Shown in pieces: positions 1 through 64,000 of a DNA stretch of 64,000 nucleotides. Each line of letters begins with the position of its first letter. Positions within the stretch are counted from its first letter, which is position 1. The stretch is from an uncultured Draconibacterium sp. Its GTDB lineage: Bacteria > Bacteroidota > Bacteroidia > Bacteroidales > Prolixibacteraceae. Both the position numbers and the translations under genes were made by a program. The DNA lies in the NCBI RefSeq assembly GCF_963677155.1, contig NZ_OY781884.1:4460501-4524500 (forward strand), read 5' to 3'. The notes beneath the pieces are model-generated. The model was not told the origin of the DNA. It ran no database searches and saw only the letters and a program-made list of their open reading frames with translations.

Positions 1-1
1 T

Positions 2-2365
2 CCTTTGCGGCTTTATGGTATAATTCCTGTAAAAGTTGAAGACCCGGAAACTATTCTTCAGCCTCAGATTAAAACTCAAAAAGAGATTGAACCGGAAACG
101 AATTATAAGGTGGAAGTATCGGAGAAAAACGGTAAAAAAATGACTTACACACTTGCCATTGTTGATGAAGGTTTGTTGGGCCTAACCAATTATAAAACAC
201 CAAATCCACACTACTCGTTTTATCAGCGCGAAGCGTTGGGCGTTAAAACCTGGGATATGTACGATTATGTGGTTGGAGCTTATGGAGCCCGCCTTGAAAA
301 AGCCTTTGCAGTTGGTGGTGACGGAAGTTTGGTAGAAACGGATAAAAAAGAGGCCAACCGTTTCAAACCAGTTGTGCAGTTTGCAGGGCCTTTTACGCTG
401 GAAGCCGGAAAAACCCAAAAACACGAATTTGAAATGCCCAATTATATTGGTGCGGTTCGTATGATGGTTGTGGCCGGAAACCAGGGTGCTTATGGTGCTA
501 ACGAAATTTCGGTGCCGGTGCGTAAAGGACTGATGTTGTTGGCAACGGTTCCGCGAAAGTTGGCGCCACTTGAAACATTTGATCTTCCGGTTGATGTGTT
601 TGCCATGAAAGATAATGTGAAAAATGTTTCAGTTTCAGTAAAAACAAATGAGTTGTTTGAGGTTGTAGGCAACAACGAGAACTCCATTCAATTTGCTGAA
701 AATGGTGAGAAAATGACCTTCTTTAAATTGAAGGTAAAAGATGACATTGGGGTTGGTAAAATTGTTGTTGAAGCAAAATCCGGCAACGAACGCGCCACTT
801 ATGAAGTTGAGGTTGATGTACGGAATCCGAATTTGCAGGTTGTTAAACAAGATGCAAAACTGGTTCCTGGTAACCAAAACTGGACTTGTGATTTGCAGTC
901 GCCGGGTACTCCGGGTACAAATGAAGCCTGGGTTGAAATTTCAGGATTTCCTCCATTAAATCTCGCAAAACATTTGGATTACCTGATACAATATCCTCAC
1001 GGTTGTGTGGAACAAGTTACTTCATCGGTTTTTCCGCAATTGTTTCTGGGACAGTTAACCGACTTAACCGCCGATCAGAAATTGGAAATAGAGGACAATG
1101 TACGTAAGGCACTGGTAAAATTGCAGTCGTACCAACTGGGGAGTGGCGGATTTAGTTACTGGCCCGGATCGGCATACGTTAACAGCTGGGCAACAAGTTA
1201 CGTCGGGCACTTTATTTTAATGGCAGAAAAGGCCGGTTATTCACTTCCATTTGGCTTAAAGAATAAATGGCTGCGCTATCAGCAATCGGAGGCAAGGAAT
1301 TGGAAAGGTAATCAACATTTCGAGTATTATTCGCAATCGCGAAACTATGATTTAATACAGGCCTATCGTTTGTATACTCTGGCTTTGGCCGGAAGTCCTG
1401 ATATGGGGGCAATGAACCGTTTGCGTGAAAAAGGCAACAAAGCGTCAGATGTTACCTGGCGCCTGGCATCGGCTTATATTCTTGCTGGTAAAAAGGATGC
1501 TGCCGAACAATTGGTTACCAATATAAGTACCGAAGTAAAAGATTACCGCGAATTTGGCGGCACTTTTGGTTCGTCGTTACGCGATAAAGCGATGTTGCTT
1601 GATGCATTAACCTTGCTTAAGGATCAGGAAAATGCTTTTGAAATGTTGAAATCGATATCCGACGAGTTGAACAGCCGCGACTGGCTGAGTACACAAACAG
1701 CTGCATGGTGTTTGTATGCTGCTGCGCGCTTCTCGGAAGAATTTTATAACGATGGTAACGAAACCGCATTCGAACTAACACTAAATGGAAAGAAACAACA
1801 ATTACGCACAAAAATTCCGGTAGTTAGAATTCCGGTAGAGAATGGTACGGTAGATAAGGTTAATGTTGAATTTGAAAACAAAGGAAGCAGTGCAACTTAT
1901 GTAAGAGTTGTTGCAAAAGGAGTTCCATCGGGTATCGATTCGGTTTCTTCATCAGCTAACCTGGTTATGAATGTGAAATATGTGGATAGTGCGAACAAAA
2001 CAATCGATCCGAAAAGCATTCAACAGGGTACCGATTTTAGAATGATCGTTACCGTAAAACATCCGGGGAAACGTGTTGATTATGAAGAAATGGTTTTGTC
2101 AGCTTTAATTCCTTCTGGGTGGGAAATTCTGAATAAACGCATTGGTGATGTTCCGGGAGAGGAATCGAATTTTGAGTATCAGGATATTCGCGATGACCGG
2201 ATTTACACCTATTTCGATTTGGATATAAACGAGCAAAAAACTTTTGTATTCTATCTAAATGCTGCCTACAAAGGTCGGTTTTATCAACCACCGGTAAGTT
2301 GCGAGGCCATGTACGATAACTCGGTAAATGCAAAAAAAGCCGGAAGAATGGTTGTTGTGCAATAA
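2..2365 (+). CDS. Alpha-2-macroglobulin family protein, C-terminal part (5' end outside window)
   Basis: The frame is open from the first bases, so this is the C-terminal part (about 787 residues) of a much longer envelope protein. Bacterial alpha-2-macroglobulins are periplasmic or lipid-anchored protease traps. They present a bait region and capture the attacking protease through an internal thioester. The thioester signature Gly-Cys-Val-Glu-Gln is intact near base 1001 (about residue 333 here), in the context of the family YPHGCxEQ motif. An alpha-helical thioester domain follows, then a C-terminal receptor-like beta domain. pbpC starts 13 bases after the stop, the classic A2M-PBP1C pairing in which wall repair and protease defence are thought to act together. 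A TTG at 5 is only an in-frame codon, not the real start. Confidence 0.93.
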   Translation, partial: PLRLYGIIPVKVEDPETILQPQIKTQKEIEPETNYKVEVSEKNGKKMTYTLAIVDEGLLGLTNYKTPNPHYSFYQREALGVKTWDMYDYVVGAYGARLEKAFAVGGDGSLVETDKKEANRFKPVVQFAGPFTLEAGKTQKHEFEMPNYIGAVRMMVVAGNQGAYGANEISVPVRKGLMLLATVPRKLAPLETFDLPVDVFAMKDNVKNVSVSVKTNELFEVVGNNENSIQFAENGEKMTFFKLKVKDDIGVGKIVVEAKSGNERATYEVEVDVRNPNLQVVKQDAKLVPGNQNWTCDLQSPGTPGTNEAWVEISGFPPLNLAKHLDYLIQYPHGCVEQVTSSVFPQLFLGQLTDLTADQKLEIEDNVRKALVKLQSYQLGSGGFSYWPGSAYVNSWATSYVGHFILMAEKAGYSLPFGLKNKWLRYQQSEARNWKGNQHFEYYSQSRNYDLIQAYRLYTLALAGSPDMGAMNRLREKGNKASDVTWRLASAYILAGKKDAAEQLVTNISTEVKDYREFGGTFGSSLRDKAMLLDALTLLKDQENAFEMLKSISDELNSRDWLSTQTAAWCLYAAARFSEEFYNDGNETAFELTLNGKKQQLRTKIPVVRIPVENGTVDKVNVEFENKGSSATYVRVVAKGVPSGIDSVSSSANLVMNVKYVDSANKTIDPKSIQQGTDFRMIVTVKHPGKRVDYEEMVLSALIPSGWEILNKRIGDVPGEESNFEYQDIRDDRIYTYFDLDINEQKTFVFYLNAAYKGRFYQPPVSCEAMYDNSVNAKKAGRMVVVQ

Positions 2366-2377
2366 CATTTTTGTGAT

Positions 2378-4738
2378 TTGGTAAAGTTTTTTAAAAACAG
2401 ATTTCGGTGGAAATGGGCGAGTATTGTTTTTTTTGCAATGCTTGTCCTGTTTTTTATAGGCGGATTTTTTGTCCCGAAGCCCTTGTTTACTGCTTCGTAT
2501 TCAACAGTTGTTGAAAGTAGTAATGGCGATTTGCTGGGCGCACGAATTTCTGATGATGAACAATGGCGTTTTCCGGCAGTTGACAGTATTCCGCAAAAAT
2601 ACGAGGAGTGTGTATTACAGTTTGAAGACAAACATTTTTATCATCACCTGGGTGTAAATCTGGGGGCGATAGTGCGTGCGATGGTACAAAATATAAAAGC
2701 CCGGAAAGTGGTGAGTGGTGGTAGTACAATTACCATGCAGCTGAGCCGGTTGGCACGAGGAAACAGAACACGAAACTTGAAAAATAAACTGATTGAAGTA
2801 TTCTGGGCTTTACATATTGAGCTGCGTTATTCAAAAGATGAAATTCTGAAACTCTATGCTTCACATGCACCTTTTGGCGGAAATGTAGTTGGTATTGACG
2901 CGGCATCATGGCGGTATTTTGCCCGCGATAGTGAGCAGTTGTCTTGGGCTGAATCAGCAACTTTAGCAGTGCTCCCCAATGCTCCGTCGCTAATTTATCC
3001 CGGCCGGCTTGACGATAAACTGAAGCAGAAACGCGATCGCCTTTTACAAAATTTGCTGAAAGCTGGAAAAATAGATAGCATGACCTTCGAACTGGCAATT
3101 TCTGAGGCTTTGCCGGAAAAGGTAAATGCTTTGCCCAATATGGCTTATCATTTTACAGAAATGATGAATGACGAAAGGAAGGGCGAGCGAACTCGTTCAA
3201 CCATTAATAGTGTAATTCAAAACCGGGTGAATCAGGTTGTGCGAAAACATCAGCGGCGTTTAAAAGCAAACTACATAAACAATATGGCGGTGGTAGTGGC
3301 CGAAATTCCCTCGAAAAAAGTACGGGCTTATGTTGGGAATACCTTCGCAAATGATAGTTTAAATAATGGAAATTATGTGGATGTTGTACAAGCTTCACGA
3401 AGTACCGGTAGTATTCTTAAGCCGTTTTTGTATTGCAAAATGATGGATGAGGGAATGCTTTTGCCAAGTATGCTAGTACCTGATATTCCCATTCGTTTTG
3501 GAGGTTTTACCCCGATGAATTTCGACCGGCAATATAATGGGGCAGTACCTGCAGAAGAAGCTTTGGCACGGTCGTTAAACATTCCTGCGGTGCATTTATT
3601 ACGCGAATTTGGCGTGGCACCATTTCATTCCTTTCTGAAACAAACCGGCATGTCAACCTTGAATCAGGTCCCCGATTATTACGGGTTGTCGTTAATACTC
3701 GGTGGTGCTGAAGTAAAACTCTGGGACCTTGCCGGAATGTATGCTTCGTTAGCAACAATTCTGGATATTTACAATAGCAAAGACGGCTTATATCTTTCAA
3801 AGCCTTTTGCCCCTTTAATTTGGGATGAAAAAGAAAAGGCACAGCAAGGAATAGAATTGAAACAACCGGTTGTTCGGGCAGCATCAATATATTCAACGTT
3901 TAAGGCCCTTCTAGAAGTAACACGACCCAACACTGAAAGTGGCTGGGAGCGATTTGCTCATTCGAAAAAAATTGCATGGAAAACAGGTACCAGCTTTGGC
4001 TTTCGTGATGCGTGGGCAGTTGGTATTACCCCAAAATATGTGGTTGCTGTGTGGTGCGGTAATGCCGATGGAGAAGGGCGAGCCGGATTAACAGGAGTGT
4101 CGGCTGCTGCTCCGGTAATGTTTGATGTGTTTTCAACTTTGCCCGATGCCAGCTGGTTTGAGGTCCCGGTTGACGAAATGGACAGTATTGAAGTTTGCAG
4201 CGAAAGTGGTTTTTTGCCTGGCGAGAATTGCGACGACAGGAAGACTATTCTTGTTCCACATGGGAACAAAGTTGGTGTTTGCCGGTGGCATCAGCGTATC
4301 CATTTAAATGCAGAGCAAACACACCGGGTTAACGCCAATTGTTATCCGGTATCAAAAATGGTGCATAAAAACTGGTTTGTGCTTCCGCCGTCAATGGAAT
4401 ACTATTACAAGCGGGAAAATGTTCTTTATGCCACTTTGCCCCCGCTGATGCCCGGTTGTACAGAGAATCAACAGCAACTGGATTTTATATACCCCAGAGA
4501 ATGGAACCGGATTTTTATTCCGGTAGAACTGGATGGAACAAAAGGAAAGTTAATTGTTGAGCTGGCCCATCGTTTAAATAATGTTGATGTGTACTGGTAT
4601 CTTGACGATGATTTTCTGGGTGTCACAAAAAATATGCATCAGTTTGAGCTTCGTCCCGAACCCGGATGGCACACCATTACTGTAAGTGATAACCTGGGAA
4701 ATTTGCTTACAAAACGATTCTTGGTAGTTAATCGTTAG
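2378..4738 (+). CDS. pbpC: Penicillin-binding protein 1C
   Basis: Bifunctional peptidoglycan synthase of the inner membrane. A transmembrane segment (about residues 14-32) is followed by a GT51 transglycosylase domain: Glu83 in the EDKHFYHHLG motif, then GGSTITMQ at 114-121. The penicillin-binding transpeptidase domain has the nucleophile in SILK (Ser345), SLN at 399-401 and KTG at 535-537. All three motifs are present, so it looks active. The last 200 residues match the C-terminal extension typical of PBP1C. The TTG start at 2378 is the only choice that keeps the basic N terminus and the membrane anchor; the next ATG lies inside the membrane segment. It lies in one operon with the A2M gene. 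The 786-residue length is normal for the family. Confidence 0.95.
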   Translation: MVKFFKNRFRWKWASIVFFAMLVLFFIGGFFVPKPLFTASYSTVVESSNGDLLGARISDDEQWRFPAVDSIPQKYEECVLQFEDKHFYHHLGVNLGAIVRAMVQNIKARKVVSGGSTITMQLSRLARGNRTRNLKNKLIEVFWALHIELRYSKDEILKLYASHAPFGGNVVGIDAASWRYFARDSEQLSWAESATLAVLPNAPSLIYPGRLDDKLKQKRDRLLQNLLKAGKIDSMTFELAISEALPEKVNALPNMAYHFTEMMNDERKGERTRSTINSVIQNRVNQVVRKHQRRLKANYINNMAVVVAEIPSKKVRAYVGNTFANDSLNNGNYVDVVQASRSTGSILKPFLYCKMMDEGMLLPSMLVPDIPIRFGGFTPMNFDRQYNGAVPAEEALARSLNIPAVHLLREFGVAPFHSFLKQTGMSTLNQVPDYYGLSLILGGAEVKLWDLAGMYASLATILDIYNSKDGLYLSKPFAPLIWDEKEKAQQGIELKQPVVRAASIYSTFKALLEVTRPNTESGWERFAHSKKIAWKTGTSFGFRDAWAVGITPKYVVAVWCGNADGEGRAGLTGVSAAAPVMFDVFSTLPDASWFEVPVDEMDSIEVCSESGFLPGENCDDRKTILVPHGNKVGVCRWHQRIHLNAEQTHRVNANCYPVSKMVHKNWFVLPPSMEYYYKRENVLYATLPPLMPGCTENQQQLDFIYPREWNRIFIPVELDGTKGKLIVELAHRLNNVDVYWYLDDDFLGVTKNMHQFELRPEPGWHTITVSDNLGNLLTKRFLVVNR

Positions 4739-4802
4739 TGTTGTTAATGTTATTTCACGTAAATCATATCAAAAAGTCATGAACCTGTTTCAGAAAACTT
4801 TG

Positions 4803-4810
4803 TAATTTTG
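4803..4810 (+). promoter_or_regulatory. Bacteroidota -7 box (TAATTTTG) before ribBA
   Basis: TAATTTTG matches the Bacteroidota -7 consensus TAnnTTTG and sits 21 bases before the ribBA ATG. I see no good TTTG -33 partner at the expected spacing, so the call rests on one box and its position. Confidence 0.5.
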
Positions 4811-4831
4811 CGGCTGATTTAAAGGACAGAT

Positions 4832-6058
4832 ATGACAGATATTAAGCTTAACACAATTCCTGAAGCCATTGCTGCTATACAAAAAGGAGAAATGGTAATT
4901 GTTGTTGATGATGAAGATAGGGAGAATGAAGGTGATTTAATTGTTGCTTCAGAATTGATCTCCACTGAAATAGTAAATTTTATGGCTTCGCAGGCGCGGG
5001 GCCTTATTTGCGTAGCCTTAACAGAGCAACGTTGCGAGGAGTTGGAGCTGAACCTGATGGTGGGCAAAAACACTTCGGCCAATGAAACGGCTTTTACTGT
5101 TTCGGTTGATGCGATTCATCCTGAAGTAACAACAGGTATTTCTGCTGCCGACCGCGCCGTTACCATTAAAATGCTGGTTGACAAAAAAACCCGACCGGAA
5201 CAATTAGGTCGTCCGGGACATATCTTTCCTTTAAAGGCAATGGAACGCGGAGTGTTACGTCGTACCGGACACACCGAGGCTGCTGTTGATTTGGCTCGTT
5301 TAGCCGGTTTAAAACCTTCGGGTGTGCTGGTTGAAATTATGAACGAGGATGGAACAATGGCTCGTTTGCCACAATTATATGAGTTTGCTCAAAAACATAA
5401 TCTGAAGCTGGTTGCCATTAAAGACCTGATTTCTTTTCTTTTCCAAAGCGAAAGCCTGATTGAAAGAGGAGAAGAAGTGGCGTTGCCAACGGATTACGGC
5501 GATTTCAGAATTGTTCCTTTCCGTCAGAAATCGAATGGTGCTGAACATGTTGCTTTAATAAAAGGCGAATGGGAGCCCAACGAGCCGATCTTGGTTCGTG
5601 TACACTCGTCGTGTATGACAGGTGACATTTTTGGATCAATGCGTTGCGAATGTGGCGATCAGCTGCATGCCTCAATGGAAATGATTGAGAAAGCCGGCAA
5701 AGGTGTAATTGTATACATGATGCAGGAAGGACGTGGTATTGGACTGCTGAATAAAATTGCTGCCTATAAATTGCAAGACCAGGGATTGGATACGGTAGAT
5801 GCAAACATTCATCTTGGATTTAAAGCCGATGAGCGAGATTATGGTGTTGGTGCTCAGATATTAAGTAGTCTGGGCGTAAAAAAGATGCGTTTGCTTACCA
5901 ATAATCCGGTTAAACGAATTGGGCTGGAAGGATATGGACTGCAAGTTACCGAGATTGTTCCGATAGAGATTGCTCCAAACGAGCACAATCAGCGTTATAT
6001 GAAAACCAAACGCGACCGAATGGGGCATCATCTCCGAAAATTTAACTACGATAAATAG
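4832..6058 (+). CDS. ribBA: Bifunctional 3,4-dihydroxy-2-butanone-4-phosphate synthase / GTP cyclohydrolase II
   Basis: Makes both precursors of riboflavin. The N-terminal RibB domain turns ribulose 5-phosphate into dihydroxybutanone phosphate; the C-terminal RibA domain opens GTP. RibB carries the acidic metal-binding loop [10 protein letters not shown] (residues 26-35) and the RTGHTEA motif. RibA carries the zinc ligands in HSSCMTGD followed by RCECGD (about 258-276), and the GRGIGLLNK motif. At 408 residues both halves are full length. It is cytosolic. No other riboflavin gene is adjacent; it appears monocistronic, with a clear -7 box just upstream. Confidence 0.97.
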
Positions 6059-6175
6059 GAAAGCTATATTTCTTTTTCAATTATAGGATTGAGCGTTTTG
6101 GAAATGACGAAGTACTCTTTGTTTTTTCAAAAATTATTTCCGTACATTTAGTTACATTTTTAAAACATAAATTAT

Positions 6176-6466
6176 ATGGATGGAAAGACAAAGGCAATTG
6201 TAGCACACATTTTTTGGGTAGGGTGGATTGTTGCATTAATTGTAAATTCGAATGACAAAGATGAGCTGGCTAGTTTTTATATTAGACAAATGCTAGGATT
6301 ATGGTTATTCTCGTTGGTAATAACATTTATTCCTGTTATAAATATTTTTGGCTGGATTATTACATTGGTTTTTTGGATAATAAGTATCATTGGTGCTATA
6401 AACGGAGAACAGAAAGAAATTCCCTGGGTAGGTAACTACTTTCAGGATTGGTTTAAAGGAATTTAA
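6176..6466 (+). CDS. Small membrane protein, DUF4870-like
   Basis: A 96-residue protein with three hydrophobic segments (about 8-22, 40-58 and 62-80). The layout resembles DUF4870/Tic20-like small membrane proteins: a short charged N terminus, an Asn-Asp-Lys-rich loop, and a polar GNYFQDW-type tail. Function unknown. It stands alone between ribBA and a convergent gene and ends at a strong bidirectional terminator. A second, clearer DUF4870 gene lies at 46029. The family assignment is by overall look only. Confidence 0.7.
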   Translation: MDGKTKAIVAHIFWVGWIVALIVNSNDKDELASFYIRQMLGLWLFSLVITFIPVINIFGWIITLVFWIISIIGAINGEQKEIPWVGNYFQDWFKGI

Positions 6467-6481
6467 TATAAACGAATATAT

Positions 6482-6524
6482 AAGCATAAAAAAGACAGGT
6501 TTTTGGCCTGTCTTTTTTATGCTT
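6482..6524. terminator. Bidirectional intrinsic terminator
   Basis: Two 18-base arms (6482-6499 and 6507-6524) are perfectly complementary around a 7-base loop. A and T runs lie inside the arms, so the hairpin can serve both the small membrane gene and the convergent Spy-like gene, whose stop codon it overlaps. Confidence 0.85.
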
Positions 6525-6993
6525 ATTTATCGTTGTTCTCTTCTTTGCTTCTATCGCGGTATTTGCGGAACATATAAATGCGGAACTCATATTCCGTTTT
6601 ATAAAGTTTTATAACTTTTATAGGTGGCAGAATTTTTAGAAACTCTTCGTTGTATTTCTCCTGTACCTCTGCTTCTGTTTTTCCCAATGCAACGTGTTCG
6701 CGAGTTAGTTTAATCAATTCTTTATTCGAAAGATTTTCATCTACATTTCTTACATTGTCTTCCAACTCATGACGTTTCTGCTGAAAATCAAACATCTCTT
6801 TTTCCATCTGATTGTATACCGGCCAAAATTTTTGAGCTTCTTCCGTTGTTAGATCAAGGTTGGTTGTAAAGAAGGCCACCTTCTCGTTGCGGTAACGTTC
6901 CCAACGATCATCATCTTCTTTTTTTTGCGCGGTTGCTCGTGTTTGGGTAAAAATCAACAATCCTATTGTTAGTATTGCAATTAGCTGTCTCAT
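6523..6993 (-). CDS. Spy/CpxP-like periplasmic protein
   Basis: A 156-residue exported protein: signal peptide at residues 1-22 ending at an ATAQ-type site, then a charged, mostly helical body. The segment LDLTTEEAQKFWPVYNQME is the LTxxQ-type repeat seen in Bacteroidota relatives of the Spy/CpxP periplasmic chaperones. It is the last gene of a three-gene set (sigma factor, membrane anti-sigma, this protein), 6 bases after the anti-sigma gene. The arrangement suggests envelope-stress sensing; whether it chaperones proteins or tunes the anti-sigma factor cannot be read from sequence. Confidence 0.75.
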   Translation of the reverse strand: MRQLIAILTIGLLIFTQTRATAQKKEDDDRWERYRNEKVAFFTTNLDLTTEEAQKFWPVYNQMEKEMFDFQQKRHELEDNVRNVDENLSNKELIKLTREHVALGKTEAEVQEKYNEEFLKILPPIKVIKLYKTEYEFRIYMFRKYRDRSKEENNDK

Positions 6994-6999
6994 ATTTCT

Positions 7000-7449
7000 T
7001 TACTCTTCTGTATATTCAAAAATTTCGTATGCGTTAAAATTGGAGTTTACGTAAGCAACTAAATCATCGTCGCTAAATGTTTCGTCTTTCTCATCGCTTT
7101 CCAGTAACGAAAAGAATGACGTTTCGTCGAGTTCCTCCAGGATTGACTGCATATGTGTATCGGAGAATTTTGCTGAAGCCGTTGTTTCAATAACCTGATT
7201 TTGTGGTGTAAAGGTTTTTAATGGTATATAAACCAGCATGAATATGATAGCAAAACTGGCAGCAAGACCAAATGCAGGTTTTAAAAGTTTGATAAGTTTA
7301 AATTCCTCCTTGTCGGCCACATGTTTTTCCGCTTCAATTTGCATTTGCATGCGTGCGGAAAAATCGTCGAAATAATGTTTCGGAGTCCCAAATGGGTTTT
7401 CCTTCTTCATTTTCGACAAATTTGATGTTATGTTTTTTAATTCTTCCAT
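7000..7449 (-). CDS. Putative membrane anti-sigma factor
   Basis: A 149-residue protein with a cytosolic N-terminal region of about 70 residues, one transmembrane segment (about 76-93) and a short acidic C-terminal tail. I see no zinc-binding HxxxCxxC motif, so it is not a classic ZAS anti-sigma. The call rests on topology and on position directly downstream of an ECF sigma gene, with the Spy-like gene next. Such operons in Bacteroidota commonly encode the sigma factor and its membrane inhibitor. Confidence 0.65.
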   Translation of the reverse strand: MEELKNITSNLSKMKKENPFGTPKHYFDDFSARMQMQIEAEKHVADKEEFKLIKLLKPAFGLAASFAIIFMLVYIPLKTFTPQNQVIETTASAKFSDTHMQSILEELDETSFFSLLESDEKDETFSDDDLVAYVNSNFNAYEIFEYTEE

Positions 7450-7504
7450 TGCGGCATTTTTATCTATTGACTATATCTTCTTTAAAAGGTTTAAATCCAA
7501 ACTA

Positions 7505-8053
7505 TTAATCCGTGGTTTTTAAATATTCTTCAATCTTCTTTGCAGCATGATGATAGGATGCTTTTAACGCTCCAACTGATGTGTCCAGAATTTTCGACAT
7601 TTCATCATATTTTAAATCATCAAAATATTTCATATTAAATACTATTCGTTGTTTATCGGGTAAACGTAAAATTGCTTTCTGAAGTTTTAACTGAATTTCA
7701 TCTCCTTCGAAATAAGGGTCGGAAGCAAGATTATCCATTAAAAACTCAGAAGCATCGTTCATTGGCATAAAGCTCTTTTTCTTTTTCGAATTGATAAACG
7801 TTATCGATTCGTTGGTAGCAATACGATATAACCAGGTAAACAGGCTCGATTCTTCCCGAAAATTATCGATGCTGCGCCACACTTTTAAAAAGGTGTTCTG
7901 TAAAACATCGTCGGCATCGTCATGGTTCATCACAATCTTTCGGATATGCCAATACAATCGCTCCTGGTAAGTGCTTACGAGTTGATGAAAAGCAAGATCG
8001 CGCTTGTTTGCATCCTTTAAATCTGCAATTATATTTTTATCTGTCTCTTGCAT
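7505..8053 (-). CDS. ECF-type RNA polymerase sigma factor
   Basis: A 182-residue group 4 sigma factor. Region 2 holds DADDVLQNTFLKVWR (about 46-60), the core-binding and -10 recognition helix set. Region 4 holds LPDKQRIVFNMKYFDDLKYDEMSKIL (helix-turn-helix for the -35 element) in the last 60 residues. No extra C-terminal domain. First gene of an operon with an anti-sigma-like and a Spy-like gene, so it probably directs an envelope-stress regulon that includes itself. Confidence 0.9.
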   Translation of the reverse strand: MQETDKNIIADLKDANKRDLAFHQLVSTYQERLYWHIRKIVMNHDDADDVLQNTFLKVWRSIDNFREESSLFTWLYRIATNESITFINSKKKKSFMPMNDASEFLMDNLASDPYFEGDEIQLKLQKAILRLPDKQRIVFNMKYFDDLKYDEMSKILDTSVGALKASYHHAAKKIEEYLKTTD

Positions 8054-8100
8054 GAAACTACCAATCAGACATCATCTGTTGGCAAAGGTTAAAAAAAAAA

Positions 8101-8847
8101 TCAGATTCTGAAGTTTAATCCTTCTTCTCTTAATTTGTTGTAAACATTAAGATCGAAAGAGTACAGTTTGGCTGCCCGGTGTGCAACGTTGGTTTGTTTC
8201 TCGCCGGTATCTACTAACAGCCCCATATTTTGAATTTTTTTTCTGAAATTACGCGTATCGAGTGTGGTATCCAAAATAACTTCGTATAAGGTTTGTAGTT
8301 CAGTTAGGGTAAACTTATCGGGCAGCATTTGAAATCCTACCGGACGATATTTTACCTCCGAACGCAGTTTCTTTAAAGCTTCATCAATGATTGCTTTATG
8401 GTCGAAAACCAATTTCGGAAGTTTATCAATTTCGAACCAGTTTAACACTTTTGCCATTTCCGATTGGCGCAGATCGTGATATTCCGGGTTAATAATTGCA
8501 TAGTAGGCGGTGGTTAAAACGCGCGAAAAAGGAACACGTTCCACTTTCCCGAAAGTCTTCACCTGATTGAGATAGACATTTTCTAGGCCGGTACTTTTCG
8601 ATAAAATAAATTTGGCATATTCATCAATGTCTTCATCATCTGGCAAGTGAGAGCCAATTAAAGCCCAGTAATCCTGCCCGGCATGCATTGGGTTTTGGGT
8701 AAAAAGGATTTCAACTTCTTCGAAATTGTCTTTTTCGCTAAAAAAACGTTTGGCAACATCAGAGTCCGATTGCCAAAGAAGTATACACAGTTTGTTGTCT
8801 TTGAAACCAAAAATTACACAGTCAACAGATAAATGTCTTAGTATCAT
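8101..8847 (-). CDS. NrtR-type Nudix-related transcriptional regulator
   Basis: A 248-residue two-domain protein. Residues 1-140 have the Nudix fold pattern (LSVDCVIFGF...LCILLWQ start), but the Nudix box GX5EX7REUXEEXGU is not recognisable: the segment SHLPDDEDIDEYAKFILSKSTGL stands in its place without the REXXEE core. Residues 155-248 form a winged-helix domain (FTLTELQTLYEVIL...FRKKIQNMGLL). This is the layout of NrtR/AraR-like regulators, which bind ADP-ribose or sugars in the dead Nudix pocket. It is divergent from ychF, with a promoter box 17 bases upstream. The ligand cannot be told from the sequence. Confidence 0.82.
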   Translation of the reverse strand: MILRHLSVDCVIFGFKDNKLCILLWQSDSDVAKRFFSEKDNFEEVEILFTQNPMHAGQDYWALIGSHLPDDEDIDEYAKFILSKSTGLENVYLNQVKTFGKVERVPFSRVLTTAYYAIINPEYHDLRQSEMAKVLNWFEIDKLPKLVFDHKAIIDEALKKLRSEVKYRPVGFQMLPDKFTLTELQTLYEVILDTTLDTRNFRKKIQNMGLLVDTGEKQTNVAHRAAKLYSFDLNVYNKLREEGLNFRI

Positions 8848-8863
8848 AAGTTAAATGTTTGCG

Positions 8864-8871
8864 CAAATGTA
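8864..8871 (-). promoter_or_regulatory. -7 box (TACATTTG) for the Nudix-related regulator
   Basis: The minus strand reads TACATTTG, a match to TAnnTTTG, 17 bases before the ATG at 8847. The leader would be only about 10 bases long. No -33 TTTG is evident. Confidence 0.4.
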
Positions 8872-8982
8872 GTTACTGAGATTTAAAAAAACCAATATAA
8901 ACTTTGGTTAGTATACAATAAGCATCGTTTTATTCAATAAAAGGTGTGCCAAAACTTCAATTTTTAAATAGCAAAAATAAAT

Positions 8983-8990
8983 TACCTTTG
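8983..8990 (+). promoter_or_regulatory. -7 box (TACCTTTG) before ychF
   Basis: TACCTTTG fits the Bacteroidota -7 consensus and lies 24 bases before the ychF ATG. The -33 region is T-rich but lacks a clear TTTG. Confidence 0.5.
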
Positions 8991-9014
8991 CACCGCAATT
9001 TTTAAATAAGTAAA

Positions 9015-10115
9015 ATGGCTTTAAAATGTGGTATTGTTGGTTTGCCAAACGTCGGAAAATCAACATTGTTTAATTGTTTGTCGAGTGCAAAAGCACAATC
9101 AGCAAATTTCCCTTTTTGTACAATCGAACCCAATCTTGGGGTGATAACTGTACCCGATGACAGATTAACAAAATTGGAGGAATTGGTAAAACCGCAACGC
9201 GTGGTTCCAACAACGGTTGAAATTGTAGATATCGCCGGGTTGGTTCGAGGAGCAAGTAAAGGAGAAGGTTTGGGGAATAAATTCCTGGGTAATATTCGCG
9301 AAACCGATGCAATTATTCACGTTCTGCGTTGTTTCGAAAACGAAAATATTACGCACGTTGATGAAACTATTGATCCGGTGCGCGATAAGGAAACTATTGA
9401 TATTGAACTTCAGTTGAAAGATTTGGAGACTGTTGAAAGCCGTATTACTAAAGTTGAAAAACAGGCACGTACCGGAAACGATCCCGAAGCCAAACGTATG
9501 TACCGTATTCTGTCGAAATACAAAGAGGTGTTGATGGAAGGAAAATCGGCACGTACTGTTGAGGTTGACCCATCGGATGCAGCAGCTGTAAAAGGTCTTG
9601 AATTGCTGACAAATAAACCGATTCTATATGTTTGTAATGTTGACGAGCCTGCTGTAATTAAAGGAAATGCCCACGTTGAAGCCGTAAAAGAAGCCATAAA
9701 AGATGAGAATTCGGAAATGCTGATGATTGCAGCAGCAACAGAAGCCGATATTGCCGAACTGGATGATTTTGAGGAGCGCCAGATGTTTTTGGATGACCTT
9801 GGATTGAAGGAAGCCGGTGTAAGCAAACTGATTAAATCTGCCTATAAATTGCTTCAGTTGGAAACGTATTTTACCGCTGGAGTAAAAGAAGTGCGTGCAT
9901 GGACTTACCATAAAGGAAGCAAAGCACCACAGGCTGCGGGTGTCATCCACTCTGATTTCGAAAAAGGATTTATTCGTGCCGAGGTGATTAAATACAACGA
10001 CTTTATAACTTTAGGATCGGAGCTGGCCTGTAAAGAAGCCGGAAAAATGTCGATTGAAGGAAAAGAGTATGTTGTAACCGATGGCGATATAATGCACTTC
10101 AGGTTTAATGTTTAA
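9015..10115 (+). CDS. ychF: Redox-responsive ATPase YchF (Obg-family)
   Basis: A 366-residue universal Obg-family P-loop protein that binds ribosomes and prefers ATP over GTP. G1 is GLPNVGKST (residues 9-17). The G3-type segment DIAGLVRGASKGEGLG is intact, and the G4 position reads NVDE rather than NKxD, the change that gives ATP specificity. A coiled-coil insertion spans about 125-200 and the C-terminal TGS domain follows (from about 280, AWTYHKGSKAPQAAGVIH). Full length. Monocistronic, with a promoter box upstream and a strong terminator downstream. Confidence 0.97.
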   Translation: MALKCGIVGLPNVGKSTLFNCLSSAKAQSANFPFCTIEPNLGVITVPDDRLTKLEELVKPQRVVPTTVEIVDIAGLVRGASKGEGLGNKFLGNIRETDAIIHVLRCFENENITHVDETIDPVRDKETIDIELQLKDLETVESRITKVEKQARTGNDPEAKRMYRILSKYKEVLMEGKSARTVEVDPSDAAAVKGLELLTNKPILYVCNVDEPAVIKGNAHVEAVKEAIKDENSEMLMIAAATEADIAELDDFEERQMFLDDLGLKEAGVSKLIKSAYKLLQLETYFTAGVKEVRAWTYHKGSKAPQAAGVIHSDFEKGFIRAEVIKYNDFITLGSELACKEAGKMSIEGKEYVVTDGDIMHFRFNV

Positions 10116-10149
10116 AAGATCCTGAAACCAGTCGTGAAGTGTCCAAAAA

Positions 10150-10189
10150 AATAAAAGGCGTGAAAGAGTATTCTTTCACGCCTTTTATT
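10150..10189. terminator. Bidirectional intrinsic terminator after ychF
   Basis: Perfect 18-base arms (10150-10167 and 10172-10189) around GTAT, with A and T runs at the ends. It lies between the ends of convergent ychF and yajC and can stop both. Confidence 0.85.
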
Positions 10190-10222
10190 GTATCCTCCTT
10201 TTTAAGAAGGTAAAAGCACCGT

Positions 10223-10546
10223 TTACTTTTGTGGTTGAACGTCGCTCATATCTTTTACAATACCGTTTTTGTCAACTTTAATTACAACATCTTTCGAAAT
10301 TTCGAGTTGTATTACTGTTTCCTCAATCTTTATTACTTTTCCGTAAATTCCACCGGTTGTAACTACTTTGTCGCCTTTTTGTAAGCTTTCGCGAAACTTA
10401 CGGGTTTCTTTCTGGCGTTTTACCTGAGGGCGAATCATAAAAAAGTAAAAAACTACGATGATCAGCAATAGTGGTAAAAAGCTCATTAAAGGGTTGGCAT
10501 CACTACCTTCTTGTGGCTGCATCATTAATAAAATAGAATTCAACAT
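10223..10546 (-). CDS. yajC: Sec translocase accessory subunit YajC
   Basis: A 107-residue membrane protein of the SecDF-YajC complex, which assists export through SecYEG. One transmembrane helix (about residues 20-38, LPLLLIIVVFYFFMI) is followed by the diagnostic RPQVKRQKETRKFRESLQKGDKVVTTGGIYGKV stretch and a beta-rich tail. Third gene of the nusB-DUF1573-yajC operon, 11 bases after the lipoprotein gene. Normal length. Confidence 0.95.
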   Translation of the reverse strand: MLNSILLMMQPQEGSDANPLMSFLPLLLIIVVFYFFMIRPQVKRQKETRKFRESLQKGDKVVTTGGIYGKVIKIEETVIQLEISKDVVIKVDKNGIVKDMSDVQPQK

Positions 10547-10557
10547 GACTATTATTT

Positions 10558-10989
10558 TTAATATTTAATATCAATAAGTTCGTTATCAACTTGGGCAAAA
10601 ATAGCTAAATGTTTTAATTCTTTGCTATTTCCAAGCACTTCAATTGTTTTGTATTCTCTTCCAACCAACCCGGCAGTGTTAAATTCAACTTCAATTAAAG
10701 TGGTTTTTCCGGGGGGCACCGGCTGCTTGTTAAAATGTGTTGTTACACAACCACAGTCGGTTTCAAGGCTTTCAATTACAAAATCGTTATCGCCGGTATT
10801 AGTTAATACAAAAGTGTGTAATACAATTTCTCCGGCTTTTAGTTTTCCGAAATTATGAACGGCTTCATCAAACGAAATTTCGGTTGGAGCCAATTCCTTT
10901 GTCGTATGTTTCTCGGAATTACTATTGTTTTTGTTGGCTTCGCACGAAACCAAAACAATAATTAAGAATATGAAAGCCAGTTTGTGCAT
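10558..10989 (-). CDS. DUF1573 lipoprotein
   Basis: A 143-residue lipoprotein: signal peptide ending in the lipobox LVSC (Cys16), an Asn/Ser/Lys-rich linker, then one DUF1573 domain, an immunoglobulin-like fold with the family hallmark ...NTGDNDFVIESLETDCGCV and PPGKTTLIEVEF. The DCGC pair is conserved in the family. Molecular role unknown; it likely faces the periplasm or cell surface. Between nusB (5-base gap) and yajC (11-base gap), the usual Bacteroidota order. Confidence 0.88.
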   Translation of the reverse strand: MHKLAFIFLIIVLVSCEANKNNSNSEKHTTKELAPTEISFDEAVHNFGKLKAGEIVLHTFVLTNTGDNDFVIESLETDCGCVTTHFNKQPVPPGKTTLIEVEFNTAGLVGREYKTIEVLGNSKELKHLAIFAQVDNELIDIKY

Positions 10990-10994
10990 TATTC

Positions 10995-11942
10995 TTATTC
11001 GCCAATCAATCCGCGTCCTTCTTTACTTATTTTCTCGGTGCTTTTTAAATCTTTCAGCGTTTTGTCCAGAATACCGTTAATAAAATTGCGGCTCTTTTCG
11101 GTGCTGTAAAACTTCGAAAGCTCGATGTATTCATTCAACGTTACTTTTGTAGGAATAGTGGGGAAATACAGGAACTCGGTAATGGCCAGCTGCATAATTA
11201 AAATGTCCATAAAAGCAATGCGTTCCACATCCCAGTTGCGCGAGTGCTCTTTAATCAATACACGCAGTTCGTTGTGATTGATGATGGCTTTACGCAACAG
11301 GTTTTTTGTAAAGTCGCGATCTTCCTGATCTTTATACATTGGCATTAACGATTGTTCCGAATCTGAAAGTTCGTTGAAACGACGCAGCGTTTTTGAGATC
11401 ATCGAAATCACAAATTCCACATCATCGTTCCAGTAAATGCTTTGTTCTTCAAGCATCATATACAGATCTTCCGAAATAAGGATGATCTTATTAAATAGCT
11501 TTTCAACGAATTTGCGGTCGTTCAGGTACGAACGGTTGCTGTCGGCCATATATTCAGTGTATATATCCGATTCAATCATCATCAGGTACAATTCCTTAAT
11601 TAGCTCGGGATGATCTTTCCAGTTCAGTTTTTTCTGATCAAGATAAGTGTTCAGTTTGTTGTTACTACGCAACTGCTGAATTACCTGATTGGTGATAAAC
11701 TTGGTATTCGGATTCAGATCTTCGTGTGTTGGCTGATGTTTGTTTCTTCTGATTTCTATACGGCCTTCTGCATAGTCTGCAATTTCAGGTACCAGCGCCA
11801 GCAGGTAGTGGTAAAGGTCGTAAGATTTGTGGATACAAAAGAACAATTCTTTCTCGGTGTTGTTGATCGATTTCTCGTCGGTGGAGTAGTAGGCGTACAA
11901 TACTTGTAGAACCTTTGTGCGGATAATCCTTCTGCTAATCAT
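10995..11942 (-). CDS. nusB: Transcription antitermination factor NusB (long Bacteroidota form)
   Basis: NusB pairs with ribosomal protein S10 (NusE) on boxA RNA to keep polymerase going through rRNA operons. At 315 residues it is about twice the E. coli length. The NusB fold proper is the C-terminal half (from about residue 180: DFTKNLLRKAIINHNELRVLI through VTLNEYIELSKFYSTEKSRNFINGILDKTLKDL). The N-terminal half starts with the family RRIIRTKVLQVLYAYY, then a Bacteroidota-specific helical insertion. First gene of the operon, with a promoter box upstream. Confidence 0.93.
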   Translation of the reverse strand: MISRRIIRTKVLQVLYAYYSTDEKSINNTEKELFFCIHKSYDLYHYLLALVPEIADYAEGRIEIRRNKHQPTHEDLNPNTKFITNQVIQQLRSNNKLNTYLDQKKLNWKDHPELIKELYLMMIESDIYTEYMADSNRSYLNDRKFVEKLFNKIILISEDLYMMLEEQSIYWNDDVEFVISMISKTLRRFNELSDSEQSLMPMYKDQEDRDFTKNLLRKAIINHNELRVLIKEHSRNWDVERIAFMDILIMQLAITEFLYFPTIPTKVTLNEYIELSKFYSTEKSRNFINGILDKTLKDLKSTEKISKEGRGLIGE

Positions 11943-11971
11943 TTTTAATGAACTTCGTATAAATTTCGGTG

Positions 11972-11979
11972 CAAAATTA
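11972..11979 (-). promoter_or_regulatory. -7 box (TAATTTTG) before nusB
   Basis: The minus strand reads TAATTTTG 30 bases before the nusB start at 11942, matching the Bacteroidota -7 consensus. No clear -33 partner is seen. Confidence 0.45.
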
Positions 11980-12181
11980 CATCTTTTTTTGAATCGCCAT
12001 GCAGAAAAGAAAGCAAATGAAGTACGTTATTTTAATGTGAAGGAAAAGGAACGCAGATTACGCTCATTCTACTGATCTAAGCGGATAAAATAGTGATGCT
12101 TTCTATCGAAGAGAGCGTATTATTGCTAGATACATCTTATTTCCTTGTTAGTTTATGGTTCGTATATGTTCTTCAAAAAAA

Positions 12182-12211
12182 AAGAGACTGTCTTTTTTTT
12201 GACAGTCTCTT
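12182..12211 (-). terminator. Intrinsic terminator of the isochorismatase gene
   Basis: Perfect 11-base arms (12182-12192 and 12201-12211) around an 8-base loop. On the minus strand the stem is followed by a T run, as expected for the gene ending at 12220. Confidence 0.8.
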
Positions 12212-12219
12212 GAAAACCA

Positions 12220-12812
12220 CTATTTTTTTTGTAAAAACTCTTCAGTAGTAATCATTGCTTTGGTATGCAATACAAGCGTTTTCTTTGATGCTTCTAACAG
12301 CCTCAAACTTGTTGAACCGATAGCATCAGAAATTGCGATGGGCGTATAACCGTTTTCTGCGGCATCTCTGGAATGGGAGGTTACACAACCTTCGGCAAGC
12401 ATTCCCGCAATGTATATCGTTTCGGTGCCAAGTTTTTCCAGATGTTCTTGAATTGAATTTGCCCAAAATGAGGAAAATCCTTGCCTGTACGGAAGTACAA
12501 TTTCATTCTCTTTTGGTGTGGCTTCTTTTATAAATTCAACGCCTTTTGTGCCGATTTCCAATAGCTTATTATCGATAATGACAGATTGAAAGGCGTTTTT
12601 GGGTTTAAAACCTGCCATCTGCTAAAAGGGAAACCCACAGGCGAATGAATTATGGGAATATTGTTTTCTCTTGCTTTTGCCAATACCACCTTAAGGTTTT
12701 GTTTTACCTCGTTTTTGGTAACTGATTCTTTTGTGAATCCCCAAGCCTTGCCGTTTTCTGACAACAAATCTACCTGGGCTGATGTAACTAATAATACTTT
12801 TGTTGCATTCAT
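12220..12812 (-). pseudogene. Isochorismatase-family cysteine hydrolase, split by a frameshift
   Basis: Two overlapping frames together make one isochorismatase-like hydrolase of about 195 residues. The first (start ATG at 12812) reads KVLLVTSAQVDLLSENG and runs to NIPIIHSPVGFPFS. The second resumes at about 12622 with EMAGFKPKNAFQS-like sequence and carries the catalytic-region motif AEGCVTSHSRDAAENGY to the stop at 12220. A single base missing near 12625, after the Phe-Ser codons, restores one frame. It is either a real pseudogene or an assembly indel. Family members hydrolyse amides or vinyl ethers through the conserved Cys; the substrate here is unknown. It has its own terminator. Confidence 0.8.
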
Positions 12813-12906
12813 TATTCTGAATTTTTATGATTAATGATGCCACAAATATCCGTCGGTTCAGCCGCTCATAACGGTATCTTTTGATACAAAGGGGTGATTT
12901 TCTTTC

Positions 12907-13536
12907 TTAAATCAGTTCAATTCCTCTGCGGTGCAATACTACTTTTCCACTAAGTTCAAACTGTTTTAGGATGCGGGAGACCACCACGCGGGTAGTGCCT
13001 AATTCGTTGGCCAGGATTTGATGGGAAATTTCGATTAGATTGGTCGCATCTTTCTCTTTTCTGAAATTGAGGTACTCCATAATGCGTTGGTCGGTATGTT
13101 CAAAGGTTACGCTTTCAAATGTGCTTAACAGGTCATCGTAACGATTGCGAAATGTTTTGATGATATACTCGTTCCACGATTTGTACTGTTTTTGCCATTG
13201 TGTGATGTAGCGAGTGGGAATTGCTACGATGGTAGTGTTTTCAGTTGCGACCGCTTTAGACGGACTTTCGTTATTAAAAAAGCAAGCCGAAAGCGACATA
13301 ATGCAGGTTTGTCCGGGTTCTACATAATAGAGTAATATTTCTCGTTCTCCATTGGTTTGATAAACTCTTATATTTCCTTCCAAAACAATTGGGAGTACTT
13401 TTACGTATTCACCCTCACGCACGATAACATCTCCCTTTTTAAAATCTATAATCTGACTATTTTCCAACAGTTCTTCTCTGAGTTCAATTTCGTGAATAAA
13501 GTTGAGCGTCTTGAATATTTGCTGCATAGTTTGCAT
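12907..13536 (-). CDS. Crp/Fnr-family transcriptional regulator
   Basis: A 209-residue cyclic-nucleotide-type regulator. The N-terminal beta-roll domain (about 15-115, GDVIVREGEYVKVLPIVLEGNIRVYQ) is followed by a long dimer helix and a C-terminal winged helix with HQILANELGTTRVVVSRILKQFE, the recognition helix of Crp proteins. No Fnr-type iron-sulfur cysteine cluster: there are only two Cys, near residues 78 and 84. The effector is unknown. It lies between the broken hydrolase gene and a broken small membrane ORF; such regulators often control a neighbouring detoxification gene. Confidence 0.88.
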   Translation of the reverse strand: MQTMQQIFKTLNFIHEIELREELLENSQIIDFKKGDVIVREGEYVKVLPIVLEGNIRVYQTNGEREILLYYVEPGQTCIMSLSACFFNNESPSKAVATENTTIVAIPTRYITQWQKQYKSWNEYIIKTFRNRYDDLLSTFESVTFEHTDQRIMEYLNFRKEKDATNLIEISHQILANELGTTRVVVSRILKQFELSGKVVLHRRGIELI

Positions 13537-13549
13537 TTAATTATAGTTT

Positions 13550-13735
13550 TTACTTGTTGTTGGGCACAGCTGTTTTTTTTGTTAATCAGTGTTTTAATCT
13601 CTCCGAATAGTTTTTCAGTCTCGGCTTTATCTTTAAATCTTATCGGAGTTATTCTTAGTTGTAACCTGGGGCTAGATTTAACTAAAATCCGATGCCTATC
13701 AGAAAAAGTCCAACGATAATGTTTAATATATCCAT
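13550..13735 (-). pseudogene. Frameshifted small membrane-protein ORF
   Basis: An ATG at 13735 opens MDILNIIVGLFLIGIGF, a good membrane segment, then meets TAG. One extra T in the following T run would continue the reading as LVKSSPRLQLRITPIRFKDK and a coherent charged tail (AETEKLFGEIKTLINK). The tail ends in the original frame at a stop at 13550 if a second slip occurs in the later A run. The start resembles DUF3784-type small membrane proteins. Two homopolymer slips point to decay or to sequencing indels. It lies directly upstream of the Crp-family gene on the same strand. Confidence 0.35.
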
Positions 13736-13932
13736 GATTTATCTGTCTTCGTTAGTTGTTGCTAACAGCAGGTTGTCTAAAAAGTAAAATTAAGCCGATG
13801 AGATTTCAAGCTACCCAAATAATTATTTCATGGAAAGAGGGTATTCGACAGTCTTACAGTCACCTGCAATTTGCTACTTGCTGCGTTTTACTTTAATTAA
13901 AATCGAAGAAAGATTTAGTATTTCAAAGATCA

Positions 13933-14298
13933 TCACTTTTTTTGTTGTATTTGAGCTAGAACTTTGTGTCGATGAGCATCTCCCCATTTTTGAAGCTGCA
14001 TAATAATGGGAATAAGTTCTAATCCTATTTCAGTTAAAGTATAAATTACAGTATTAAGGCTATCTTTAACCTCTGTCTTTATTATTATTCCATTCATTTC
14101 CAATTCTTTTAATTCTTTGGAAAGAATTCGTGGTGAAATTCCATGACACTTCTTCATTTCGTTGAAGCGTTTGGGTTCAGATGATAAACATAGAATAAGA
14201 CGCATTTTCCATTTTCCGTTTAACACTGTTAATAAATCATTTAATGGAAGAAAGAATGTATTGCAGTCATTCATTCCCGAGCATTTTGTGCAAGCCAT
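13933..14298 (-). CDS. HxlR-family transcriptional regulator with Cys-rich N terminus
   Basis: A 121-residue winged-helix regulator. The HxlR signature is clear: LTVLNGKWKMRLILCLSSEPKRFNEMKKCHGISPRILSKELKELEMNGII. The first 12 residues hold four Cys (CTKCSGMNDC pattern plus a starting AC), placed ahead of the DNA-binding domain; in this family such N-terminal Cys can act as redox or electrophile sensors. It is divergent from a 49-residue Cys-rich peptide gene, and the two -7 boxes lie 15 bases apart, so the regulator probably controls both directions. Confidence 0.88.
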   Translation of the reverse strand: MACTKCSGMNDCNTFFLPLNDLLTVLNGKWKMRLILCLSSEPKRFNEMKKCHGISPRILSKELKELEMNGIIIKTEVKDSLNTVIYTLTEIGLELIPIIMQLQKWGDAHRHKVLAQIQQKK

Positions 14299-14342
14299 AC
14301 TGAGTTACATTAAAGTTACTAGTTACATAAAGGATACTCTTG

Positions 14343-14350
14343 CAAAGGTA
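14343..14350 (-). promoter_or_regulatory. -7 box (TACCTTTG) for the HxlR gene
   Basis: The minus strand reads TACCTTTG, 45 bases before the HxlR start. It lies back to back with the plus-strand box at 14365, giving a compact divergent control region of about 110 bases. Confidence 0.5.
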
Positions 14351-14364
14351 GCAGATTAAACGAG

Positions 14365-14372
14365 TACTTTTG
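14365..14372 (+). promoter_or_regulatory. -7 box (TACTTTTG) for the Cys-rich peptide gene
   Basis: TACTTTTG matches TAnnTTTG and is 35 bases before the ATG at 14407, a usual leader length. Its presence supports expression of the micro-ORF. Confidence 0.5.
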
Positions 14373-14406
14373 TGATGTCATCTAAAAAATAATAATACTT
14401 GAAAGA

Positions 14407-14556
14407 ATGAAAACAAAAAAATCAAAATTGCCAGAAAAGTGTGTAGATCTTAAAGCTGCTTATATTCCTGCAACAAAGTGGTGGTGTTCTTTTTGCGGAC
14501 CAACCGGAGGTAATATTTGTTATCCGGTTTGTTATTTAATTGGAAAAAAGAAATAG
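14407..14556 (+). CDS. 49-residue cysteine-rich peptide
   Basis: A short ORF with a lysine-rich N terminus (MKTKKSKLPEKC), a middle stretch DLKAAYIPATKWW, and a C-terminal core CSFCGPTGGNICYPVCY ending in LIGKKK. Five Cys in 49 residues, four of them in the last 26, with CxxC and CxxxC spacing. There is no signal peptide. I do not recognise the family. The core could bind a metal, form disulfides or be the substrate of a modifying enzyme, but no modification or export gene is adjacent. Divergent from an HxlR regulator with a Cys-rich N terminus and preceded by a promoter box. Confidence 0.6.
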   Translation: MKTKKSKLPEKCVDLKAAYIPATKWWCSFCGPTGGNICYPVCYLIGKKK

Positions 14557-14670
14557 AAACTCAAGAGTGGATTAAATTCATCTTTATACAAAGTGTATTT
14601 GACTATTTGTATTCGGACAATTTGTAGGTTCAAAATAATGAACCCAGGAAATGACAAAAAGTAAAGAAAC

Positions 14671-14787
14671 ATGAATGAAATTGTTGAAATAGTATTATTT
14701 GGGATATTGGCTGTGATTTGTTGTATATGTTTGTTTAATAAATTAATAGGTTTAGTGTTTAAAGAATTTTTTGACTCCATCGTTTAA
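14671..14787 (+). CDS. 38-residue single-span membrane peptide (possible)
   Basis: ATG at 14671 opens MNEIVEIVLFGILAVICCICLFNKLIGLVF and ends FFDSIV. It is one hydrophobic helix of about 22 residues with a CCIC group and an acidic N terminus. It follows the Cys-rich peptide gene by 114 bases on the same strand. Too short for a statistical call; the clean hydrophobic helix is the only support. It could be a small membrane regulator or toxin-like peptide, or chance. Confidence 0.3.
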   Translation: MNEIVEIVLFGILAVICCICLFNKLIGLVFKEFFDSIV

Positions 14788-15213
14788 AATTCTACCTCGG
14801 TTTTTGCAATCTAACCTATAAGCCTGGAGCTATCTCAAATTTACTCAAATACAGTGTTTTTATCTGTTGGTATATTTATACAATGGTTTTATTCCTGTTC
14901 TTGCTTCACGAAATATCCTTCCACCACAATCGATAATAATATATCAGCCTTTGTCGCTAACGGTTTGGCTATGAGCAATTGGAGAATTTAAACCCGAATT
15001 TTTCAGTTAACTCCTGACTCATATTTATATTTTCTGCTTTGCGTTATCACTTTCTCCGCAGTTGCTTATAGTCATTGTTGAGTAATGTACACTTATTCAT
15101 TTTCAATTATTATACTAGCAATGTTTGTGTTTATTTGATTTGGTCTTATTTTCCAGTCATAGGCTCCATTAGTCAACAAGACTACTGTAATATTTTGATT
15201 ATTCAATTCATTC
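14788..15213. other. Gene-free AT-rich stretch
   Basis: No convincing ORF, RNA gene or long repeat. Frames on both strands are broken by stops. It separates two small plus-strand ORFs from a minus-strand lipoprotein gene and looks like decayed accessory DNA. Confidence 0.5.
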
Positions 15214-15867
15214 TTATTCTTTCTTCAATTCAAAATTATTGTCAATTAACTCAATTTGATATTTACTATTGTAATTCTCAACTGCAATTTTATTTGATTC
15301 CAATTTAATCAAGTCAAACTTTTTATTGAGCATTATTCTAGGTTTCCCAGTACTAAATTCTATAAAAGTTAATAGTCCAGGTTTGCTTGCATAAACCCAG
15401 CTAAACAATCCAATTACTTTTGTTTTCTCAAAATCTGTCAACAACAACAAATCCGTATTTAATTGATTTTGTTCTTTTATCAAATCAGGTACTATGTAAT
15501 TATTGTCAAAACGGACCCAGCCGTCAAAATTGGTTTTTTCCCAACTCTCACCATTATCCATTTTTATCTCTATTTGATGATAATCTCCTGGGTCATTTTC
15601 GAATCCATTAAGTTGATATAAAATTATTGAGTCAGGTTTTTGATTTTGATTTAAATCAACGACAAATTCTTTGACACGATAATTTGTCAATTCGGGATTG
15701 TCTGGATTTAATCTTTCATCATGGTAAAAATCATCAATAAGTTTTGGATTTAATACAAATCCGACATCTTCAGATTTTATATCAGTGTCTTTTTTTTCTG
15801 CTTGGTGTAACTTACACGAAGTCATTATTAAAACCAATGCTAATATTTTGATAATTTCCATTTTCAT
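15214..15867 (-). CDS. Hypothetical lipoprotein
   Basis: A 217-residue protein with a lipoprotein signal (lipobox MTSC, Cys18) and a charged linker. The body contains VDLNQNQKPDSIILYQLNG (an Asp/Asn-rich turn like those of calcium-binding or FG-GAP-like repeats) and GESWEKTNFDGWVRF. I do not recognise a named family. Likely anchored in the outer membrane. Its first codon overlaps the stop of a doubtful minus-strand ORF (TAATG). It is flanked by gene-poor AT-rich DNA on both sides, so it may be an accessory gene. Confidence 0.7.
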   Translation of the reverse strand: MKMEIIKILALVLIMTSCKLHQAEKKDTDIKSEDVGFVLNPKLIDDFYHDERLNPDNPELTNYRVKEFVVDLNQNQKPDSIILYQLNGFENDPGDYHQIEIKMDNGESWEKTNFDGWVRFDNNYIVPDLIKEQNQLNTDLLLLTDFEKTKVIGLFSWVYASKPGLLTFIEFSTGKPRIMLNKKFDLIKLESNKIAVENYNSKYQIELIDNNFELKKE

Positions 15868-15879
15868 TATTTGCGGTAA

Positions 15880-16241
15880 CTACTAAACATCATCATTCTT
15901 ATTATATCGCTTGTAGCACCTGGAAAAGTAATGTTATCCCCCCAAAATGGAGATATAACAACACTTATTATACTTAGTGTCTTTTTTGTTGGTATTTCAG
16001 GGCTGGTATTCATCGGGTTGTTTCTTTTTTTGTTTAAAGTTAGCATTCTGTTTAACAAAAACAATATGGGGTCGACGAAAAGGATGGGAATACAAAGGTA
16101 AAGGCTAAAGCCCATTTGGGAGCGGGAGTTTCACTAGGCCCAGGCTTTAGCAGCGAAAACAACCTCGGCTTTAGTCTGGCATCGGCTCCCACCCTGATAC
16201 GTCATGAGGTTTCGGAAGCCGCGAGTCGCAATATAAAATAA
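15880..16241 (+). pseudogene. Possible gene relics in two overlapping frames
   Basis: One frame (15880-16101) is open without a starting ATG and reads like the end of a membrane protein: IIISLVAPGKVMLSPQNGD-type sequence, then TLIILSVFFVGISGLVFIGLFLFLF. A second frame (16056-16241) reads KVKAKAHLGAGVSLGPGFSS and continues to APTLIRHEVSEAASRNIK, is noticeably richer in G+C than its surroundings, and also lacks a start. The opposite strand offers an 82-residue ORF (15867-16115) whose stop overlaps the lipoprotein start. These readings exclude one another. I take the region as decayed coding DNA; no function is offered. Confidence 0.25.
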
Positions 16242-17075
16242 CCGAAATTGGTTGGCTCTTCCGTACGACATTTTACGATCTACTCAGAGAAAGATATGTA
16301 TGGTGGGGAGCCGGACCAGAGGTGCAAGCCCTAATAAAATTCAGATTAACTTTAAAATCTCCATCACAAACTATTGGCCCCATCATCTCAACACAATTGC
16401 TACCGAAACTCAGCAACACCACGCCCAAACCTCCACTAGCATTGGGTTTTTGCTCAAAATCGCCGACTTCTAAAACAATATCTCAGATGGTATTCGTCCT
16501 GTTTTTGAATAAAATTATTGGCAGCATATTCTATTTCAACTAATAAAATAAAGTTTGCTCCTAATTAATATCTTATTTCGATATTTAAAATGAAATCTGA
16601 TTTATTAACTAATTTTATTTCTGTATTCATAATGTTTATTGAAAGAATTATATATTTCTTTTCATAATTCGAAATAATTAATGTTTAGATAAAACACCAT
16701 CACTATTTGCTCGAATTATATAATAAGGTAATTTTATTAAGGCAGAATTAGTACGTATTTACAATAATACAATTCAATCTTAGGCAGAACTATTGTTTAT
16801 ACCATTTCTGCATAAATGCATCGTAGCACCTTGTGTAATCTTGTTCGTATCGGGGATGCGAGGTTAAACATAAAAGATGCTGCAATTATGGTTTATAATA
16901 AACTTCTGCTAATTTGATTTTCTGCTTTGCAGTAGTTTTTGCCTGAAATATTTATAACCAGAGGAGCATGAAGGAGATCTGCGGTTTGTATTCAATACCC
17001 TTCAGTACAGGAGCAGCAGGTGTTAACTTAATTCTGCAAAAATAGTGGACTACTACCTATTTGTATGGCCGTATA
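16242..17075. other. Gene-free AT-rich stretch
   Basis: About 830 bases with no supported gene. The first 100 bases are fairly G+C-rich and may continue the relic before it; the rest is very AT-rich, with stops in all frames. No tRNA, array or long inverted repeat was seen. Confidence 0.5.
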
Positions 17076-18371
17076 CTATTTCCGGTAAAATGAAGGGTAT
17101 TTGTTGTTAAACCGGTAGCCTATGCCCAGCATAAGGAAATTTGGCAGATGAAAATCTTTTACACTGTAGCCAATGTGAACAAAAGAGTTCCTGGTAATTT
17201 CTGTTTTCAGTGCTATAATCTGGTAATAAGCCTTAAGATCGCCTTTGCTGTACAGGAAACTCTTACCTATGCCCAATCCAACTGTAAAATAGGGCATAAC
17301 ATATTCGGCGCGGCCCGATATTCCCAAAGCAAGTTGCTCGTTGAATGGTGGTTTAAAAAATTGCTGTTGTGTACCCGAAATGTAATCCTCGGTATAAACA
17401 TTGGCACTTCCGTCGTAAAATCCATCGAGCGATATACCCAGGCGAAGTTTGTAACCCAGGTTATACATCGGTGAAAAACAAAAACCCATTACCGGGTAAG
17501 CTTCCGGCGATGCAACCTGGGTTTCCATAAAATCAACTCCGGTACGGCGCCACGAGCCAAATAATACAAGATCGTAGCTAATATGTTCCTCAAACACAGG
17601 AACCATCGATTCAGGCGGGAGATTGATTGCTTCCTTTTTCGGAATGAAACTGTATAAAATTCCTGTTTTTACACCTAACGTATTTAGTCCGGCGTTGGGG
17701 AATTTGGTGTTGCCGTTAGAAAAATGAGTGACTGCCACTCCTGCATTAAAATTCAGATTCTCTGCAAGTGCCCAGCTAAAATAAAAGTTGGTGTTGATGT
17801 AGGCGTTTGCTTTTGAACCAATTACGGTGTTATTGGGGTTGTTTTCGTAATCATAGGGGTTCCATCCAAGCGATAAACCAAAATTCCACTCGTAGTTTAG
17901 CGATAGATTTTGGGAAATCTGACTCACCCGTGCTCCCTGGAACAGGTAAAATGAAAACGGGCTTCCCAGTTCATTGCTGCGGCTTAAGTTGTAGTGTGCC
18001 AGGCCAATTCCCTGATAGGGGCTTCCGTAAATCTTGTCGGCAAGGGTGTTAGGATAAAAACGAAAGGAATATTTTAAATGTGTTGAGAACGCAGATTTGA
18101 TTGGATTTGAGGTTTTGTTTGCATTTTTAAAGAAAGGATTTGCTGGAAATATATAAGCCGGACGAATTTCAACTCCGATTCGGTGAATAACGGGGGTGGA
18201 CAAATAAAGCGAGTCGAACGCATCAGGAATAGTTTTGTAATTTTCAGAAAGTGTGTATTCGTTTATTTCGCTGGTCGGAAGATTTGCCTTTTGAGCATGA
18301 GCAATAACCGAAATGAAAAGCAAAAGTTTAAAAATGAGAAGATCCTTCCAATGTATATTATTGCCCTTCAT
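17076..18371 (-). CDS. PagL-like acyloxyacyl hydrolase (lipid A 3-O-deacylase family)
   Basis: A 431-residue outer-membrane beta-barrel protein with an N-terminal signal peptide (to about residue 26). The PagL active-site motif is present as VTHFSNGNTKFPNAG, giving the catalytic His216-Ser218 pair. Alternating hydrophobic strands with aromatic girdles run through the protein, and it ends in a strand, IGYRFNNKYPSFYRK. PagL itself is an 8-stranded barrel of about 150 mature residues; this protein is far longer, with about 190 residues of extra strands after the active site. Such enzymes trim an acyl chain from lipid A. Stands alone. Confidence 0.8.
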   Translation of the reverse strand: MKGNNIHWKDLLIFKLLLFISVIAHAQKANLPTSEINEYTLSENYKTIPDAFDSLYLSTPVIHRIGVEIRPAYIFPANPFFKNANKTSNPIKSAFSTHLKYSFRFYPNTLADKIYGSPYQGIGLAHYNLSRSNELGSPFSFYLFQGARVSQISQNLSLNYEWNFGLSLGWNPYDYENNPNNTVIGSKANAYINTNFYFSWALAENLNFNAGVAVTHFSNGNTKFPNAGLNTLGVKTGILYSFIPKKEAINLPPESMVPVFEEHISYDLVLFGSWRRTGVDFMETQVASPEAYPVMGFCFSPMYNLGYKLRLGISLDGFYDGSANVYTEDYISGTQQQFFKPPFNEQLALGISGRAEYVMPYFTVGLGIGKSFLYSKGDLKAYYQIIALKTEITRNSFVHIGYSVKDFHLPNFLMLGIGYRFNNKYPSFYRK

Positions 18372-18483
18372 ACTTCTTGTAAATCTGTAATACTAAATCC
18401 GAAAAGGAATTTAAGGGCGGTAAATATAGCTTTTTATTTGTTGAATATAATGGATATTTTACTCGATTAGAAAGAAGAATTTA

Positions 18484-19242
18484 TCACGAGTCTTGTTGGT
18501 GCTTTGTTTCGTTTTTCTCCGAATCGTCTTCAGCAAAGTTAATTGAATGGGTGTATGTTGATTCTGAAAAATAATAGGTTTCATCATTTTCTTCCTCGTC
18601 ATCGTCGGGTTCGTCTTCCCAGTCGAATTTCTCGCGGCGAACAATATACTTCCGGTAGTAAAATGCAAGTGCCACACCAAATATGGCTCCCGACAAATGG
18701 CCTTCCCATGATATTTCGGGGCGGATGGGCAACAAACCCCAAACCAGTCCGCCATACAGAAAAACCACAATTGCCGAGAGGGTGAGCAAACGTACATCGG
18801 AGCGGATAATACCACTTACAAAATGAAAGGTTGCCATTGCATAAACTACTCCGCTGGCGCCAATGTGCCAGGCCTCGCGGCCCATAATCCATGTACTGAT
18901 CCCCGATAAAATATACAATAGAAAAAAGATGCGGTACGAAATACGGCGGTAGAAATAAATGAGCATAAAACCCAGAATAAAAAAGGGCAGCGAGTTGGAA
19001 ATTAAGTGGCTAAAATCGGAATGAATAAAAGGGGAGAAGAGTACACCTTGCAGACCGTTTATATGCCGTGGATAAATGCCAAATTCAACGAAGCTTAAAC
19101 CCGAAGTTAGTTCTATTATCTTGACAATCCATAAGGCTAAAACAAAAATGGCCGGGAACAGGAGACTGTGGAAAAAGATCTTCTTCTCCATCTCCGGATC
19201 CAGATTTTTTGGGTTGCTTGGATAATATCTGAATAGTGGCAT
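18484..19242 (-). CDS. Rhomboid-family intramembrane serine protease
   Basis: An integral membrane protease of about 252 residues from the chosen ATG at 19242. Catalytic Ser130 is in HIGASGVVYA (GxSG), catalytic His182 in EGHLSGAIFG. The HSDFSHLISN segment supplies the conserved His/Asn of helix 2. Six hydrophobic segments, then an acidic cytosolic tail rich in Asp/Glu. An upstream in-frame ATG at 19278 would add 12 residues and touch the palindromic repeat at 19280, so the later start is preferred. It cleaves membrane-spanning substrates; which ones is unknown. Confidence 0.92.
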   Translation of the reverse strand: MPLFRYYPSNPKNLDPEMEKKIFFHSLLFPAIFVLALWIVKIIELTSGLSFVEFGIYPRHINGLQGVLFSPFIHSDFSHLISNSLPFFILGFMLIYFYRRISYRIFFLLYILSGISTWIMGREAWHIGASGVVYAMATFHFVSGIIRSDVRLLTLSAIVVFLYGGLVWGLLPIRPEISWEGHLSGAIFGVALAFYYRKYIVRREKFDWEDEPDDDEEENDETYYFSESTYTHSINFAEDDSEKNETKHQQDS

Positions 19243-19279
19243 GAAAGTGTTTACTTTAAAATATTTCTTGTAATGCACC

Positions 19280-19324
19280 CTTCGACTCCGCTCAGGGTGA
19301 CGGTCAGGCTGAGCGGAGTCGAAG
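19280..19324. repeat. Palindromic intergenic repeat, 16-base arms
   Basis: The arms CTTCGACTCCGCTCAG (19280-19295) and CTGAGCGGAGTCGAAG (19309-19324) are perfect reverse complements around a 13-base loop. It sits between the rhomboid start and the threonine aldolase stop. G+C-rich against its surroundings, it resembles REP-like dispersed repeats. On the minus strand it lies downstream of threonine aldolase and could also act as a weak terminator. Confidence 0.75.
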
Positions 19325-19343
19325 CCTCATTGTCATAACGAAA

Positions 19344-20369
19344 TTAATTCAACAACTCTTTAATCAACTTCACAAAGTCATAAATCTCCTCTTCGGTGGT
19401 GTCAAACGAAGTCATCCAACGTACTTCCGATAACATTTCGTTCCACATGTAAAAAAAGAAACGCTCGCGCAGCGGTTCGATAATTTCTTTCGGAACAATA
19501 GCAAAAACACCATTTGCCGAAACTGGCTGAGTGATTTTTATCTCAGGAATTTTTGCCACTTCAGCTTCCAGCAATTTCGCCATTTTATTGGAATGCGATG
19601 CTGTTTCTTTCCAAAGGTCGTTCTCAAGATAGGCAATAAACTGGGCACCTACAAAACGCATTTTCGAGTACAACTGCATACTTTGTTTACGCAGGTATTT
19701 GGTTTGTTTCGTCAGCTCAGGATTAAAAAACAGCACCGCTTCACCCATCATCATTCCGTTTTTTGTGCCTCCAAACGAGAGCACATCAACACCGCAATCT
19801 ATAGTAAATTCACGGAAGTCCATATCGAGTGCAACCGCTGCGTTGGCAATTCGTGCGCCGTCCATGTGTAAATACATATTGTGTTTATGCGCCAAATCAG
19901 CCAGCGCTTTTATTTCATTGGGCGAGTACACCGTTCCCATTTCAGTAACCTGCGAAATCGAAATTACTTTGGGCTGCGAGTGGTGTTCAAAATCAAAACC
20001 TTTTAAATGGGGAAGCACCGCTTCGGGCGTTACTTTTCCGTTTACGGGATCAACAGGAATAAGCTTGCAGCCTGTAAATTTCTCTGGTGCACCACATTCG
20101 TCTTCCTGAATATGCGCGGTCTCGGCACAAATTATCGAGTTAAAACTTTGGGTAAGCGTTGATAAGCTTAATACGTTGGCGCCGGTGCCGTTAAAAACAA
20201 AAAATACTTCGGTGCTTGCTCCAAACTTCTCTTTAAAAATATCTATGGCTTTAGCCGTAAACGGGTCGTTGCCATAACCCACAACGTGTCCCTGGTTGGC
20301 GGCTTCCATGGCTTTCAAAATAGTAGGGTGTACCCCTGAATTATTATCGCTTGCAAATCCTTTAAACAT
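19344..20369 (-). CDS. ltaE: Low-specificity L-threonine aldolase
   Basis: A PLP enzyme of fold type I that splits L-threonine or allo-threonine into glycine and acetaldehyde. From the ATG at 20369 it is 341 residues. It begins FASDNNSGVHP as family members do. The PLP lysine is Lys203 in LSFGGTKNGMMMGEAV, with the HMDGARIANAA segment upstream. The longer frame starts at a TTG (20402) with an unlikely extension, so the ATG is used. Monocistronic. The symbol is by homology to the E. coli enzyme; specificity is not provable from sequence. Confidence 0.92.
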   Translation of the reverse strand: MFKGFASDNNSGVHPTILKAMEAANQGHVVGYGNDPFTAKAIDIFKEKFGASTEVFFVFNGTGANVLSLSTLTQSFNSIICAETAHIQEDECGAPEKFTGCKLIPVDPVNGKVTPEAVLPHLKGFDFEHHSQPKVISISQVTEMGTVYSPNEIKALADLAHKHNMYLHMDGARIANAAVALDMDFREFTIDCGVDVLSFGGTKNGMMMGEAVLFFNPELTKQTKYLRKQSMQLYSKMRFVGAQFIAYLENDLWKETASHSNKMAKLLEAEVAKIPEIKITQPVSANGVFAIVPKEIIEPLRERFFFYMWNEMLSEVRWMTSFDTTEEEIYDFVKLIKELLN

Positions 20370-20544
20370 ATTGTTGAATGATCTAATAGCTGACGGCTGC
20401 AAATTCGTTCAATTGTCAATTCCGAAGAAATTATAGAAATTGAGTTGGCCGGAATCGGGTAGCGACTTTGCAGAATCAGTTGGTTTATTTGTAATTTTAA
20501 CTAATATTATCGTACGAATTAAGTAAGAAAAAACTAAATATTAT

Positions 20545-21219
20545 ATGGATCAGACAATTCCTTTAGCTCAAAAGATTTATTTTCTGGGTATTCATCCCGA
20601 AAAAGGTGGAATTCGTTCAGGATCTGCTTCTGTAATGCATTTTGTAGTTATCGGCACACTTCTGATGGATTTGTATTTGCAGAAGAAAATTAAATTTGAA
20701 GGAAAACGAGTTCATGTCCTTTCCACAAAGTCAGATAACGAACTGCATCGGTTTGTTCTTGGAAAAATGAGCCAGGCTAAATCGCCAAAAAAGATTTCAA
20801 CCTGGATTAGTAAGCTCAATTATTCGCAGAAATTTATCAGGGATGAAGTGCAAAAGGGATTGGTAGCGAAACGAATGATACGATTGGAAGACAAACATTT
20901 TTTGTTTTTCAAATGGAAGAAACCGGTTATTTTGAATAAGCAGGTGTTGTACCGAATGATATCGGAGATTGATACCCAGATTTTTAAAGGAACAACAGCC
21001 GAAGATGAACTGATTTTTCTATCGTTTCTGGAACCGGCCGCTATGTTACGAATCTTTTATCAAGACCGGAGAAAGCGTAAACAAGCCAGAGAACGATTAA
21101 AACAAATGATGGTTAAAAACCGGGTGTCGGGTGCAGTTGCCGATGCTATTGCTACATCGCAGGCTATTGCCGCTTCGGTGGCAGCAAGTGCTGCGGCCGG
21201 AGCTGCCGCAACAAGTTAA
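20545..21219 (+). CDS. GOLPH3/VPS74 (GPP34) domain protein
   Basis: A 224-residue protein of the GPP34 family, known in eukaryotes as the Golgi PI4P-binding protein GOLPH3 and present in scattered bacteria with unknown function. The family pattern is seen: LAQKIYFLGIHPEKGG start, GTLLMDLYLQKKIKFEGKRVHV, then a helical region with FIRDEVQKGLVAKRMIRLEDKHFLFFKWKKPVI and LEPAAMLRIFYQDRR. The last 35 residues are an Ala/Ser-rich tail (SQAIAASVAASAAAGAAATS). It is followed after 8 bases by a two-span membrane protein, suggesting a membrane-linked role. Confidence 0.8.
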   Translation: MDQTIPLAQKIYFLGIHPEKGGIRSGSASVMHFVVIGTLLMDLYLQKKIKFEGKRVHVLSTKSDNELHRFVLGKMSQAKSPKKISTWISKLNYSQKFIRDEVQKGLVAKRMIRLEDKHFLFFKWKKPVILNKQVLYRMISEIDTQIFKGTTAEDELIFLSFLEPAAMLRIFYQDRRKRKQARERLKQMMVKNRVSGAVADAIATSQAIAASVAASAAAGAAATS

Positions 21220-21227
21220 TTTTTACT

Positions 21228-21548
21228 TTGGAAAAGCTGAAAAAAATAGTGCTAATTGTTTCCGGGCCGGTTGTTCTGTTTGTTGAACTGGTGGCCTTGT
21301 TCATTCATTTGTTTACGCCTGTTAACATGCGCTCGTGGCTAATCGGCGGGCTGATCGTATTTTTTGTGATTTTTATTCCGCTATACGCCTATGAGTATTT
21401 CCGACAGGAATTTGGGAAAAAGGATAAGTCAATCAGCTTTAATAAAAATAAAAGTCGCACCGAGTGGAGTGGAGGCAATATTCACGGAAAGGTACCGACA
21501 AAAACAAAGGCTCCGGGTAACTACTTTAACAAAAATTCTACTCGTTAA
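21228..21548 (+). CDS. Two-span membrane protein downstream of the GPP34 gene
   Basis: A 106-residue protein with two hydrophobic segments (about 7-27 and 37-55) and a basic, Asn/Lys-rich cytosolic tail. It begins at TTG, 8 bases after the GPP34 stop, so the two are very likely co-transcribed. No family recognised. Its end overlaps the convergent glutathione peroxidase gene by 11 bases. Confidence 0.65.
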   Translation: MEKLKKIVLIVSGPVVLFVELVALFIHLFTPVNMRSWLIGGLIVFFVIFIPLYAYEYFRQEFGKKDKSISFNKNKSRTEWSGGNIHGKVPTKTKAPGNYFNKNSTR

Positions 21549-22068
21549 GCCAGTTAATAATTTTGTTGCTTAACGGACTCTTGGGCGGTCTCACGAAATC
21601 TACCACCTTACCGTCTTCGTTAATCATAAACTTTTGAAAATTCCACCACACTTTTGCGTCGAGTGTTCCATTTTCTTCACTGTTCATTAGCCAACGGTAA
21701 ACCGGCGGAGGATTGTTTTTTATCGATATTTTTTCCATCAGCGTAAAACTGATGGGGTATTGGGCGCAAAAAGTTTTTATCGCTTCATTGTCTCCCGGTT
21801 CCTGTTTCCCAAAATCGTTACACGGAAAAGCAACAATCTCAAAATCATTGCCACCATATTCTTCATACAATTCCTGCAGCTTTTCGTATTGTGGTGTTAA
21901 CATACATTCTGATGCCGTATTTACAATCAGCACCTTTTTGCCTTTCAGGCTCGAAAAATGTAGTGTGTCGCCATTAATTGTCCGGGCCGAAAAGTCATAC
22001 AATGTTTTATATTGGGCTGCAACCGAAGTGGTACAAAAGAGCAGAACGAAAAAGATATATTTTCTCAT
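21538..22068 (-). CDS. Glutathione peroxidase family protein (Cys type), exported
   Basis: About 176 residues from the ATG at 22068: signal peptide to about residue 19 (TSVAAQ), then the thioredoxin-fold peroxidase. The peroxidatic Cys55 is in VNTASECMLTPQYEKL; AFPCNDFGKQEPG supplies the conserved Gln and resolving-Cys region, and WWNFQKF the conserved Trp and Asn. It reduces peroxides, most likely with thioredoxin rather than glutathione in this phylum. The longer start (22092) adds only eight residues and weakens the signal peptide. Confidence 0.9.
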   Translation of the reverse strand: MRKYIFFVLLFCTTSVAAQYKTLYDFSARTINGDTLHFSSLKGKKVLIVNTASECMLTPQYEKLQELYEEYGGNDFEIVAFPCNDFGKQEPGDNEAIKTFCAQYPISFTLMEKISIKNNPPPVYRWLMNSEENGTLDAKVWWNFQKFMINEDGKVVDFVRPPKSPLSNKIINWLNE

Positions 22069-22155
22069 GTTTATTAAGCTTTTCACTATCAAACTGTTCT
22101 AAAAATACCATATTCGATGTTAATAAAAAAACGCGGCTAAAAAGCCATATTTAAT

Positions 22156-22163
22156 TATCTTTG
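22156..22163 (+). promoter_or_regulatory. -7 box (TATCTTTG) before dnaX
   Basis: TATCTTTG matches TAnnTTTG and lies 20 bases before the dnaX ATG, giving a leader of about a dozen bases. Confidence 0.45.
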
Positions 22164-22182
22164 GTCAACTTCGAAAGTGACT

Positions 22183-23930
22183 ATGGAGAATTTTATTGTA
22201 TCAGCACGAAAATACAGACCGGACTCGTTTCAGACGGTTGTTGCACAAGCATCGATTACCAACACGCTAAAGAATGCCATTAAGAGCAATCAGTTGGCGC
22301 ATGCCTATTTGTTTTGCGGGCCGCGTGGCGTTGGGAAAACAACTTGTGCGCGTATTTTTGCCAAAACAATAAACTGCACAAACCTTACTGACGATACCGA
22401 GGCTTGCAACGAATGCGAGTCGTGTACCTCGTTTAACAGTAGCCGTTCGTTTAATATTCACGAATTAGATGCTGCTTCTAATAACTCGGTTGATGATATT
22501 CGGAACCTGACTGATCAGGTACGTGTACCTCCACAAATGGGGAAGTACAGTGTATACATCATCGATGAGGTTCACATGTTGTCGTCGCAGGCTTTTAACG
22601 CGTTTTTGAAAACGCTGGAAGAGCCGCCAAAACATGCCATTTTTATTTTGGCAACCACCGAGAAGCATAAGATTATTCCAACTATTCTTTCGCGTTGTCA
22701 GATCTTTGATTTTAACCGCATTGGCGTTTCTGATATTTCTGAGCATTTAGAGTATGTGGCCAAAAGCGAAAATGTTGATGTAGAAGGCGAAGGGTTGAAC
22801 ATTATTGCGCAGAAAGCCGACGGTGCCATGCGTGATGCACTTTCAATCTTTGACCAGATTGTTAGTTTTTCAGGAAAGAAGATCACGTATCAGGATGTAA
22901 TTACGAACCTGAATGTGTTGGATTACGATTACTATTTCCGATTGGTTGACGAGTTTTTGAAAAACAATGTTACTGAGGTGATGGTGATCTTTAACGATAT
23001 CCTGAACCATGGTTTCGACGGACATCATTTTATAACCGGACTGAGCAGCCATTTCAGAGATCTGCTGGTTTGTAAAGATCCGGTAACGATACAGCTGCTG
23101 GAAGTTGGAGGCGACATTAAAGAACGCTACCGTACTCAGGCTGCGGCCACCGAAAGCGACTTTTTGCTCGATGCTATGCAAATTGCCAATACATGCGATA
23201 TACAGTATAAAACCAGTCAGAACAAGCGTCTGCTTATTGAGCTGGCATTGATTCGGATAGCACAGCTAACCTTAAAAAAAAAATAGCTGAAGGTCAGGAT
23301 GACATTCTCGAACCCATTTTTTCGGGCAAAAAACTGCCCGACGAAAAGCTTGCAGCCCAAACTAAAAGTAAGCCTGTAACACCGTCTGCAAATACACAAC
23401 CAGGGCAAGCAGTAAGCTCTGCTCCTGCAACACCACCGAAAAGATTAGTAAAACGTTCAAGTCGCGGGCTTGGTACCACATCTATAAAAAGAGCGTTAAA
23501 AGGCGACTTTGACGATGATAAAAAGCAATTGTCGGCAAAAGAGCAGTTTAAACTTTACTCAAAAGCTGATGAAACAGAACCATTTACAACAGAGCAGTTG
23601 GAAGAAAAGTGGAAAGAGTTTCTGCCACGACTGAATGATCGCCCAAGTTTGAAAGCTACCTTGTCGATTTTACCAACGATTCAGGAAGACTGGACTTTGT
23701 TGCTGGAAGTGGATAACCGTATTCAGGATGAGTTACTGGTAAATATAAAGCCGGAATTGGTTTCGTACCTGCGGAAAGAATTACACAACTCGAAGATTAA
23801 CCTAAAAACGGTGGTTTCGGATATTAAGCGAGAAAAAGTGATTTACTCGGATATTGAAAAGTACCAGGAAATGGCCAAAAAGAATCCAAACCTGGCATTG
23901 CTGAAACGAACTTTAAACCTTGATTTTTAA
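22183..23930 (+). CDS. dnaX: DNA polymerase III gamma/tau subunit, two products through an A10 slip
   Basis: Clamp-loader ATPase. From ATG 22183 the zero frame gives 367 residues: Walker A GPRGVGKT (46-53), zinc-ligand cysteines near 65, 75, 78 and 81, and the DEVH Walker B (128-131). It ends with three Lys codons inside a run of ten A (23274-23283), immediately followed by TAG. A -1 shift on that run continues without stops as IAEGQDDILEPIF, a Pro/Ala/Thr linker and a tau C-terminal domain to 23930, 582 residues in all, the normal Bacteroidota size. The short form corresponds to gamma. Programmed slippage and an assembly indel are both possible. A GTG at 22177 is an alternative start. Confidence 0.93.
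23274..23283 (+). promoter_or_regulatory. Candidate slippery site in dnaX (A10)
   Basis: Ten consecutive A read as TTA AAA AAA AAA then TAG in the zero frame. Slipping back one base in the run gives AAA AAA AAA ATA GCT and opens the tau frame. Runs of nine or more A are known sites of polymerase slippage in dnaX of Thermus, and A AAA AAG drives ribosomal -1 shifting in E. coli dnaX. I see no strong stem directly 3' of the run. Confidence 0.55.
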
Positions 23931-23958
23931 TATCAGGTCTGTCTATTTAACAGAGAAG

Positions 23959-24024
23959 CGTCATGCTGAATTTATTTCAGCATCTTTTAAATAAAGAAGA
24001 TTCCGAAATAAGTTCGGAATGACG
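23959..24024. repeat. Bacteroidota-type intergenic double-hairpin repeat
   Basis: It begins CGTCATGCTGAA and ends TTCGGAATGACG. Two hairpins lie inside (GCTGAA...TTCAGC and ATTCCGAA...TTCGGAAT), and the outer ends CGTCAT/ATGACG are complementary. Between dnaX and convergent pdxH; it may also help stop transcription. This pattern is common as a dispersed repeat in the phylum. Confidence 0.6.
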
Positions 24025-24046
24025 TATTTGATACTTGGCATTAATA

Positions 24047-24682
24047 TTAGGGTGACAATCGTTTAATTTTCCACTCGTTTTCAATTAGCTCATAGACAAT
24101 ACGATCGTGCAGACGGCTTTCACGACCTTGCCAAAATTCGATTTTTACGGGACGAATCAGGTAGCCGCCCCAATTTTCAGGGCATTCAGGATGCTCTCCT
24201 TGTAAGGCATTTTGTAAAGATTTGAATTGTTCTTCCAGGTTACTTCTGGAGGTTAGTATGCTGCTCTGAGCAGACGCACAGGCGGCAATCTGACTTTCCA
24301 CAGGGCGTGATTTGAAGTACTGTACCGATGCTTCTCGTGATGTTTTTTCTGCCACGCCGTCAATGCGCACTTGCCGCTCCAGTTCTGACCAAAAAAAATG
24401 AAGTCCGACTTTATTATTCTTTTCAATGGCTTTTCCTTTTTGGCTGTCGTAGTTGGTGAAAAAAGTAAATCCGTCAACCGAAATATCTTTCAACAGCACA
24501 ATTCGCGATTGAGGAAAACCATCGGCTGTCGCTGTAATCAGGCTCATCGCCGAGAAATCGTTTACGTTGGCATGTTGCGCATCGTTTATCCATTCTTTAA
24601 ACTGGTCAATGGGGGAAGTTGCCACATTTTTTTTGGTTAGCGCTGCGAATCGGTACTCTCTTCTTACGGTATCTAGTTTCAT
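24047..24682 (-). CDS. pdxH: Pyridoxamine 5'-phosphate oxidase
   Basis: FMN enzyme that oxidizes pyridoxamine or pyridoxine phosphate to PLP. From the ATG at 24682 it is 211 residues. FMN and substrate motifs seen: MSLITATADGFPQSRIVLLKD, FTFFTNYDSQKGKAIEKN, LHFFWSELERQVRIDG and the C-terminal EFWQGRESRLHDRIVYE. The frame is open further upstream to 24766, but the extension (MCKQNMVFVV...) is not family-like, whereas the ATG at 24682 gives the usual MKLDTVRREYR opening. Monocistronic. Confidence 0.96.
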   Translation of the reverse strand: MKLDTVRREYRFAALTKKNVATSPIDQFKEWINDAQHANVNDFSAMSLITATADGFPQSRIVLLKDISVDGFTFFTNYDSQKGKAIEKNNKVGLHFFWSELERQVRIDGVAEKTSREASVQYFKSRPVESQIAACASAQSSILTSRSNLEEQFKSLQNALQGEHPECPENWGGYLIRPVKIEFWQGRESRLHDRIVYELIENEWKIKRLSP

Positions 24683-24893
24683 TATTTTTCGCTGTTTACT
24701 ATCATTCGGTGCCGGTGGGGCATAATCTGTCAGCATAACCACAAACACCATATTTTGTTTACACATTTTCGCTTAACTGAACCATTTATTTTTGCCGTTG
24801 TTTTAAAAAGAAGATATTTATGTCTTTTATTGTGTCCGTCCTGTCTTCAACCGGCAGGACTACGAAACCGTTTTAATTTAAAATTATAGCCGT

Positions 24894-25502
24894 ATGAAAA
24901 AATTAGCTTTTGTTTTAGGAATTCTATTGAGTGTGAATGTTGCCTTTGCCGGAGACGGGAATCAGTTGGCAATTGGTGATAAAGCTGTTCATCCCGATGT
25001 GAAAATGAAAGATGTATCAGGAGCCGAAATATCGTTAAATGATGCCTTTAAGGAAAATGGACTTTTAGTAATGTTTTCCTGTAATACTTGTCCGTTTGTT
25101 GTGGCTTGGGAAGATCGTTTTAACGAGGTGAAAGAGTGGGCCGACAAAAATGATGTTGGTATGATTGTGTTAAATTCAAATTATCAGAAACGTAGTGGAG
25201 CTGACAGTTTCGAAGAGATGAAGAAAAAGGCAGAAGCGGAAGGCTACAACTTTAATTACGTGGTTGATAAAGAAAGTAAAATTGCCAATGCTTTTGGGGG
25301 GCAAACAACCCCGCATGTATTTTTATTTGATGGCGATATGAAACTGGCCTACAAAGGAGCCATTGACGATAATTACAAAGATGCCGATGGTGTTAAAAAC
25401 GCGTACCTTAAAGATGCACTTATTAGTTTAGGAAATGATAAAAGCATAGCTATTGCCGAAACAAAACCTTTGGGATGTGGGATTAAACGTAAAGTAGACT
25501 AA
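24894..25502 (+). CDS. Exported thioredoxin-like protein (CNTCPF type)
   Basis: A 202-residue protein with a signal peptide (residues 1-19) and a thioredoxin fold of the AhpC/TSA-TlpA kind. The redox pair is Cys63-Cys66 in MFSCNTCPFV, and the Pro loop is GGQTTPHVFLFD. It is probably a periplasmic thiol-disulfide or peroxiredoxin-like enzyme; the CNTCPF form is typical of a widespread uncharacterised clade. It ends in a Cys-containing tail, LGCGIKRKVD. It has its own terminator. Confidence 0.85.
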   Translation: MKKLAFVLGILLSVNVAFAGDGNQLAIGDKAVHPDVKMKDVSGAEISLNDAFKENGLLVMFSCNTCPFVVAWEDRFNEVKEWADKNDVGMIVLNSNYQKRSGADSFEEMKKKAEAEGYNFNYVVDKESKIANAFGGQTTPHVFLFDGDMKLAYKGAIDDNYKDADGVKNAYLKDALISLGNDKSIAIAETKPLGCGIKRKVD

Positions 25503-25527
25503 GATAAATTTGATTAATTATTGGACC

Positions 25528-25558
25528 AACTCTCATCTGTAATGGATGGGAGTTTTTT
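25528..25558 (+). terminator. Intrinsic terminator of the thioredoxin-like gene
   Basis: Arms AACTCTCATC (25528-25537) and GATGGGAGTT (25545-25554) pair with one G-T, followed by a T run. It touches the stop of convergent rsmD. Confidence 0.75.
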
Positions 25559-26090
25559 ATTTCTCGAAGAAACTAAAATTTACTTTCCCATAGTTTCGCA
25601 GCTCTTTAAAACAGGCATGCGACGAAAAATCATATTCTTTTGGATGTTCCAGAATAAATACTCCTTCAGGGGCTAAAATATCGGTGTTCAAAACGGCATC
25701 CGGCACCTCTTTAAACTTAGGATGATCGAATGGCGGATCGGCAAAAATAATATTGAAGCTATCGGGTGTTTTTTGTACAAATTTAAAAACATCGGCCTTA
25801 AAAACTTTCGCGTTGTCGATTTTTAGTGCATCTACAATTTCCAGAATAAATTTATAGTGAGGGAAGTGGGTTTCAACCAATGTGGCGCTTAAACAGCCTC
25901 TGCTCAAAAATTCGTACCCTACACTTCCTGTTCCTGAAAACAGGTCCAGAATAGTTTTATTCGAAAACTCATAACGGTTTTCAAGAATGTTAAACAAGCC
26001 TTCTTTGGCAATGTCGGTTGTTGGGCGGGCTTTAAATTTTTTGCCCGGATGAAAAATTCTTCCTTTAAATACTCCTCCGATTATTCTCAT
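25557..26090 (-). CDS. rsmD: 16S rRNA m2G966 methyltransferase
   Basis: A 177-residue SAM methyltransferase acting on 16S rRNA in 30S subunits. It opens with the family signature MRIIGGVFKGRIF and RPTTDIAKEGLFNIL. The SAM loop is LDLFSGTGSVGYEFLSRG (about 45-62), and the catalytic motif DPPFDHP is near residue 120. Third gene of a hypothetical-DUF3822-rsmD operon, 6 bases after DUF3822. Confidence 0.95.
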   Translation of the reverse strand: MRIIGGVFKGRIFHPGKKFKARPTTDIAKEGLFNILENRYEFSNKTILDLFSGTGSVGYEFLSRGCLSATLVETHFPHYKFILEIVDALKIDNAKVFKADVFKFVQKTPDSFNIIFADPPFDHPKFKEVPDAVLNTDILAPEGVFILEHPKEYDFSSHACFKELRNYGKVNFSFFEK

Positions 26091-26096
26091 ATGAAA

Positions 26097-26909
26097 CTAC
26101 AAAAATAGACTAATATTTTTTGTGATAAGCGCCTGGTCGATAAATGGTGGTATTGCAATTTCTACATCTATTGAAGATGGTTGCGGGAAATGCTTTTCCA
26201 GTATATCTTCTAATCCGGCATGGGCTTTTACATTTCCTGCAAATTGTAGAGTAATATCTTTGGCCGAAATACTAAACTGGCGCAAAACTGTAAGGGTAAA
26301 ATATATTACATCGTTTGGGTGTTTAAAACTGAAATTATTAATCAGCTTTAACTCGTTTTGGCTAAACAGTGCCAGCGAAAAATGATCGGCCCCGAATAGT
26401 AACAATAGCTTTGGTGTTGCTTCCGAAATGTTAGTCTGCCCAATAATTCGAAACAAAGGATGAATGATTTGTGCTGAAGGCAGACGTTTATTTATTGCCT
26501 GCTGAAAGCTTTCAGGAATCGCAAAAAGTAGTTCTCCATTTAGTTCGGCAATTTTGTTGTTAATCCAGCTGGCCTGCTCGTTTTGCTCAAAAAGCAGGGG
26601 AGTTATACTTTGTGCAATGTTATCCTGGTAGAATTGCTCCGGGATCAATGTGAAATTTTGGGAATGGTAAACGAGGAAAATTTTGTCGAAGTTATTTTGA
26701 AGAATGGTTTCCTCTGCGAACAACGATTCAAAATGTCGGGCTAATAAATTTGCGTTACTTATTTTCAGTGAACGGTCTTTGAAGTAGAGCAGTTTTTTTT
26801 GATTGGGGCAAACAATAGAAAAAGAAAATCCATTCAGGCTAGCCTGAATGGATAATATTTTTTCACCAGTAGTTTCCGGCTGAAATGTTTCGTCTACAAA
26901 TTCATGCAT
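26097..26909 (-). CDS. DUF3822 family protein
   Basis: A 270-residue cytosolic protein of the Bacteroidota family DUF3822, which regularly precedes rsmD. It shows alternating strands and helices with no transmembrane part; segments such as ILSIQASLNGFSFSIV and LLLLFGADHFSLALF fit the two-lobed fold suggested for the family. Function unknown. It starts 3 bases after the stop of the gene upstream and ends 6 before rsmD. Confidence 0.85.
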   Translation of the reverse strand: MHEFVDETFQPETTGEKILSIQASLNGFSFSIVCPNQKKLLYFKDRSLKISNANLLARHFESLFAEETILQNNFDKIFLVYHSQNFTLIPEQFYQDNIAQSITPLLFEQNEQASWINNKIAELNGELLFAIPESFQQAINKRLPSAQIIHPLFRIIGQTNISEATPKLLLLFGADHFSLALFSQNELKLINNFSFKHPNDVIYFTLTVLRQFSISAKDITLQFAGNVKAHAGLEDILEKHFPQPSSIDVEIAIPPFIDQALITKNISLFL

Positions 26910-26912
26910 GGT

Positions 26913-27545
26913 TTATTCCCAGTTACCCGCATTGTTGTTTGTTTCTACCAACGATCCAACTTTTAAACCCGGGTATTTTTCGTTTGTTCTGCGCCGATCG
27001 TTCAGGTTGATGATTAATTGCTCATCTAATCCTCTTAATACAACGTTGTTATGCGCTTTTGCTTCAAAAACAGGAACCTTAATACCAGAACCGGTTGTAA
27101 TGATTGTTGCTCCCAAATGGAATTCAGTAGGTTCGCCCGGAACAGGAACATAACGCAAACTATTTGCATCGTAGTTTCCTCCGAAAAGCGCATCGATTAC
27201 ACTAACTTTAATGGTATCACGAATGATAAGTCCCATTTCAATCGCTTTTTTCTCAGTAATTTTGGCTTCAATCATGCTGTCAGTTAATTCACCGATAGCT
27301 TTTACGTTTCTAACCGAGTCGGTTGTAACAAAATTAATTAAAGTATCCCAGCTTCCTGTAAACTGACCAAAAATATCTTTGTAGGCCAATTCTGCTTTAC
27401 GAATATCTTTTAACTTTGCAACGGTTGCTTCGTAACGCGCATCTTTAGCTTTATCAAAATCAATTGGGCGCTGAATACTTTGATAAATTAAATAGGTAAG
27501 CACAACGGCTACAAGAAAAAGTACAATCTGAATTACGGTTCTCAT
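26913..27545 (-). CDS. Conserved hypothetical membrane-anchored protein
   Basis: A 210-residue protein: one N-terminal transmembrane helix (about 5-22), a long charged helix (DKAKDARYEATVAKLKDIRKAELAY) and a beta-rich C-terminal part (YVPVPGEPTEFHLGATIITTGSGIKVPVFEAK). The layout recalls pseudopilin-like or scaffold proteins, but no prepilin cleavage motif is present. First gene of the operon with DUF3822 and rsmD. Not assigned to a named family. Confidence 0.75.
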   Translation of the reverse strand: MRTVIQIVLFLVAVVLTYLIYQSIQRPIDFDKAKDARYEATVAKLKDIRKAELAYKDIFGQFTGSWDTLINFVTTDSVRNVKAIGELTDSMIEAKITEKKAIEMGLIIRDTIKVSVIDALFGGNYDANSLRYVPVPGEPTEFHLGATIITTGSGIKVPVFEAKAHNNVVLRGLDEQLIINLNDRRRTNEKYPGLKVGSLVETNNNAGNWE

Positions 27546-27636
27546 TTTTATTTTTTTATAAGTTCATTTTCGTTTGCCTGCAAATTTAAAAAAAAAAATA
27601 AATTAGTTTCTTTTACCCTGTGTTATTTTAGCTGGT

Positions 27637-29070
27637 ATGATTAAAAATCACTTAAAAGCCATACTAACCGAAAAACTTGGCTTTCCGCCAACAAATTGTC
27701 AAGCTCGTTTGATCGACAATTTAGCCGAATTTATCTCCGCTTCTCAACCCGATCGGATAATGCTGATAAAAGGCTATGCCGGTACGGGAAAAACAACAAT
27801 GCTTTATTCTTTGACACAATGTTTGCTTTCCCTCAAAATTCGTTCCGTTTTAATGGCTCCAACTGGCCGTGCGGCAAAAGTTATGGCTTCCTATTCGGGT
27901 ATGTCGGCGTTTACTATCCATAAAAAGATATACCGGCAGCAATCTGCATCGGATGGAATGGGACGTTTTGTATTGAATAAAAACTTGTACAAAAACACCT
28001 ACTTTATTGTTGACGAAGCCTCGATGATATCAAACGAAATGAGCGAAAACGCTATTTTTGGTAGCGGACGTTTACTTGATGATATACTCCAGTATGTTTA
28101 TTCGGGCGAAAATTGCCACTTGGTTTTAGTTGGCGATACCGCGCAGTTACCACCTGTTGGTCTAAATATAAGTCCGGCACTCGATGCGTTTAGTTTGGAA
28201 CAATATGGTTTTTCAGTTCGCGAAGTTGAGCTGAAAGAAGTGGTGCGTCAGGCAGAAGGATCTGGGGTTTTAAGCAATGCCACCGAAATGCGAAACCTTA
28301 TCGCCGAACAGCACAACGAAGGGTTTTTCCCTATCGACACACAAAATTTCCCTGATGTTGAACGTATATCGGGAGGAGAGCTGATTGAAACAATCTCGTC
28401 GTGTTACGATAAATACGGTTTCTTTGATACTACTGTGGTTACCCGCTCGAATAAACGTGCCAACCTTTTTAATAAAGGAATACGTGGTTCCATTCTGTAT
28501 AAAGAGAATGAAATTGAGCGAGGCGATTTGGTAATGGTGGTAAAAAACAACTATTTCTGGCCCGGAGAGGATGATAAACTTGATTTTATTGCCAATGGCG
28601 ATATTGCAGAAATTATATCGATTTACGGATACGAAGAATTGTACGGTTTCAGGTTTGCCGATGTGTGTTTGCGTTTTGTGGATTATGTAGATGTAGAATT
28701 GGATTGTAAGATCTTTCTGGAAACACTGAGCATTGAAACGGCATCTTTTTCGTCGGAGCGAAACCGGGAGTTGTTTCATGCCGTTTCGGAAGATTATTTG
28801 GATATCCGTAACAAGAAAGAGCGTTGGGAAAAGATTAAAGAGAATCCATACTTCAATGCCTTGCAGGTAAAATATGCCTATGCTTTAACTTGCCACAAAG
28901 CACAGGGCGGGCAGTGGAAGGCCGTATTTGTCGATCATGGTTACCTGGTTGAAGACATGCTGGACACGGAGTATTACCGTTGGTTGTATACCGCTTTTAC
29001 ACGTCCAACCGAGAAATTATACCTGGTAAATTTTGATAAAGGATTTTTTGAAGGGGAAGAAGATGTTTAA
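27637..29070 (+). CDS. RecD/Pif1-like superfamily 1B DNA helicase
   Basis: A 477-residue ATP-dependent helicase. Motif I is KGYAGTGKTTM (45-55), motif Ia LMAPTGRAAKVM, motif II VDEASMI and motif III VGDTAQLPPVG. The C-terminal UvrD-like domain has TCHKAQGGQWKAVFVDHG and YTAFTRPTEKLYLVNF. No N-terminal RecD domain, so it is a short stand-alone RecD-like enzyme as common in Bacteroidota. A role in repair or replication-fork processing is inferred. Convergent with rnz, with a 4-base overlap of the stops. Confidence 0.9.
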   Translation: MIKNHLKAILTEKLGFPPTNCQARLIDNLAEFISASQPDRIMLIKGYAGTGKTTMLYSLTQCLLSLKIRSVLMAPTGRAAKVMASYSGMSAFTIHKKIYRQQSASDGMGRFVLNKNLYKNTYFIVDEASMISNEMSENAIFGSGRLLDDILQYVYSGENCHLVLVGDTAQLPPVGLNISPALDAFSLEQYGFSVREVELKEVVRQAEGSGVLSNATEMRNLIAEQHNEGFFPIDTQNFPDVERISGGELIETISSCYDKYGFFDTTVVTRSNKRANLFNKGIRGSILYKENEIERGDLVMVVKNNYFWPGEDDKLDFIANGDIAEIISIYGYEELYGFRFADVCLRFVDYVDVELDCKIFLETLSIETASFSSERNRELFHAVSEDYLDIRNKKERWEKIKENPYFNALQVKYAYALTCHKAQGGQWKAVFVDHGYLVEDMLDTEYYRWLYTAFTRPTEKLYLVNFDKGFFEGEEDV

Positions 29071-29978
29071 AAAATATATTTCTTTCCTTCGATGGCCAGT
29101 TCTGTATTCTTAAAAACTTCTTTTGCCTCTGTTTTAAAATCCTCCAGGTTTTTAAAACGGCTTGAGAAATGACCGATCAGCAGTTTGGAAGCCTTGCTCA
29201 GTTTTGCCATTTCGGCTGCCTGACGGGCAGTGGAGTGTCGTGTTTTTTCGGCCAAATCTTTTAGCTCTTCCAAAAATGTAGCTTCGTGGTACAATAAGTC
29301 AACACCATTAATTATTTCTGCAATTGGCGGATGAAAAGCAGTGTCGGTACAAAATGCGTATGATTTTGGTTTTGGAGGGGGAGTTGTCAGTTTTGTGTTT
29401 GGAATTAATCTTCCATCTTCAGTTTCAAAATCGGCTCCGGCTTTTATATCCTTAATTTTTGCCAATGGAATATTGTAAGCCTTTATCATTTCTTTTTTAA
29501 TGTTGGCTTGTTTTGGTTTTTCCCTGAACAGGAAGCCTACGGTTGGAATACTGTGTTTTACCGGAAACGAAAGTATTTCGATGTTTTTATTTTCGAATAC
29601 AGTTTGTGTTTTTTTTAGGTTCAGCGGATGAAAAATGGGGTTAATACTCATTTCTCCACGAATAAAATCGAGTTGAGGCTGGATAAGTGTTTTTAACTCG
29701 GAAGGGGCATAAATATGCACATCGTTTTTTACACCCAGCAAATTCATGGTAGATAGCAACCCAATTAATCCGTAAAAGTGGTCGCCATGTAGGTGCGAAA
29801 TAAAAACGTGCCTGATTTTGCTGAAACTGATCTTGTTTCTGCGCAATTGCATTTGGGTTCCTTCGCCACAATCGATTAAAAAACAACGCCCAGGTACATT
29901 AAGTACCTGGGCAGTTGGATATCTGTTTGAAGTCGGTAATGCTGAATTACTACCCAGTATGGTTAATTCAAAAGACAT
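29067..29978 (-). CDS. rnz: Ribonuclease Z (tRNA 3' processing)
   Basis: A 303-residue zinc beta-lactamase-fold endonuclease that removes the 3' trailer of tRNA precursors. The metal motif HLHGDH is at 62-67, preceded by the family FLIDCGEGTQMQLRR. Later ligands are in CTDTAFHPP, LYHEATF and HSTARQAA, with KLLIGHFSSRF near the end. Full length. It follows the STAS gene by 7 bases in the rpsA-STAS-rnz run. Confidence 0.95.
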   Translation of the reverse strand: MSFELTILGSNSALPTSNRYPTAQVLNVPGRCFLIDCGEGTQMQLRRNKISFSKIRHVFISHLHGDHFYGLIGLLSTMNLLGVKNDVHIYAPSELKTLIQPQLDFIRGEMSINPIFHPLNLKKTQTVFENKNIEILSFPVKHSIPTVGFLFREKPKQANIKKEMIKAYNIPLAKIKDIKAGADFETEDGRLIPNTKLTTPPPKPKSYAFCTDTAFHPPIAEIINGVDLLYHEATFLEELKDLAEKTRHSTARQAAEMAKLSKASKLLIGHFSSRFKNLEDFKTEAKEVFKNTELAIEGKKYIF

Positions 29979-29985
29979 GCTGTAA

Positions 29986-30339
29986 TTACAGGTTATCTTT
30001 CTTCTCCAACAATTCCTCTGCTTCTTTTTCCGTATCAGTGATTAACAGAACGGTATGAAGCATCGAAATCTGTACCAGGTTTTCTACATCGGGTTGCAAA
30101 CCGCACAGGATAAAAGTTCCTATTGCATCTTCGCATAACCGGTTGGCAACTAAAACTGATCTCAAGCCTGATGAATCGCAGTAAGTAACACTACTCAGGT
30201 CAAGAACGATGTTTTTTTCACCATTGTTACTAATAACTACCAGCTCCGATTTCAGGTCGGGCGCATTGTTGGTGTCTAATCTGTCAGTGTTTACCTTTAC
30301 TAAGGTATACTTCTCGTTTTTTCGAATATCGAATGCCAT
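29986..30339 (-). CDS. STAS-domain anti-sigma-factor antagonist family protein
   Basis: A 117-residue single STAS domain. The phosphorylation-site region reads DLSSVTYCDSSGLRSVLVANRLC, with Ser residues at the position modified by serine kinases in SpoIIAA-type proteins. No partner kinase or sigma gene is adjacent. It sits between rpsA (39 bases) and rnz (7 bases), probably in one operon. Confidence 0.88.
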   Translation of the reverse strand: MAFDIRKNEKYTLVKVNTDRLDTNNAPDLKSELVVISNNGEKNIVLDLSSVTYCDSSGLRSVLVANRLCEDAIGTFILCGLQPDVENLVQISMLHTVLLITDTEKEAEELLEKKDNL

Positions 30340-30378
30340 GCTTCAATTTACGAAATTCAAATTAAATTCACCTAGTAC

Positions 30379-32343
30379 TTATTTGTCTTTTTTCTCTTCT
30401 TGCTCCATTTGCTTCTTCAGAGCAGCCAAATCGCTAACGTCGCCAAGCGTAGTTTTTTCGATGTTATCGCTAACAGTTTTCATCGCACGCTTGTTAGTGC
30501 TTTTCTGTGCTTTACGTTGCTCGCCTTCTGCTGCACGTTTCACATCTTCGAAAATACGTGAGTGAGAAACAATGATTCGTTTAGCCGACTTATTGAACTC
30601 GATCACTTTGAAATCAAGTTTTTCGTCTTGCTTAACTGAAGTACCATCTTCTTTTACCAGGTGACGTGGAGTTGCGAATCCTTCAACACCGTATGGAAGT
30701 GCAATTACAGCACCTTTGTCCATCAACTCAACCACAGTTCCTTCGTGGATTGAATCGGCAGTGAAAATGGTTTCGAATACATCCCATGGATTTTCTTCCA
30801 GTTGTTTGTGTCCTAAACTCAAACGACGGTTGTCTTTGTCGATGTCAAGTACTACAACTTCAATTTCTTCACCAATTGCAGTGAATTCTGATGGATGCTT
30901 GATTTTTTTCGTCCAGCTCAGGTCTGAAATATGAATCAAACCATCAACACCTTCAGTAATTTCTACAAATACACCGAAGTTAGTGAAGTTGCGCACTTTT
31001 GCAGCGTGCTTAGTTCCAACAGCGTATTCAGTATCAATTTTCGACCAAGGATCTTCTTTCAGTTGTTTAATACCCAACGACATTTTTCGTTCGTCGCGGT
31101 CAAGAGTAAGAATTGCAGCTTCAACTTCGTCGCCAACGCTTAAGAAGTCTTGTGCACTGCGCAGGTGCTGGCTCCAGCTCATTTCTGAAACGTGGATCAA
31201 ACCTTCAACTCCAGGAGCAATCTCAACGAATGCACCGTAGTCGGCAATAACAACAACTTTACCTTTTACTTTGTCGCCAACTTTCAACTCTGAATCCAGG
31301 TTATCCCATGGGTGAGGAGTCAATTGTTTCAGACCAAGAGCGATACGTTTTTTGTCATCATCAAAATCAAGAATAACAACGTTTAGTTTCTGATCTAATT
31401 CAACAATCTCGCTTGGGTGAGAAATACGTCCCCAACTTAAGTCAGTGATGTGGATCAATCCGTCAACACCACCAAGGTCCATAAATACACCGTATGAAGT
31501 AACGTTTTTAACGGTTCCTTCAAGTACCTGACCTTTTTCAAGTTTAGCGATAATTTCTTTTTTCTGTTGTTCAAGCTCAGCCTCGATAAGTGCTTTGTGC
31601 GAAACAACAACGTTACGGTATTCGTGGTTGATTTTAACAACTTTGAATTCCATTGTTTTACCAACGTAAATATCGTAATCGCGGATAGGTTTAACATCAA
31701 TTTGCGAACCTGGCAAGAATGCTTCAATACCAAATACGTCAACGATCATACCACCTTTAGTACGACATTTGATGTATCCTTTGATGATTTCATCGTTTTC
31801 AAGCGATTCGTTAACACGCTCCCAAGAACGAGTTGCACGCGCTTTTTTGTGCGAAAGGATCATCTGTCCTTTTTTATCTTCAAGACTTTCGATGTAAACA
31901 TCTACTTTGTCGCCTACTTTCAACTCTGGATTGTAGCGGAATTCGTTCAAGCTAACAATACCGTCCGACTTGTAACCTATGTCAACAACAACTTCGCGTT
32001 TGTTTAATGAAATAACAGTTCCTTCCAGAACTTCTTTTTCGGTAACAGTGTTTAGTGTGTCATTGTAAAGTGTTTCAAGACTGCCTCTTTCTTTTTCAGA
32101 ATAAGCATCTCTACCTTCTTCAAGGCTGTCCCAGTCGAAATCAGCATCTGCTTCTGCAGTTGTTTCAACGGCTTTTTCTTCTTTTTTTGCTTCTGCTTTA
32201 GGAGCTTCCGCTTTTTCTTCGGCTACAGTTTCTTCAACCGGAGCTTCATTTTTTGTAGTCTCAGCAACTACTCCTTTTTTTTCGTCCTGAACAGGTGTTT
32301 CTACCACTTCTTGCTCAAGATCTTTTTTCTTCTCTTCTGTCAT
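30379..32343 (-). CDS. rpsA: Ribosomal protein S1
   Basis: A 654-residue RNA-binding ribosomal protein that delivers mRNA to the 30S subunit. About six S1 domains run from residue 90 onward; recognisable cores are GTVKNVTSYGVFMDLGGVDG, GKVVVIADYGAFVEIAPGV and AKVRNFTNFGVFVEITEGV. The N-terminal 85 residues are an acidic Glu/Lys/Ala-rich extension (EETVAEEKAEAPKAEAKKEE), typical of the phylum, and the C terminus is Lys/Glu-rich. S1 matters in this phylum because many leaders lack a Shine-Dalgarno site. Strong promoter upstream. Confidence 0.97.
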   Translation of the reverse strand: MTEEKKKDLEQEVVETPVQDEKKGVVAETTKNEAPVEETVAEEKAEAPKAEAKKEEKAVETTAEADADFDWDSLEEGRDAYSEKERGSLETLYNDTLNTVTEKEVLEGTVISLNKREVVVDIGYKSDGIVSLNEFRYNPELKVGDKVDVYIESLEDKKGQMILSHKKARATRSWERVNESLENDEIIKGYIKCRTKGGMIVDVFGIEAFLPGSQIDVKPIRDYDIYVGKTMEFKVVKINHEYRNVVVSHKALIEAELEQQKKEIIAKLEKGQVLEGTVKNVTSYGVFMDLGGVDGLIHITDLSWGRISHPSEIVELDQKLNVVILDFDDDKKRIALGLKQLTPHPWDNLDSELKVGDKVKGKVVVIADYGAFVEIAPGVEGLIHVSEMSWSQHLRSAQDFLSVGDEVEAAILTLDRDERKMSLGIKQLKEDPWSKIDTEYAVGTKHAAKVRNFTNFGVFVEITEGVDGLIHISDLSWTKKIKHPSEFTAIGEEIEVVVLDIDKDNRRLSLGHKQLEENPWDVFETIFTADSIHEGTVVELMDKGAVIALPYGVEGFATPRHLVKEDGTSVKQDEKLDFKVIEFNKSAKRIIVSHSRIFEDVKRAAEGEQRKAQKSTNKRAMKTVSDNIEKTTLGDVSDLAALKKQMEQEEKKDK

Positions 32344-32399
32344 GTAATTTTAATTAAATTAATGAGTTAGACTTTATATTTGTTAAAAATTTGCGCGCG

Positions 32400-32430
32400 C
32401 AAAATTATAACTTAATTCAATTAAAACAAA
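32400..32430 (-). promoter_or_regulatory. rpsA promoter (TTTG-N19-TAATTTTG)
   Basis: On the minus strand TTTG (32430-32427) is followed after 19 bases by TAATTTTG (32407-32400), close to the Bacteroidota consensus. The -7 box is 57 bases before the rpsA ATG. Confidence 0.6.
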
Positions 32431-32553
32431 AGATTCGTGTTATTTTATTGAAATAGAGCAGAATTGAGGCGTTTTTTAACTTGAAATATATCAAGATTAA
32501 CATAGTTTAGATTTATGCCCTTATTTTGGATTGCATTCCGGTTTTCTTTTATT

Positions 32554-32561
32554 TACTTTTG
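32554..32561 (+). promoter_or_regulatory. -7 box (TACTTTTG) before the rml operon
   Basis: TACTTTTG fits TAnnTTTG and lies 92 bases before the rmlA ATG at 32653. No exact TTTG at -33. It is the only such box before the rml genes and is the likely operon promoter. Confidence 0.4.
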
Positions 32562-32652
32562 AAGCCAGATAATATAGATGTTTTTTTGCTGCATATTAGA
32601 ACGTAGCAAGAAGGAAAATCAGACAAGCTTTAGAACAAATAAGCCAAATAAT

Positions 32653-33534
32653 ATGAAGGGAATAATTTTAGCCGGCGGTTCAGGAACCCGTCTTTATCCA
32701 ATTACACGATCAATTTCAAAACAAATAATTCCGGTTTACGATAAACCAATGATTTATTACCCGCTGTCGGTTTTAATGCTGGCAGGAATTCGCGAGATAT
32801 TAATTATTTCAACACCCGAAGATATTGGTTTGTATGAGAAATTATTTGGTGATGGTTCGCAACTGGGCTTAAAGTTGTCGTATAAAATTCAGCTATCGCC
32901 CGATGGTTTGGCACAGGCATTTATTCTGGGCGAAGAATTTATTGGCAACGATAATGTGAGTATGATTTTGGGTGACAATATATTTTATGGTTATAAATTC
33001 AGAAAAATATTGGAACAGGCTGCAACACTTGAGGACGGTGCAACAGTTTTTGGTTACTATGTGAATGATCCTAAACGCTACGGAGTTGTGGAATTTAACG
33101 ATGCCGGTAAAGTAATTAGTATTGAGGAAAAACCGGATGAGCCAAAATCGAATTATGCCGTAACCGGCTTGTATTTTTACTCGAACGATGTTGTTGAGAA
33201 AGCCAAAGGTTTAAAACCATCAAAACGTGGGGAGCTTGAAATTACAGATTTGAATCGTTTATATCTGGAAGAGAAACGCCTGAATGTGCAATTGCTTAGC
33301 CGTGGTTTTGCTTGGTTAGACACCGGTACACACGACAGTTTGTTGCAGGCTTCAAATTTTATATCAACAATTGAGCAGCGTCAGGGCCTGAAGGTTTCGT
33401 GCATTGAAGAAATTGCATGGAAGAAGGGCTACATTAGTACCGAACAACTTATTGATTTGGCCAAGCCACTCAGTAAAAATCAATACGGCGAATATTTATT
33501 GAAAATAGCCAGCAAAAAAGCATTTACATTATAA
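32653..33534 (+). CDS. rmlA: Glucose-1-phosphate thymidylyltransferase
   Basis: First step of dTDP-L-rhamnose synthesis: dTTP plus glucose-1-phosphate gives dTDP-glucose. From ATG 32653 it is 293 residues. The nucleotide loop [39 protein letters not shown] is textbook, with the metal aspartate in [10 protein letters not shown] and the product site in [19 protein letters not shown]. The longer upstream frame is not family-like. First gene of an rmlA-rmlC-rmlD-phosphosugar mutase operon. Confidence 0.97.
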
Positions 33535-33541
33535 TTAAAGA

Positions 33542-34096
33542 ATGAATATAGTACAGACGGGAATCCCGGGATTAGTTGTTATTAAACCGCGGGTGTTTGA
33601 AGATGACAGAGGGTATTTTTTCGAAACTTTTCAGCAGGAGAGATACCGCGAAGCAGGAATTGAAAGAACATTTATACAAGATAATGAATCGCGATCGGTA
33701 AAAGGCGTAGTACGAGGTTTGCATTTTCAGCTTGGCGATGCAGCACAGGCAAAACTAGTGCGTGTAATTAGGGGAAGTGTATTTGATGTAGCTGTTGATT
33801 TACGAAAAGGATCGCCAACTTTTGGAAAGTGGTTTGGTGTGGAACTTAACGAAAATAATAAGAAACAGTTATATGTACCGCGTGGTTTTGCTCACGGTTT
33901 TTCGGTTTTAAGCGAAACAGCTATTTTCACCTACAAATGCGATAATTTATACAATCGCGAAGCCGAAAGTTCAATTAACCCGTTTGATAAAACATTGGGA
34001 ATCGACTGGCAGGTAAAAGAAGAAGATGCTTTAGTTTCTGAAAAAGACAAGAATGCCCCGGTGTTTGAAGAGGCTCAAATGAATTTTGTGTATTAG
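33542..34096 (+). CDS. rmlC: dTDP-4-dehydrorhamnose 3,5-epimerase
   Basis: A 184-residue cupin-fold enzyme that epimerizes C3 and C5 of dTDP-4-keto-6-deoxyglucose. Motifs: FEDDRGYFFETF, FIQDNESRSVKGVVRGLHFQ (catalytic His in LHFQ), VDLRKGSPTFGKWFG and YVPRGFAHGFSVLSE. It starts 7 bases after rmlA and ends 4 bases before the rmlD start. Confidence 0.97.
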   Translation: MNIVQTGIPGLVVIKPRVFEDDRGYFFETFQQERYREAGIERTFIQDNESRSVKGVVRGLHFQLGDAAQAKLVRVIRGSVFDVAVDLRKGSPTFGKWFGVELNENNKKQLYVPRGFAHGFSVLSETAIFTYKCDNLYNREAESSINPFDKTLGIDWQVKEEDALVSEKDKNAPVFEEAQMNFVY

Positions 34097-34100
34097 AACT

Positions 34101-34958
34101 ATGAAGATATTAATAACAGGCGCTTACGGACAACTGGGTAACGAATTAAAAGTACTGAGTAAAAATTATCCCAATTGGGAATTTATTTTTACTGATGTTG
34201 ATTCTTTGGATATTACGGATGAAGATCAAGTAAAAGGCTACTTTGCTAACAATAATTTTAAGCTGGTAATTAATTGTGCGGCTTACACAGCTGTTGACAA
34301 AGCTGAGTCGGATTTTGAAACAGCACAAAAAGTAAATGCTCGGGCTCCAAAGCTTCTTGCAAAATATTCGAAAGCTGTTGGGGCAAAATTTATTCATGTG
34401 TCAACCGATTATGTTTTTGCCGGCGATGCACATCTTCCTTATCAGGAGACAGATGCAGTTGCTCCAAATGGCGCCTACGGAAAAACAAAGCTCGAAGGCG
34501 AGCAAAATTGTCAGGCAGAAAATCCGGAAACGGTTATCATCAGAACGGCATGGTTGTATTCAACATTCGGAAATAACTTTGTAAAAACCATGCTGCGTCT
34601 CGGTAAAGAAAGAGGTGAACTGGGCGTGGTTTTTGATCAGGTAGGATCGCCTACAAATGCCGCTGATTTGGCTGCTGCTATTTTAAAAGTGGCCGAGAGT
34701 GAGGAGTTCGTGCCAGGAATATATCACTACTCTAACGAGGGAGTAGCCAGTTGGTACGATTTTGCTCTGGCAATTTTCGAGCTGTCGGGAGTGAATTGTA
34801 AAGTTAAACCGGTACTTTCTGAAAACTTTCCGACACCGGCAAAACGGCCGGCTTACAGTGTGCTGAATAAAGCAAAAATAAAAGGAACCTATAACCTGGA
34901 AGTTCCGTATTGGCGTGATAGTTTAAAAATCTGTATAAAACATCTAGAAAGAGAATAA
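34101..34958 (+). CDS. rmlD: dTDP-4-dehydrorhamnose reductase
   Basis: NAD(P)H-dependent short-chain reductase giving dTDP-L-rhamnose. From ATG 34101 it is 285 residues. Nucleotide loop MKILITGAYGQLGNEL, catalytic Thr-Tyr-Lys in VSTDYVFAG and GAYGKTKLEGE, C-terminal RPAYSVLNKAKI. The frame is open a few codons before the ATG, overlapping rmlC, but the ATG gives the normal N terminus. The mutase gene follows after 2 bases. Confidence 0.96.
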   Translation: MKILITGAYGQLGNELKVLSKNYPNWEFIFTDVDSLDITDEDQVKGYFANNNFKLVINCAAYTAVDKAESDFETAQKVNARAPKLLAKYSKAVGAKFIHVSTDYVFAGDAHLPYQETDAVAPNGAYGKTKLEGEQNCQAENPETVIIRTAWLYSTFGNNFVKTMLRLGKERGELGVVFDQVGSPTNAADLAAAILKVAESEEFVPGIYHYSNEGVASWYDFALAIFELSGVNCKVKPVLSENFPTPAKRPAYSVLNKAKIKGTYNLEVPYWRDSLKICIKHLERE

Positions 34959-34960
34959 TC

Positions 34961-36703
34961 ATGGAAAATCAAGAATTAATGGAAGTAAGAGCGAAAGCGC
35001 AAGAATGGCTTTCGGATACTTATGATGAAGAAACAAGAGCTCAGGTTCAGGCATTGCTTGATGATGAAGATCCAGCAGAGCTGATTGATTCTTTTTACCG
35101 CAGCCTGGAGTTTGGTACCGGCGGTCTTCGTGGTATTATGGGCGTTGGAACCAATCGTATGAATATTTACACCGTTGGTGCAGCAACACAGGGATTAAGT
35201 AATTATCTGAAGAAGAATTTCGCTGATCTTGATGAAATAAAAGTGGCGATTGGTCACGATTGTAGAAACAACAGCCGTTTGTTCTCTGAAACCTGTGCAA
35301 AAATATTTGCAGCCAACGGAATTAAAGCCTATTTGTTCGATGATTTGCGTCCAACTCCTGAGTTGTCATTTGCCATTCGCGAGTTGGGTTGTCAAAGTGG
35401 TATTATTCTTACGGCATCGCACAACCCCAAAGAATACAATGGCTACAAAGCTTATTGGGAAGATGGTTCACAAATTGTTGGCCCGCACGACGTTAATATT
35501 GTTAACGAGGTGGCTAAAATTAAACCGGAGGACATTAAATTTGATGGCCCTGACGAGCTGATAGAAATAATGGGAGAGGAGATGGATAACAAATTTTTGG
35601 CAGAGGTAAAAAAGGTTTCCATTTCGCCCGACGTAGTTGAACGCCACAAAGACATAAAAATTATCTATACACCAATTCACGGAACAGGAGTGAAATTGAT
35701 TCCTGCAGCATTGCGCGAATTTGGTTTTACAAACATCATTAATATTCCTGAGCAGGATGTGGTAAGCGGCGACTTCCCAACAGTAGTTTCGCCAAACCCG
35801 GAAGAGCCGGCAGCCATGGAAATGGCCATGAAAAAAGCTGCTGAAATTGATGCCGATGTTGTTATGGCTTCCGATCCTGATTCAGACCGGATTGGTGTTG
35901 TGGTGAAAGACGATAAAGGCGAATACATTATTCTAAACGGTAACCAAACAGCGCTGCTTTTCTTCTACTACATAATTGTGAAGATGAAAGAAGCCGGAAA
36001 ACTGAAAGGCAACGAGTTTGTGGTTAAAACGATTGTTTCTACCGAGATGATTGCAGAAGTTGCCCGCCGAAATAACATCGAATATTTTGATGTGTACACC
36101 GGATTTAAATTTATTGCCGAAGTAATTCGCGATAACGAAGGTGTGAAAAAATACATCGGTGGTGGCGAAGAAAGTTTTGGTTTTATGCCTTCTGATTTTG
36201 TTCGCGATAAAGATGCTGTTTCAGCTTGTGCTTTAATGGCTGAGATTACCGCATGGGCTATCGATCAGGGAAAAACATTGTACGAATTGTTGCAGGATAT
36301 TTACCTGGAATACGGTTTCTCGCGCGAGAAAATGAAATATGTGGTTCGTAAAGGAAAAACCGGAGCCGAAGAAATTCAGCAGATTATGACAAAATTCCGC
36401 AACGATCCGCCAAAAGAATTGGGTGGCTCGCAAATGGAGTGGGTAAAAGATTATTCTACATTGATTGCGAAAAACCTGATTACCGGCGAGGAAAAGAAAA
36501 TCGATCAGAAAATTACGTCAAATGTATTGCAGTTCTTTACGCAGGATGGAACAAAAATTTCGGTTCGCCCATCGGGAACAGAGCCTAAAATTAAGTTCTA
36601 CTTTGAGGTGGCCGGTGAATTAGAATCGCGAGCAGATTTTGATGTTGAAGTGCAAAAAGCTGATGCAAAAATTGATGCCATAATGGAAGAACTCGGATTG
36701 TAA
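34961..36703 (+). CDS. Phosphosugar mutase (phosphoglucomutase/phosphomannomutase family)
   Basis: A 580-residue alpha-D-phosphohexomutase. The catalytic phosphoserine loop is ILTASHNPKEYNGYKAYWEDG (about 147-167), the metal loop is DPDSDRIGV (about 305-313), the sugar-recognition loop GGGEESFGF and the phosphate-binding loop RPSGTEPKIKF near the C terminus. It interconverts hexose 6- and 1-phosphates. Position 2 bases after rmlD suggests it supplies glucose-1-phosphate for RmlA; glucose specificity is inferred from context. A hairpin follows the gene. Confidence 0.93.
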   Translation: MENQELMEVRAKAQEWLSDTYDEETRAQVQALLDDEDPAELIDSFYRSLEFGTGGLRGIMGVGTNRMNIYTVGAATQGLSNYLKKNFADLDEIKVAIGHDCRNNSRLFSETCAKIFAANGIKAYLFDDLRPTPELSFAIRELGCQSGIILTASHNPKEYNGYKAYWEDGSQIVGPHDVNIVNEVAKIKPEDIKFDGPDELIEIMGEEMDNKFLAEVKKVSISPDVVERHKDIKIIYTPIHGTGVKLIPAALREFGFTNIINIPEQDVVSGDFPTVVSPNPEEPAAMEMAMKKAAEIDADVVMASDPDSDRIGVVVKDDKGEYIILNGNQTALLFFYYIIVKMKEAGKLKGNEFVVKTIVSTEMIAEVARRNNIEYFDVYTGFKFIAEVIRDNEGVKKYIGGGEESFGFMPSDFVRDKDAVSACALMAEITAWAIDQGKTLYELLQDIYLEYGFSREKMKYVVRKGKTGAEEIQQIMTKFRNDPPKELGGSQMEWVKDYSTLIAKNLITGEEKKIDQKITSNVLQFFTQDGTKISVRPSGTEPKIKFYFEVAGELESRADFDVEVQKADAKIDAIMEELGL

Positions 36704-36714
36704 TAAAATATTTA

Positions 36715-36743
36715 GTGCTAGGCGGTTCTAAATCGCTTAGCAC
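36715..36743 (+). terminator. Hairpin after the mutase gene
   Basis: Arms GTGCTAGGCG (36715-36724) and CGCTTAGCAC (36734-36743) pair with one G-T around a 9-base loop. No clear T run follows, so it may be a weak terminator or a 3'-end stabilizer. Confidence 0.5.
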
Positions 36744-36776
36744 ATTCTTACAATATAAATACCTAAATCAATAAAA

Positions 36777-37529
36777 ATGAAATTTAAAATCTTGACTGTA
36801 GCAATGTTATTCATTGCTGTGTGCGCAGTAGCGCAGGAAGAGAGACCGGAAATGGTACCGGAAATGACCGAAATTTGGGATCCTGAGGTACCGGTAATTA
36901 CACCCGGAGAGACTCCGGCTGATGCACCATCGGATGCAATAGTTTTGTTCGATGGAGTTAATATTGACCGTGAGTGGACTAACAGAGATGGTGGTCCGGT
37001 TGGTTGGAAAGTAGCCGATGGTTGTGTAACCGTTGAAAAAGGAGCCGGAATTATTCAGACAAAGCGTGTTTTCGAAGATTTTCAGTTGCATATTGAGTGG
37101 AGAACGCCTGCCGAAGTAATTGGCGAAAGCCAGGGACGTGGAAACAGTGGTGTTTTTCTTCAGAAACGTTACGAGGTACAAGTATTGGATAATTACAACA
37201 ACCGCACATACCGCAACGGACAAGCCGGAAGTTTGTACAAACAATACGCTCCGCTGGTAAATGCTTGTAAAGGACCTGGCGAGTGGCAGGTGTACGACAT
37301 TATTTACACTGCACCACGTTTTAACGACGATGGTACGTATTTTACTCCGCCAACTGTAACCGTTTTGCACAATGGCGTTTTGGTTCAGAACAATTCAAAA
37401 TTACGCGGACCTACAGAATATATTGGTATTCCTGAGTACAGTGTTGAAAAACATGGTGCCGATGTTATTCAATTGCAAGACCATGGAAATCCGGTGAGTT
37501 ACCGTAATATCTGGATTCGCGAATTGTAA
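36777..37529 (+). CDS. DUF1080 (3-keto-disaccharide hydrolase-like) secreted protein
   Basis: A 250-residue exported protein: signal peptide (1-19, AVAQ), a short Glu/Pro-rich linker, then one DUF1080 domain of concanavalin-like fold. Family marks seen are IVLFDGVN, DFQLHIEWRTPAE, GRGNSGVFLQKRYEVQVLDNY, WQVYDIIYTAPRF and IQLQDHGNPVSYRNIWIREL. Some members hydrolyse 3-keto sugars or glycosides; the exact substrate is unknown. Transcribed like the rml genes but after a hairpin, so linkage is uncertain. Confidence 0.88.
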   Translation: MKFKILTVAMLFIAVCAVAQEERPEMVPEMTEIWDPEVPVITPGETPADAPSDAIVLFDGVNIDREWTNRDGGPVGWKVADGCVTVEKGAGIIQTKRVFEDFQLHIEWRTPAEVIGESQGRGNSGVFLQKRYEVQVLDNYNNRTYRNGQAGSLYKQYAPLVNACKGPGEWQVYDIIYTAPRFNDDGTYFTPPTVTVLHNGVLVQNNSKLRGPTEYIGIPEYSVEKHGADVIQLQDHGNPVSYRNIWIREL

Positions 37530-37556
37530 AAAGTTGATTTTAGCGAAATAGAATAG

Positions 37557-37587
37557 AGCAGGCAGTTTTTATTGTCTGCTTTTTTTG
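37557..37587 (+). terminator. Intrinsic terminator of the DUF1080 gene
   Basis: AGCAGGCA and TGTCTGCT pair with one G-T mismatch, followed by seven T. The rest of the 300-base gap to the kinase gene holds no ORF that I can support. Confidence 0.7.
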
Positions 37588-37829
37588 TGGAAACTCTTTT
37601 ATTAACAGAGATTAGTGTTCAGTTGCAGCTAGCAGCTAGAACAACCGGAATAAATCCAAACAGTCGGCCCCTTATTTCAAAACAACTTTGCAACTTTCTT
37701 ATTCGCTACTTAATAACGTGTTAACTTAATCTTTGTTTGGCTTATTTATTTGCATCAGATTGGGATTTTATGTAAAATTGTGGATGTTAATCCCAAGAAC
37801 TTGAATGTTTTAATTATTATCTAAACTTA

Positions 37830-39977
37830 ATGAAAATACTATATATTCTAATTTTAGCTTTTCTATTGTTTAGTACCGAGCCAGTCAGATCTCAAACGCA
37901 AAAAATTGATAGCTTAAGACATGAGATTCCGAATGTTGAGGGAATTGAACTTGCGAAACTTGATATTGAGATAGCTTCCGCTTTGTATTATCATGATCCT
38001 GTTGAAGCAATTGAATTTTGCGAAAAGGCTGTTCTAATTGCCCGGAATGAATCGTATCCTTATCAGGAAATAGAAGCACTTATTATAAAAAGTGGCGCAA
38101 TGCTGATTTGTGGTCAGACCCAAAAAGGTTTCATGATAGCCGATTCTGTTAGTCAGCTTCCATTTTGTTTGGATGAGCCAATGCTTCACTGCAAAGCTTT
38201 AAATGTTAAGGCTATGTTCTATTCTTATACTGCTAATTACGATAAATCATTAACGGTTTATCAAGAAGCATATTCCATTGCTGAAGAAAATGAATTTGCG
38301 GAATCAGCGGCAAAAATACTGGTGAACATGGGAACCATATATACCCAAAAAGGAAACTATGTAAAAGGAATAAAAGCTTATGAAGAGGCATTGACGTTTT
38401 ATAAAAAGCAGAATGATAAGCATGTAATGGCCCTGTTAAATAGTAACATCGGAACAAATTATTCGTATTGGTTACCTCCTGCCAGGGCACGTGAGTACTA
38501 TACTCAGGCAGTTTTTTTGTATGGTGAGGCTGAAGAACCTGTTGGCAAAGCTATAACATTAAACAATATTGGTGATACTTATGCGGATGAAAATAATTAT
38601 ACAAAAGCAATTGAATACTATGAGAATGCCATTGAAGAGCTTGGGAATTCTACAAATTCGACAGTAGCTGCAGTGCCGCAGATTGGAATGGGAGAAGCAT
38701 ACTGGAAATTGAATGATCTGGAAAAAGCAAAACAGTATTCCAACAGGGCTTTAAGCTCATTTATGAGTGTCCAGCATAGTGAAGGTATTGCCCGGTCAAA
38801 GGCTGTGCTGGGAGGAATAAAATTAAAGGAAGGCGATTATGTTGGTGCAAATCGATTATTAAGTGAGGCATTGGAAATTGCAGATACGTATGAAATTAAA
38901 GATTTGCAAGCCGAACTTTATGGCGAATTTGCCGATCTCAAATCAGTTGAGAAAGATTACAAAGCGGCATTGGAATACACAAAAACTCATTTTGCCATAA
39001 GAGATTCGCTACTCAACAAATACAAAGGACATCAATTGAACGAACTCCTGGCTAAAATGGAGGTTGAACAGAAGGAAGCCGAGATAAAGATTTTACAGAA
39101 AGATAGTGCCCTAAAAAGTCTGGATTTAAAAAGAAAATCATTCCTGATTTTTGCTCTTGTTTTTGTAACGATCGTTTTACTGATTTTAACAATAGTGATT
39201 TTGTATTTCCAACGACAAAAGAAAAAAACACTGAAGTTGGTCAAAATCCAGAATCAGCAAATTTCGCAACAAAACGACAAGTTGACTCTAGCCAGTGAAA
39301 TGCAAAATAAAATATTATCGATAATTGGACACGATTTAGTAACTCCGGTGGGCGGCTTGAAAGAGTTGTTGAATATGGTAAATGATAATCCGGATACATT
39401 TGAATCGGAAGATTTATTGGAGTTGGTGCCTTCGTTAAAAGGAGCGGTAGATGATACTTATTTTCTACTTACAAATTTATTGTCGTGGGCAAAAAATCAG
39501 GGCGGAAATTATAATGTTGGGATCGAAAGTTGTAATGTTCTTGAAATTGTAAATCAGAACCTTTCTTTTCTTCAAAATAGTATTGCAAAAAAATCAATTC
39601 AAATTCAAACTCAAATTGCAGCTGATTTGGTCATTCAGTTCGACAGGAATATGTTTGGAATGGTTGTGCGAAATCTGATTTCGAATGCCGTGAAATTTAC
39701 TCCGGGAAATGGAAATATCTACATTTATACTGAAGAGCGTGATGGTAAATTAATCTTTTGTGTAAAAGATACCGGGATCGGAATTTCTAAAGAGAACCAG
39801 AAAAAGCTGTTTGGCAAGGAATATGTTTCTACATTTGGAACGGATAATGAAAAAGGAACCGGCCTTGGACTTCACTTGTGCAAAGAGTTTGTTGAGAAAA
39901 ACAACAGCGAACTGATGGTAGAAAGCAAGGAGAACGAAGGAAGTCTGTTTGCATTTTTTATTTCGGAGAAGATGTGA
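37830..39977 (+). CDS. TPR sensor histidine kinase (orphan)
   Basis: A 715-residue membrane kinase. A signal peptide (1-21) leads a periplasmic region of six or more tetratricopeptide repeats (e.g. AKILVNMGTIYTQKGNYVKGIKAYEEAL, AITLNNIGDTYADENNYTKAIEYYENAI), then a coiled segment, one transmembrane helix (about 436-458) and a second coiled coil. The H box is IIGHDLVTPVGGLKELLN (His near 502); N box NLISNAVKFTPG, G1 DTGIGI and G2 GTGLGLHLCKEF are intact. No response regulator is adjacent. Confidence 0.92.
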   Translation: MKILYILILAFLLFSTEPVRSQTQKIDSLRHEIPNVEGIELAKLDIEIASALYYHDPVEAIEFCEKAVLIARNESYPYQEIEALIIKSGAMLICGQTQKGFMIADSVSQLPFCLDEPMLHCKALNVKAMFYSYTANYDKSLTVYQEAYSIAEENEFAESAAKILVNMGTIYTQKGNYVKGIKAYEEALTFYKKQNDKHVMALLNSNIGTNYSYWLPPARAREYYTQAVFLYGEAEEPVGKAITLNNIGDTYADENNYTKAIEYYENAIEELGNSTNSTVAAVPQIGMGEAYWKLNDLEKAKQYSNRALSSFMSVQHSEGIARSKAVLGGIKLKEGDYVGANRLLSEALEIADTYEIKDLQAELYGEFADLKSVEKDYKAALEYTKTHFAIRDSLLNKYKGHQLNELLAKMEVEQKEAEIKILQKDSALKSLDLKRKSFLIFALVFVTIVLLILTIVILYFQRQKKKTLKLVKIQNQQISQQNDKLTLASEMQNKILSIIGHDLVTPVGGLKELLNMVNDNPDTFESEDLLELVPSLKGAVDDTYFLLTNLLSWAKNQGGNYNVGIESCNVLEIVNQNLSFLQNSIAKKSIQIQTQIAADLVIQFDRNMFGMVVRNLISNAVKFTPGNGNIYIYTEERDGKLIFCVKDTGIGISKENQKKLFGKEYVSTFGTDNEKGTGLGLHLCKEFVEKNNSELMVESKENEGSLFAFFISEKM

Positions 39978-40076
39978 TAAGTTCTATTTTATCGCCACTG
40001 GCAAATTATTTAACACTGTAAAACCGCTTTTTTCATAGAAAGGATTCGACCTTTTTTGTTGAATTCGATAAAAGAG

Positions 40077-40116
40077 AAAAGGTCGTTTCAAATACTTTTT
40101 TGAGACGACCTTTTTT
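40077..40116. terminator. Bidirectional terminator between kinase and nitroreductase
   Basis: Sixteen-base arms (from 40077 and 40099) with one mismatch, A run at one end and T run at the other. Lies between convergent genes. Confidence 0.75.
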
Positions 40117-40138
40117 ATACGTTAATGTGAATGCGTTA

Positions 40139-40771
40139 TTAATACTCCAAAACAAATTCCTCTTTCGGATTACGCACTTTCTTCATTGGTGCTAACCAAT
40201 CGCCTTCGTTGTCGCGATATCCTAAAGGAAGCATTGTCACACTTTTCAGACCTTTTGATTTTAGATCAAGCAGGTCATCCAATTCTTCAGTTGTAAATCC
40301 TTCCATTGGTGTACAATCTACTTTTTGTTCGGCGGCTTGTGCAATTGCCAATCCAAAGCCAATGTAGGCCTGACGGGCAGTATGTACAAAATTTTCTTCG
40401 GCTGATTGTGGCAAATATGTTGCTTTTAGCTTGTCGGTGTATGATCCAAAACGCCCGCGAGGCAACCCTCGTTCATCGGTTGTTCTGTTGTAAATTTCAT
40501 CAATTCGTTCTTCAGTATAACGATCCCACGCTGCAAAAACCAACAGGTGCGAACACTCTGCAACTATTTCCTGTCCCCATGCAATCGGAACGATTTTATC
40601 TTTTAACTCCTGATCGGTGATTACTATTACACGAAACTGCTGCAATCCTGAAGAAGTAGGAGCAAGACGTGCTGCCTCAATAATTTTATCTACATCTTCC
40701 TGTGCTACTTTTTTGGTGGGGTCGTACTTTTTAGTGGCATATCTCCACTGTAAATTTTCTAATAATGACAT
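40139..40771 (-). CDS. Nitroreductase-family NAD(P)H-dependent oxidoreductase
   Basis: A 210-residue FMN enzyme of the NfsB-like group. Motifs: RYATKKYDPTK at the N terminus (FMN phosphate binding), EAARLAPTSSGLQQFRVIVITD, and ARQAYIGFGLAIAQAAEQKVDCTPMEGFTTEELDDLL, with SVTMLPLGYRDNEGDWLA near the end. It reduces nitro groups, quinones or flavins. It lies 33 bases after an OhrR-like regulator on the same strand and is probably its target. Confidence 0.9.
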   Translation of the reverse strand: MSLLENLQWRYATKKYDPTKKVAQEDVDKIIEAARLAPTSSGLQQFRVIVITDQELKDKIVPIAWGQEIVAECSHLLVFAAWDRYTEERIDEIYNRTTDERGLPRGRFGSYTDKLKATYLPQSAEENFVHTARQAYIGFGLAIAQAAEQKVDCTPMEGFTTEELDDLLDLKSKGLKSVTMLPLGYRDNEGDWLAPMKKVRNPKEEFVLEY

Positions 40772-40804
40772 TGTTACTTATTTTTGACTTTAATAATTGA
40801 AGCC

Positions 40805-41230
40805 CTATTTGGCTCTGTTTAATATTTTTAAAACTAATTCCTTTAGCTGCATTAAATCTTCAGGCGTAATTCCCATGGCTTTTACAACCTTATGCGGAGC
40901 TTTTGCTGCTTTGGTTTGTAATTGTTTACCACTCTTGGTAAGCGAGATTTCCACAACACGCTCATCCTTGCTGTTTCGTTTGCGCGAGATCAAACCTTTT
41001 GTGGCCATTCGCTTTAGTAATGGGGTGATTGTTCCATTATCGAGATTTAGTTTATCTCCAATTTCATTTACCTTTTGCGGTTCATTTTCCCACAAAACTA
41101 TCATTGCCAGATATTGTGGATAAGTAAGATCAAGCTCTTCAAGAATCGGTCGGTACACACTAATAATTTCGCGCGATAAGGCATAAATAGGGAAGCATAC
41201 CTGACTCTTTAACTTTAACTCATCATCCAT
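40805..41230 (-). CDS. OhrR-like MarR-family redox regulator
   Basis: A 141-residue winged-helix repressor. The N terminus LKSQVCFPIYALSREIISVYRPILEELDLTYPQYLAMIVLWENE matches the OhrR clade, including the lone sensing Cys (Cys12) and the Tyr residues that hydrogen-bond it. The wing region is NLDNGTITPLLKRMATKGLISRKRN. Such one-Cys OhrR proteins respond to organic hydroperoxides. Downstream is a nitroreductase instead of ohr. An inverted-repeat candidate operator overlaps its promoter. Confidence 0.88.
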   Translation of the reverse strand: MDDELKLKSQVCFPIYALSREIISVYRPILEELDLTYPQYLAMIVLWENEPQKVNEIGDKLNLDNGTITPLLKRMATKGLISRKRNSKDERVVEISLTKSGKQLQTKAAKAPHKVVKAMGITPEDLMQLKELVLKILNRAK

Positions 41231-41250
41231 CTACTAAAACATTTATTGTG

Positions 41251-41303
41251 CAAATATAGTGTAAAATAAAATCGCACACGATATAATAGTGTGAAATGTA
41301 ATT
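41251..41303 (-). promoter_or_regulatory. OhrR-like promoter with candidate operator
   Basis: The -7 box TATATTTG (minus strand, 41258-41251) lies 21 bases before the start. Around it, ATATAGTGT (41255-41263) and ACACGATAT (41276-41284) form an imperfect inverted repeat, and a second AATAGTGTG follows. Both placement and AT-rich dyad fit an autoregulatory MarR operator. Confidence 0.4.
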
Positions 41304-41410
41304 GATTTTGAAAAATATTAATATTCAGGAAATAGTTGTGACTATAAATGGAAGTTGAGTTTTATTAAAACAGAAGAATGAATTATTCTTTTCATAAATG
41401 ACAATTGGGT

Positions 41411-42037
41411 TTAATGCCGTTCATTTTTCAATTGGTCTTTAAAAATCTTCTTGAATTTTTCCAGTTTCGGAGTTACTACAAATTGGCAGTAGCCTTGCGT
41501 TTTGTTGCGCGAGTAATAGTTTATGTGGTAATCTTCGGCAATATAAAACTTCTCGAATTCGGTAATTTCGGTAACAATTGGTCTGCCATAAACTTCTTCT
41601 TTTTCAAAAAGACTGATAACGCGTTCTGCCACCTCTTTTTGTTCTTCGTTATGATAGAAGATTACCGAACGGTATTGCGGACCTACATCGTTGCCTTGTC
41701 TGTTTAAAGTTGTCGGGTCGTGTGTCATAAAAAACACTTCCAGAATTTCGGAATAGCTCACCACTGCCGGATCAAAAGTAATTTGTACTACTTCGGCGTG
41801 GCCAGTTGTTCCTTCGCAAACCTGTTTATATGTGGGCTTTTTTACATGTCCTCCGCTGTAACCCGGTTTTACATCAACAACTCCTTTTAATTCCAGATAA
41901 ATGGCTTCGGTACACCAAAAGCATCCTCCGCCTAATGTGGCTTTCTGCAAATCTTTACTCATACAAGTACTTGAATAAATTAATAATGTGAATAGAAGTA
42001 TCAGTGCCCTCTTTTCTTTTTTTAGTTGCTCAAACAT
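41411..42037 (-). CDS. msrA: Peptide-methionine (S)-S-oxide reductase, exported
   Basis: A 208-residue repair enzyme for oxidized methionine. The catalytic motif is GGGCFWC (nucleophile Cys39). Further family parts are [33 protein letters not shown] and [28 protein letters not shown] hydrophobic N-terminal segment (11-25, ending SSTC) indicates export, perhaps as a lipoprotein, so it serves the envelope. Separate from the OhrR gene by 180 bases. Confidence 0.94.
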
Positions 42038-42091
42038 TATCTAACTTTTGCTATTATTAACAAAAGAGAAGAATGTATGTTTTGTGTTGCT

Positions 42092-42667
42092 TTAAATAAT
42101 ATGGGTTTGAAAAATGATATAGCCATAAATGGCGAAGCGTAAAAAACGGAACAGTGCGTATTTTAGGTAGCGTTTTGATGGGTAGCCGGCCGAACCAACC
42201 AGCAGACTTATAGCTGCCCAGGGAAGGGGAGTAAGCGCCGCTACAATAATCAGAAACAGTCCATATTTTTTTAGTAATGGCCATTGTTCTTTTAATACGG
42301 TATTTCGGAACCGCTTAAAACCTTCGCGTTTGTAGAATAAGCCGCCTATGAGAAATGTAAGGTAACCCATTAGGTATGAAACTCCGGCGAAAAATGCCAG
42401 GTTTAAAAAATAATGGGCAATGCTATCTTTGTTTATGGCCCAAATCATAAAAAATTCGGGCGGAATAATTCCAAAGAAGAATTCCGAAAAACAATACACC
42501 AGGTAAACCAACATGGGTTTAGCGTAAATTTTGTCCATCCATGCGTCGGGAGTACGCGATATTACAAATTCTTTAAAAAGAAAGTAGGCCCCCAAAATTA
42601 TGAGTAGCCAAAGAAAACCTTTTAAGCCATTTTTTATTAGAAATTGTATGCGCGGACTTAGATTCAT
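42092..42667 (-). CDS. VTT/SNARE-associated family membrane protein (YqaA/DedA-like)
   Basis: A 191-residue inner-membrane protein with about five hydrophobic segments. The family-type re-entrant region is seen in SEFFFGIIPPEFFMIWA, and the C-terminal ALTPLPWAAISLLVGSAGYPSKRYLKYALFRFLRF is typical of the YqaA branch of the DedA/VTT superfamily. Members are linked to lipid-carrier flipping and membrane-potential maintenance; the specific role here is unknown. Confidence 0.82.
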   Translation of the reverse strand: MNLSPRIQFLIKNGLKGFLWLLIILGAYFLFKEFVISRTPDAWMDKIYAKPMLVYLVYCFSEFFFGIIPPEFFMIWAINKDSIAHYFLNLAFFAGVSYLMGYLTFLIGGLFYKREGFKRFRNTVLKEQWPLLKKYGLFLIIVAALTPLPWAAISLLVGSAGYPSKRYLKYALFRFLRFAIYGYIIFQTHII

Positions 42668-42760
42668 GGTTGATTCTGTTTACACGGCAATGTACAAAAT
42701 AAAAGATATTTAGGCCGTCAAAACTATGCCAATATAACTGCCTGGGAAAAAGATTTTTTC

Positions 42761-44029
42761 TTAAGTTAATTCCACCACTGTAATCTCAGGAGGCATTCCA
42801 ATTCTTCCCGGGAAACCAATGTATCCAAAACCACGATTTACATACAAGAATTGTTTTTTCTCGCGATATAAACCGCCCCAGCGCGGGTATTTATATTGCA
42901 CCGGGCTCCACTTAATTCCGGCGCGTTCAATACCGAACTGCATGCCGTGTGTATGTCCTGCAAATGTAAGGTCGATATCTGTGGATTTTAGCACTTTGGC
43001 ATCCCAGTGCGAAGGATCGTGGCTCATCAGAATTTTAAAGGGCTGGCCTTGTGCTTGCTTTGCAGCTTTTTGCAAATCGCCATGCTGTGGAAAAGGTGGC
43101 TTACCCCAGTTTTCAACGCCGATAAGTGCAATTTCTTCGCCGTTAATGTTTAATGTTTCAGTTTCGTTTAGCAACAATCGGAAACCAATTTTCTGATGAA
43201 ATTTTTTGATAGCATCCAGGTTTTTTTCTTTGGCAGCCGCCGATTCCCATTCCGAGTAGTCTCCGTAGTCATGATTTCCAAGCACCGAATATTTCCCGAT
43301 TTTAGCTTTTAATTGCGATAAAACAGGAGCCCAGCCTTCAGTTTCTTCGGCAAAATTATTAACAAGGTCGCCGGTAAACAAAAGAATATCCGGCTCTTGT
43401 TCGTTAATCAGTTCTACTGCTTTTGCTACCTGGTCGAACTTTTTATTAAAGCTCCCCAGGTGCATGTCAGATATCTGAACGATTTTTAGTCCTTTAAACG
43501 ATTTTGGCAGATTGTCGAAATGCAAATTTTCGCGCATTACGCGGTAGTTGAATTTCCCTTTTGTCACTCCATAAAGAATCGACGCAAACGGAACTGCTGC
43601 CAAAACCAATCCTATTTGATATAAAAACTCTGCTCTCTCCATTTTCCTTCCCGAATTATCTGGTGATAAACCTTTTTTCTTTTTTCTCTTAACCCAGTTG
43701 AAAATCTTTTGAAATAGGAACTGGATATCTTTTAGTAATACAAAAACGATGAATACAAATTTGGGGAAATAAAACAAGGCAAAACTACTAACAAGGTAGC
43801 CGACATAAATGTACGTGTCGGATTCTTTTACATGGTTTATCCCAAACGTAAACAAACAAAAGCCTGCAAAAACAACAATTGAGATACCCCAGAAAAGTAT
43901 AGTTAATGATTGTTTTAGAAGTTTGATTCTGAGTTTGGCGAGCAGCGGTTTTATGCCACGGAAGGTATATACATCTACCAGCAGCATAAAAAAGAACAAG
44001 GGAATTAATAACATTGCATTCGCTCTCAT
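42761..44029 (-). CDS. Membrane-anchored metallophosphoesterase
   Basis: A 422-residue protein. Four hydrophobic segments in the first 160 residues lead a calcineurin-like phosphoesterase domain with all metal motifs: QISDMHLGSF, LFTGDLVNN, LGNHDYGD, LMSHDPSHWD and FAGHTHGMQFG. It resembles the YkuE/YaeI-type enzymes linked to lipid or nucleotide phosphoester hydrolysis at the membrane. It ends with a GGLYREKKQFLYVNRGFGYIGFPGRIG segment seen in that group. Stands alone. Confidence 0.9.
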   Translation of the reverse strand: MRANAMLLIPLFFFMLLVDVYTFRGIKPLLAKLRIKLLKQSLTILFWGISIVVFAGFCLFTFGINHVKESDTYIYVGYLVSSFALFYFPKFVFIVFVLLKDIQFLFQKIFNWVKRKKKKGLSPDNSGRKMERAEFLYQIGLVLAAVPFASILYGVTKGKFNYRVMRENLHFDNLPKSFKGLKIVQISDMHLGSFNKKFDQVAKAVELINEQEPDILLFTGDLVNNFAEETEGWAPVLSQLKAKIGKYSVLGNHDYGDYSEWESAAAKEKNLDAIKKFHQKIGFRLLLNETETLNINGEEIALIGVENWGKPPFPQHGDLQKAAKQAQGQPFKILMSHDPSHWDAKVLKSTDIDLTFAGHTHGMQFGIERAGIKWSPVQYKYPRWGGLYREKKQFLYVNRGFGYIGFPGRIGMPPEITVVELT

Positions 44030-44154
44030 ATAATGGCTTCTAAATCAATTTTTAAGTCGTTGCAAATAAACAGTTTTATTCGTAAAAAGTTTGTGATTGA
44101 ATTCTCAAACAAATCACAAAAAAACTTAAATGTAATAAGTAAATGGTTATTTAC

Positions 44155-44886
44155 TTAGTCTTCCGAAGCTTCCTCTGTTTTGCTGGAATTGGCTACCAAA
44201 CGGTTGATTTCTATTAGTTCATCGGGTGTAAAATGACGGTATTCCCCCCGTTTTAAACTCCCAAGTTCGATATTCATAATTCGTACACGTTTTAATCGGG
44301 TAACTTCATAGCCCAGATGTGAACACATTCTACGGATTTGGCGATTTAGCCCCTGTGTAAGAGTAATATTGAACGTAAAGTCGTTGATGCGTTTCACCTG
44401 GCATTTTTTTGTAACCGTATCAAGAATGGGAACACCGCTGCTCATTTGCCGGATAAATGCCTGAGTAATTTTCCGGTTTACATTTACAATGTATTCTTTT
44501 TCATGATTATTCCCGGCGCGAAGAATTTTGTTTACAATATCGCCGTCGTTGGTCATGAAAATCAACCCTTCGCTGGGTTTATCTAACCGGCCGATCGGAA
44601 ATATTCTTTCAGGGAAGTTGATAAAATCTACGATGTTATCTTTTTTGCTGGTGTCGGTGGTGCAGGTAATTCCAACTGGTTTATGAAAGGCAAGGTAAAT
44701 ATTCGGCACTTCTTTGGTGACGAGTTGACCATCAACTTCAATTCTATCATGCGCGGTTACCTGAACACCTAAGCCCACTACTTTGCCATTTACTTTTACC
44801 TTTCCGCTTTCAATTAGTCTGTCGGCTTCGCGGCGCGAACAAAATCCGGTTTCCGAAATGGCTTTATTTAGTCGTTTGCTTTCCAT
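44155..44886 (-). CDS. rluF: 23S rRNA pseudouridine synthase, RluF-like
   Basis: A 243-residue RsuA-family pseudouridine synthase. An N-terminal S4 RNA-binding domain ([31 protein letters not shown]) precedes the catalytic domain; the catalytic Asp is in [20 protein letters not shown]. The C-terminal [29 protein letters not shown] agrees with RluF, which modifies U2604. An RluB or RsuA assignment is less likely given the [11 protein letters not shown] pattern. The C terminus is acidic. Confidence 0.88.
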
Positions 44887-44994
44887 TCGAGTGTAAAAGT
44901 AGAAAATATGATACGATCGACTGGCCTAATTTTAAATTTATCAGACATTGTTGGAGTTGAAGCAGTTGAATACCATTTTGTAATGATGCTTCTT

Positions 44995-45438
44995 TCAATA
45001 TTTTTGGATAAGAAAAATGCCAAAGGCTAATAAAACAATTCCTCCAATTTTACCCATTGAAACGGGGTGCTGGTCCAAACCGAAAAACCCAAAATGATCA
45101 ATAACAGAAGCAGCAATGAGTTGTCCGGCAATAGACGCCGCCAAAACGGTGGTGACGCCAATCTTTGGTATAAAAAAGATAACCGACGAAACAAAAATTG
45201 CTCCTAGCAAGCCGCCCGCAAATACATACCATGGAGCCGTTTTTAAATGCCCCCAGTTTGGAATTTCTGTTTTAAATATGAAATTCAATACGAGAAGTGC
45301 CAGAAAACCCACAAAAAAACTTATTAAAGCTCCTTGTATCGGGTGTTTTAAATAGGTAGTTAGTTGGGTATTAATACTTCCCTGAATTGCCAGCAAAAAG
45401 CCGATTAGCAAAACAATTGTTGTATATATTAATTTCAT
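44995..45438 (-). CDS. DMT-type transporter (DUF606/YdcZ family)
   Basis: A 147-residue protein with five hydrophobic helices. The start GFLLAIQGSINTQLTTYLKHPIQGALISFFVG is the DUF606 signature, and APWYVFAGGLLGAIFVSSVIFFIPKIGVTTVLAASIAGQL is the second family block. Members are half-size relatives of EamA drug/metabolite transporters, which work as dimers. Substrate unknown. Confidence 0.85.
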   Translation of the reverse strand: MKLIYTTIVLLIGFLLAIQGSINTQLTTYLKHPIQGALISFFVGFLALLVLNFIFKTEIPNWGHLKTAPWYVFAGGLLGAIFVSSVIFFIPKIGVTTVLAASIAGQLIAASVIDHFGFFGLDQHPVSMGKIGGIVLLAFGIFLIQKY

Positions 45439-45489
45439 GATAAAACTTAAATTGGGTAAAATAAAACCTTGTATTGCTGAATGAGAAGA

Positions 45490-45951
45490 TTAGCTCCAAA
45501 TTAATTCCAGAATTTTTTCCAGCCAATGTGCATCAACTTCCGTAAAAGCTACTTTCTCCGAGCTGTCGACATCTAAAACGCCAATTACCTCGCCGGTTTT
45601 GTTTTTAAGTGGAACTACTATCTCTGAATTCGAGCGGGCATCGCAGGCAATGTGATCTGTAAAAGCATGCACATCTTCAACAACAACCGTTTCTTTTTTG
45701 TTGAAGGCGGCCCAGCACACTCCTTTGTCCTTTTCCAGAATCTGACAGGCGACCGGTCCCTGGTAGGAGTTAACGGTCATTTCATCATCTTCAATCAGGT
45801 AATACCCTGTCCAGAAAAAGTAATCCATTTTATGGTGTAAAACAGCTATTATGGTTGCCATGCGTGCCTGTGTGTTATTACTTTTTAGCACAAGTTCGCT
45901 AAGCTGTTTGTAAATTCTTCCATATCGGCCTTCTTTTTTCCTATCTTCCAT
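45490..45951 (-). CDS. msrC: Free methionine-(R)-sulfoxide reductase (GAF domain)
   Basis: A 153-residue GAF-domain enzyme, from the ATG at 45951. It reduces free Met-R-sulfoxide. The three active-site cysteines of the fRMsr family are present: Cys69 (GPVACQIL), Cys79 (KGVCWAA) and Cys103 (HIACDARSNSEIVVPL). The frame is open upstream to 45993, but that extension is basic and not family-like. With msrA nearby, it adds to the oxidative-repair theme of this stretch. Confidence 0.9.
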   Translation of the reverse strand: MEDRKKEGRYGRIYKQLSELVLKSNNTQARMATIIAVLHHKMDYFFWTGYYLIEDDEMTVNSYQGPVACQILEKDKGVCWAAFNKKETVVVEDVHAFTDHIACDARSNSEIVVPLKNKTGEVIGVLDVDSSEKVAFTEVDAHWLEKILELIWS

Positions 45952-46028
45952 TTTCTTTCTCCTGTGGATTATTTTTATTGCACGAATAAACAAAAAATCG
46001 TTAGTTTAGTTGAATAAAAAATCTAAAA

Positions 46029-46385
46029 ATGCACCGAATAATTGAAGATCCGAATGAGCGTCAGTGGGGAATGTTAGTACATATTGCTGCTTTAGCAACC
46101 TTTATTTTACCTGTTGCCGGAAATATAGTTGGCCCGCTAATTATTTATTTAATGAAAAAAGACGAGTACGAATTTGTTAACGAACAAGGTAAGGAAGTGC
46201 TTAACTTCCAGATTACCTGGTCGATCATCTTTTTAATTTCAATCCTACTTATTATTGTTGGAATTGGTATTTTAATGCTGATTGGTTTTGGAATTGCCTG
46301 GCTGGTTTTGGTTATCTTAGCTTCGGTTTCGGCAAGTAACGGAACCCCTTATAAATATCCTTTCACCATTCGCTTTTTGCAATAA
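46029..46385 (+). CDS. DUF4870 membrane protein
   Basis: A 118-residue protein of family DUF4870 with three transmembrane helices. The hallmark sequence is seen: [56 protein letters not shown], ending in [15 protein letters not shown]. Function unknown. Upstream of hisS but with a promoter box in between, so probably separately transcribed. Confidence 0.9.
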
Positions 46386-46421
46386 TATTAATTGCCGGTT
46401 TATTCCTTTTGGGCAAGCCTG

Positions 46422-46449
46422 TTTGTTTAAACAGAAATTCTTACTTTTG
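46422..46449 (+). promoter_or_regulatory. hisS promoter (TTTG-N16-TACTTTTG)
   Basis: TTTG (46422-46425) and TACTTTTG (46442-46449) are 16 bases apart, one short of the consensus spacing. The -7 box lies 24 bases before the ATG at 46474, which also argues against a start upstream of that ATG. Confidence 0.65.
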
Positions 46450-46473
46450 CAGCCTCATAAAATTAAAAAAACG

Positions 46474-47835
46474 ATGGCACAGAAACCTTCGATTCCAAAA
46501 GGCACCCGCGATTTTTCACCGTCAGAAATGGTGAGAAGAAATTATATTTTCAATACTATTAAAGATGTATTTCGTTTGTACGGATTTCAACCCATTGAAA
46601 CACCGGCAATGGAAAATCTTTCAACGTTGATGGGCAAATACGGAGAAGAAGGGGATAAGCTGTTGTTTAAAATTTTGAATTCGGGTGATTTTATTTCGAA
46701 AGTTCCGCAGGAAATGCTGGACGAGAAAAACTCGAATAAGCTTACTACAAAACTATCTGAAAAAGGATTGCGTTACGACTTAACAGTGCCCTTTGCGCGT
46801 TACGTTGTGCAATACCGAAATGATATTGCTTTTCCGTTTAAACGTTATCAGATTCAACCGGTTTGGCGTGCCGACCGACCACAAAAAGGACGTTATCGCG
46901 AGTTTTACCAGTGCGATGTTGATGTGATCGGGAGCAATAGCTTGCTGAACGAAGTGGAGTTGGTACAAATAATTGATGAGGTTTTCCAACGACTGGGAAT
47001 TAACACTACAGTAAAAATTAATAATCGTAAAATTCTGGCCGGAATTGCAGAAGCGATTGGCGAAGCCGACCGAATGGTGGATATTACCGTTGCTATCGAC
47101 AAACTGGATAAAATTGGTTTGGAAAAGGTTAATGCTGAAATGTTGGACAAAGGAATTTCGCAAGAAGCCGTTGATAAACTTCAGCCGATTTTAAAATTGC
47201 AAGGAAGCACCGTTGAAAAACTGGCGCAAATTGAAACAGTTATTGGCGGAACCGAAATTGGTGCCAGAGGAATTGCCGAAATGCGCACTATGTTTACTTA
47301 CCTGGAAAATGTTGAGTTAACCACAACAGTTGAACTAGATCTGACTTTAGCACGTGGATTAAATTATTACACCGGCGCTATTTTCGAGGTAAAATCGAAC
47401 GATGTGCAAATTGGCAGTATATGTGGTGGTGGCCGTTACGACGACCTGACCGGGATTTTTGGTATGCCGGATGTTTCGGGTGTTGGTGTATCGTTTGGTG
47501 CCGAACGTATTTACGATGTATTGGTTCAGTTAGATGCTTTCCCGGAAGAGTCGCTGGAAACTACAAAAGCTTTGTTTGTAAATTTCGGAGAGAAAGAAGA
47601 GGCTTATTGTTTACCGGTTTTGGCTAAACTGCGAAAAAATGGTGTAAATGCAGAGATTTTTCCGGAAAGTGCGAAAATGAAGAAGCAAATGACATACGCT
47701 AACCGCAAGGAAATTGCTTATGTAATTTTAGCTGGCGATAACGAAATGGCTGCCCAAAAGTTCACGCTTAAAAATATGGAAACAGGGGAGCAGCAATTGG
47801 TGAACTCCGAAGAACTGATAAATATCCTTAAATAG
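46474..47835 (+). CDS. hisS: Histidyl-tRNA synthetase
   Basis: Class II synthetase charging tRNA-His. From ATG 46474 it is 453 residues. Opening [16 protein letters not shown] is typical. Motif 2 is [30 protein letters not shown], the histidine-binding loops are [13 protein letters not shown] and GGRYDDL, and motif 3 is [17 protein letters not shown]-terminal anticodon-binding domain follows. The upstream in-frame TTG at 46423 lies inside the promoter and is rejected. Confidence 0.97.
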
Positions 47836-48053
47836 CTGATCAGATTATACGATATTGCTCTAAAATAAGTGGAGCAATGATTGCATCGGTTTCAAACAGA
47901 CTTGTAAAAACACTTGGTGGAGATGTACGTTTCCCGTGATTAGTGTGGCATAATTATGTCAGACTAAAGGCAGATGAACAGGATATTTCTATCTATGATC
48001 TGTCATTCATTACTTTATCCTATTTATAATCTCACCATTTTACAGTAAAAATC

Positions 48054-49556
48054 ATGGGAAGCCGTATATTTGAAATAACACCCAAAAACCTCACTTTCGA
48101 AATCATTCAGGATATTCTGGAAAACAATGTAAAGCTCAAACTTTCCGAAATATCTGTACAACTCATTCATAAAAGCAAAAAATACCTCGACAATAAGCTG
48201 GAAAAAGCAGATAAACCACTTTACGGAATTAATACCGGTTTTGGCGCATTGTGCGATATCGAAATTTCGAAAGACAGTTTGAGTAAATTGCAGGAAAATC
48301 TGGTGGTTTCGCACGCCTGTAATATCGGGCCGGAAATACCTGCAGACGTGGTGAAACTAATGTTGTTGTTAAAAGCACATGCGCTTTCAAAAGGAAATTC
48401 GGCAGTGCAACTGATCACGGTACAACGAATTCTTGATCTTTTTAACAACGCTATTTTACCGGTAGTTTGCGAGCAGGGATCGCTTGGTGCAAGTGGTGAT
48501 TTGGCGCCTTTAGCAAAATTATTCCTTCCTCTGCTTGGTTTAGGCGAAGTGAATTTTGAAGGTAAAAAACAACAGGCCAGTAAAGTGCTTGAAAAATTGG
48601 GGTGGGAGCCTATAAAACTTGAAGCCAAAGAGGGACTCGCCTTACTGAACGGTACACAGTTTATGAGTGCCCACGCTGTATACACTTTATTAAAAACCTT
48701 CCGGCTTATCGATCAGGGAGACATAATCGGGGCACTTTCGCTGGATGCTTTTGATGGATTAATTGAACCATTTTCTGAAAATATCCAGCGTATCCGCCCA
48801 CATAAAGGGCAGGCCGAAACCGCAAAGAATTTTAGGAATGTTTTAACCGGTAGCGAAATGCAGGCCAAAACAAAAGCTCACATTCAGGATCCTTATTCGT
48901 TTCGTTGTATTCCGCAGGTTCACGGAGCGGTAAAAGATGCCGTTAATTATGTGGCAACAGTTATTGAAACCGAAATTAACTCGGTAACGGACAATCCAAC
49001 GGTTTTTCCAGATGAGGACTTGATCATTTCAGGAGGTAATTTTCATGGCGAGCCCCTTGCGCTGTCGCTCGATTTTCTGGCAATGGCAATGAGCGAGCTG
49101 GGAAGTATATCGGAGCGAAGAACATACCGCTTGATTTCGGGCGAACGCGGATTACCGGAGTTTCTGGTTGCTAATCCCGGATTAAATTCCGGTTTTATGA
49201 TTCCTCAATATGCAGCAGCATCAATTGTAAGCCAGAATAAACAGCTTTGTACGCCTTGCGTGGTTGATTCTATCCCATCGTCGAATGAGCAGGAAGACCA
49301 CGTTAGTATGGGCGGAAATGCAGCAACAAAAGCCTTAAAAGTGGTTTTGAATACCGAGAAGATTCTGGCAATTGAATTATACAATGCAGCTCAGGCAATG
49401 GACTTTCGCCGACCAATAAAATCGTCGCCATTTATCGAACGCTTTATAAAAGAATACCGTAAAATGGTAAGTTTTGTTGAGGAAGATATTGTGATGTACG
49501 AAGCGATTAATCTTACCATCGATTTTTTGAATTTGACAAAATTCAATCGATTATAA
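48054..49556 (+). CDS. hutH: Histidine ammonia-lyase
   Basis: A 500-residue enzyme that removes ammonia from histidine to give urocanate. The MIO cofactor forms from Ala-Ser-Gly in GSLGASGDLAPLAKL (about residue 146). Other family marks: PLYGINTGFGALCDIEI, LLNGTQFMSAHAVYTLL, DPYSFRCIPQVHGAVKD and SGGNFHGEPLALSLDF. The remaining hut genes are absent nearby. Tyrosine or phenylalanine lyase activity is possible in this superfamily; the sequence looks closest to histidine lyases. It has its own terminator. Confidence 0.92.
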   Translation: MGSRIFEITPKNLTFEIIQDILENNVKLKLSEISVQLIHKSKKYLDNKLEKADKPLYGINTGFGALCDIEISKDSLSKLQENLVVSHACNIGPEIPADVVKLMLLLKAHALSKGNSAVQLITVQRILDLFNNAILPVVCEQGSLGASGDLAPLAKLFLPLLGLGEVNFEGKKQQASKVLEKLGWEPIKLEAKEGLALLNGTQFMSAHAVYTLLKTFRLIDQGDIIGALSLDAFDGLIEPFSENIQRIRPHKGQAETAKNFRNVLTGSEMQAKTKAHIQDPYSFRCIPQVHGAVKDAVNYVATVIETEINSVTDNPTVFPDEDLIISGGNFHGEPLALSLDFLAMAMSELGSISERRTYRLISGERGLPEFLVANPGLNSGFMIPQYAAASIVSQNKQLCTPCVVDSIPSSNEQEDHVSMGGNAATKALKVVLNTEKILAIELYNAAQAMDFRRPIKSSPFIERFIKEYRKMVSFVEEDIVMYEAINLTIDFLNLTKFNRL

Positions 49557-49600
49557 AGCAAAAAGGCTGCCCGAAATTATTCAGACAGCCTTTTTTGCTT
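49556..49600. terminator. Bidirectional terminator after hutH
   Basis: Arms AAGCAAAAAGGCTG (49556-49569) and CAGCCTTTTTTGCTT (49586-49600) pair closely, with one base bulged, around a 16-base loop. Convergent genes lie on both sides. Confidence 0.8.
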
Positions 49601-49613
49601 CACCCCTTAATTG

Positions 49614-50135
49614 TTAAAGTGTGTCGTTTCCTGGTTGCTTATTAAGCAATAAGGTATTAATGTTTTGTGTAAACATCTTTTTTGTGTCTTCTTTAGTACG
49701 TGCGATACCCGATGCCATAGTTGGTTTCCCTTCCATTGGAATATAAAGGAAAGCAGGTATACTTTTTACACCAAATACAGCGGCGAGTTCGCGCTCAACT
49801 TGCGTATCAATCTTGTAAATGATTACTTCTCCCGAGAATTCTGCGGCCACTTCTTCTAAAATAGGAGCTGCTGTTCGGCAGGGGCCGCACCAGTCGGCAT
49901 AGAAATCGATCAAAGCCGGTTTTTCGCCTTTGTATTTCCACTCTTTCGGAGAACTTTCATAATCCCATACTTTTTCCAAAAATATGGCTTTAGTTAGCAT
50001 AGTCGTGGCTTTTCCTGCTTCTGAAACCGATTCTGTTGGTTTCTCACTATCATTTTTTTCCGATTTTGCTGTGCATGAGCTGTACCCAAACAACAAAAAG
50101 ACAGCCATCATAAGTATAATAAGTCTTGTTTTCAT
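49614..50135 (-). CDS. Thioredoxin-domain lipoprotein
   Basis: A 173-residue protein with a lipoprotein signal (lipobox YSSC, Cys21), a Ser/Glu-rich linker and a thioredoxin domain. The active site is WCGPC (Cys83 and Cys86) in LIDFYADWCGPCRTAAPI, and the cis-Pro loop is VKSIPAFLYI. It is a periplasm-facing thiol-disulfide oxidoreductase. Partner unknown. Confidence 0.92.
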   Translation of the reverse strand: MKTRLIILMMAVFLLFGYSSCTAKSEKNDSEKPTESVSEAGKATTMLTKAIFLEKVWDYESSPKEWKYKGEKPALIDFYADWCGPCRTAAPILEEVAAEFSGEVIIYKIDTQVERELAAVFGVKSIPAFLYIPMEGKPTMASGIARTKEDTKKMFTQNINTLLLNKQPGNDTL

Positions 50136-50341
50136 TTTATTCTGTTTTTATATTATATCAACCTGAAAGAACTAAAATTTGTTCAAATATATGCAAATAT
50201 GTAGATGTATTAAAATGAGCAAAAGCTATGCCATATTTTATCTTTTAATAACTACCATATATCCTGGCCACTCACGCAACCTTTTTTCTTTATCGTTCAT
50301 CTATCAGCTATGATAATATGAATGAATTAATTAATTGTGTG

Positions 50342-51046
50342 ATGAAAAAGTTAGCATTTGGAATTTTAATGGGAGTATTGGTAGCTTTTAGCAGCTGTTT
50401 AGATGACGATGGATATTCGTTGGGCGATTATTGGATTGGGTTTGGAATTTATAAGGGAGATGGTGCCGGAACAGTAAGTTTGGTTATGGACAACGGTGTT
50501 GTTTTAATTCCGGCTGCTGCGTCGAGTCCCGGATGGTTTTTAAAATTTTCGGACGGCGATCGTATTTGGGTTAACTATACCATTTTAGAAGAAGATAAAA
50601 ACAGTAGTTCGGAAAAACGTTACATCGTGAAAGTAAATGATATCAGTGATGTTTTGATGAAAGGAATTATGGACATTACCGAAGAGATTGAAGATAGTAT
50701 TGGCAATGATCCGATAATTGTTGAAAATGCATGGATTTCGGATAGTTTGCTGAATTTTAGGTTGAAATACTGGGGATACAATAAGATTCACTATTTAAAT
50801 CTGGTAAAAGAACCGGGAGAATTAACCGCCGCCGATCAGCCGTTTCAACTGGAGTTGAGACATAATGCAAAGGGCGATCAGAAGGCGATTCCATATATTG
50901 CTTATGTTTCGTTTAGTTTAAACAGTTTACGTGTAGATGATCTTGATTCGGTACGTTTTAAAGTGATTGCAAGCGATTATGACGGTATTGCTTATCAAGA
51001 TAGTGGCGTGTTTAATTACAGCAGTTTGGAATTACCCACACCATAA
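50342..51046 (+). CDS. NigD-like lipoprotein
   Basis: About 234 residues from ATG 50342, which gives a clean lipoprotein signal (MKKLAFGILMGVLVAFSSC). The body matches the Bacteroidota NigD-like family: an N-terminal OB-like part with GDRIWVNYTILEED, then NPIIVENAWISDSLLNFRLKY-type and HYLNLV strands. NigD is named from a bacteriocin locus, but most members stand outside such loci and have no known function. The ATG at 50318 adds eight unlikely residues. Monocistronic. Confidence 0.85.
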   Translation: MKKLAFGILMGVLVAFSSCLDDDGYSLGDYWIGFGIYKGDGAGTVSLVMDNGVVLIPAAASSPGWFLKFSDGDRIWVNYTILEEDKNSSSEKRYIVKVNDISDVLMKGIMDITEEIEDSIGNDPIIVENAWISDSLLNFRLKYWGYNKIHYLNLVKEPGELTAADQPFQLELRHNAKGDQKAIPYIAYVSFSLNSLRVDDLDSVRFKVIASDYDGIAYQDSGVFNYSSLELPTP

Positions 51047-51063
51047 GAATTAAACAGTGTAAA

Positions 51064-51099
51064 AAAGAAAAAGGTGCTCATTTTGAGCACCTTTTCTTT
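51064..51099. terminator. Terminator between NigD-like and S41 genes
   Basis: AAAGAAAAAGGTGCTCA and TGAGCACCTTTTCTTT pair almost perfectly around TTT, with A and T runs for both directions. Confidence 0.8.
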
Positions 51100-51119
51100 G
51101 TATAAATGTTGTTTCTTTT

Positions 51120-52553
51120 TTACTCAGGTCGTTGAATCTGCTCGATTAACATTTCTCGTTTATTTTGGTCGTAGCGAGAAAAGCCACGATCGAATATTTG
51201 GTATTCGAAATTAACTTTTGGAACACTTTTCATTGCCACCACCGGTGTCCCAGTGATATCTTCGATGGCTGCTTTAAAGAGTGGATCGTTCTTATCTCCA
51301 AGCGGGAAGGTTGCGAAAAGATCGTCATCAACCAGAATGTCAGGTGCAAATCCATCTTTAAAGTCGGTAACACCTGCAGCGTTGGCATAACGCAAAACGA
51401 TAGGTTGAAGTCCCCAATTTGAGATTTCTTCACTATATGATTCACTATAGTAGTCGATAGGTTTTAGCGTAATTGATGCTGTGTATTTTCCATAGGTAGT
51501 GTCGCCAACAGTTGTAACATTATCCATGTAGGCTCTTAATCCTGTTATTGAAAGTTCGGATGCAGAAGCAGTTCCCGAACCGGTAAGGAAATAGACTTTG
51601 TCTAATCCCATTTTTACAGGTACCTGATTATCAAAATACACTTCAATCTGGTTCATAATTTGTCTGTCGATAAAGTAATTCTGATATTTTTTATTCCATT
51701 TATAGGTGACAAGAATGCTGTTATCGTTAACAACATCAAGAGGAGCAATGCACGAGCACAAGTGTTTTGCAGCCGAAATGGTTCCTCCTGGATTATAGCG
51801 AAGATCTACAACCAGATCTGTTGCTCCCTGGTTTACCAGGTTTGCAAAAGCATTGTCGAGCGAGCTGTTAAAATCTGATATATATTGGGCATAAAAAATA
51901 TAACCAATTTTACGGCCATCGTGTTCCACTATATTGGTTGTTAAAACCGGATCTAAAGTCAACACAGAGGATGTAATACTGATAGTTGTGTCGGTGGCGA
52001 TACTGTTGCCAGTTAATATGCCAAGTGTAACATCTATGTTATCGCTGTATAGTAAATCGGTGTAATTGTCATCGTTAATGTCGGCATTGTTCATCTCAAC
52101 CAAAAGGTCGCCACGTTTAATGCCTGCCGCCCAGGCCGGTGTTTCCGGGTAAACATACTCAACAATACCGAAAATATTTCCGGTGTTCGAGAAACGTCCA
52201 AATGCCAGCGACCAGCCGTATGTTTTTTCAATACCTTCAAAACTTGCTTCCAGCGCATCCACATCATCAGTAATGTATGACCACTTATCATCTACAGAAA
52301 GCAATTTGTTGAAATAGGCTTTAGAATCGGTCTCGTAGTTATAATTAATATCCGGCAATTCATCGTACCAGAAATAAATATCATCCATTGCTTCGTAAAT
52401 GAATTTATTTACCTTTTTGGTATATTCCGAAGCTTCCGAAGCCTCCGGTCCGTCGGGATTTGATCCGTCGGGAATGGGATCATCTTTTGAGCAGGCCGTA
52501 AAAACAATTAAAGCTACAAGAAACAATAATGTTGTTTTTTCTAAATTTTTCAT
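51120..52553 (-). CDS. S41-family peptidase lipoprotein (C-terminal processing protease type)
   Basis: A 477-residue lipoprotein (lipobox FTAC, Cys21). After an Asp/Pro-rich linker come a helical N-terminal domain, a PDZ-like domain (WAAGIKRGDLLVEMNNADI) and the S41 protease domain. The catalytic Ser is in TGSGTASASELSITGLRAYM, the general-base Lys in TTYGKYTASITL. DLVVDLRYNPGGTISAAKHL is the family block before it. Likely a surface or periplasmic processing enzyme. No adjacent substrate candidate. Confidence 0.92.
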   Translation of the reverse strand: MKNLEKTTLLFLVALIVFTACSKDDPIPDGSNPDGPEASEASEYTKKVNKFIYEAMDDIYFWYDELPDINYNYETDSKAYFNKLLSVDDKWSYITDDVDALEASFEGIEKTYGWSLAFGRFSNTGNIFGIVEYVYPETPAWAAGIKRGDLLVEMNNADINDDNYTDLLYSDNIDVTLGILTGNSIATDTTISITSSVLTLDPVLTTNIVEHDGRKIGYIFYAQYISDFNSSLDNAFANLVNQGATDLVVDLRYNPGGTISAAKHLCSCIAPLDVVNDNSILVTYKWNKKYQNYFIDRQIMNQIEVYFDNQVPVKMGLDKVYFLTGSGTASASELSITGLRAYMDNVTTVGDTTYGKYTASITLKPIDYYSESYSEEISNWGLQPIVLRYANAAGVTDFKDGFAPDILVDDDLFATFPLGDKNDPLFKAAIEDITGTPVVAMKSVPKVNFEYQIFDRGFSRYDQNKREMLIEQIQRPE

Positions 52554-52628
52554 AATGTATTATCTTCGTCCATAATTCTTTTTGTCATTCTTATTTAACG
52601 CAATAAGACTGGTTTTCGTTTATTTCTA

Positions 52629-54710
52629 CTAGTTTTTTCCCTTTTTCTCGTCAGGATATTCAATTCTAATATGGTAAATATTTATCAGTTTTTCTAAAAG
52701 GGTACGCTTAATTGTATCAATATCTCTGAAAGTCAGATCCGAATCGTCCAACTGCTTATCCTCAATTTTTTTATCGATCATATTGTCGATAAGCGCCTTA
52801 AGGTTTTCGTGTGTTTTCTCTTTCATACTGCGCGATGCCGCTTCAATTCCGTCAACCAGCATAACCACTGCAGCTTCTTTCGAACGTGGAAGAGGTCCCG
52901 GATAGATAAAGTCTTTATCATCAATCTCCTGATCGGGATTTTGTTCCTGGTGTTTCAAATAGAAGTATTTTGCTTTTGTGGTTCCGTGATGCGTGGCAAT
53001 AAACTCGATTATAACCGCCGGAAGTTTATGCTTTTGTGCCATTTTAACCCCGTTTTTAACGTGATCGATAATCACTTCGGCACTTTTTAAATGACTGATC
53101 CGGTCATGAGGATTCATTCCCATCGCTTGGTTTTCGATAAAAAAGTTGGGGCGTCCAATTTTGCCAATATCGTGGTAAAGTGCACCGGCGCGAACCAAAA
53201 AAGGATTTCCTCCAATGCGCAGAATAACCTCTTCGGCAAGGTTGGCAATTTGCATCGAGTGCTGAAATGTTCCAGGCGCCTGCTCTGCAAGTTTTCGCAA
53301 CAAAGGCTGGTTGCTATCCGATATTTCTATTAAGGTTACATCCGAAACAAATCCAAAAAGTTTTTCGAAAATATATACCAGCGGATATACCAACAGAATT
53401 AGTACACTGCTAATGGCAAACCATTTTAACATCGAATAATCGTAGGATAAAAATGTTCCTTCGTGTATAAGGTTTAGTGCCGTAAAAACAACTACATAGG
53501 TTAAAAATACCCACAAAGCCGCCAATACCAGGTGAACGCGGCGATGCATCTTATTCAGGCTAAAAACCGCAATAAGTCCTGCCGATACTTGTAGAAGTAT
53601 AAATTCGTAATTGTTTGGTGCATAAAATCCCATTAACAGGGTGGTGATAATGAGCGTGAAAATGGCTGTTCGAGAATCGAAAAACGTTCGAATCATAATC
53701 GGAAACACCGCCAGTGGAACCATGTAAATGTGCAGGTTCGGGAAGGTGTTTATAAAGTTCGACAGCAGAATAATGCCAACCATTAGCATTAGCATAAAAC
53801 TTAATTTATTAAGCTGCTGCAGAATATCGCGCCGATACAGCAATAGGAATACAAAAATAAAGCTGAGCAGAACCGAAATAAGCAATACTTTACCAATGGA
53901 AACCATGTAACGGTTTACATCGTTGCCACGTTCTTTTTCGTAACTGGCTTTTAATGATTCAAGCATTTGATATTTTTCAGCATCCACAATTTCGCCTTGC
54001 AGCACAATTCGTTGTCCTTGTTTAACCATTCCGCGCGTAGCCGATATCGATTGTGTTATCTCATCAATTTCTTTCTGACTGGTTTCGTCATCGTACGAAA
54101 GGTTGGCCGTTATATACCGTTCAAGATTAAGATTTGCCAGTCCGGGAAAATTATACCCCTCGCTAACCAAGGTGTGTCGTGTTTTTTGCAGGGCGTTGTA
54201 AGCCGATTTTTCAGAATACAATTGGTCAATATCTTCTTTCTGAACAATATTTCCGGTGCGTTTATTAATTTCATCTTTGCCCTTTAACTCGTTATAAATG
54301 TCAACAGAGAAAAGCAGAATTCCGTTGTCGTATAGTTCATCGAGCTTTGTTGATAAAACATCAAATATTTTTTTCTTATTGGTATTTGTTGTGTCAATAT
54401 CGAGTTCCAGCTCTGTACGAAGACGTGCTATACTTTTGTTTTTTTGGGTAGTATCGTTTAAAAAATAGGGAACGAGTGAATTAATTTGCTCTGCTTTTTC
54501 GTCATTCAGTTCGTTTGCCGTTTTTAAAATAGCAAAGTCAAACGGTGCCACAAGGTTTTCGTGTTGCCATGGAAATCCCCTCTGGTACTCGTATTTAAAC
54601 TTTGGCTCTCCGGGCAAAATCAAATACAAAGCCACTGCTGTTAGCGCAAATAAAGCTAACTGCAAAAACAGTAGGGTGTAGCTTTTTAGTTTTCTCATTA
54701 ATTTCTTCAT
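52629..54710 (-). CDS. 7TM-HD family phosphohydrolase (PgpH-like)
   Basis: A 693-residue membrane protein: one N-terminal helix, an extracytoplasmic 7TMR-HDED domain (about 45-265), seven transmembrane helices (about 270-470) and a cytosolic HD domain. The HD motifs are seen in FQHSMQIANLAEEV, GALYHDIGKIGRPNFFIENQ, IEFIATHHGT and VMLVDGIEAASRS. In Firmicutes PgpH cleaves cyclic di-AMP; that activity here is inferred from the family. No diadenylate cyclase lies in the window. Confidence 0.92.
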   Translation of the reverse strand: MKKLMRKLKSYTLLFLQLALFALTAVALYLILPGEPKFKYEYQRGFPWQHENLVAPFDFAILKTANELNDEKAEQINSLVPYFLNDTTQKNKSIARLRTELELDIDTTNTNKKKIFDVLSTKLDELYDNGILLFSVDIYNELKGKDEINKRTGNIVQKEDIDQLYSEKSAYNALQKTRHTLVSEGYNFPGLANLNLERYITANLSYDDETSQKEIDEITQSISATRGMVKQGQRIVLQGEIVDAEKYQMLESLKASYEKERGNDVNRYMVSIGKVLLISVLLSFIFVFLLLYRRDILQQLNKLSFMLMLMVGIILLSNFINTFPNLHIYMVPLAVFPIMIRTFFDSRTAIFTLIITTLLMGFYAPNNYEFILLQVSAGLIAVFSLNKMHRRVHLVLAALWVFLTYVVVFTALNLIHEGTFLSYDYSMLKWFAISSVLILLVYPLVYIFEKLFGFVSDVTLIEISDSNQPLLRKLAEQAPGTFQHSMQIANLAEEVILRIGGNPFLVRAGALYHDIGKIGRPNFFIENQAMGMNPHDRISHLKSAEVIIDHVKNGVKMAQKHKLPAVIIEFIATHHGTTKAKYFYLKHQEQNPDQEIDDKDFIYPGPLPRSKEAAVVMLVDGIEAASRSMKEKTHENLKALIDNMIDKKIEDKQLDDSDLTFRDIDTIKRTLLEKLINIYHIRIEYPDEKKGKN

Positions 54711-54812
54711 ATACCGAATATCGAAATTTTGATTTAAAATACCATTACTCTTATCTGCTTCTTTTTAAACTACCTCTTAATATCTAATTGACAAATTCGG
54801 TTTGCAGATAAG

Positions 54813-54841
54813 TTTGTAAAGCCCATTTTTTCTTAGTTTTG
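54813..54841 (+). promoter_or_regulatory. Perfect Bacteroidota promoter (TTTG-N17-TAGTTTTG)
   Basis: TTTG at 54813-54816 and TAGTTTTG at 54834-54841 with exactly 17 bases between them, the textbook arrangement. It is 61 bases before the NlpC/P60 start. Confidence 0.75.
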
Positions 54842-54902
54842 TGTTTATACGCTTCAAACAGGTGCTATTCCTGTTTTACAAAATAAAATTAAGAAAATAT
54901 TG

Positions 54903-55688
54903 ATGAACTACGGCATTTCTAATTTAAGTATTATTCCGGTTCGGCTTGAACCATCTGAAAAAAGCGAAATGGTTACACAGATTCTTTTTGGCGAACACTT
55001 TGAAATGCGCGAGCAAATGGTAGGCTGGACGAACGTTAAGTTGGCCTATGACGGTTACGAGGGCTGGATTGATACAAAAATGATTACGCCAATATCTATT
55101 CGTACATTAAACAAGATTGAAAAGAGCCCAACTGCCGTTACATCCGATATTATAACGATTGTTCCGGTTAACGAAGAGCAAAATCTTATGCTGGCCGCTG
55201 GAAGTACATTGCCGGTTTGGCGGCCTTATCTAAAACAGTTTTCGGTAATACAAGACACCTATCTGGCAACCGGAGATGTGATTTACGGTAAACTGAAAAA
55301 TGCAAGAGAGATAGCCATAAAGCAGGCGTTGAAATACTTTAATGCACCTTATTTGTGGGGAGGAAGAACTCCTTTTGGTGTTGATTGCAGTGGTTTTACC
55401 CAAATAATTTATAAAATGATTGGCATTAAATTACCCCGCGATGCCAGCGAGCAGGTAAAAATAGGAACGGCAATGAGTTTTGTTGACGAGGCAGAGCCCG
55501 GCGACCTTGCTTTTTTCGATGATGAGGAAGGAAATATTGTTCATGTGGGAATTATCTGGAAACGAAATAAAATCATTCATGCATCGGGGCAGGTGCGTAT
55601 TGATAATGTCGATCAGTTTGGAATTTTTAATATCGATACGCAACGTTATACCCACAAAATGCGAGTAATGAAGAAAATAATAGAATAA
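54903..55688 (+). CDS. NlpC/P60-family peptidoglycan hydrolase with SH3 domains
   Basis: A 261-residue C40 cysteine peptidase that cuts peptidoglycan stem peptides. Two bacterial SH3 domains (MTQ-type, VPVRLEPSEKSEMVTQILFGE and LPVWRPYLKQF) precede the catalytic domain. The nucleophile is in FGVDCSGFTQIIYK (Cys near 162), the His in IVHVGIIWK, and the third polar residue in IIHASGQVRID. No signal peptide is visible, so it may stay in the cytosol to recycle wall peptides. The TTG just before the ATG is rejected. A 30-residue ORF follows immediately. Confidence 0.92.
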   Translation: MNYGISNLSIIPVRLEPSEKSEMVTQILFGEHFEMREQMVGWTNVKLAYDGYEGWIDTKMITPISIRTLNKIEKSPTAVTSDIITIVPVNEEQNLMLAAGSTLPVWRPYLKQFSVIQDTYLATGDVIYGKLKNAREIAIKQALKYFNAPYLWGGRTPFGVDCSGFTQIIYKMIGIKLPRDASEQVKIGTAMSFVDEAEPGDLAFFDDEEGNIVHVGIIWKRNKIIHASGQVRIDNVDQFGIFNIDTQRYTHKMRVMKKIIE

Positions 55689-55689
55689 A

Positions 55690-55782
55690 ATGGAAAACAT
55701 TGAGCTTGTTATTTACGTTGCCCTTTTTGTTGCCGCTATCTATATGGTTGTAAAACATTGGAAAACAGGTCGTAAGAAGTAG
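55690..55782 (+). CDS. 30-residue membrane micropeptide (possible)
   Basis: It starts one base after the TAA of the NlpC/P60 gene. It opens MENIELVIYVALFVAAIYMVV, a single clear transmembrane helix, and closes KHWKTGRKK, a basic cytosolic tail that fits the positive-inside rule. The tight spacing suggests translational coupling. No known family recognised; it could be a small membrane regulator of the upstream enzyme. Confidence 0.5.
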   Translation: MENIELVIYVALFVAAIYMVVKHWKTGRKK

Positions 55783-55957
55783 TGTTTCTCGAAGTTTTTG
55801 TTGTTTTTATACGAAATTTGTAGTTGTAAAAACAGTTTTACCGCAAACTTTTTCTTCCGACATTTCGGTCACGATCTCGTTTAGCGTCATCGTTTTTTTG
55901 CTTTTGACTTTTCATTTTTAACTTTAGTCCTTAAAATTTATCCTTAATTCTTCTAAA

Positions 55958-56374
55958 ATGTATACCTATAAATATCCGCGTGCAGCCCTTACTGTTGATG
56001 CTATTGTTTTTGTAAAATCAGGTAAAGAAACTTCGGTTTTGCTGATTGAACGGGGGAGGGAGCCTTTTAAAAACAGGTGGGCCTTACCCGGAGGTTTTAT
56101 CGAAATGGACGAAACATTGGAACAGGCTTGCATTCGTGAACTGGAGGAAGAAACAGGTTTGCAAATTGAAAAAATGCAGCAATTTGGAGCTTATGATGCC
56201 ATTAACCGCGATCCACGCCATCGTACTATTTCCGTAGTTTATTCGGTGGAGTTGAAAGAACAAAAGCCGGTAAAAGGCAGCGATGATGCTGCACAGGCAA
56301 AGTGGTTTTCATTGGAAGATTTACCGGAGCTGGCATTTGATCATGCTGAGATTTTAGCCGATTTCTTTAAATAA
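55958..56374 (+). CDS. Nudix hydrolase
   Basis: A 138-residue stand-alone Nudix enzyme with an intact Nudix box starting at GGFIEMDETLEQACIREL and continuing EEETGLQI. The N terminus YKYPRAALTVDAIVFVKSGKETSVLLIERGREPFKNRWALPGG is typical of ADP-ribose or nucleoside-diphosphate hydrolases. Exact substrate unknown. In contrast with the regulator at 8101, all catalytic residues are kept. Confidence 0.92.
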   Translation: MYTYKYPRAALTVDAIVFVKSGKETSVLLIERGREPFKNRWALPGGFIEMDETLEQACIRELEEETGLQIEKMQQFGAYDAINRDPRHRTISVVYSVELKEQKPVKGSDDAAQAKWFSLEDLPELAFDHAEILADFFK

Positions 56375-56427
56375 AACATTCATGATTCCCGGAAATCACC
56401 AATAGTGATGCAAATTTTCAGCTAACT

Positions 56428-56495
56428 TTCCCTCATTTCTTCTCTTTGTAAAAAGAGGGGGACGATTGTGAGCGAAGGCACAATCAGGGTGAGTC
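56428..56495. repeat. Intergenic hairpin repeat
   Basis: It starts CCCTCATTTCTTCTC and ends CAGGGTGAG; the ends are loosely complementary. Inside are CTCTTTGTAAAAAGAG and GATTGTG...CACAATC hairpins. Looks like another dispersed repeat of the phylum. Confidence 0.5.
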
Positions 56496-56547
56496 AATAT
56501 ATTTTGAACCAGTTATTGCTATTGATTCTTAAAAGACTTTCAGAAAA

Positions 56548-56586
56548 AAATAGCGGTAAAGAAATATGAAATCTTAACCGCTATTT
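56548..56586. terminator. Intrinsic terminator between Nudix and C69 genes
   Basis: AAATAGCGGT (56548-56557) and ACCGCTATTT (56577-56586) are perfectly complementary, with A and T runs outside. It can serve the convergent genes on both sides. Confidence 0.7.
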
Positions 56587-56609
56587 CTATTTATATATGT
56601 AAATCTTCG

Positions 56610-58220
56610 TTAGAACTTCCAACGCATATCAACCCACAGTTTATCGCCCAGTTCCCACCAGCGGTTTATTGCCGAGCGCAACGAAGCGTTACTGTACCCC
56701 GTAAGGTATTCGCGACACAACTGGGTTGGATTTCCGTTAGCAGCATTTTCCTTGTCTTTTTTCAGCAATTCCATGGCGTGGTTTTCAACGAACTCAGTTT
56801 CATTTAAAACCTTATTTTCAAATTCTGAGACAACTGGTTCAACTATTTTTTTTCCGGTGCCCCAGTTTACTAAAGCCAAGCGGTTGGCGCGGGTAAATGC
56901 CCACATGGCCGACTGGCGGCTAAAATGTTTGTGTCCGCAATAGTTGTAAGCATCGGGTAAACTCAGGTTGCCACAATAAATGGGCACGCGTGGCGATAAC
57001 CGTGGAATATCGAGACTAAACCAAACTTTGCCGCCAATTTCGTTTGGAAGGTCATCGCGCAGTTGTGCAATCCATGAGTACGAACAATACTGCACCGAAA
57101 TGGGGCGGCGACGGTAAACAGAATTCTCTTTCAGGGCATTCATCAAATCACGCTTATCTTTTGCCAGCCACGGGTGAGCTGCGGGGCTGATGATCGTATC
57201 GATCACTTCTTCGCCATTATCATTCTTTGTTTTGTGGGCAACTTTCAGGTTGCGAATCGTTTCATATTCCGTACCATCATAAGTCTGCTTGTACAAGGCA
57301 ATCACTTCGCTGATATTTACTTTTTTCTCTACTTTCACAGAGAACGGCAATTCATCGGCGTCGAATTTCAGGTGTAAACCCGGTGCCATTGAACTTAACA
57401 CAAAATACTCACGAATATTGAATGGTTTCTCGCCGCTGTAGGCTTTCCAGAATTTAAACGGTTCTTTTCCGTCCCAATATCCCAGCTCTTTGGCCACTTC
57501 AAAAACATTGTCGGAAGCCATGTAATAATCCGGATTATTCAGATCAAGTTCTCCAATTCGTGGAATATTCGCTGAAATTCCCACATGATCATCCGGAATA
57601 CGTTGGGCAGCCCAAACACCACCAATTTTATCCGGTCCTTCGCCAAAAATCTCCAGTTGCCACACCTCTTTGGTATCGGCAATGGTTATACATTCGCCGT
57701 AATCAGCAAAGCCGTATTCTTTGATTAATTCTCCAATCAGTTTTATAGCATCGCGTGCTTTTGTACAGCGTTGCAACGCAATACGCTCCAGCTCTTCAAT
57801 CAGAAAAAGGCCATTTTCATTTTTCAATTCTTCGCGGCCGGAGATTGTGGTTTCGCCGATTGCCAGTTGCTTTTCGTTGATACATGGATAGGCCGTATTC
57901 AAGTAGGCGTAAGTTTCGCGTGCTTCGGGAATCTCTCCTTTTAATTCTAACCCATCTTTACTCCACGCGGTTTGAGTGTGCATGGTTCCCCAATAAACTT
58001 TATGTGTTGTGTCGCGGTCGAATTTTTGGGACGGAACAAAATTTACCCAGGTGCGGTAATACGCATCGCAGGTGTGTGCTGTAATCACCGAGCCATCGTC
58101 GGTAGCGTCTTTTCCAAACATAATGCTGGTACAGCTTTCGTTTCTGGTTTCGTCGGGTTGGGCAAGCAATAATGATGCTGATGACAGTATCAACGTCAGG
58201 AGTAAAGATATTCGTAACAT
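56610..58220 (-). CDS. C69-family dipeptidase
   Basis: A 536-residue secreted N-terminal-nucleophile peptidase. The signal peptide (1-20) is followed by a short propeptide; the nucleophile is Cys30 in NESCTSIMFGKDATDDGSVITAHT, exposed after processing. Further family blocks are NENGLFLIEELERIALQRC, EVWQLEIFGEGPDKIGGVWAAQRIPDDHVGISAN and QYCSYSWIAQLRDDLP. It releases dipeptides or amino acids from peptides. A -7 box TAATTTTG lies at 58237-58244. Confidence 0.92.
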   Translation of the reverse strand: MLRISLLLTLILSSASLLLAQPDETRNESCTSIMFGKDATDDGSVITAHTCDAYYRTWVNFVPSQKFDRDTTHKVYWGTMHTQTAWSKDGLELKGEIPEARETYAYLNTAYPCINEKQLAIGETTISGREELKNENGLFLIEELERIALQRCTKARDAIKLIGELIKEYGFADYGECITIADTKEVWQLEIFGEGPDKIGGVWAAQRIPDDHVGISANIPRIGELDLNNPDYYMASDNVFEVAKELGYWDGKEPFKFWKAYSGEKPFNIREYFVLSSMAPGLHLKFDADELPFSVKVEKKVNISEVIALYKQTYDGTEYETIRNLKVAHKTKNDNGEEVIDTIISPAAHPWLAKDKRDLMNALKENSVYRRRPISVQYCSYSWIAQLRDDLPNEIGGKVWFSLDIPRLSPRVPIYCGNLSLPDAYNYCGHKHFSRQSAMWAFTRANRLALVNWGTGKKIVEPVVSEFENKVLNETEFVENHAMELLKKDKENAANGNPTQLCREYLTGYSNASLRSAINRWWELGDKLWVDMRWKF

Positions 58221-58236
58221 AGTGTAAAATTTTGCT

Positions 58237-58244
58237 CAAAATTA
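58237..58244 (-). promoter_or_regulatory. -7 box (TAATTTTG) before the C69 gene
   Basis: The minus strand reads TAATTTTG 17 bases before the ATG at 58220, in agreement with TAnnTTTG. Confidence 0.45.
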
Positions 58245-58312
58245 ATAGAAATGGCAGGTGGTGCAAACTATTTTGATTTTATGACGAGTATTCTCTAAAA
58301 TTATTGCGAGGC

Positions 58313-59251
58313 TTAATGCCCGTCAATTCCGTGTAGCATCAGAAACGAATGTATCAGAATTTTATGAATCTCGGTTAAGTATTCGTTTACGGCTTTGGTA
58401 CTGCCAGGCAGCGAGAATACAAGTGTTTTGTTTTTCACTCCGGCGATAGAACGGCTTAACAGCGCATTGGGTTTTTCAGCACCATATTTCAATCGAATGT
58501 GATCCATAATTCCCGGAATTTCCAAATCGATAAAATTGGAAATGATAGTCGGAGCAATATCGCGAGGCCCGATTCCGGTGCTGCCCGTTGTGTAAATAAT
58601 ATCGTAACCATCGTTGACAGCCGTTTGTAGTTCTACTTCGAGCAACTCTTTTTCATCAGGAATTACGGTGCGTGATGTTTCGCACAGGTATGTTTTTGAT
58701 GCGAACCAATCTTTGCTCAGTTTCTCTAGCATTGGTCCGCTTTTGTCTTTGTAAATACCATGGAAAGCACGGTCGCTCAAGGTTATCACCTTAATTCGGA
58801 ATGTTTTTGGGATGTATTCCATCGTATCATTTTCCGAAAGTGCTCCCGGTTTTATTACCCGGCAGAAGATCCCTTCTTTAGGCATCACACATTTTCCTGC
58901 CAGCTGAAAAATCTCACAGTTATCGCCGTGGCATTTTTTTCCTATCTGTGTAACTTCCAATTCTACCTTACCTGCTCTGAACCGATCAAAAGGCATGGCT
59001 TTATGAACTGCAATTCCCTCGGTTGTAATGTTCTCGGCAAACTCACCATATTTGATCTCACGGCCTAATTCTCCTTCAAAACCTTTAATACTTTCAGCAG
59101 CCAGCAAACTTATCTGGCGGTGCCATTTCCCGGCGTGAGCATCGCCTTCAATACCATCAAGGTCTAGGTTTAGTTCTTTACGTGGGGTTTTAATCGTACC
59201 TTTTTTCTCCGAAATATTTAGTGATTTTATTTTACAGGTTTGCGCTTCCAT
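58313..59251 (-). CDS. MOSC-Mog fusion protein (molybdopterin adenylyltransferase)
   Basis: A 312-residue two-domain protein. Residues 1-145 form a MOSC domain (GIEGDAHAGKWHRQISLLAAESI, FAENITTEGI, and the conserved Cys in GKKCHGDNCEIF), a sulfur-carrier fold. Residues 150-312 form a MogA/MoaB domain (VITLSDRAFHGIYKDKSGP, YTTGSTGIGPRDIAP, LVFSLPGSTKAVNEYL), which adenylylates molybdopterin for MoeA. Last gene of the molybdenum-cofactor operon, 8 bases after moaC. Confidence 0.9.
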   Translation of the reverse strand: MEAQTCKIKSLNISEKKGTIKTPRKELNLDLDGIEGDAHAGKWHRQISLLAAESIKGFEGELGREIKYGEFAENITTEGIAVHKAMPFDRFRAGKVELEVTQIGKKCHGDNCEIFQLAGKCVMPKEGIFCRVIKPGALSENDTMEYIPKTFRIKVITLSDRAFHGIYKDKSGPMLEKLSKDWFASKTYLCETSRTVIPDEKELLEVELQTAVNDGYDIIYTTGSTGIGPRDIAPTIISNFIDLEIPGIMDHIRLKYGAEKPNALLSRSIAGVKNKTLVFSLPGSTKAVNEYLTEIHKILIHSFLMLHGIDGH

Positions 59252-59259
59252 TTCAGTAG

Positions 59260-59706
59260 TTATATTTTCTCCTTAAAGTCAAGTTTTACATCGCCCATTA
59301 CCATGTTTTTATCAACGGCTTTGCACATGTCGTAAATGGTTAGCAACGCAACGTTCACGGCTGTTAAGGCCTCCATCTCAACGCCGGTTTGCCCAATGCA
59401 TTTGGTTAAACTTTTTACCCAAACACCATTTCCCTGAACTTCTGCTTTAACTTCCACTTTGGTTAGCTGCAGTGGATGGCAAAGCGGAATCAACCTTGAT
59501 GTTTCTTTTGCTGCCTGAATTCCGGCAATTTCAGCAATGGTGATTACATCACCTTTTTTTATCAGGCTTTCGTTTATCAGCCGAATGGTCTCCGGCTGCA
59601 AAGCAATAAAACCCGAGGCTTTGGCAGTTCGTACCTGTTGTGGTTTGTGCCCCACATCTACCATGTTGGCTTTTCCTTCTTCGTTTATATGTGATAATTG
59701 ACTCAT
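59260..59706 (-). CDS. moaC: Cyclic pyranopterin monophosphate synthase
   Basis: A 148-residue hexameric enzyme turning MoaA's 3',8-cyclo-GTP product into cyclic pyranopterin. Motifs: ANMVDVGHKPQQVRTAKASGFI, AAKETSRLIPLCHPLQLTKV (active-site CHPL) and QTGVEMEALTAVNVALLTIYDMCKAVDKNM. Full length. 3 bases after moaA. Confidence 0.97.
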   Translation of the reverse strand: MSQLSHINEEGKANMVDVGHKPQQVRTAKASGFIALQPETIRLINESLIKKGDVITIAEIAGIQAAKETSRLIPLCHPLQLTKVEVKAEVQGNGVWVKSLTKCIGQTGVEMEALTAVNVALLTIYDMCKAVDKNMVMGDVKLDFKEKI

Positions 59707-59709
59707 ATT

Positions 59710-60510
59710 TTATCCTCCAATATTTGAGAAATTGTGTGATTCGGTTCCTACTCCCTTTTCCGGTTTGTTTTGCAATGCCTGGTTGTATGCTTCTTCGATA
59801 CCGAGTTTGCGAATGCTGTAACGCAGCCCTGAATGCAAGCAGGGAACGAGAAACCCGTCGGCAGTTATACGCAGGCGGTTACAAATCTTGCAAATGCCGC
59901 CTAACCCTCCGTCAACAGCATAAAACTCGCCAGTGCGCAAATCCATCTGTCGAATGAAACGTAGCTTCAGTCCTTTCTTTTGACAGAACTCCCGTACTTC
60001 TTGTTCATCAACTTCATTTTCTCCGGGAATACGAACAAAGTTTATTTTTACAGGCAAAAGTTTGGCTTCAATTGCTGCGTCTATTCCATGTAGCACATCA
60101 TCTAATTTTCCTATGCGTGTAATCTTTTTGAACTTTTCGGGATTCATGGTATCCAGGCTGATGTTTACCCGTTTTAGTCCGGCAGCCTTTAAAGCTCTGG
60201 CATATCGAGGTAAGAGAACACCGTTTGTTGTCATTCCAATATCCTCAATCTCAGGAATAGCAGAAAGCATACTTATTAACTCCGGAAGATCTTTGCGTAC
60301 CAAAGGTTCACCACCGGTAATTCGAAGTTTTTTAATCCCAAGCTTAACTCCTGCTTTAACGATGTTGGTAATTTCTTGAAATGAAAGAATATCCTCGTGC
60401 TTTTTTAGTGGCAAACCTTCGGCAGGCATACAGTACTTGCACCGAAAATTGCAACGGTCGGTTACTGAAATACGCAGGTAGTTAATATGTCTGTTAAAGC
60501 GGTCGTACAT
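59710..60510 (-). CDS. moaA: GTP 3',8-cyclase MoaA, compact form
   Basis: Radical SAM enzyme for the first step of molybdopterin synthesis. The N-terminal cluster motif CNFRCKYC is near residue 20 and GGEPLVRKD follows. The C-terminal cluster motif is CKICNRLRITADGFLVPC. The protein ends SNIGG, keeping the catalytic double-Gly tail. At 266 residues it is about 60 shorter than usual: between RFIRQMD and GGICKIC only about 14 residues remain where standard MoaA has a long loop and strand region. The frame is intact, so this is a compact variant. It overlaps moeA by 17 bases. Confidence 0.92.
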   Translation of the reverse strand: MYDRFNRHINYLRISVTDRCNFRCKYCMPAEGLPLKKHEDILSFQEITNIVKAGVKLGIKKLRITGGEPLVRKDLPELISMLSAIPEIEDIGMTTNGVLLPRYARALKAAGLKRVNISLDTMNPEKFKKITRIGKLDDVLHGIDAAIEAKLLPVKINFVRIPGENEVDEQEVREFCQKKGLKLRFIRQMDLRTGEFYAVDGGLGGICKICNRLRITADGFLVPCLHSGLRYSIRKLGIEEAYNQALQNKPEKGVGTESHNFSNIGG

Positions 60511-61669
60511 AGGCTAATTCATCAGTCTGAATGCTTGAAACTCCCAGTGGTACTTCCAGCAGGGCATTTGCAAAGGCCAGTGCATTTATATGCGCCGATC
60601 CATGAAAAGGAATTTCGGAAATTGCTCCGTCAGCATTTATAACGACCGGAATAATCGCCAGTCGATTGGCTTTTTTTCGCTGATATGTAAAGTTCATTTT
60701 AGCTTTTACGCGCAACGGTGCGAAGTTAGCTCCGAGTAGTTTGTAGATCACCGGTTTGGCAATCAACTCAAATTGCACAAATGACGACACGGGATTTCCG
60801 GAAAGTCCAAAAACAAACTTGCCTTCCTTTTCTGAAAAAGTCATTGGGTTACCCGGTTTAATGCCTGTGTGATCCCAGTATATTTTAAAGCCCTGTTCTT
60901 TTAATATTTCCGGAATAAAATCGAAATCGCCAACCGATGCACCACCGGTGAAAACGATAAAATCGCTTGATTCCAGCGCTTTTTTGAAACTTTTGGTGAG
61001 CAATTCGTAATCGTCAACCAGCATGAGTTCAGCCACAACTTCAAGGTTCACTTTCTTAATCTGGGTGATTACCTGGCTGGAATTACTGTTTCGTATCTGT
61101 CCGGGTTTTGGCGTTTCAGATGGGAGAACCAATTCACTTCCAGTGGCGATTATGGTTACTTTTGGGCGTTTCGATACCAAAACTTCAGCATAACCTGCAC
61201 CGGCAAGCACGGCCATTTGAGGGACATTAATTAACGTACCTTTTTTTAGCAGAACATCACCCTTTTTATAATCTTCACCCAGATAACAGATATTCTTTTT
61301 CGTTCTAGAATTGGTACAGCGCACCATATTTCCAGAAAGGTTTTCAGCATCTTCAACCATAAAAACACAATCGCATTCGGGTGGAACAGCAGCACCGGTC
61401 ATAATTTTCACACACTGGTTTCTCCCAATTTCAACAGAAGCTATTTTGCCGGCATTTATCACTTCTAAAACTTCCAACTCGTTGTTAATATCTTCAAGTC
61501 GGCAAGCATAACCATCCATTGCTGATTTATTGAAAGGCGGCATGTTTAAGTCTGCAACTACATCCTCTTGTAATACCCTGTTAAAAGCATTTTCAAGCAG
61601 AACTTTTTCGGTAGGGGAAAACGGTTTTAAGTTGCCAAGCAGCTGTTGTATTTCTTCAAACTGGTTCAT
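60494..61669 (-). CDS. moeA: Molybdopterin molybdenumtransferase
   Basis: A 391-residue enzyme that inserts molybdate into adenylylated molybdopterin. Blocks seen: NMPPFNKSAMDGYA, MTGAAVPPECDCVFMVED, VTIIATGSELV, FTGGASVGDFDFIPEIL and GLSGNPVSSFVQFEL. Four-domain length is normal. Its start overlaps the MobB-like stop by 4 bases and its end overlaps moaA. Confidence 0.96.
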   Translation of the reverse strand: MNQFEEIQQLLGNLKPFSPTEKVLLENAFNRVLQEDVVADLNMPPFNKSAMDGYACRLEDINNELEVLEVINAGKIASVEIGRNQCVKIMTGAAVPPECDCVFMVEDAENLSGNMVRCTNSRTKKNICYLGEDYKKGDVLLKKGTLINVPQMAVLAGAGYAEVLVSKRPKVTIIATGSELVLPSETPKPGQIRNSNSSQVITQIKKVNLEVVAELMLVDDYELLTKSFKKALESSDFIVFTGGASVGDFDFIPEILKEQGFKIYWDHTGIKPGNPMTFSEKEGKFVFGLSGNPVSSFVQFELIAKPVIYKLLGANFAPLRVKAKMNFTYQRKKANRLAIIPVVINADGAISEIPFHGSAHINALAFANALLEVPLGVSSIQTDELAYVRPL

Positions 61670-62214
61670 GAAATGAGTGAAAATTTATTGTTGTTGAGCT
61701 GAACTTTGTTGTAATTAAATTTAAGGTTTTCTCCATCATTCTTTACAATTATTGGGTTGTGTATCAGATGCTTTTGTTTTTTTATCGGAGTTCCCGTAGC
61801 ATAGATAAAAAAGAACAAACCCGGAGTAATAATTTCATGTAATCCTCCCGATTCACAAACAATGGGTGTTTTAGGTAAATAAGCCGATAGTTTTTCAAAA
61901 GCCTCGGGAAGAGATTCGGGTTCTGCCATTACAAAGAAAACCTGTTTGGCTCCGGCTTGTAACATCAGCGAGCTATCTTTGCCGCTTATTTGCTTTTCCT
62001 GCAGAATAACGTAATGCTTATCTTTTAAAAGTACATCGTCGCTGTTGTGCTCGTGAATATGCGAGGTTATTTTGAGGCCGGTAATGGGAGCTTGTTTGGA
62101 TAATGACTCGATTACACGACAGGCAAAGTAGGTTTTCCCCACATTTCTCCCGTTACCTGCAAGCAACAGCAAGTTGGGATAATCGATTTTGGTATCTTTT
62201 TGTACTTGTGTCAT
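61666..62214 (-). CDS. MobB-like P-loop protein, first gene of the molybdenum-cofactor operon
   Basis: A 182-residue protein with a P-loop LLLAGNGRNVGKTYFACRVIE (GRNVGKT form), the ITSHIHEH segment and FFVMAEPESLPEAFEKL. It resembles MobB, a GTP-binding partner in dinucleotide-cofactor formation, but similarity is moderate. The ATG at 62214 lies 4 bases from the inverted-repeat element at 62219, whose end supplies an AGG 7 bases before the ATG. Confidence 0.75.
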   Translation of the reverse strand: MTQVQKDTKIDYPNLLLLAGNGRNVGKTYFACRVIESLSKQAPITGLKITSHIHEHNSDDVLLKDKHYVILQEKQISGKDSSLMLQAGAKQVFFVMAEPESLPEAFEKLSAYLPKTPIVCESGGLHEIITPGLFFFIYATGTPIKKQKHLIHNPIIVKNDGENLKFNYNKVQLNNNKFSLIS

Positions 62215-62218
62215 TTAA

Positions 62219-62486
62219 TAACCTGAGTTCAGTTATAGATGTTAACCTCAGAATTACAGAAATGTGCGAGATTTGGACTGAAAATATCGCAAGAATAGCG
62301 GGCTATTTTAAGAGGTTTTCTGTTTAAAGATTGTGCATTTCTGTAATTTCCTTCGGATTTCTCAAATTTTTGCATAAATCACTCCACATTTTTTTGAATT
62401 ATCCCGATAGTCCTTCAAAAATCTGCAATAATTTCTGCTAAAAGTTTTCAGAAATTGAGGCAAGATTTATAATTGAACTCAGGTTA
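62219..62486. mobile_element. MITE-like element with inverted ends
   Basis: The ends TAACCTGAGTTCAGTTATA (from 62219) and TATAATTGAACTCAGGTTA (to 62486) are inverted repeats of about 21 bases with one or two mismatches. Inside, AATTACAGAAATG (62252-62264) pairs with CATTTCTGTAATT (62336-62348), and AATTTCTG/CAGAAATT form a hairpin at 62430-62456. No ORF. No clear target duplication. It lies between the leader RNA and the first gene of the operon. A purely RNA-level fold is the alternative. Confidence 0.55.
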
Positions 62487-62529
62487 ATATGTTTCAGGGA
62501 AGGGAAGGAGCTTCAGTTCTCCCAATGCA

Positions 62530-62653
62530 AAATTTGCTCTTTCTCCTTTCCAATTTATCCCGACCTTGCCGGGATGCGGGAGGATCACCTGTTTCCGGGT
62601 AATCCCATCGGCCAAAATCCCTTGGTTTACACTTTAGGAAAATTGGCTCGGAG
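62530..62653 (-). ncRNA. Structured leader RNA of the molybdenum-cofactor operon (candidate riboswitch)
   Basis: On the minus strand, just after a promoter box, comes a G+C-rich block in AT-rich surroundings. It begins CGGCTCCGAGCC. CCAATTT near its start pairs with AAATTGG near its end, closing the fold. Inside are a CCAA...TTGG hairpin, a long arm (GGGATTACC with GGTGATCC) capped by CGGAAACA, and a CCCGGCAAGGTCGGG hairpin. A further GGAG/CTCC hairpin follows. Position and compact multi-arm fold suggest a Moco/Tuco-type riboswitch; I could not test it against the family model. Confidence 0.5.
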
Positions 62654-62659
62654 CCGTTA

Positions 62660-62667
62660 CAAATATA
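62660..62667 (-). promoter_or_regulatory. -7 box (TATATTTG) before the leader RNA
   Basis: The minus strand reads TATATTTG immediately before the structured block, so transcription would start at its 5' edge. No TTTG at -33. Confidence 0.5.
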
Positions 62668-62793
62668 GCAAAGAATCTAGATGTGTGGATGTGATTGTTT
62701 GAAAACTGTTGAAGAGCATTTTAGCTAGAATAAAATGCTGAAGGGTGTTAAAAAAATGAGAATGTAAATATGGACAACGGGAAAGATATTCAA

Positions 62794-62821
62794 GGGCAGG
62801 TTATCAAATACTAGCCTGCCC
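62794..62821 (-). terminator. Hairpin after the ccsA-type gene
   Basis: GGGCAGG (62794-62800) pairs with CCTGCCC (62815-62821). It lies just after the minus-strand stop at 62831, but without a strong T run; possibly a weak terminator. Confidence 0.4.
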
Positions 62822-62830
62822 CTGAATTAT

Positions 62831-64000
62831 TTAGTCTTCACTAACAACTTCTTCCTCTACAATCGGATTTGTCTTTTCGGAAAAATAGGCTGAAACAATA
62901 ACAAGGACAACAATTGCCACCGCAATGTAAACGCCTGAAGGAATTGGTGCCGCTTCGCCTTGTGCATACGAGTGCAAACCTGAGAGGTAATAGTTTACTC
63001 CAAAGTAAGTCATCAGTACCGAGCTGATACCCAAAACAGCAGCCACACTCATTGCAAAACTACCACGCATTCCGGGAATGCGGTGCATGTGAGAGATGAA
63101 TGTATATACCAAAACAGTTACCAACGCCCAGGTTTCTTTTGGGTCCCAGCCCCAGTAACGGCCCCAGCTTTCGTTGGCCCAAACACCACCAAGAAATGAA
63201 CCGAGCGTAACCATTAATAAGCCAATGATCAAAGCAACTTGAATGATATTAACAAGTTCTTTTATGGTGTGATTAATTCTTTCGGAATTGTGTTTATTTC
63301 TGAAAATCATTAAAATGAGATTCAGGAAGCCCAGCAATGCACTAATTCCCAAAAATCCGTAGCTGGCTGTAATAACCGCTACGTGAACAATTAACCAGTA
63401 CGATTTTAAAACGGGTACCAGGTTGGTTATTTCCGGGCTCATCCAGCTCATTCCTGCCACCATAAGCGTTAAACCGGCTAAGACTGATGTTAATGAGAGT
63501 GTAATTTCCGAGCGTTTGGCAAAAATCAAACCTCCAAGTGCAGTTGCCCAACTAATAAACACCATCGATTCGTAACCATTACTCCATGGCGCATGTCCTG
63601 ATATGTACCAGCGAATTACCAGTCCCGCAGTTTCGGCCAAAAACAGTACCAGAATAAAGTAGAACGCAAAATTTTTCAGGAAGCTTAATTTAATATTCGG
63701 ATTAAACAGAGTAAGCAACTGTAACATCAACAGAATTAAACCAGTAAACATGAAAATTTTTGATAATTTCCCAAATATGTTCAGTTTATTATAGAGCACT
63801 TCCATTTTTACTCTTGTTGCCGATGGAATGATCTTCGCTCCAATAGTTTCCTGGTTTTGTTTCAGATTGTTCAGCAATTGGTCAGCTGTTGCCCAATCGC
63901 GTTTTTGTACCGATTGAAGATAAGACGAAACCGTTTGTCTTGCGAAATCTGCATTTTGGGCAGGAAGTTCCTTTGCTTCGTTAATCGATACCCATTTATG
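62831..64000 (-). CDS. Cytochrome c biogenesis protein, CcsA part of a longer (CcsB-CcsA type) protein; 5' end outside window
   Basis: 389 residues fall in the window and the frame stays open to the edge, so the N-terminal part is missing; the TTG at 63877 is not a start. About eight transmembrane helices form a CcsA/ResC heme-handling domain. The tryptophan-rich heme motif is WGRYWGWDPKETWALVTVLVY, with conserved His in SGHAPWSNGYESMVFISW, LIVHVAVITASYGFLG and ISHMHRIPG. It exports and attaches heme to apocytochrome c at the outer face of the membrane. Bacteroidota often fuse it behind a CcsB/ResB domain, which the upstream soluble stretch is consistent with. Confidence 0.93.
   Translation of the reverse strand, partial: HKWVSINEAKELPAQNADFARQTVSSYLQSVQKRDWATADQLLNNLKQNQETIGAKIIPSATRVKMEVLYNKLNIFGKLSKIFMFTGLILLMLQLLTLFNPNIKLSFLKNFAFYFILVLFLAETAGLVIRWYISGHAPWSNGYESMVFISWATALGGLIFAKRSEITLSLTSVLAGLTLMVAGMSWMSPEITNLVPVLKSYWLIVHVAVITASYGFLGISALLGFLNLILMIFRNKHNSERINHTIKELVNIIQVALIIGLLMVTLGSFLGGVWANESWGRYWGWDPKETWALVTVLVYTFISHMHRIPGMRGSFAMSVAAVLGISSVLMTYFGVNYYLSGLHSYAQGEAAPIPSGVYIAVAIVVLVIVSAYFSEKTNPIVEEEVVSED

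Follow-up and report, generated by a model that had tools for sequence, protein, structure and literature searches.

A conserved A10 run separates the gamma and tau frames of dnaX in Draconibacterium: a case for programmed transcriptional slippage

In dnaX of an uncultured Draconibacterium sp., the break between the gamma and tau reading frames at a run of ten A was confirmed as a real arrangement. We propose, from comparison of the sequence with those of its relatives, that the gene is probably expressed by programmed transcriptional slippage, in which mRNAs carrying an extra A would give tau and the others gamma. RNA polymerase would slip on A10, a run close in length to the RNA-DNA hybrid (9-10 bp; PMC5009743), to produce mRNAs of mixed A number. 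An mRNA with A10 or A13 would stop at the TAG that follows the run and yield gamma; one with A11 (or A8 or A14) would join the −1 frame and yield tau, 582 residues long; and one with A9 or A12 would stop at a TGA four bases past the run and yield a gamma-sized protein. We infer that the polymerase is the slipping agent and, with it, the ratio of gamma to tau products.

The dnaX frame break and its conservation

In the window, the whole stretch of 64,000 nucleotides that we analysed, the zero frame of dnaX encodes gamma on the + strand from 22183 to 23286 (367 residues, ATG to TAG, with matches to NCBIfam PRK14971 and TIGR02397); we took the ATG at 22183 as the start, giving 367 codons, whereas the ORF list opens instead at GTG 22177 and gives 369 aa. 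The frame reads ...ACC TTA AAA AAA AAA TAG, with the A10 read in the sequence at 23274..23283 and, directly after it in the dnaX frame, the TAG (23284..23286) that would end gamma on unslipped mRNA. The tau-specific region occupies the −1 frame of the same strand from 23283 to 23930, with 215 codons and a stop at 23928-23930, and a TGA at 23288..23290, also on the + strand and conserved in the family, closes the third frame, which an mRNA with two more A or one less would enter. Gamma and tau pieces matched PRK14971 (gamma/tau) in consecutive order: gamma residues 3-367 aligned with model positions 1-365 at 740.6 bits (cut-off 685), and tau residues 24-214 with positions 423-612 of 614 at 90.5 bits (E 1.1e-25), the tau piece being a fragment and the cut-off being set for the whole protein. 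The initial annotation had described a zero frame that stops at A10 after 367 residues and a −1 frame that stays open for 215 codons and ends in a tau domain, and all of this held. It had also called for a −1 slip on A10; the need for recoding stands, but the event is better described as one extra nucleotide in the mRNA or as a −1 ribosomal shift. Searches with the tau region gave no Pfam match over the cut-off and no credible relative in the PDB (the best match, at E 0.015, being to an unrelated protein). In the complete genome (5,268,975 bases, 1 contig) whole dnaX, gamma (E ≤ 1e-60) and tau each had a single place, and the window had fewer runs of at least nine A than shuffled sequence (8 overlapping matches versus a mean of 24.6).

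The same site was aligned in relatives. A dnaX search of the genus gave a match in 36/37 genomes, and 32 of these 36 loci, our own included, had the same A10 and frame break; the rest were two with A11 and tau in frame, one with A9 and one cut by a contig end. In the family 131/140 genomes gave a match, 90 loci were read and 89 had a usable run. Tau requires one extra nucleotide in 82 of the 89 (77 with A10 and five with A11). Of the other seven, four had A11 and an in-frame tau and three required +2 (two with A9, one with A10). Among 34 genomes of the genus, selection on tau, read in its own frame, was purifying: its median dN/dS was 0.079 for 41 pairs with dS 0.05-1, and that of gamma was 0.02 (58 pairs). 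The proposal in the initial annotation that tau would depend on slippage is thus supported by both the break in 32/36 loci and the tau dN/dS.

Its alternative, a homopolymer miscall of A10 for A11, is excluded because most genus relatives carry the same A10 and frame break. The A11 with in-frame tau in 2/36 genus genomes would fit either a miscall or a decaying tau domain, but the preponderance of +1 loci in the family, the low tau dN/dS and the retention of the stops at 0 and +4 leave this pair of explanations a negligible probability. Equally improbable are two separate proteins, with the tau domain started independently. The ORF list does offer a start in the tau frame (TTG 23529, 133 aa), but an ATG (GTG and TTG not counted) is absent from the first 100 tau codons of 40/89 family genomes and scattered in position in the other 49, and the region is fused to gamma in frame in many other Bacteroidia.

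Closure of the other frames and the agent of the slip

Both features looked for as marks of transcriptional slippage were present, namely a homopolymer of at least nine A at the shift site and closure of both non-tau frames just downstream. Both non-tau frames stopped within 18 nt of the run in 183/204 dnaX loci; at control codon boundaries of the same genes this was so in 12.6% for the gamma part and 11.9% for the tau part. The loci are related rather than phylogenetically independent, and a zero-frame stop is part of the definition where tau needs one extra nucleotide (class 1). The 204 loci, from 239 read, were those with a run of at least nine and a single open downstream frame, and the 35 others lacked one or the other. 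When each genus code or named record was represented by a single locus, closure was found in 161/189; in the subset of these whose zero frame holds tau, so that neither closure follows from the definition, the count was 98/116. The frame two nucleotides away (d=2), which is out of reach of a −1 ribosomal shift, was closed within 18 nt in 81/82 class 1 loci of the family and, outside it, in 27/34 class 1 and 67/78 class 0 loci (control 32-43%). In the window the stops are TAG at 0 and TGA at +4, and the +4 stop was found in 64/65 family sequences with TA after the run. The tau-frame codon that makes this stop must end in T; where it encodes Ala it was GCT in 53/54 cases, relative to a background GCT share of 25.8% among 3,561 Ala codons. 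The +4 stop is of no use to a −1 ribosomal shift.

The main alternative is that the mRNA is unslipped and tau arises from it by −1 programmed ribosomal frameshifting on A_AAA_AAA, which we consider unlikely, though it is the strongest of the competing explanations. In the phase of the window the A10 does contain this heptamer, E. coli dnaX uses A_AAA_AAG (PMC3711429, PMC5009743), and a 2016 review (PMC5009743) attributes the reversed arrangement to frameshifting by the ribosome and notes one Chlorobium with possible stimulators. Moreover, Shine-Dalgarno-like motifs were above control outside the family (18/115 versus 5.7%), which we counted against slippage by the polymerase. In the window's family, however, such motifs showed no excess (2/89 versus control 3.8%) and there was little downstream structure (mean z −0.51 versus control −0.26), so that the upstream Shine-Dalgarno and downstream stem-loop of the E. 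coli type were not found there. A ribosomal shift would also need only seven of the ten A that are retained. We favour slippage by the polymerase on two grounds: stops also close the third frame, and 10 of 269 loci need +2/−1 nt, which a −1 shift could not attain. RNA polymerase, rather than the ribosome, therefore appears the more likely agent.

We also looked upstream of the run. Outside the family, the 60 bases before it folded somewhat better than control (mean z −0.94 versus −0.43). In one family, coded f7, a perfect 8-bp hairpin ended 0-3 nt before the run in 36/78 genomes, compared with 10/10,551 control positions, and its pairs changed on both sides at several positions; examples are L289, L294, L300, L304 and L319, in which it resembles the stem of an intrinsic terminator. 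The motif also occurred in named Flavobacteriaceae records (L102, L107), and L108 is likewise listed with the hairpin. In a Roseiflexus IS, a stem of this kind upstream is a stimulator of slippage by RNA polymerase (PMC5009743). The window has an upstream hairpin of its own (−8.5 kcal/mol), which relative to synonymous shuffles gave p = 0.05, a level of p ≤ 0.05 being reached by 24% of the 89 family loci; three of its ten pairs form in at most 35/67 relatives, and we do not claim it for the window because its pairs break too often.

Frame changes across Bacteroidia and a second gene, coaBC

The dnaX search was extended to the phylum (389/392 matched; 29 new loci and 40 fetched regions read), to family f7 (148/149 matched; 28 new loci and 40 fetched regions read) and to named loci, taken as the best 80 of at least 594, with runs sought within about 250 bases around the gamma/tau boundary. 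A run of at least nine A was present at this site in 271/307 distinct genomes or records. Tau needed 0, +1 and +2 extra nucleotides in 129, 130 and 10 of the 269 loci classed, L334 (A6) and L338 (no single long frame) being excluded from these counts. An arrangement requiring slippage for tau was frequent among the Bacteroidota loci examined; Flavobacterium psychrotolerans RB1R5 and Aquimarina sp. RZ0 are among the named records that have it. The run was A10 in 226/269 loci and started in all three codon phases. On a FastTree tree of the gamma region the frame class of tau changed at least 39 times over the 269 rows and at least 21 times among the 226 with A10 only, counts that are rough because the tree is a quick one and some A9 or A11 calls may be sequencing errors.

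The run has limits to its distribution. None of at least nine was found at the dnaX site in 13 loci of the same phylum outside class Bacteroidia (one has A7), nor in several Bacteroidales, e.g. L039, L046 and L112-L114. These five and L059, L065, L067, L070, L079, L083, L084 and L105 had no boundary A-run of six or more and tau in one frame; by their record titles several of the named run-less loci come from animal guts, and at least one (L067) from a lake. In L048 and L092 the gamma frame ends early (about 443 and 385 codons), with no boundary A-run of six or more found.

The genome holds 25 distinct A10 runs (from 32 overlapping matches), of which 23 were read. Those in dnaX and coaBC, together with L165 and L152, were the four flanked on each side by 60 or more open codons, whether or not the two sides shared a frame. 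At L165 (C1:4311055-4311064, − strand) two overlapping frames, together a transposase-like pair, are joined by the A10, with Pfam HTH_Tnp_1 upstream and a downstream piece of 140 residues without a Pfam match; presumably the pair is of the IS3 orfA/orfB type. At L152 (C1:1798483-1798492) one ORF ends with its stop codon overlapping the A10 and the next ORF starts nearby, a possible case of coupling.

In coaBC of the same genome the A10 (C1:4723385-4723394; L170/L339, relatives L340-L406) covers residues 182-185, between the Pfam domains Flavoprotein (6-180) and DFP (188-370), and both other frames are closed, at +4 and +8. A family search gave a match in 70/90 genomes at E ≤ 1e-80, and 68 of the 70 loci were read. 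A run of A9-A11 lay between the CoaC and CoaB domains in 64 of the 68, the exclusions being L356 (A6), L405 (A7), L394 (contig end) and L406 (no run). Both other frames were closed within 18 nt in 61/64, compared with 731/8,960 control positions (8.2%). To reach CoaB, 36 of the 64 loci needed no extra nucleotide, 27 needed +1 and a single locus +2, and this frame class changed at least eight times on a FastTree tree of CoaC, relatives being fused or split at the same run. Of the 27 genes needing +1, four had a start codon (ATG, GTG or TTG) within 12 codons after the run. Outside the family 9/29 loci read had a run of at least nine, all in frame, and in four of them both frames met a stop no more than 18 nt on; for this reason the coaBC device looks to be mainly a family trait. 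Beyond the loci read base by base, split coaBC genes were also seen outside the family (G671, G704, G738, G689, G678). A search of the open-access literature found nothing on frameshifting or slippage in coaBC, and a slippage device there, as read from these alignments, looks new.

On balance, and with modest confidence, we suggest that programmed transcriptional slippage on runs of about A10 is an old standing feature of expression in class Bacteroidia. Because the output of the polymerase would cover all frames, the frame encoded in the genome would be nearly neutral and dnaX would therefore flip repeatedly while run length and flanking stops are held, the same device having arisen in a second essential gene, coaBC, of the window's family.

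Relation to known systems and significance

The arrangement is not unprecedented, because a dnaX type that needs recoding for tau was described by Antonov et al. 2013 (PMC3711429), and the gene in the window is a further case. Their two-ORF dnaX GeneTack cluster comprised 17 genes from 12 genera, nine with A10, and transcriptional realignment was suggested for poly-A dnaX. As in that cluster, the gamma ORF adjoins the tau ORF with a −1 shift at the DNA level and A10; the window's gamma ORF ends at the poly-A, tau follows in the −1 frame, and the break and the run are conserved in relatives. Unlike the present account, the main-text passages of that paper make no mention of frame flipping, third-frame stops or coaBC, and in the open-access literature we found no survey of the dnaX site across Bacteroidota. 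The dnaX of Thermus thermophilus, with A9 and slippage in transcription (Larsen et al. 2000, as given by PMC1088944 and PMC5009743), shares with the window an A-run, nearby stops closing both other frames, and gamma and tau from one gene, but is reversed, with tau the unslipped and gamma the slipped product. Gamma and tau also come from one gene in E. coli (PMC3711429, PMC5009743), where tau is the zero-frame product and where −1 ribosomal frameshifting at A_AAA_AAG uses the Shine-Dalgarno-like motif and stem-loop that were not found in the window's family. The initial annotation's view that the arrangement is the reverse of that in both E. coli and Thermus was borne out, tau being the unshifted product in each.

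If slippage operates as proposed, many Bacteroidota, including named Flavobacterium records, would need it to make one of the subunits of the replisome, and such a dnaX may be broken in two by gene callers or labelled as a pseudogene. The frame flipping across the class and coaBC are the parts worth following. The repeated flips are a natural experiment for asking if the frame encoded in the genome becomes selectively neutral under transcriptional slippage. In coaBC, slippage would make free CoaC (the decarboxylase) beside fused CoaBC, and would place the device outside replication and mobile elements.
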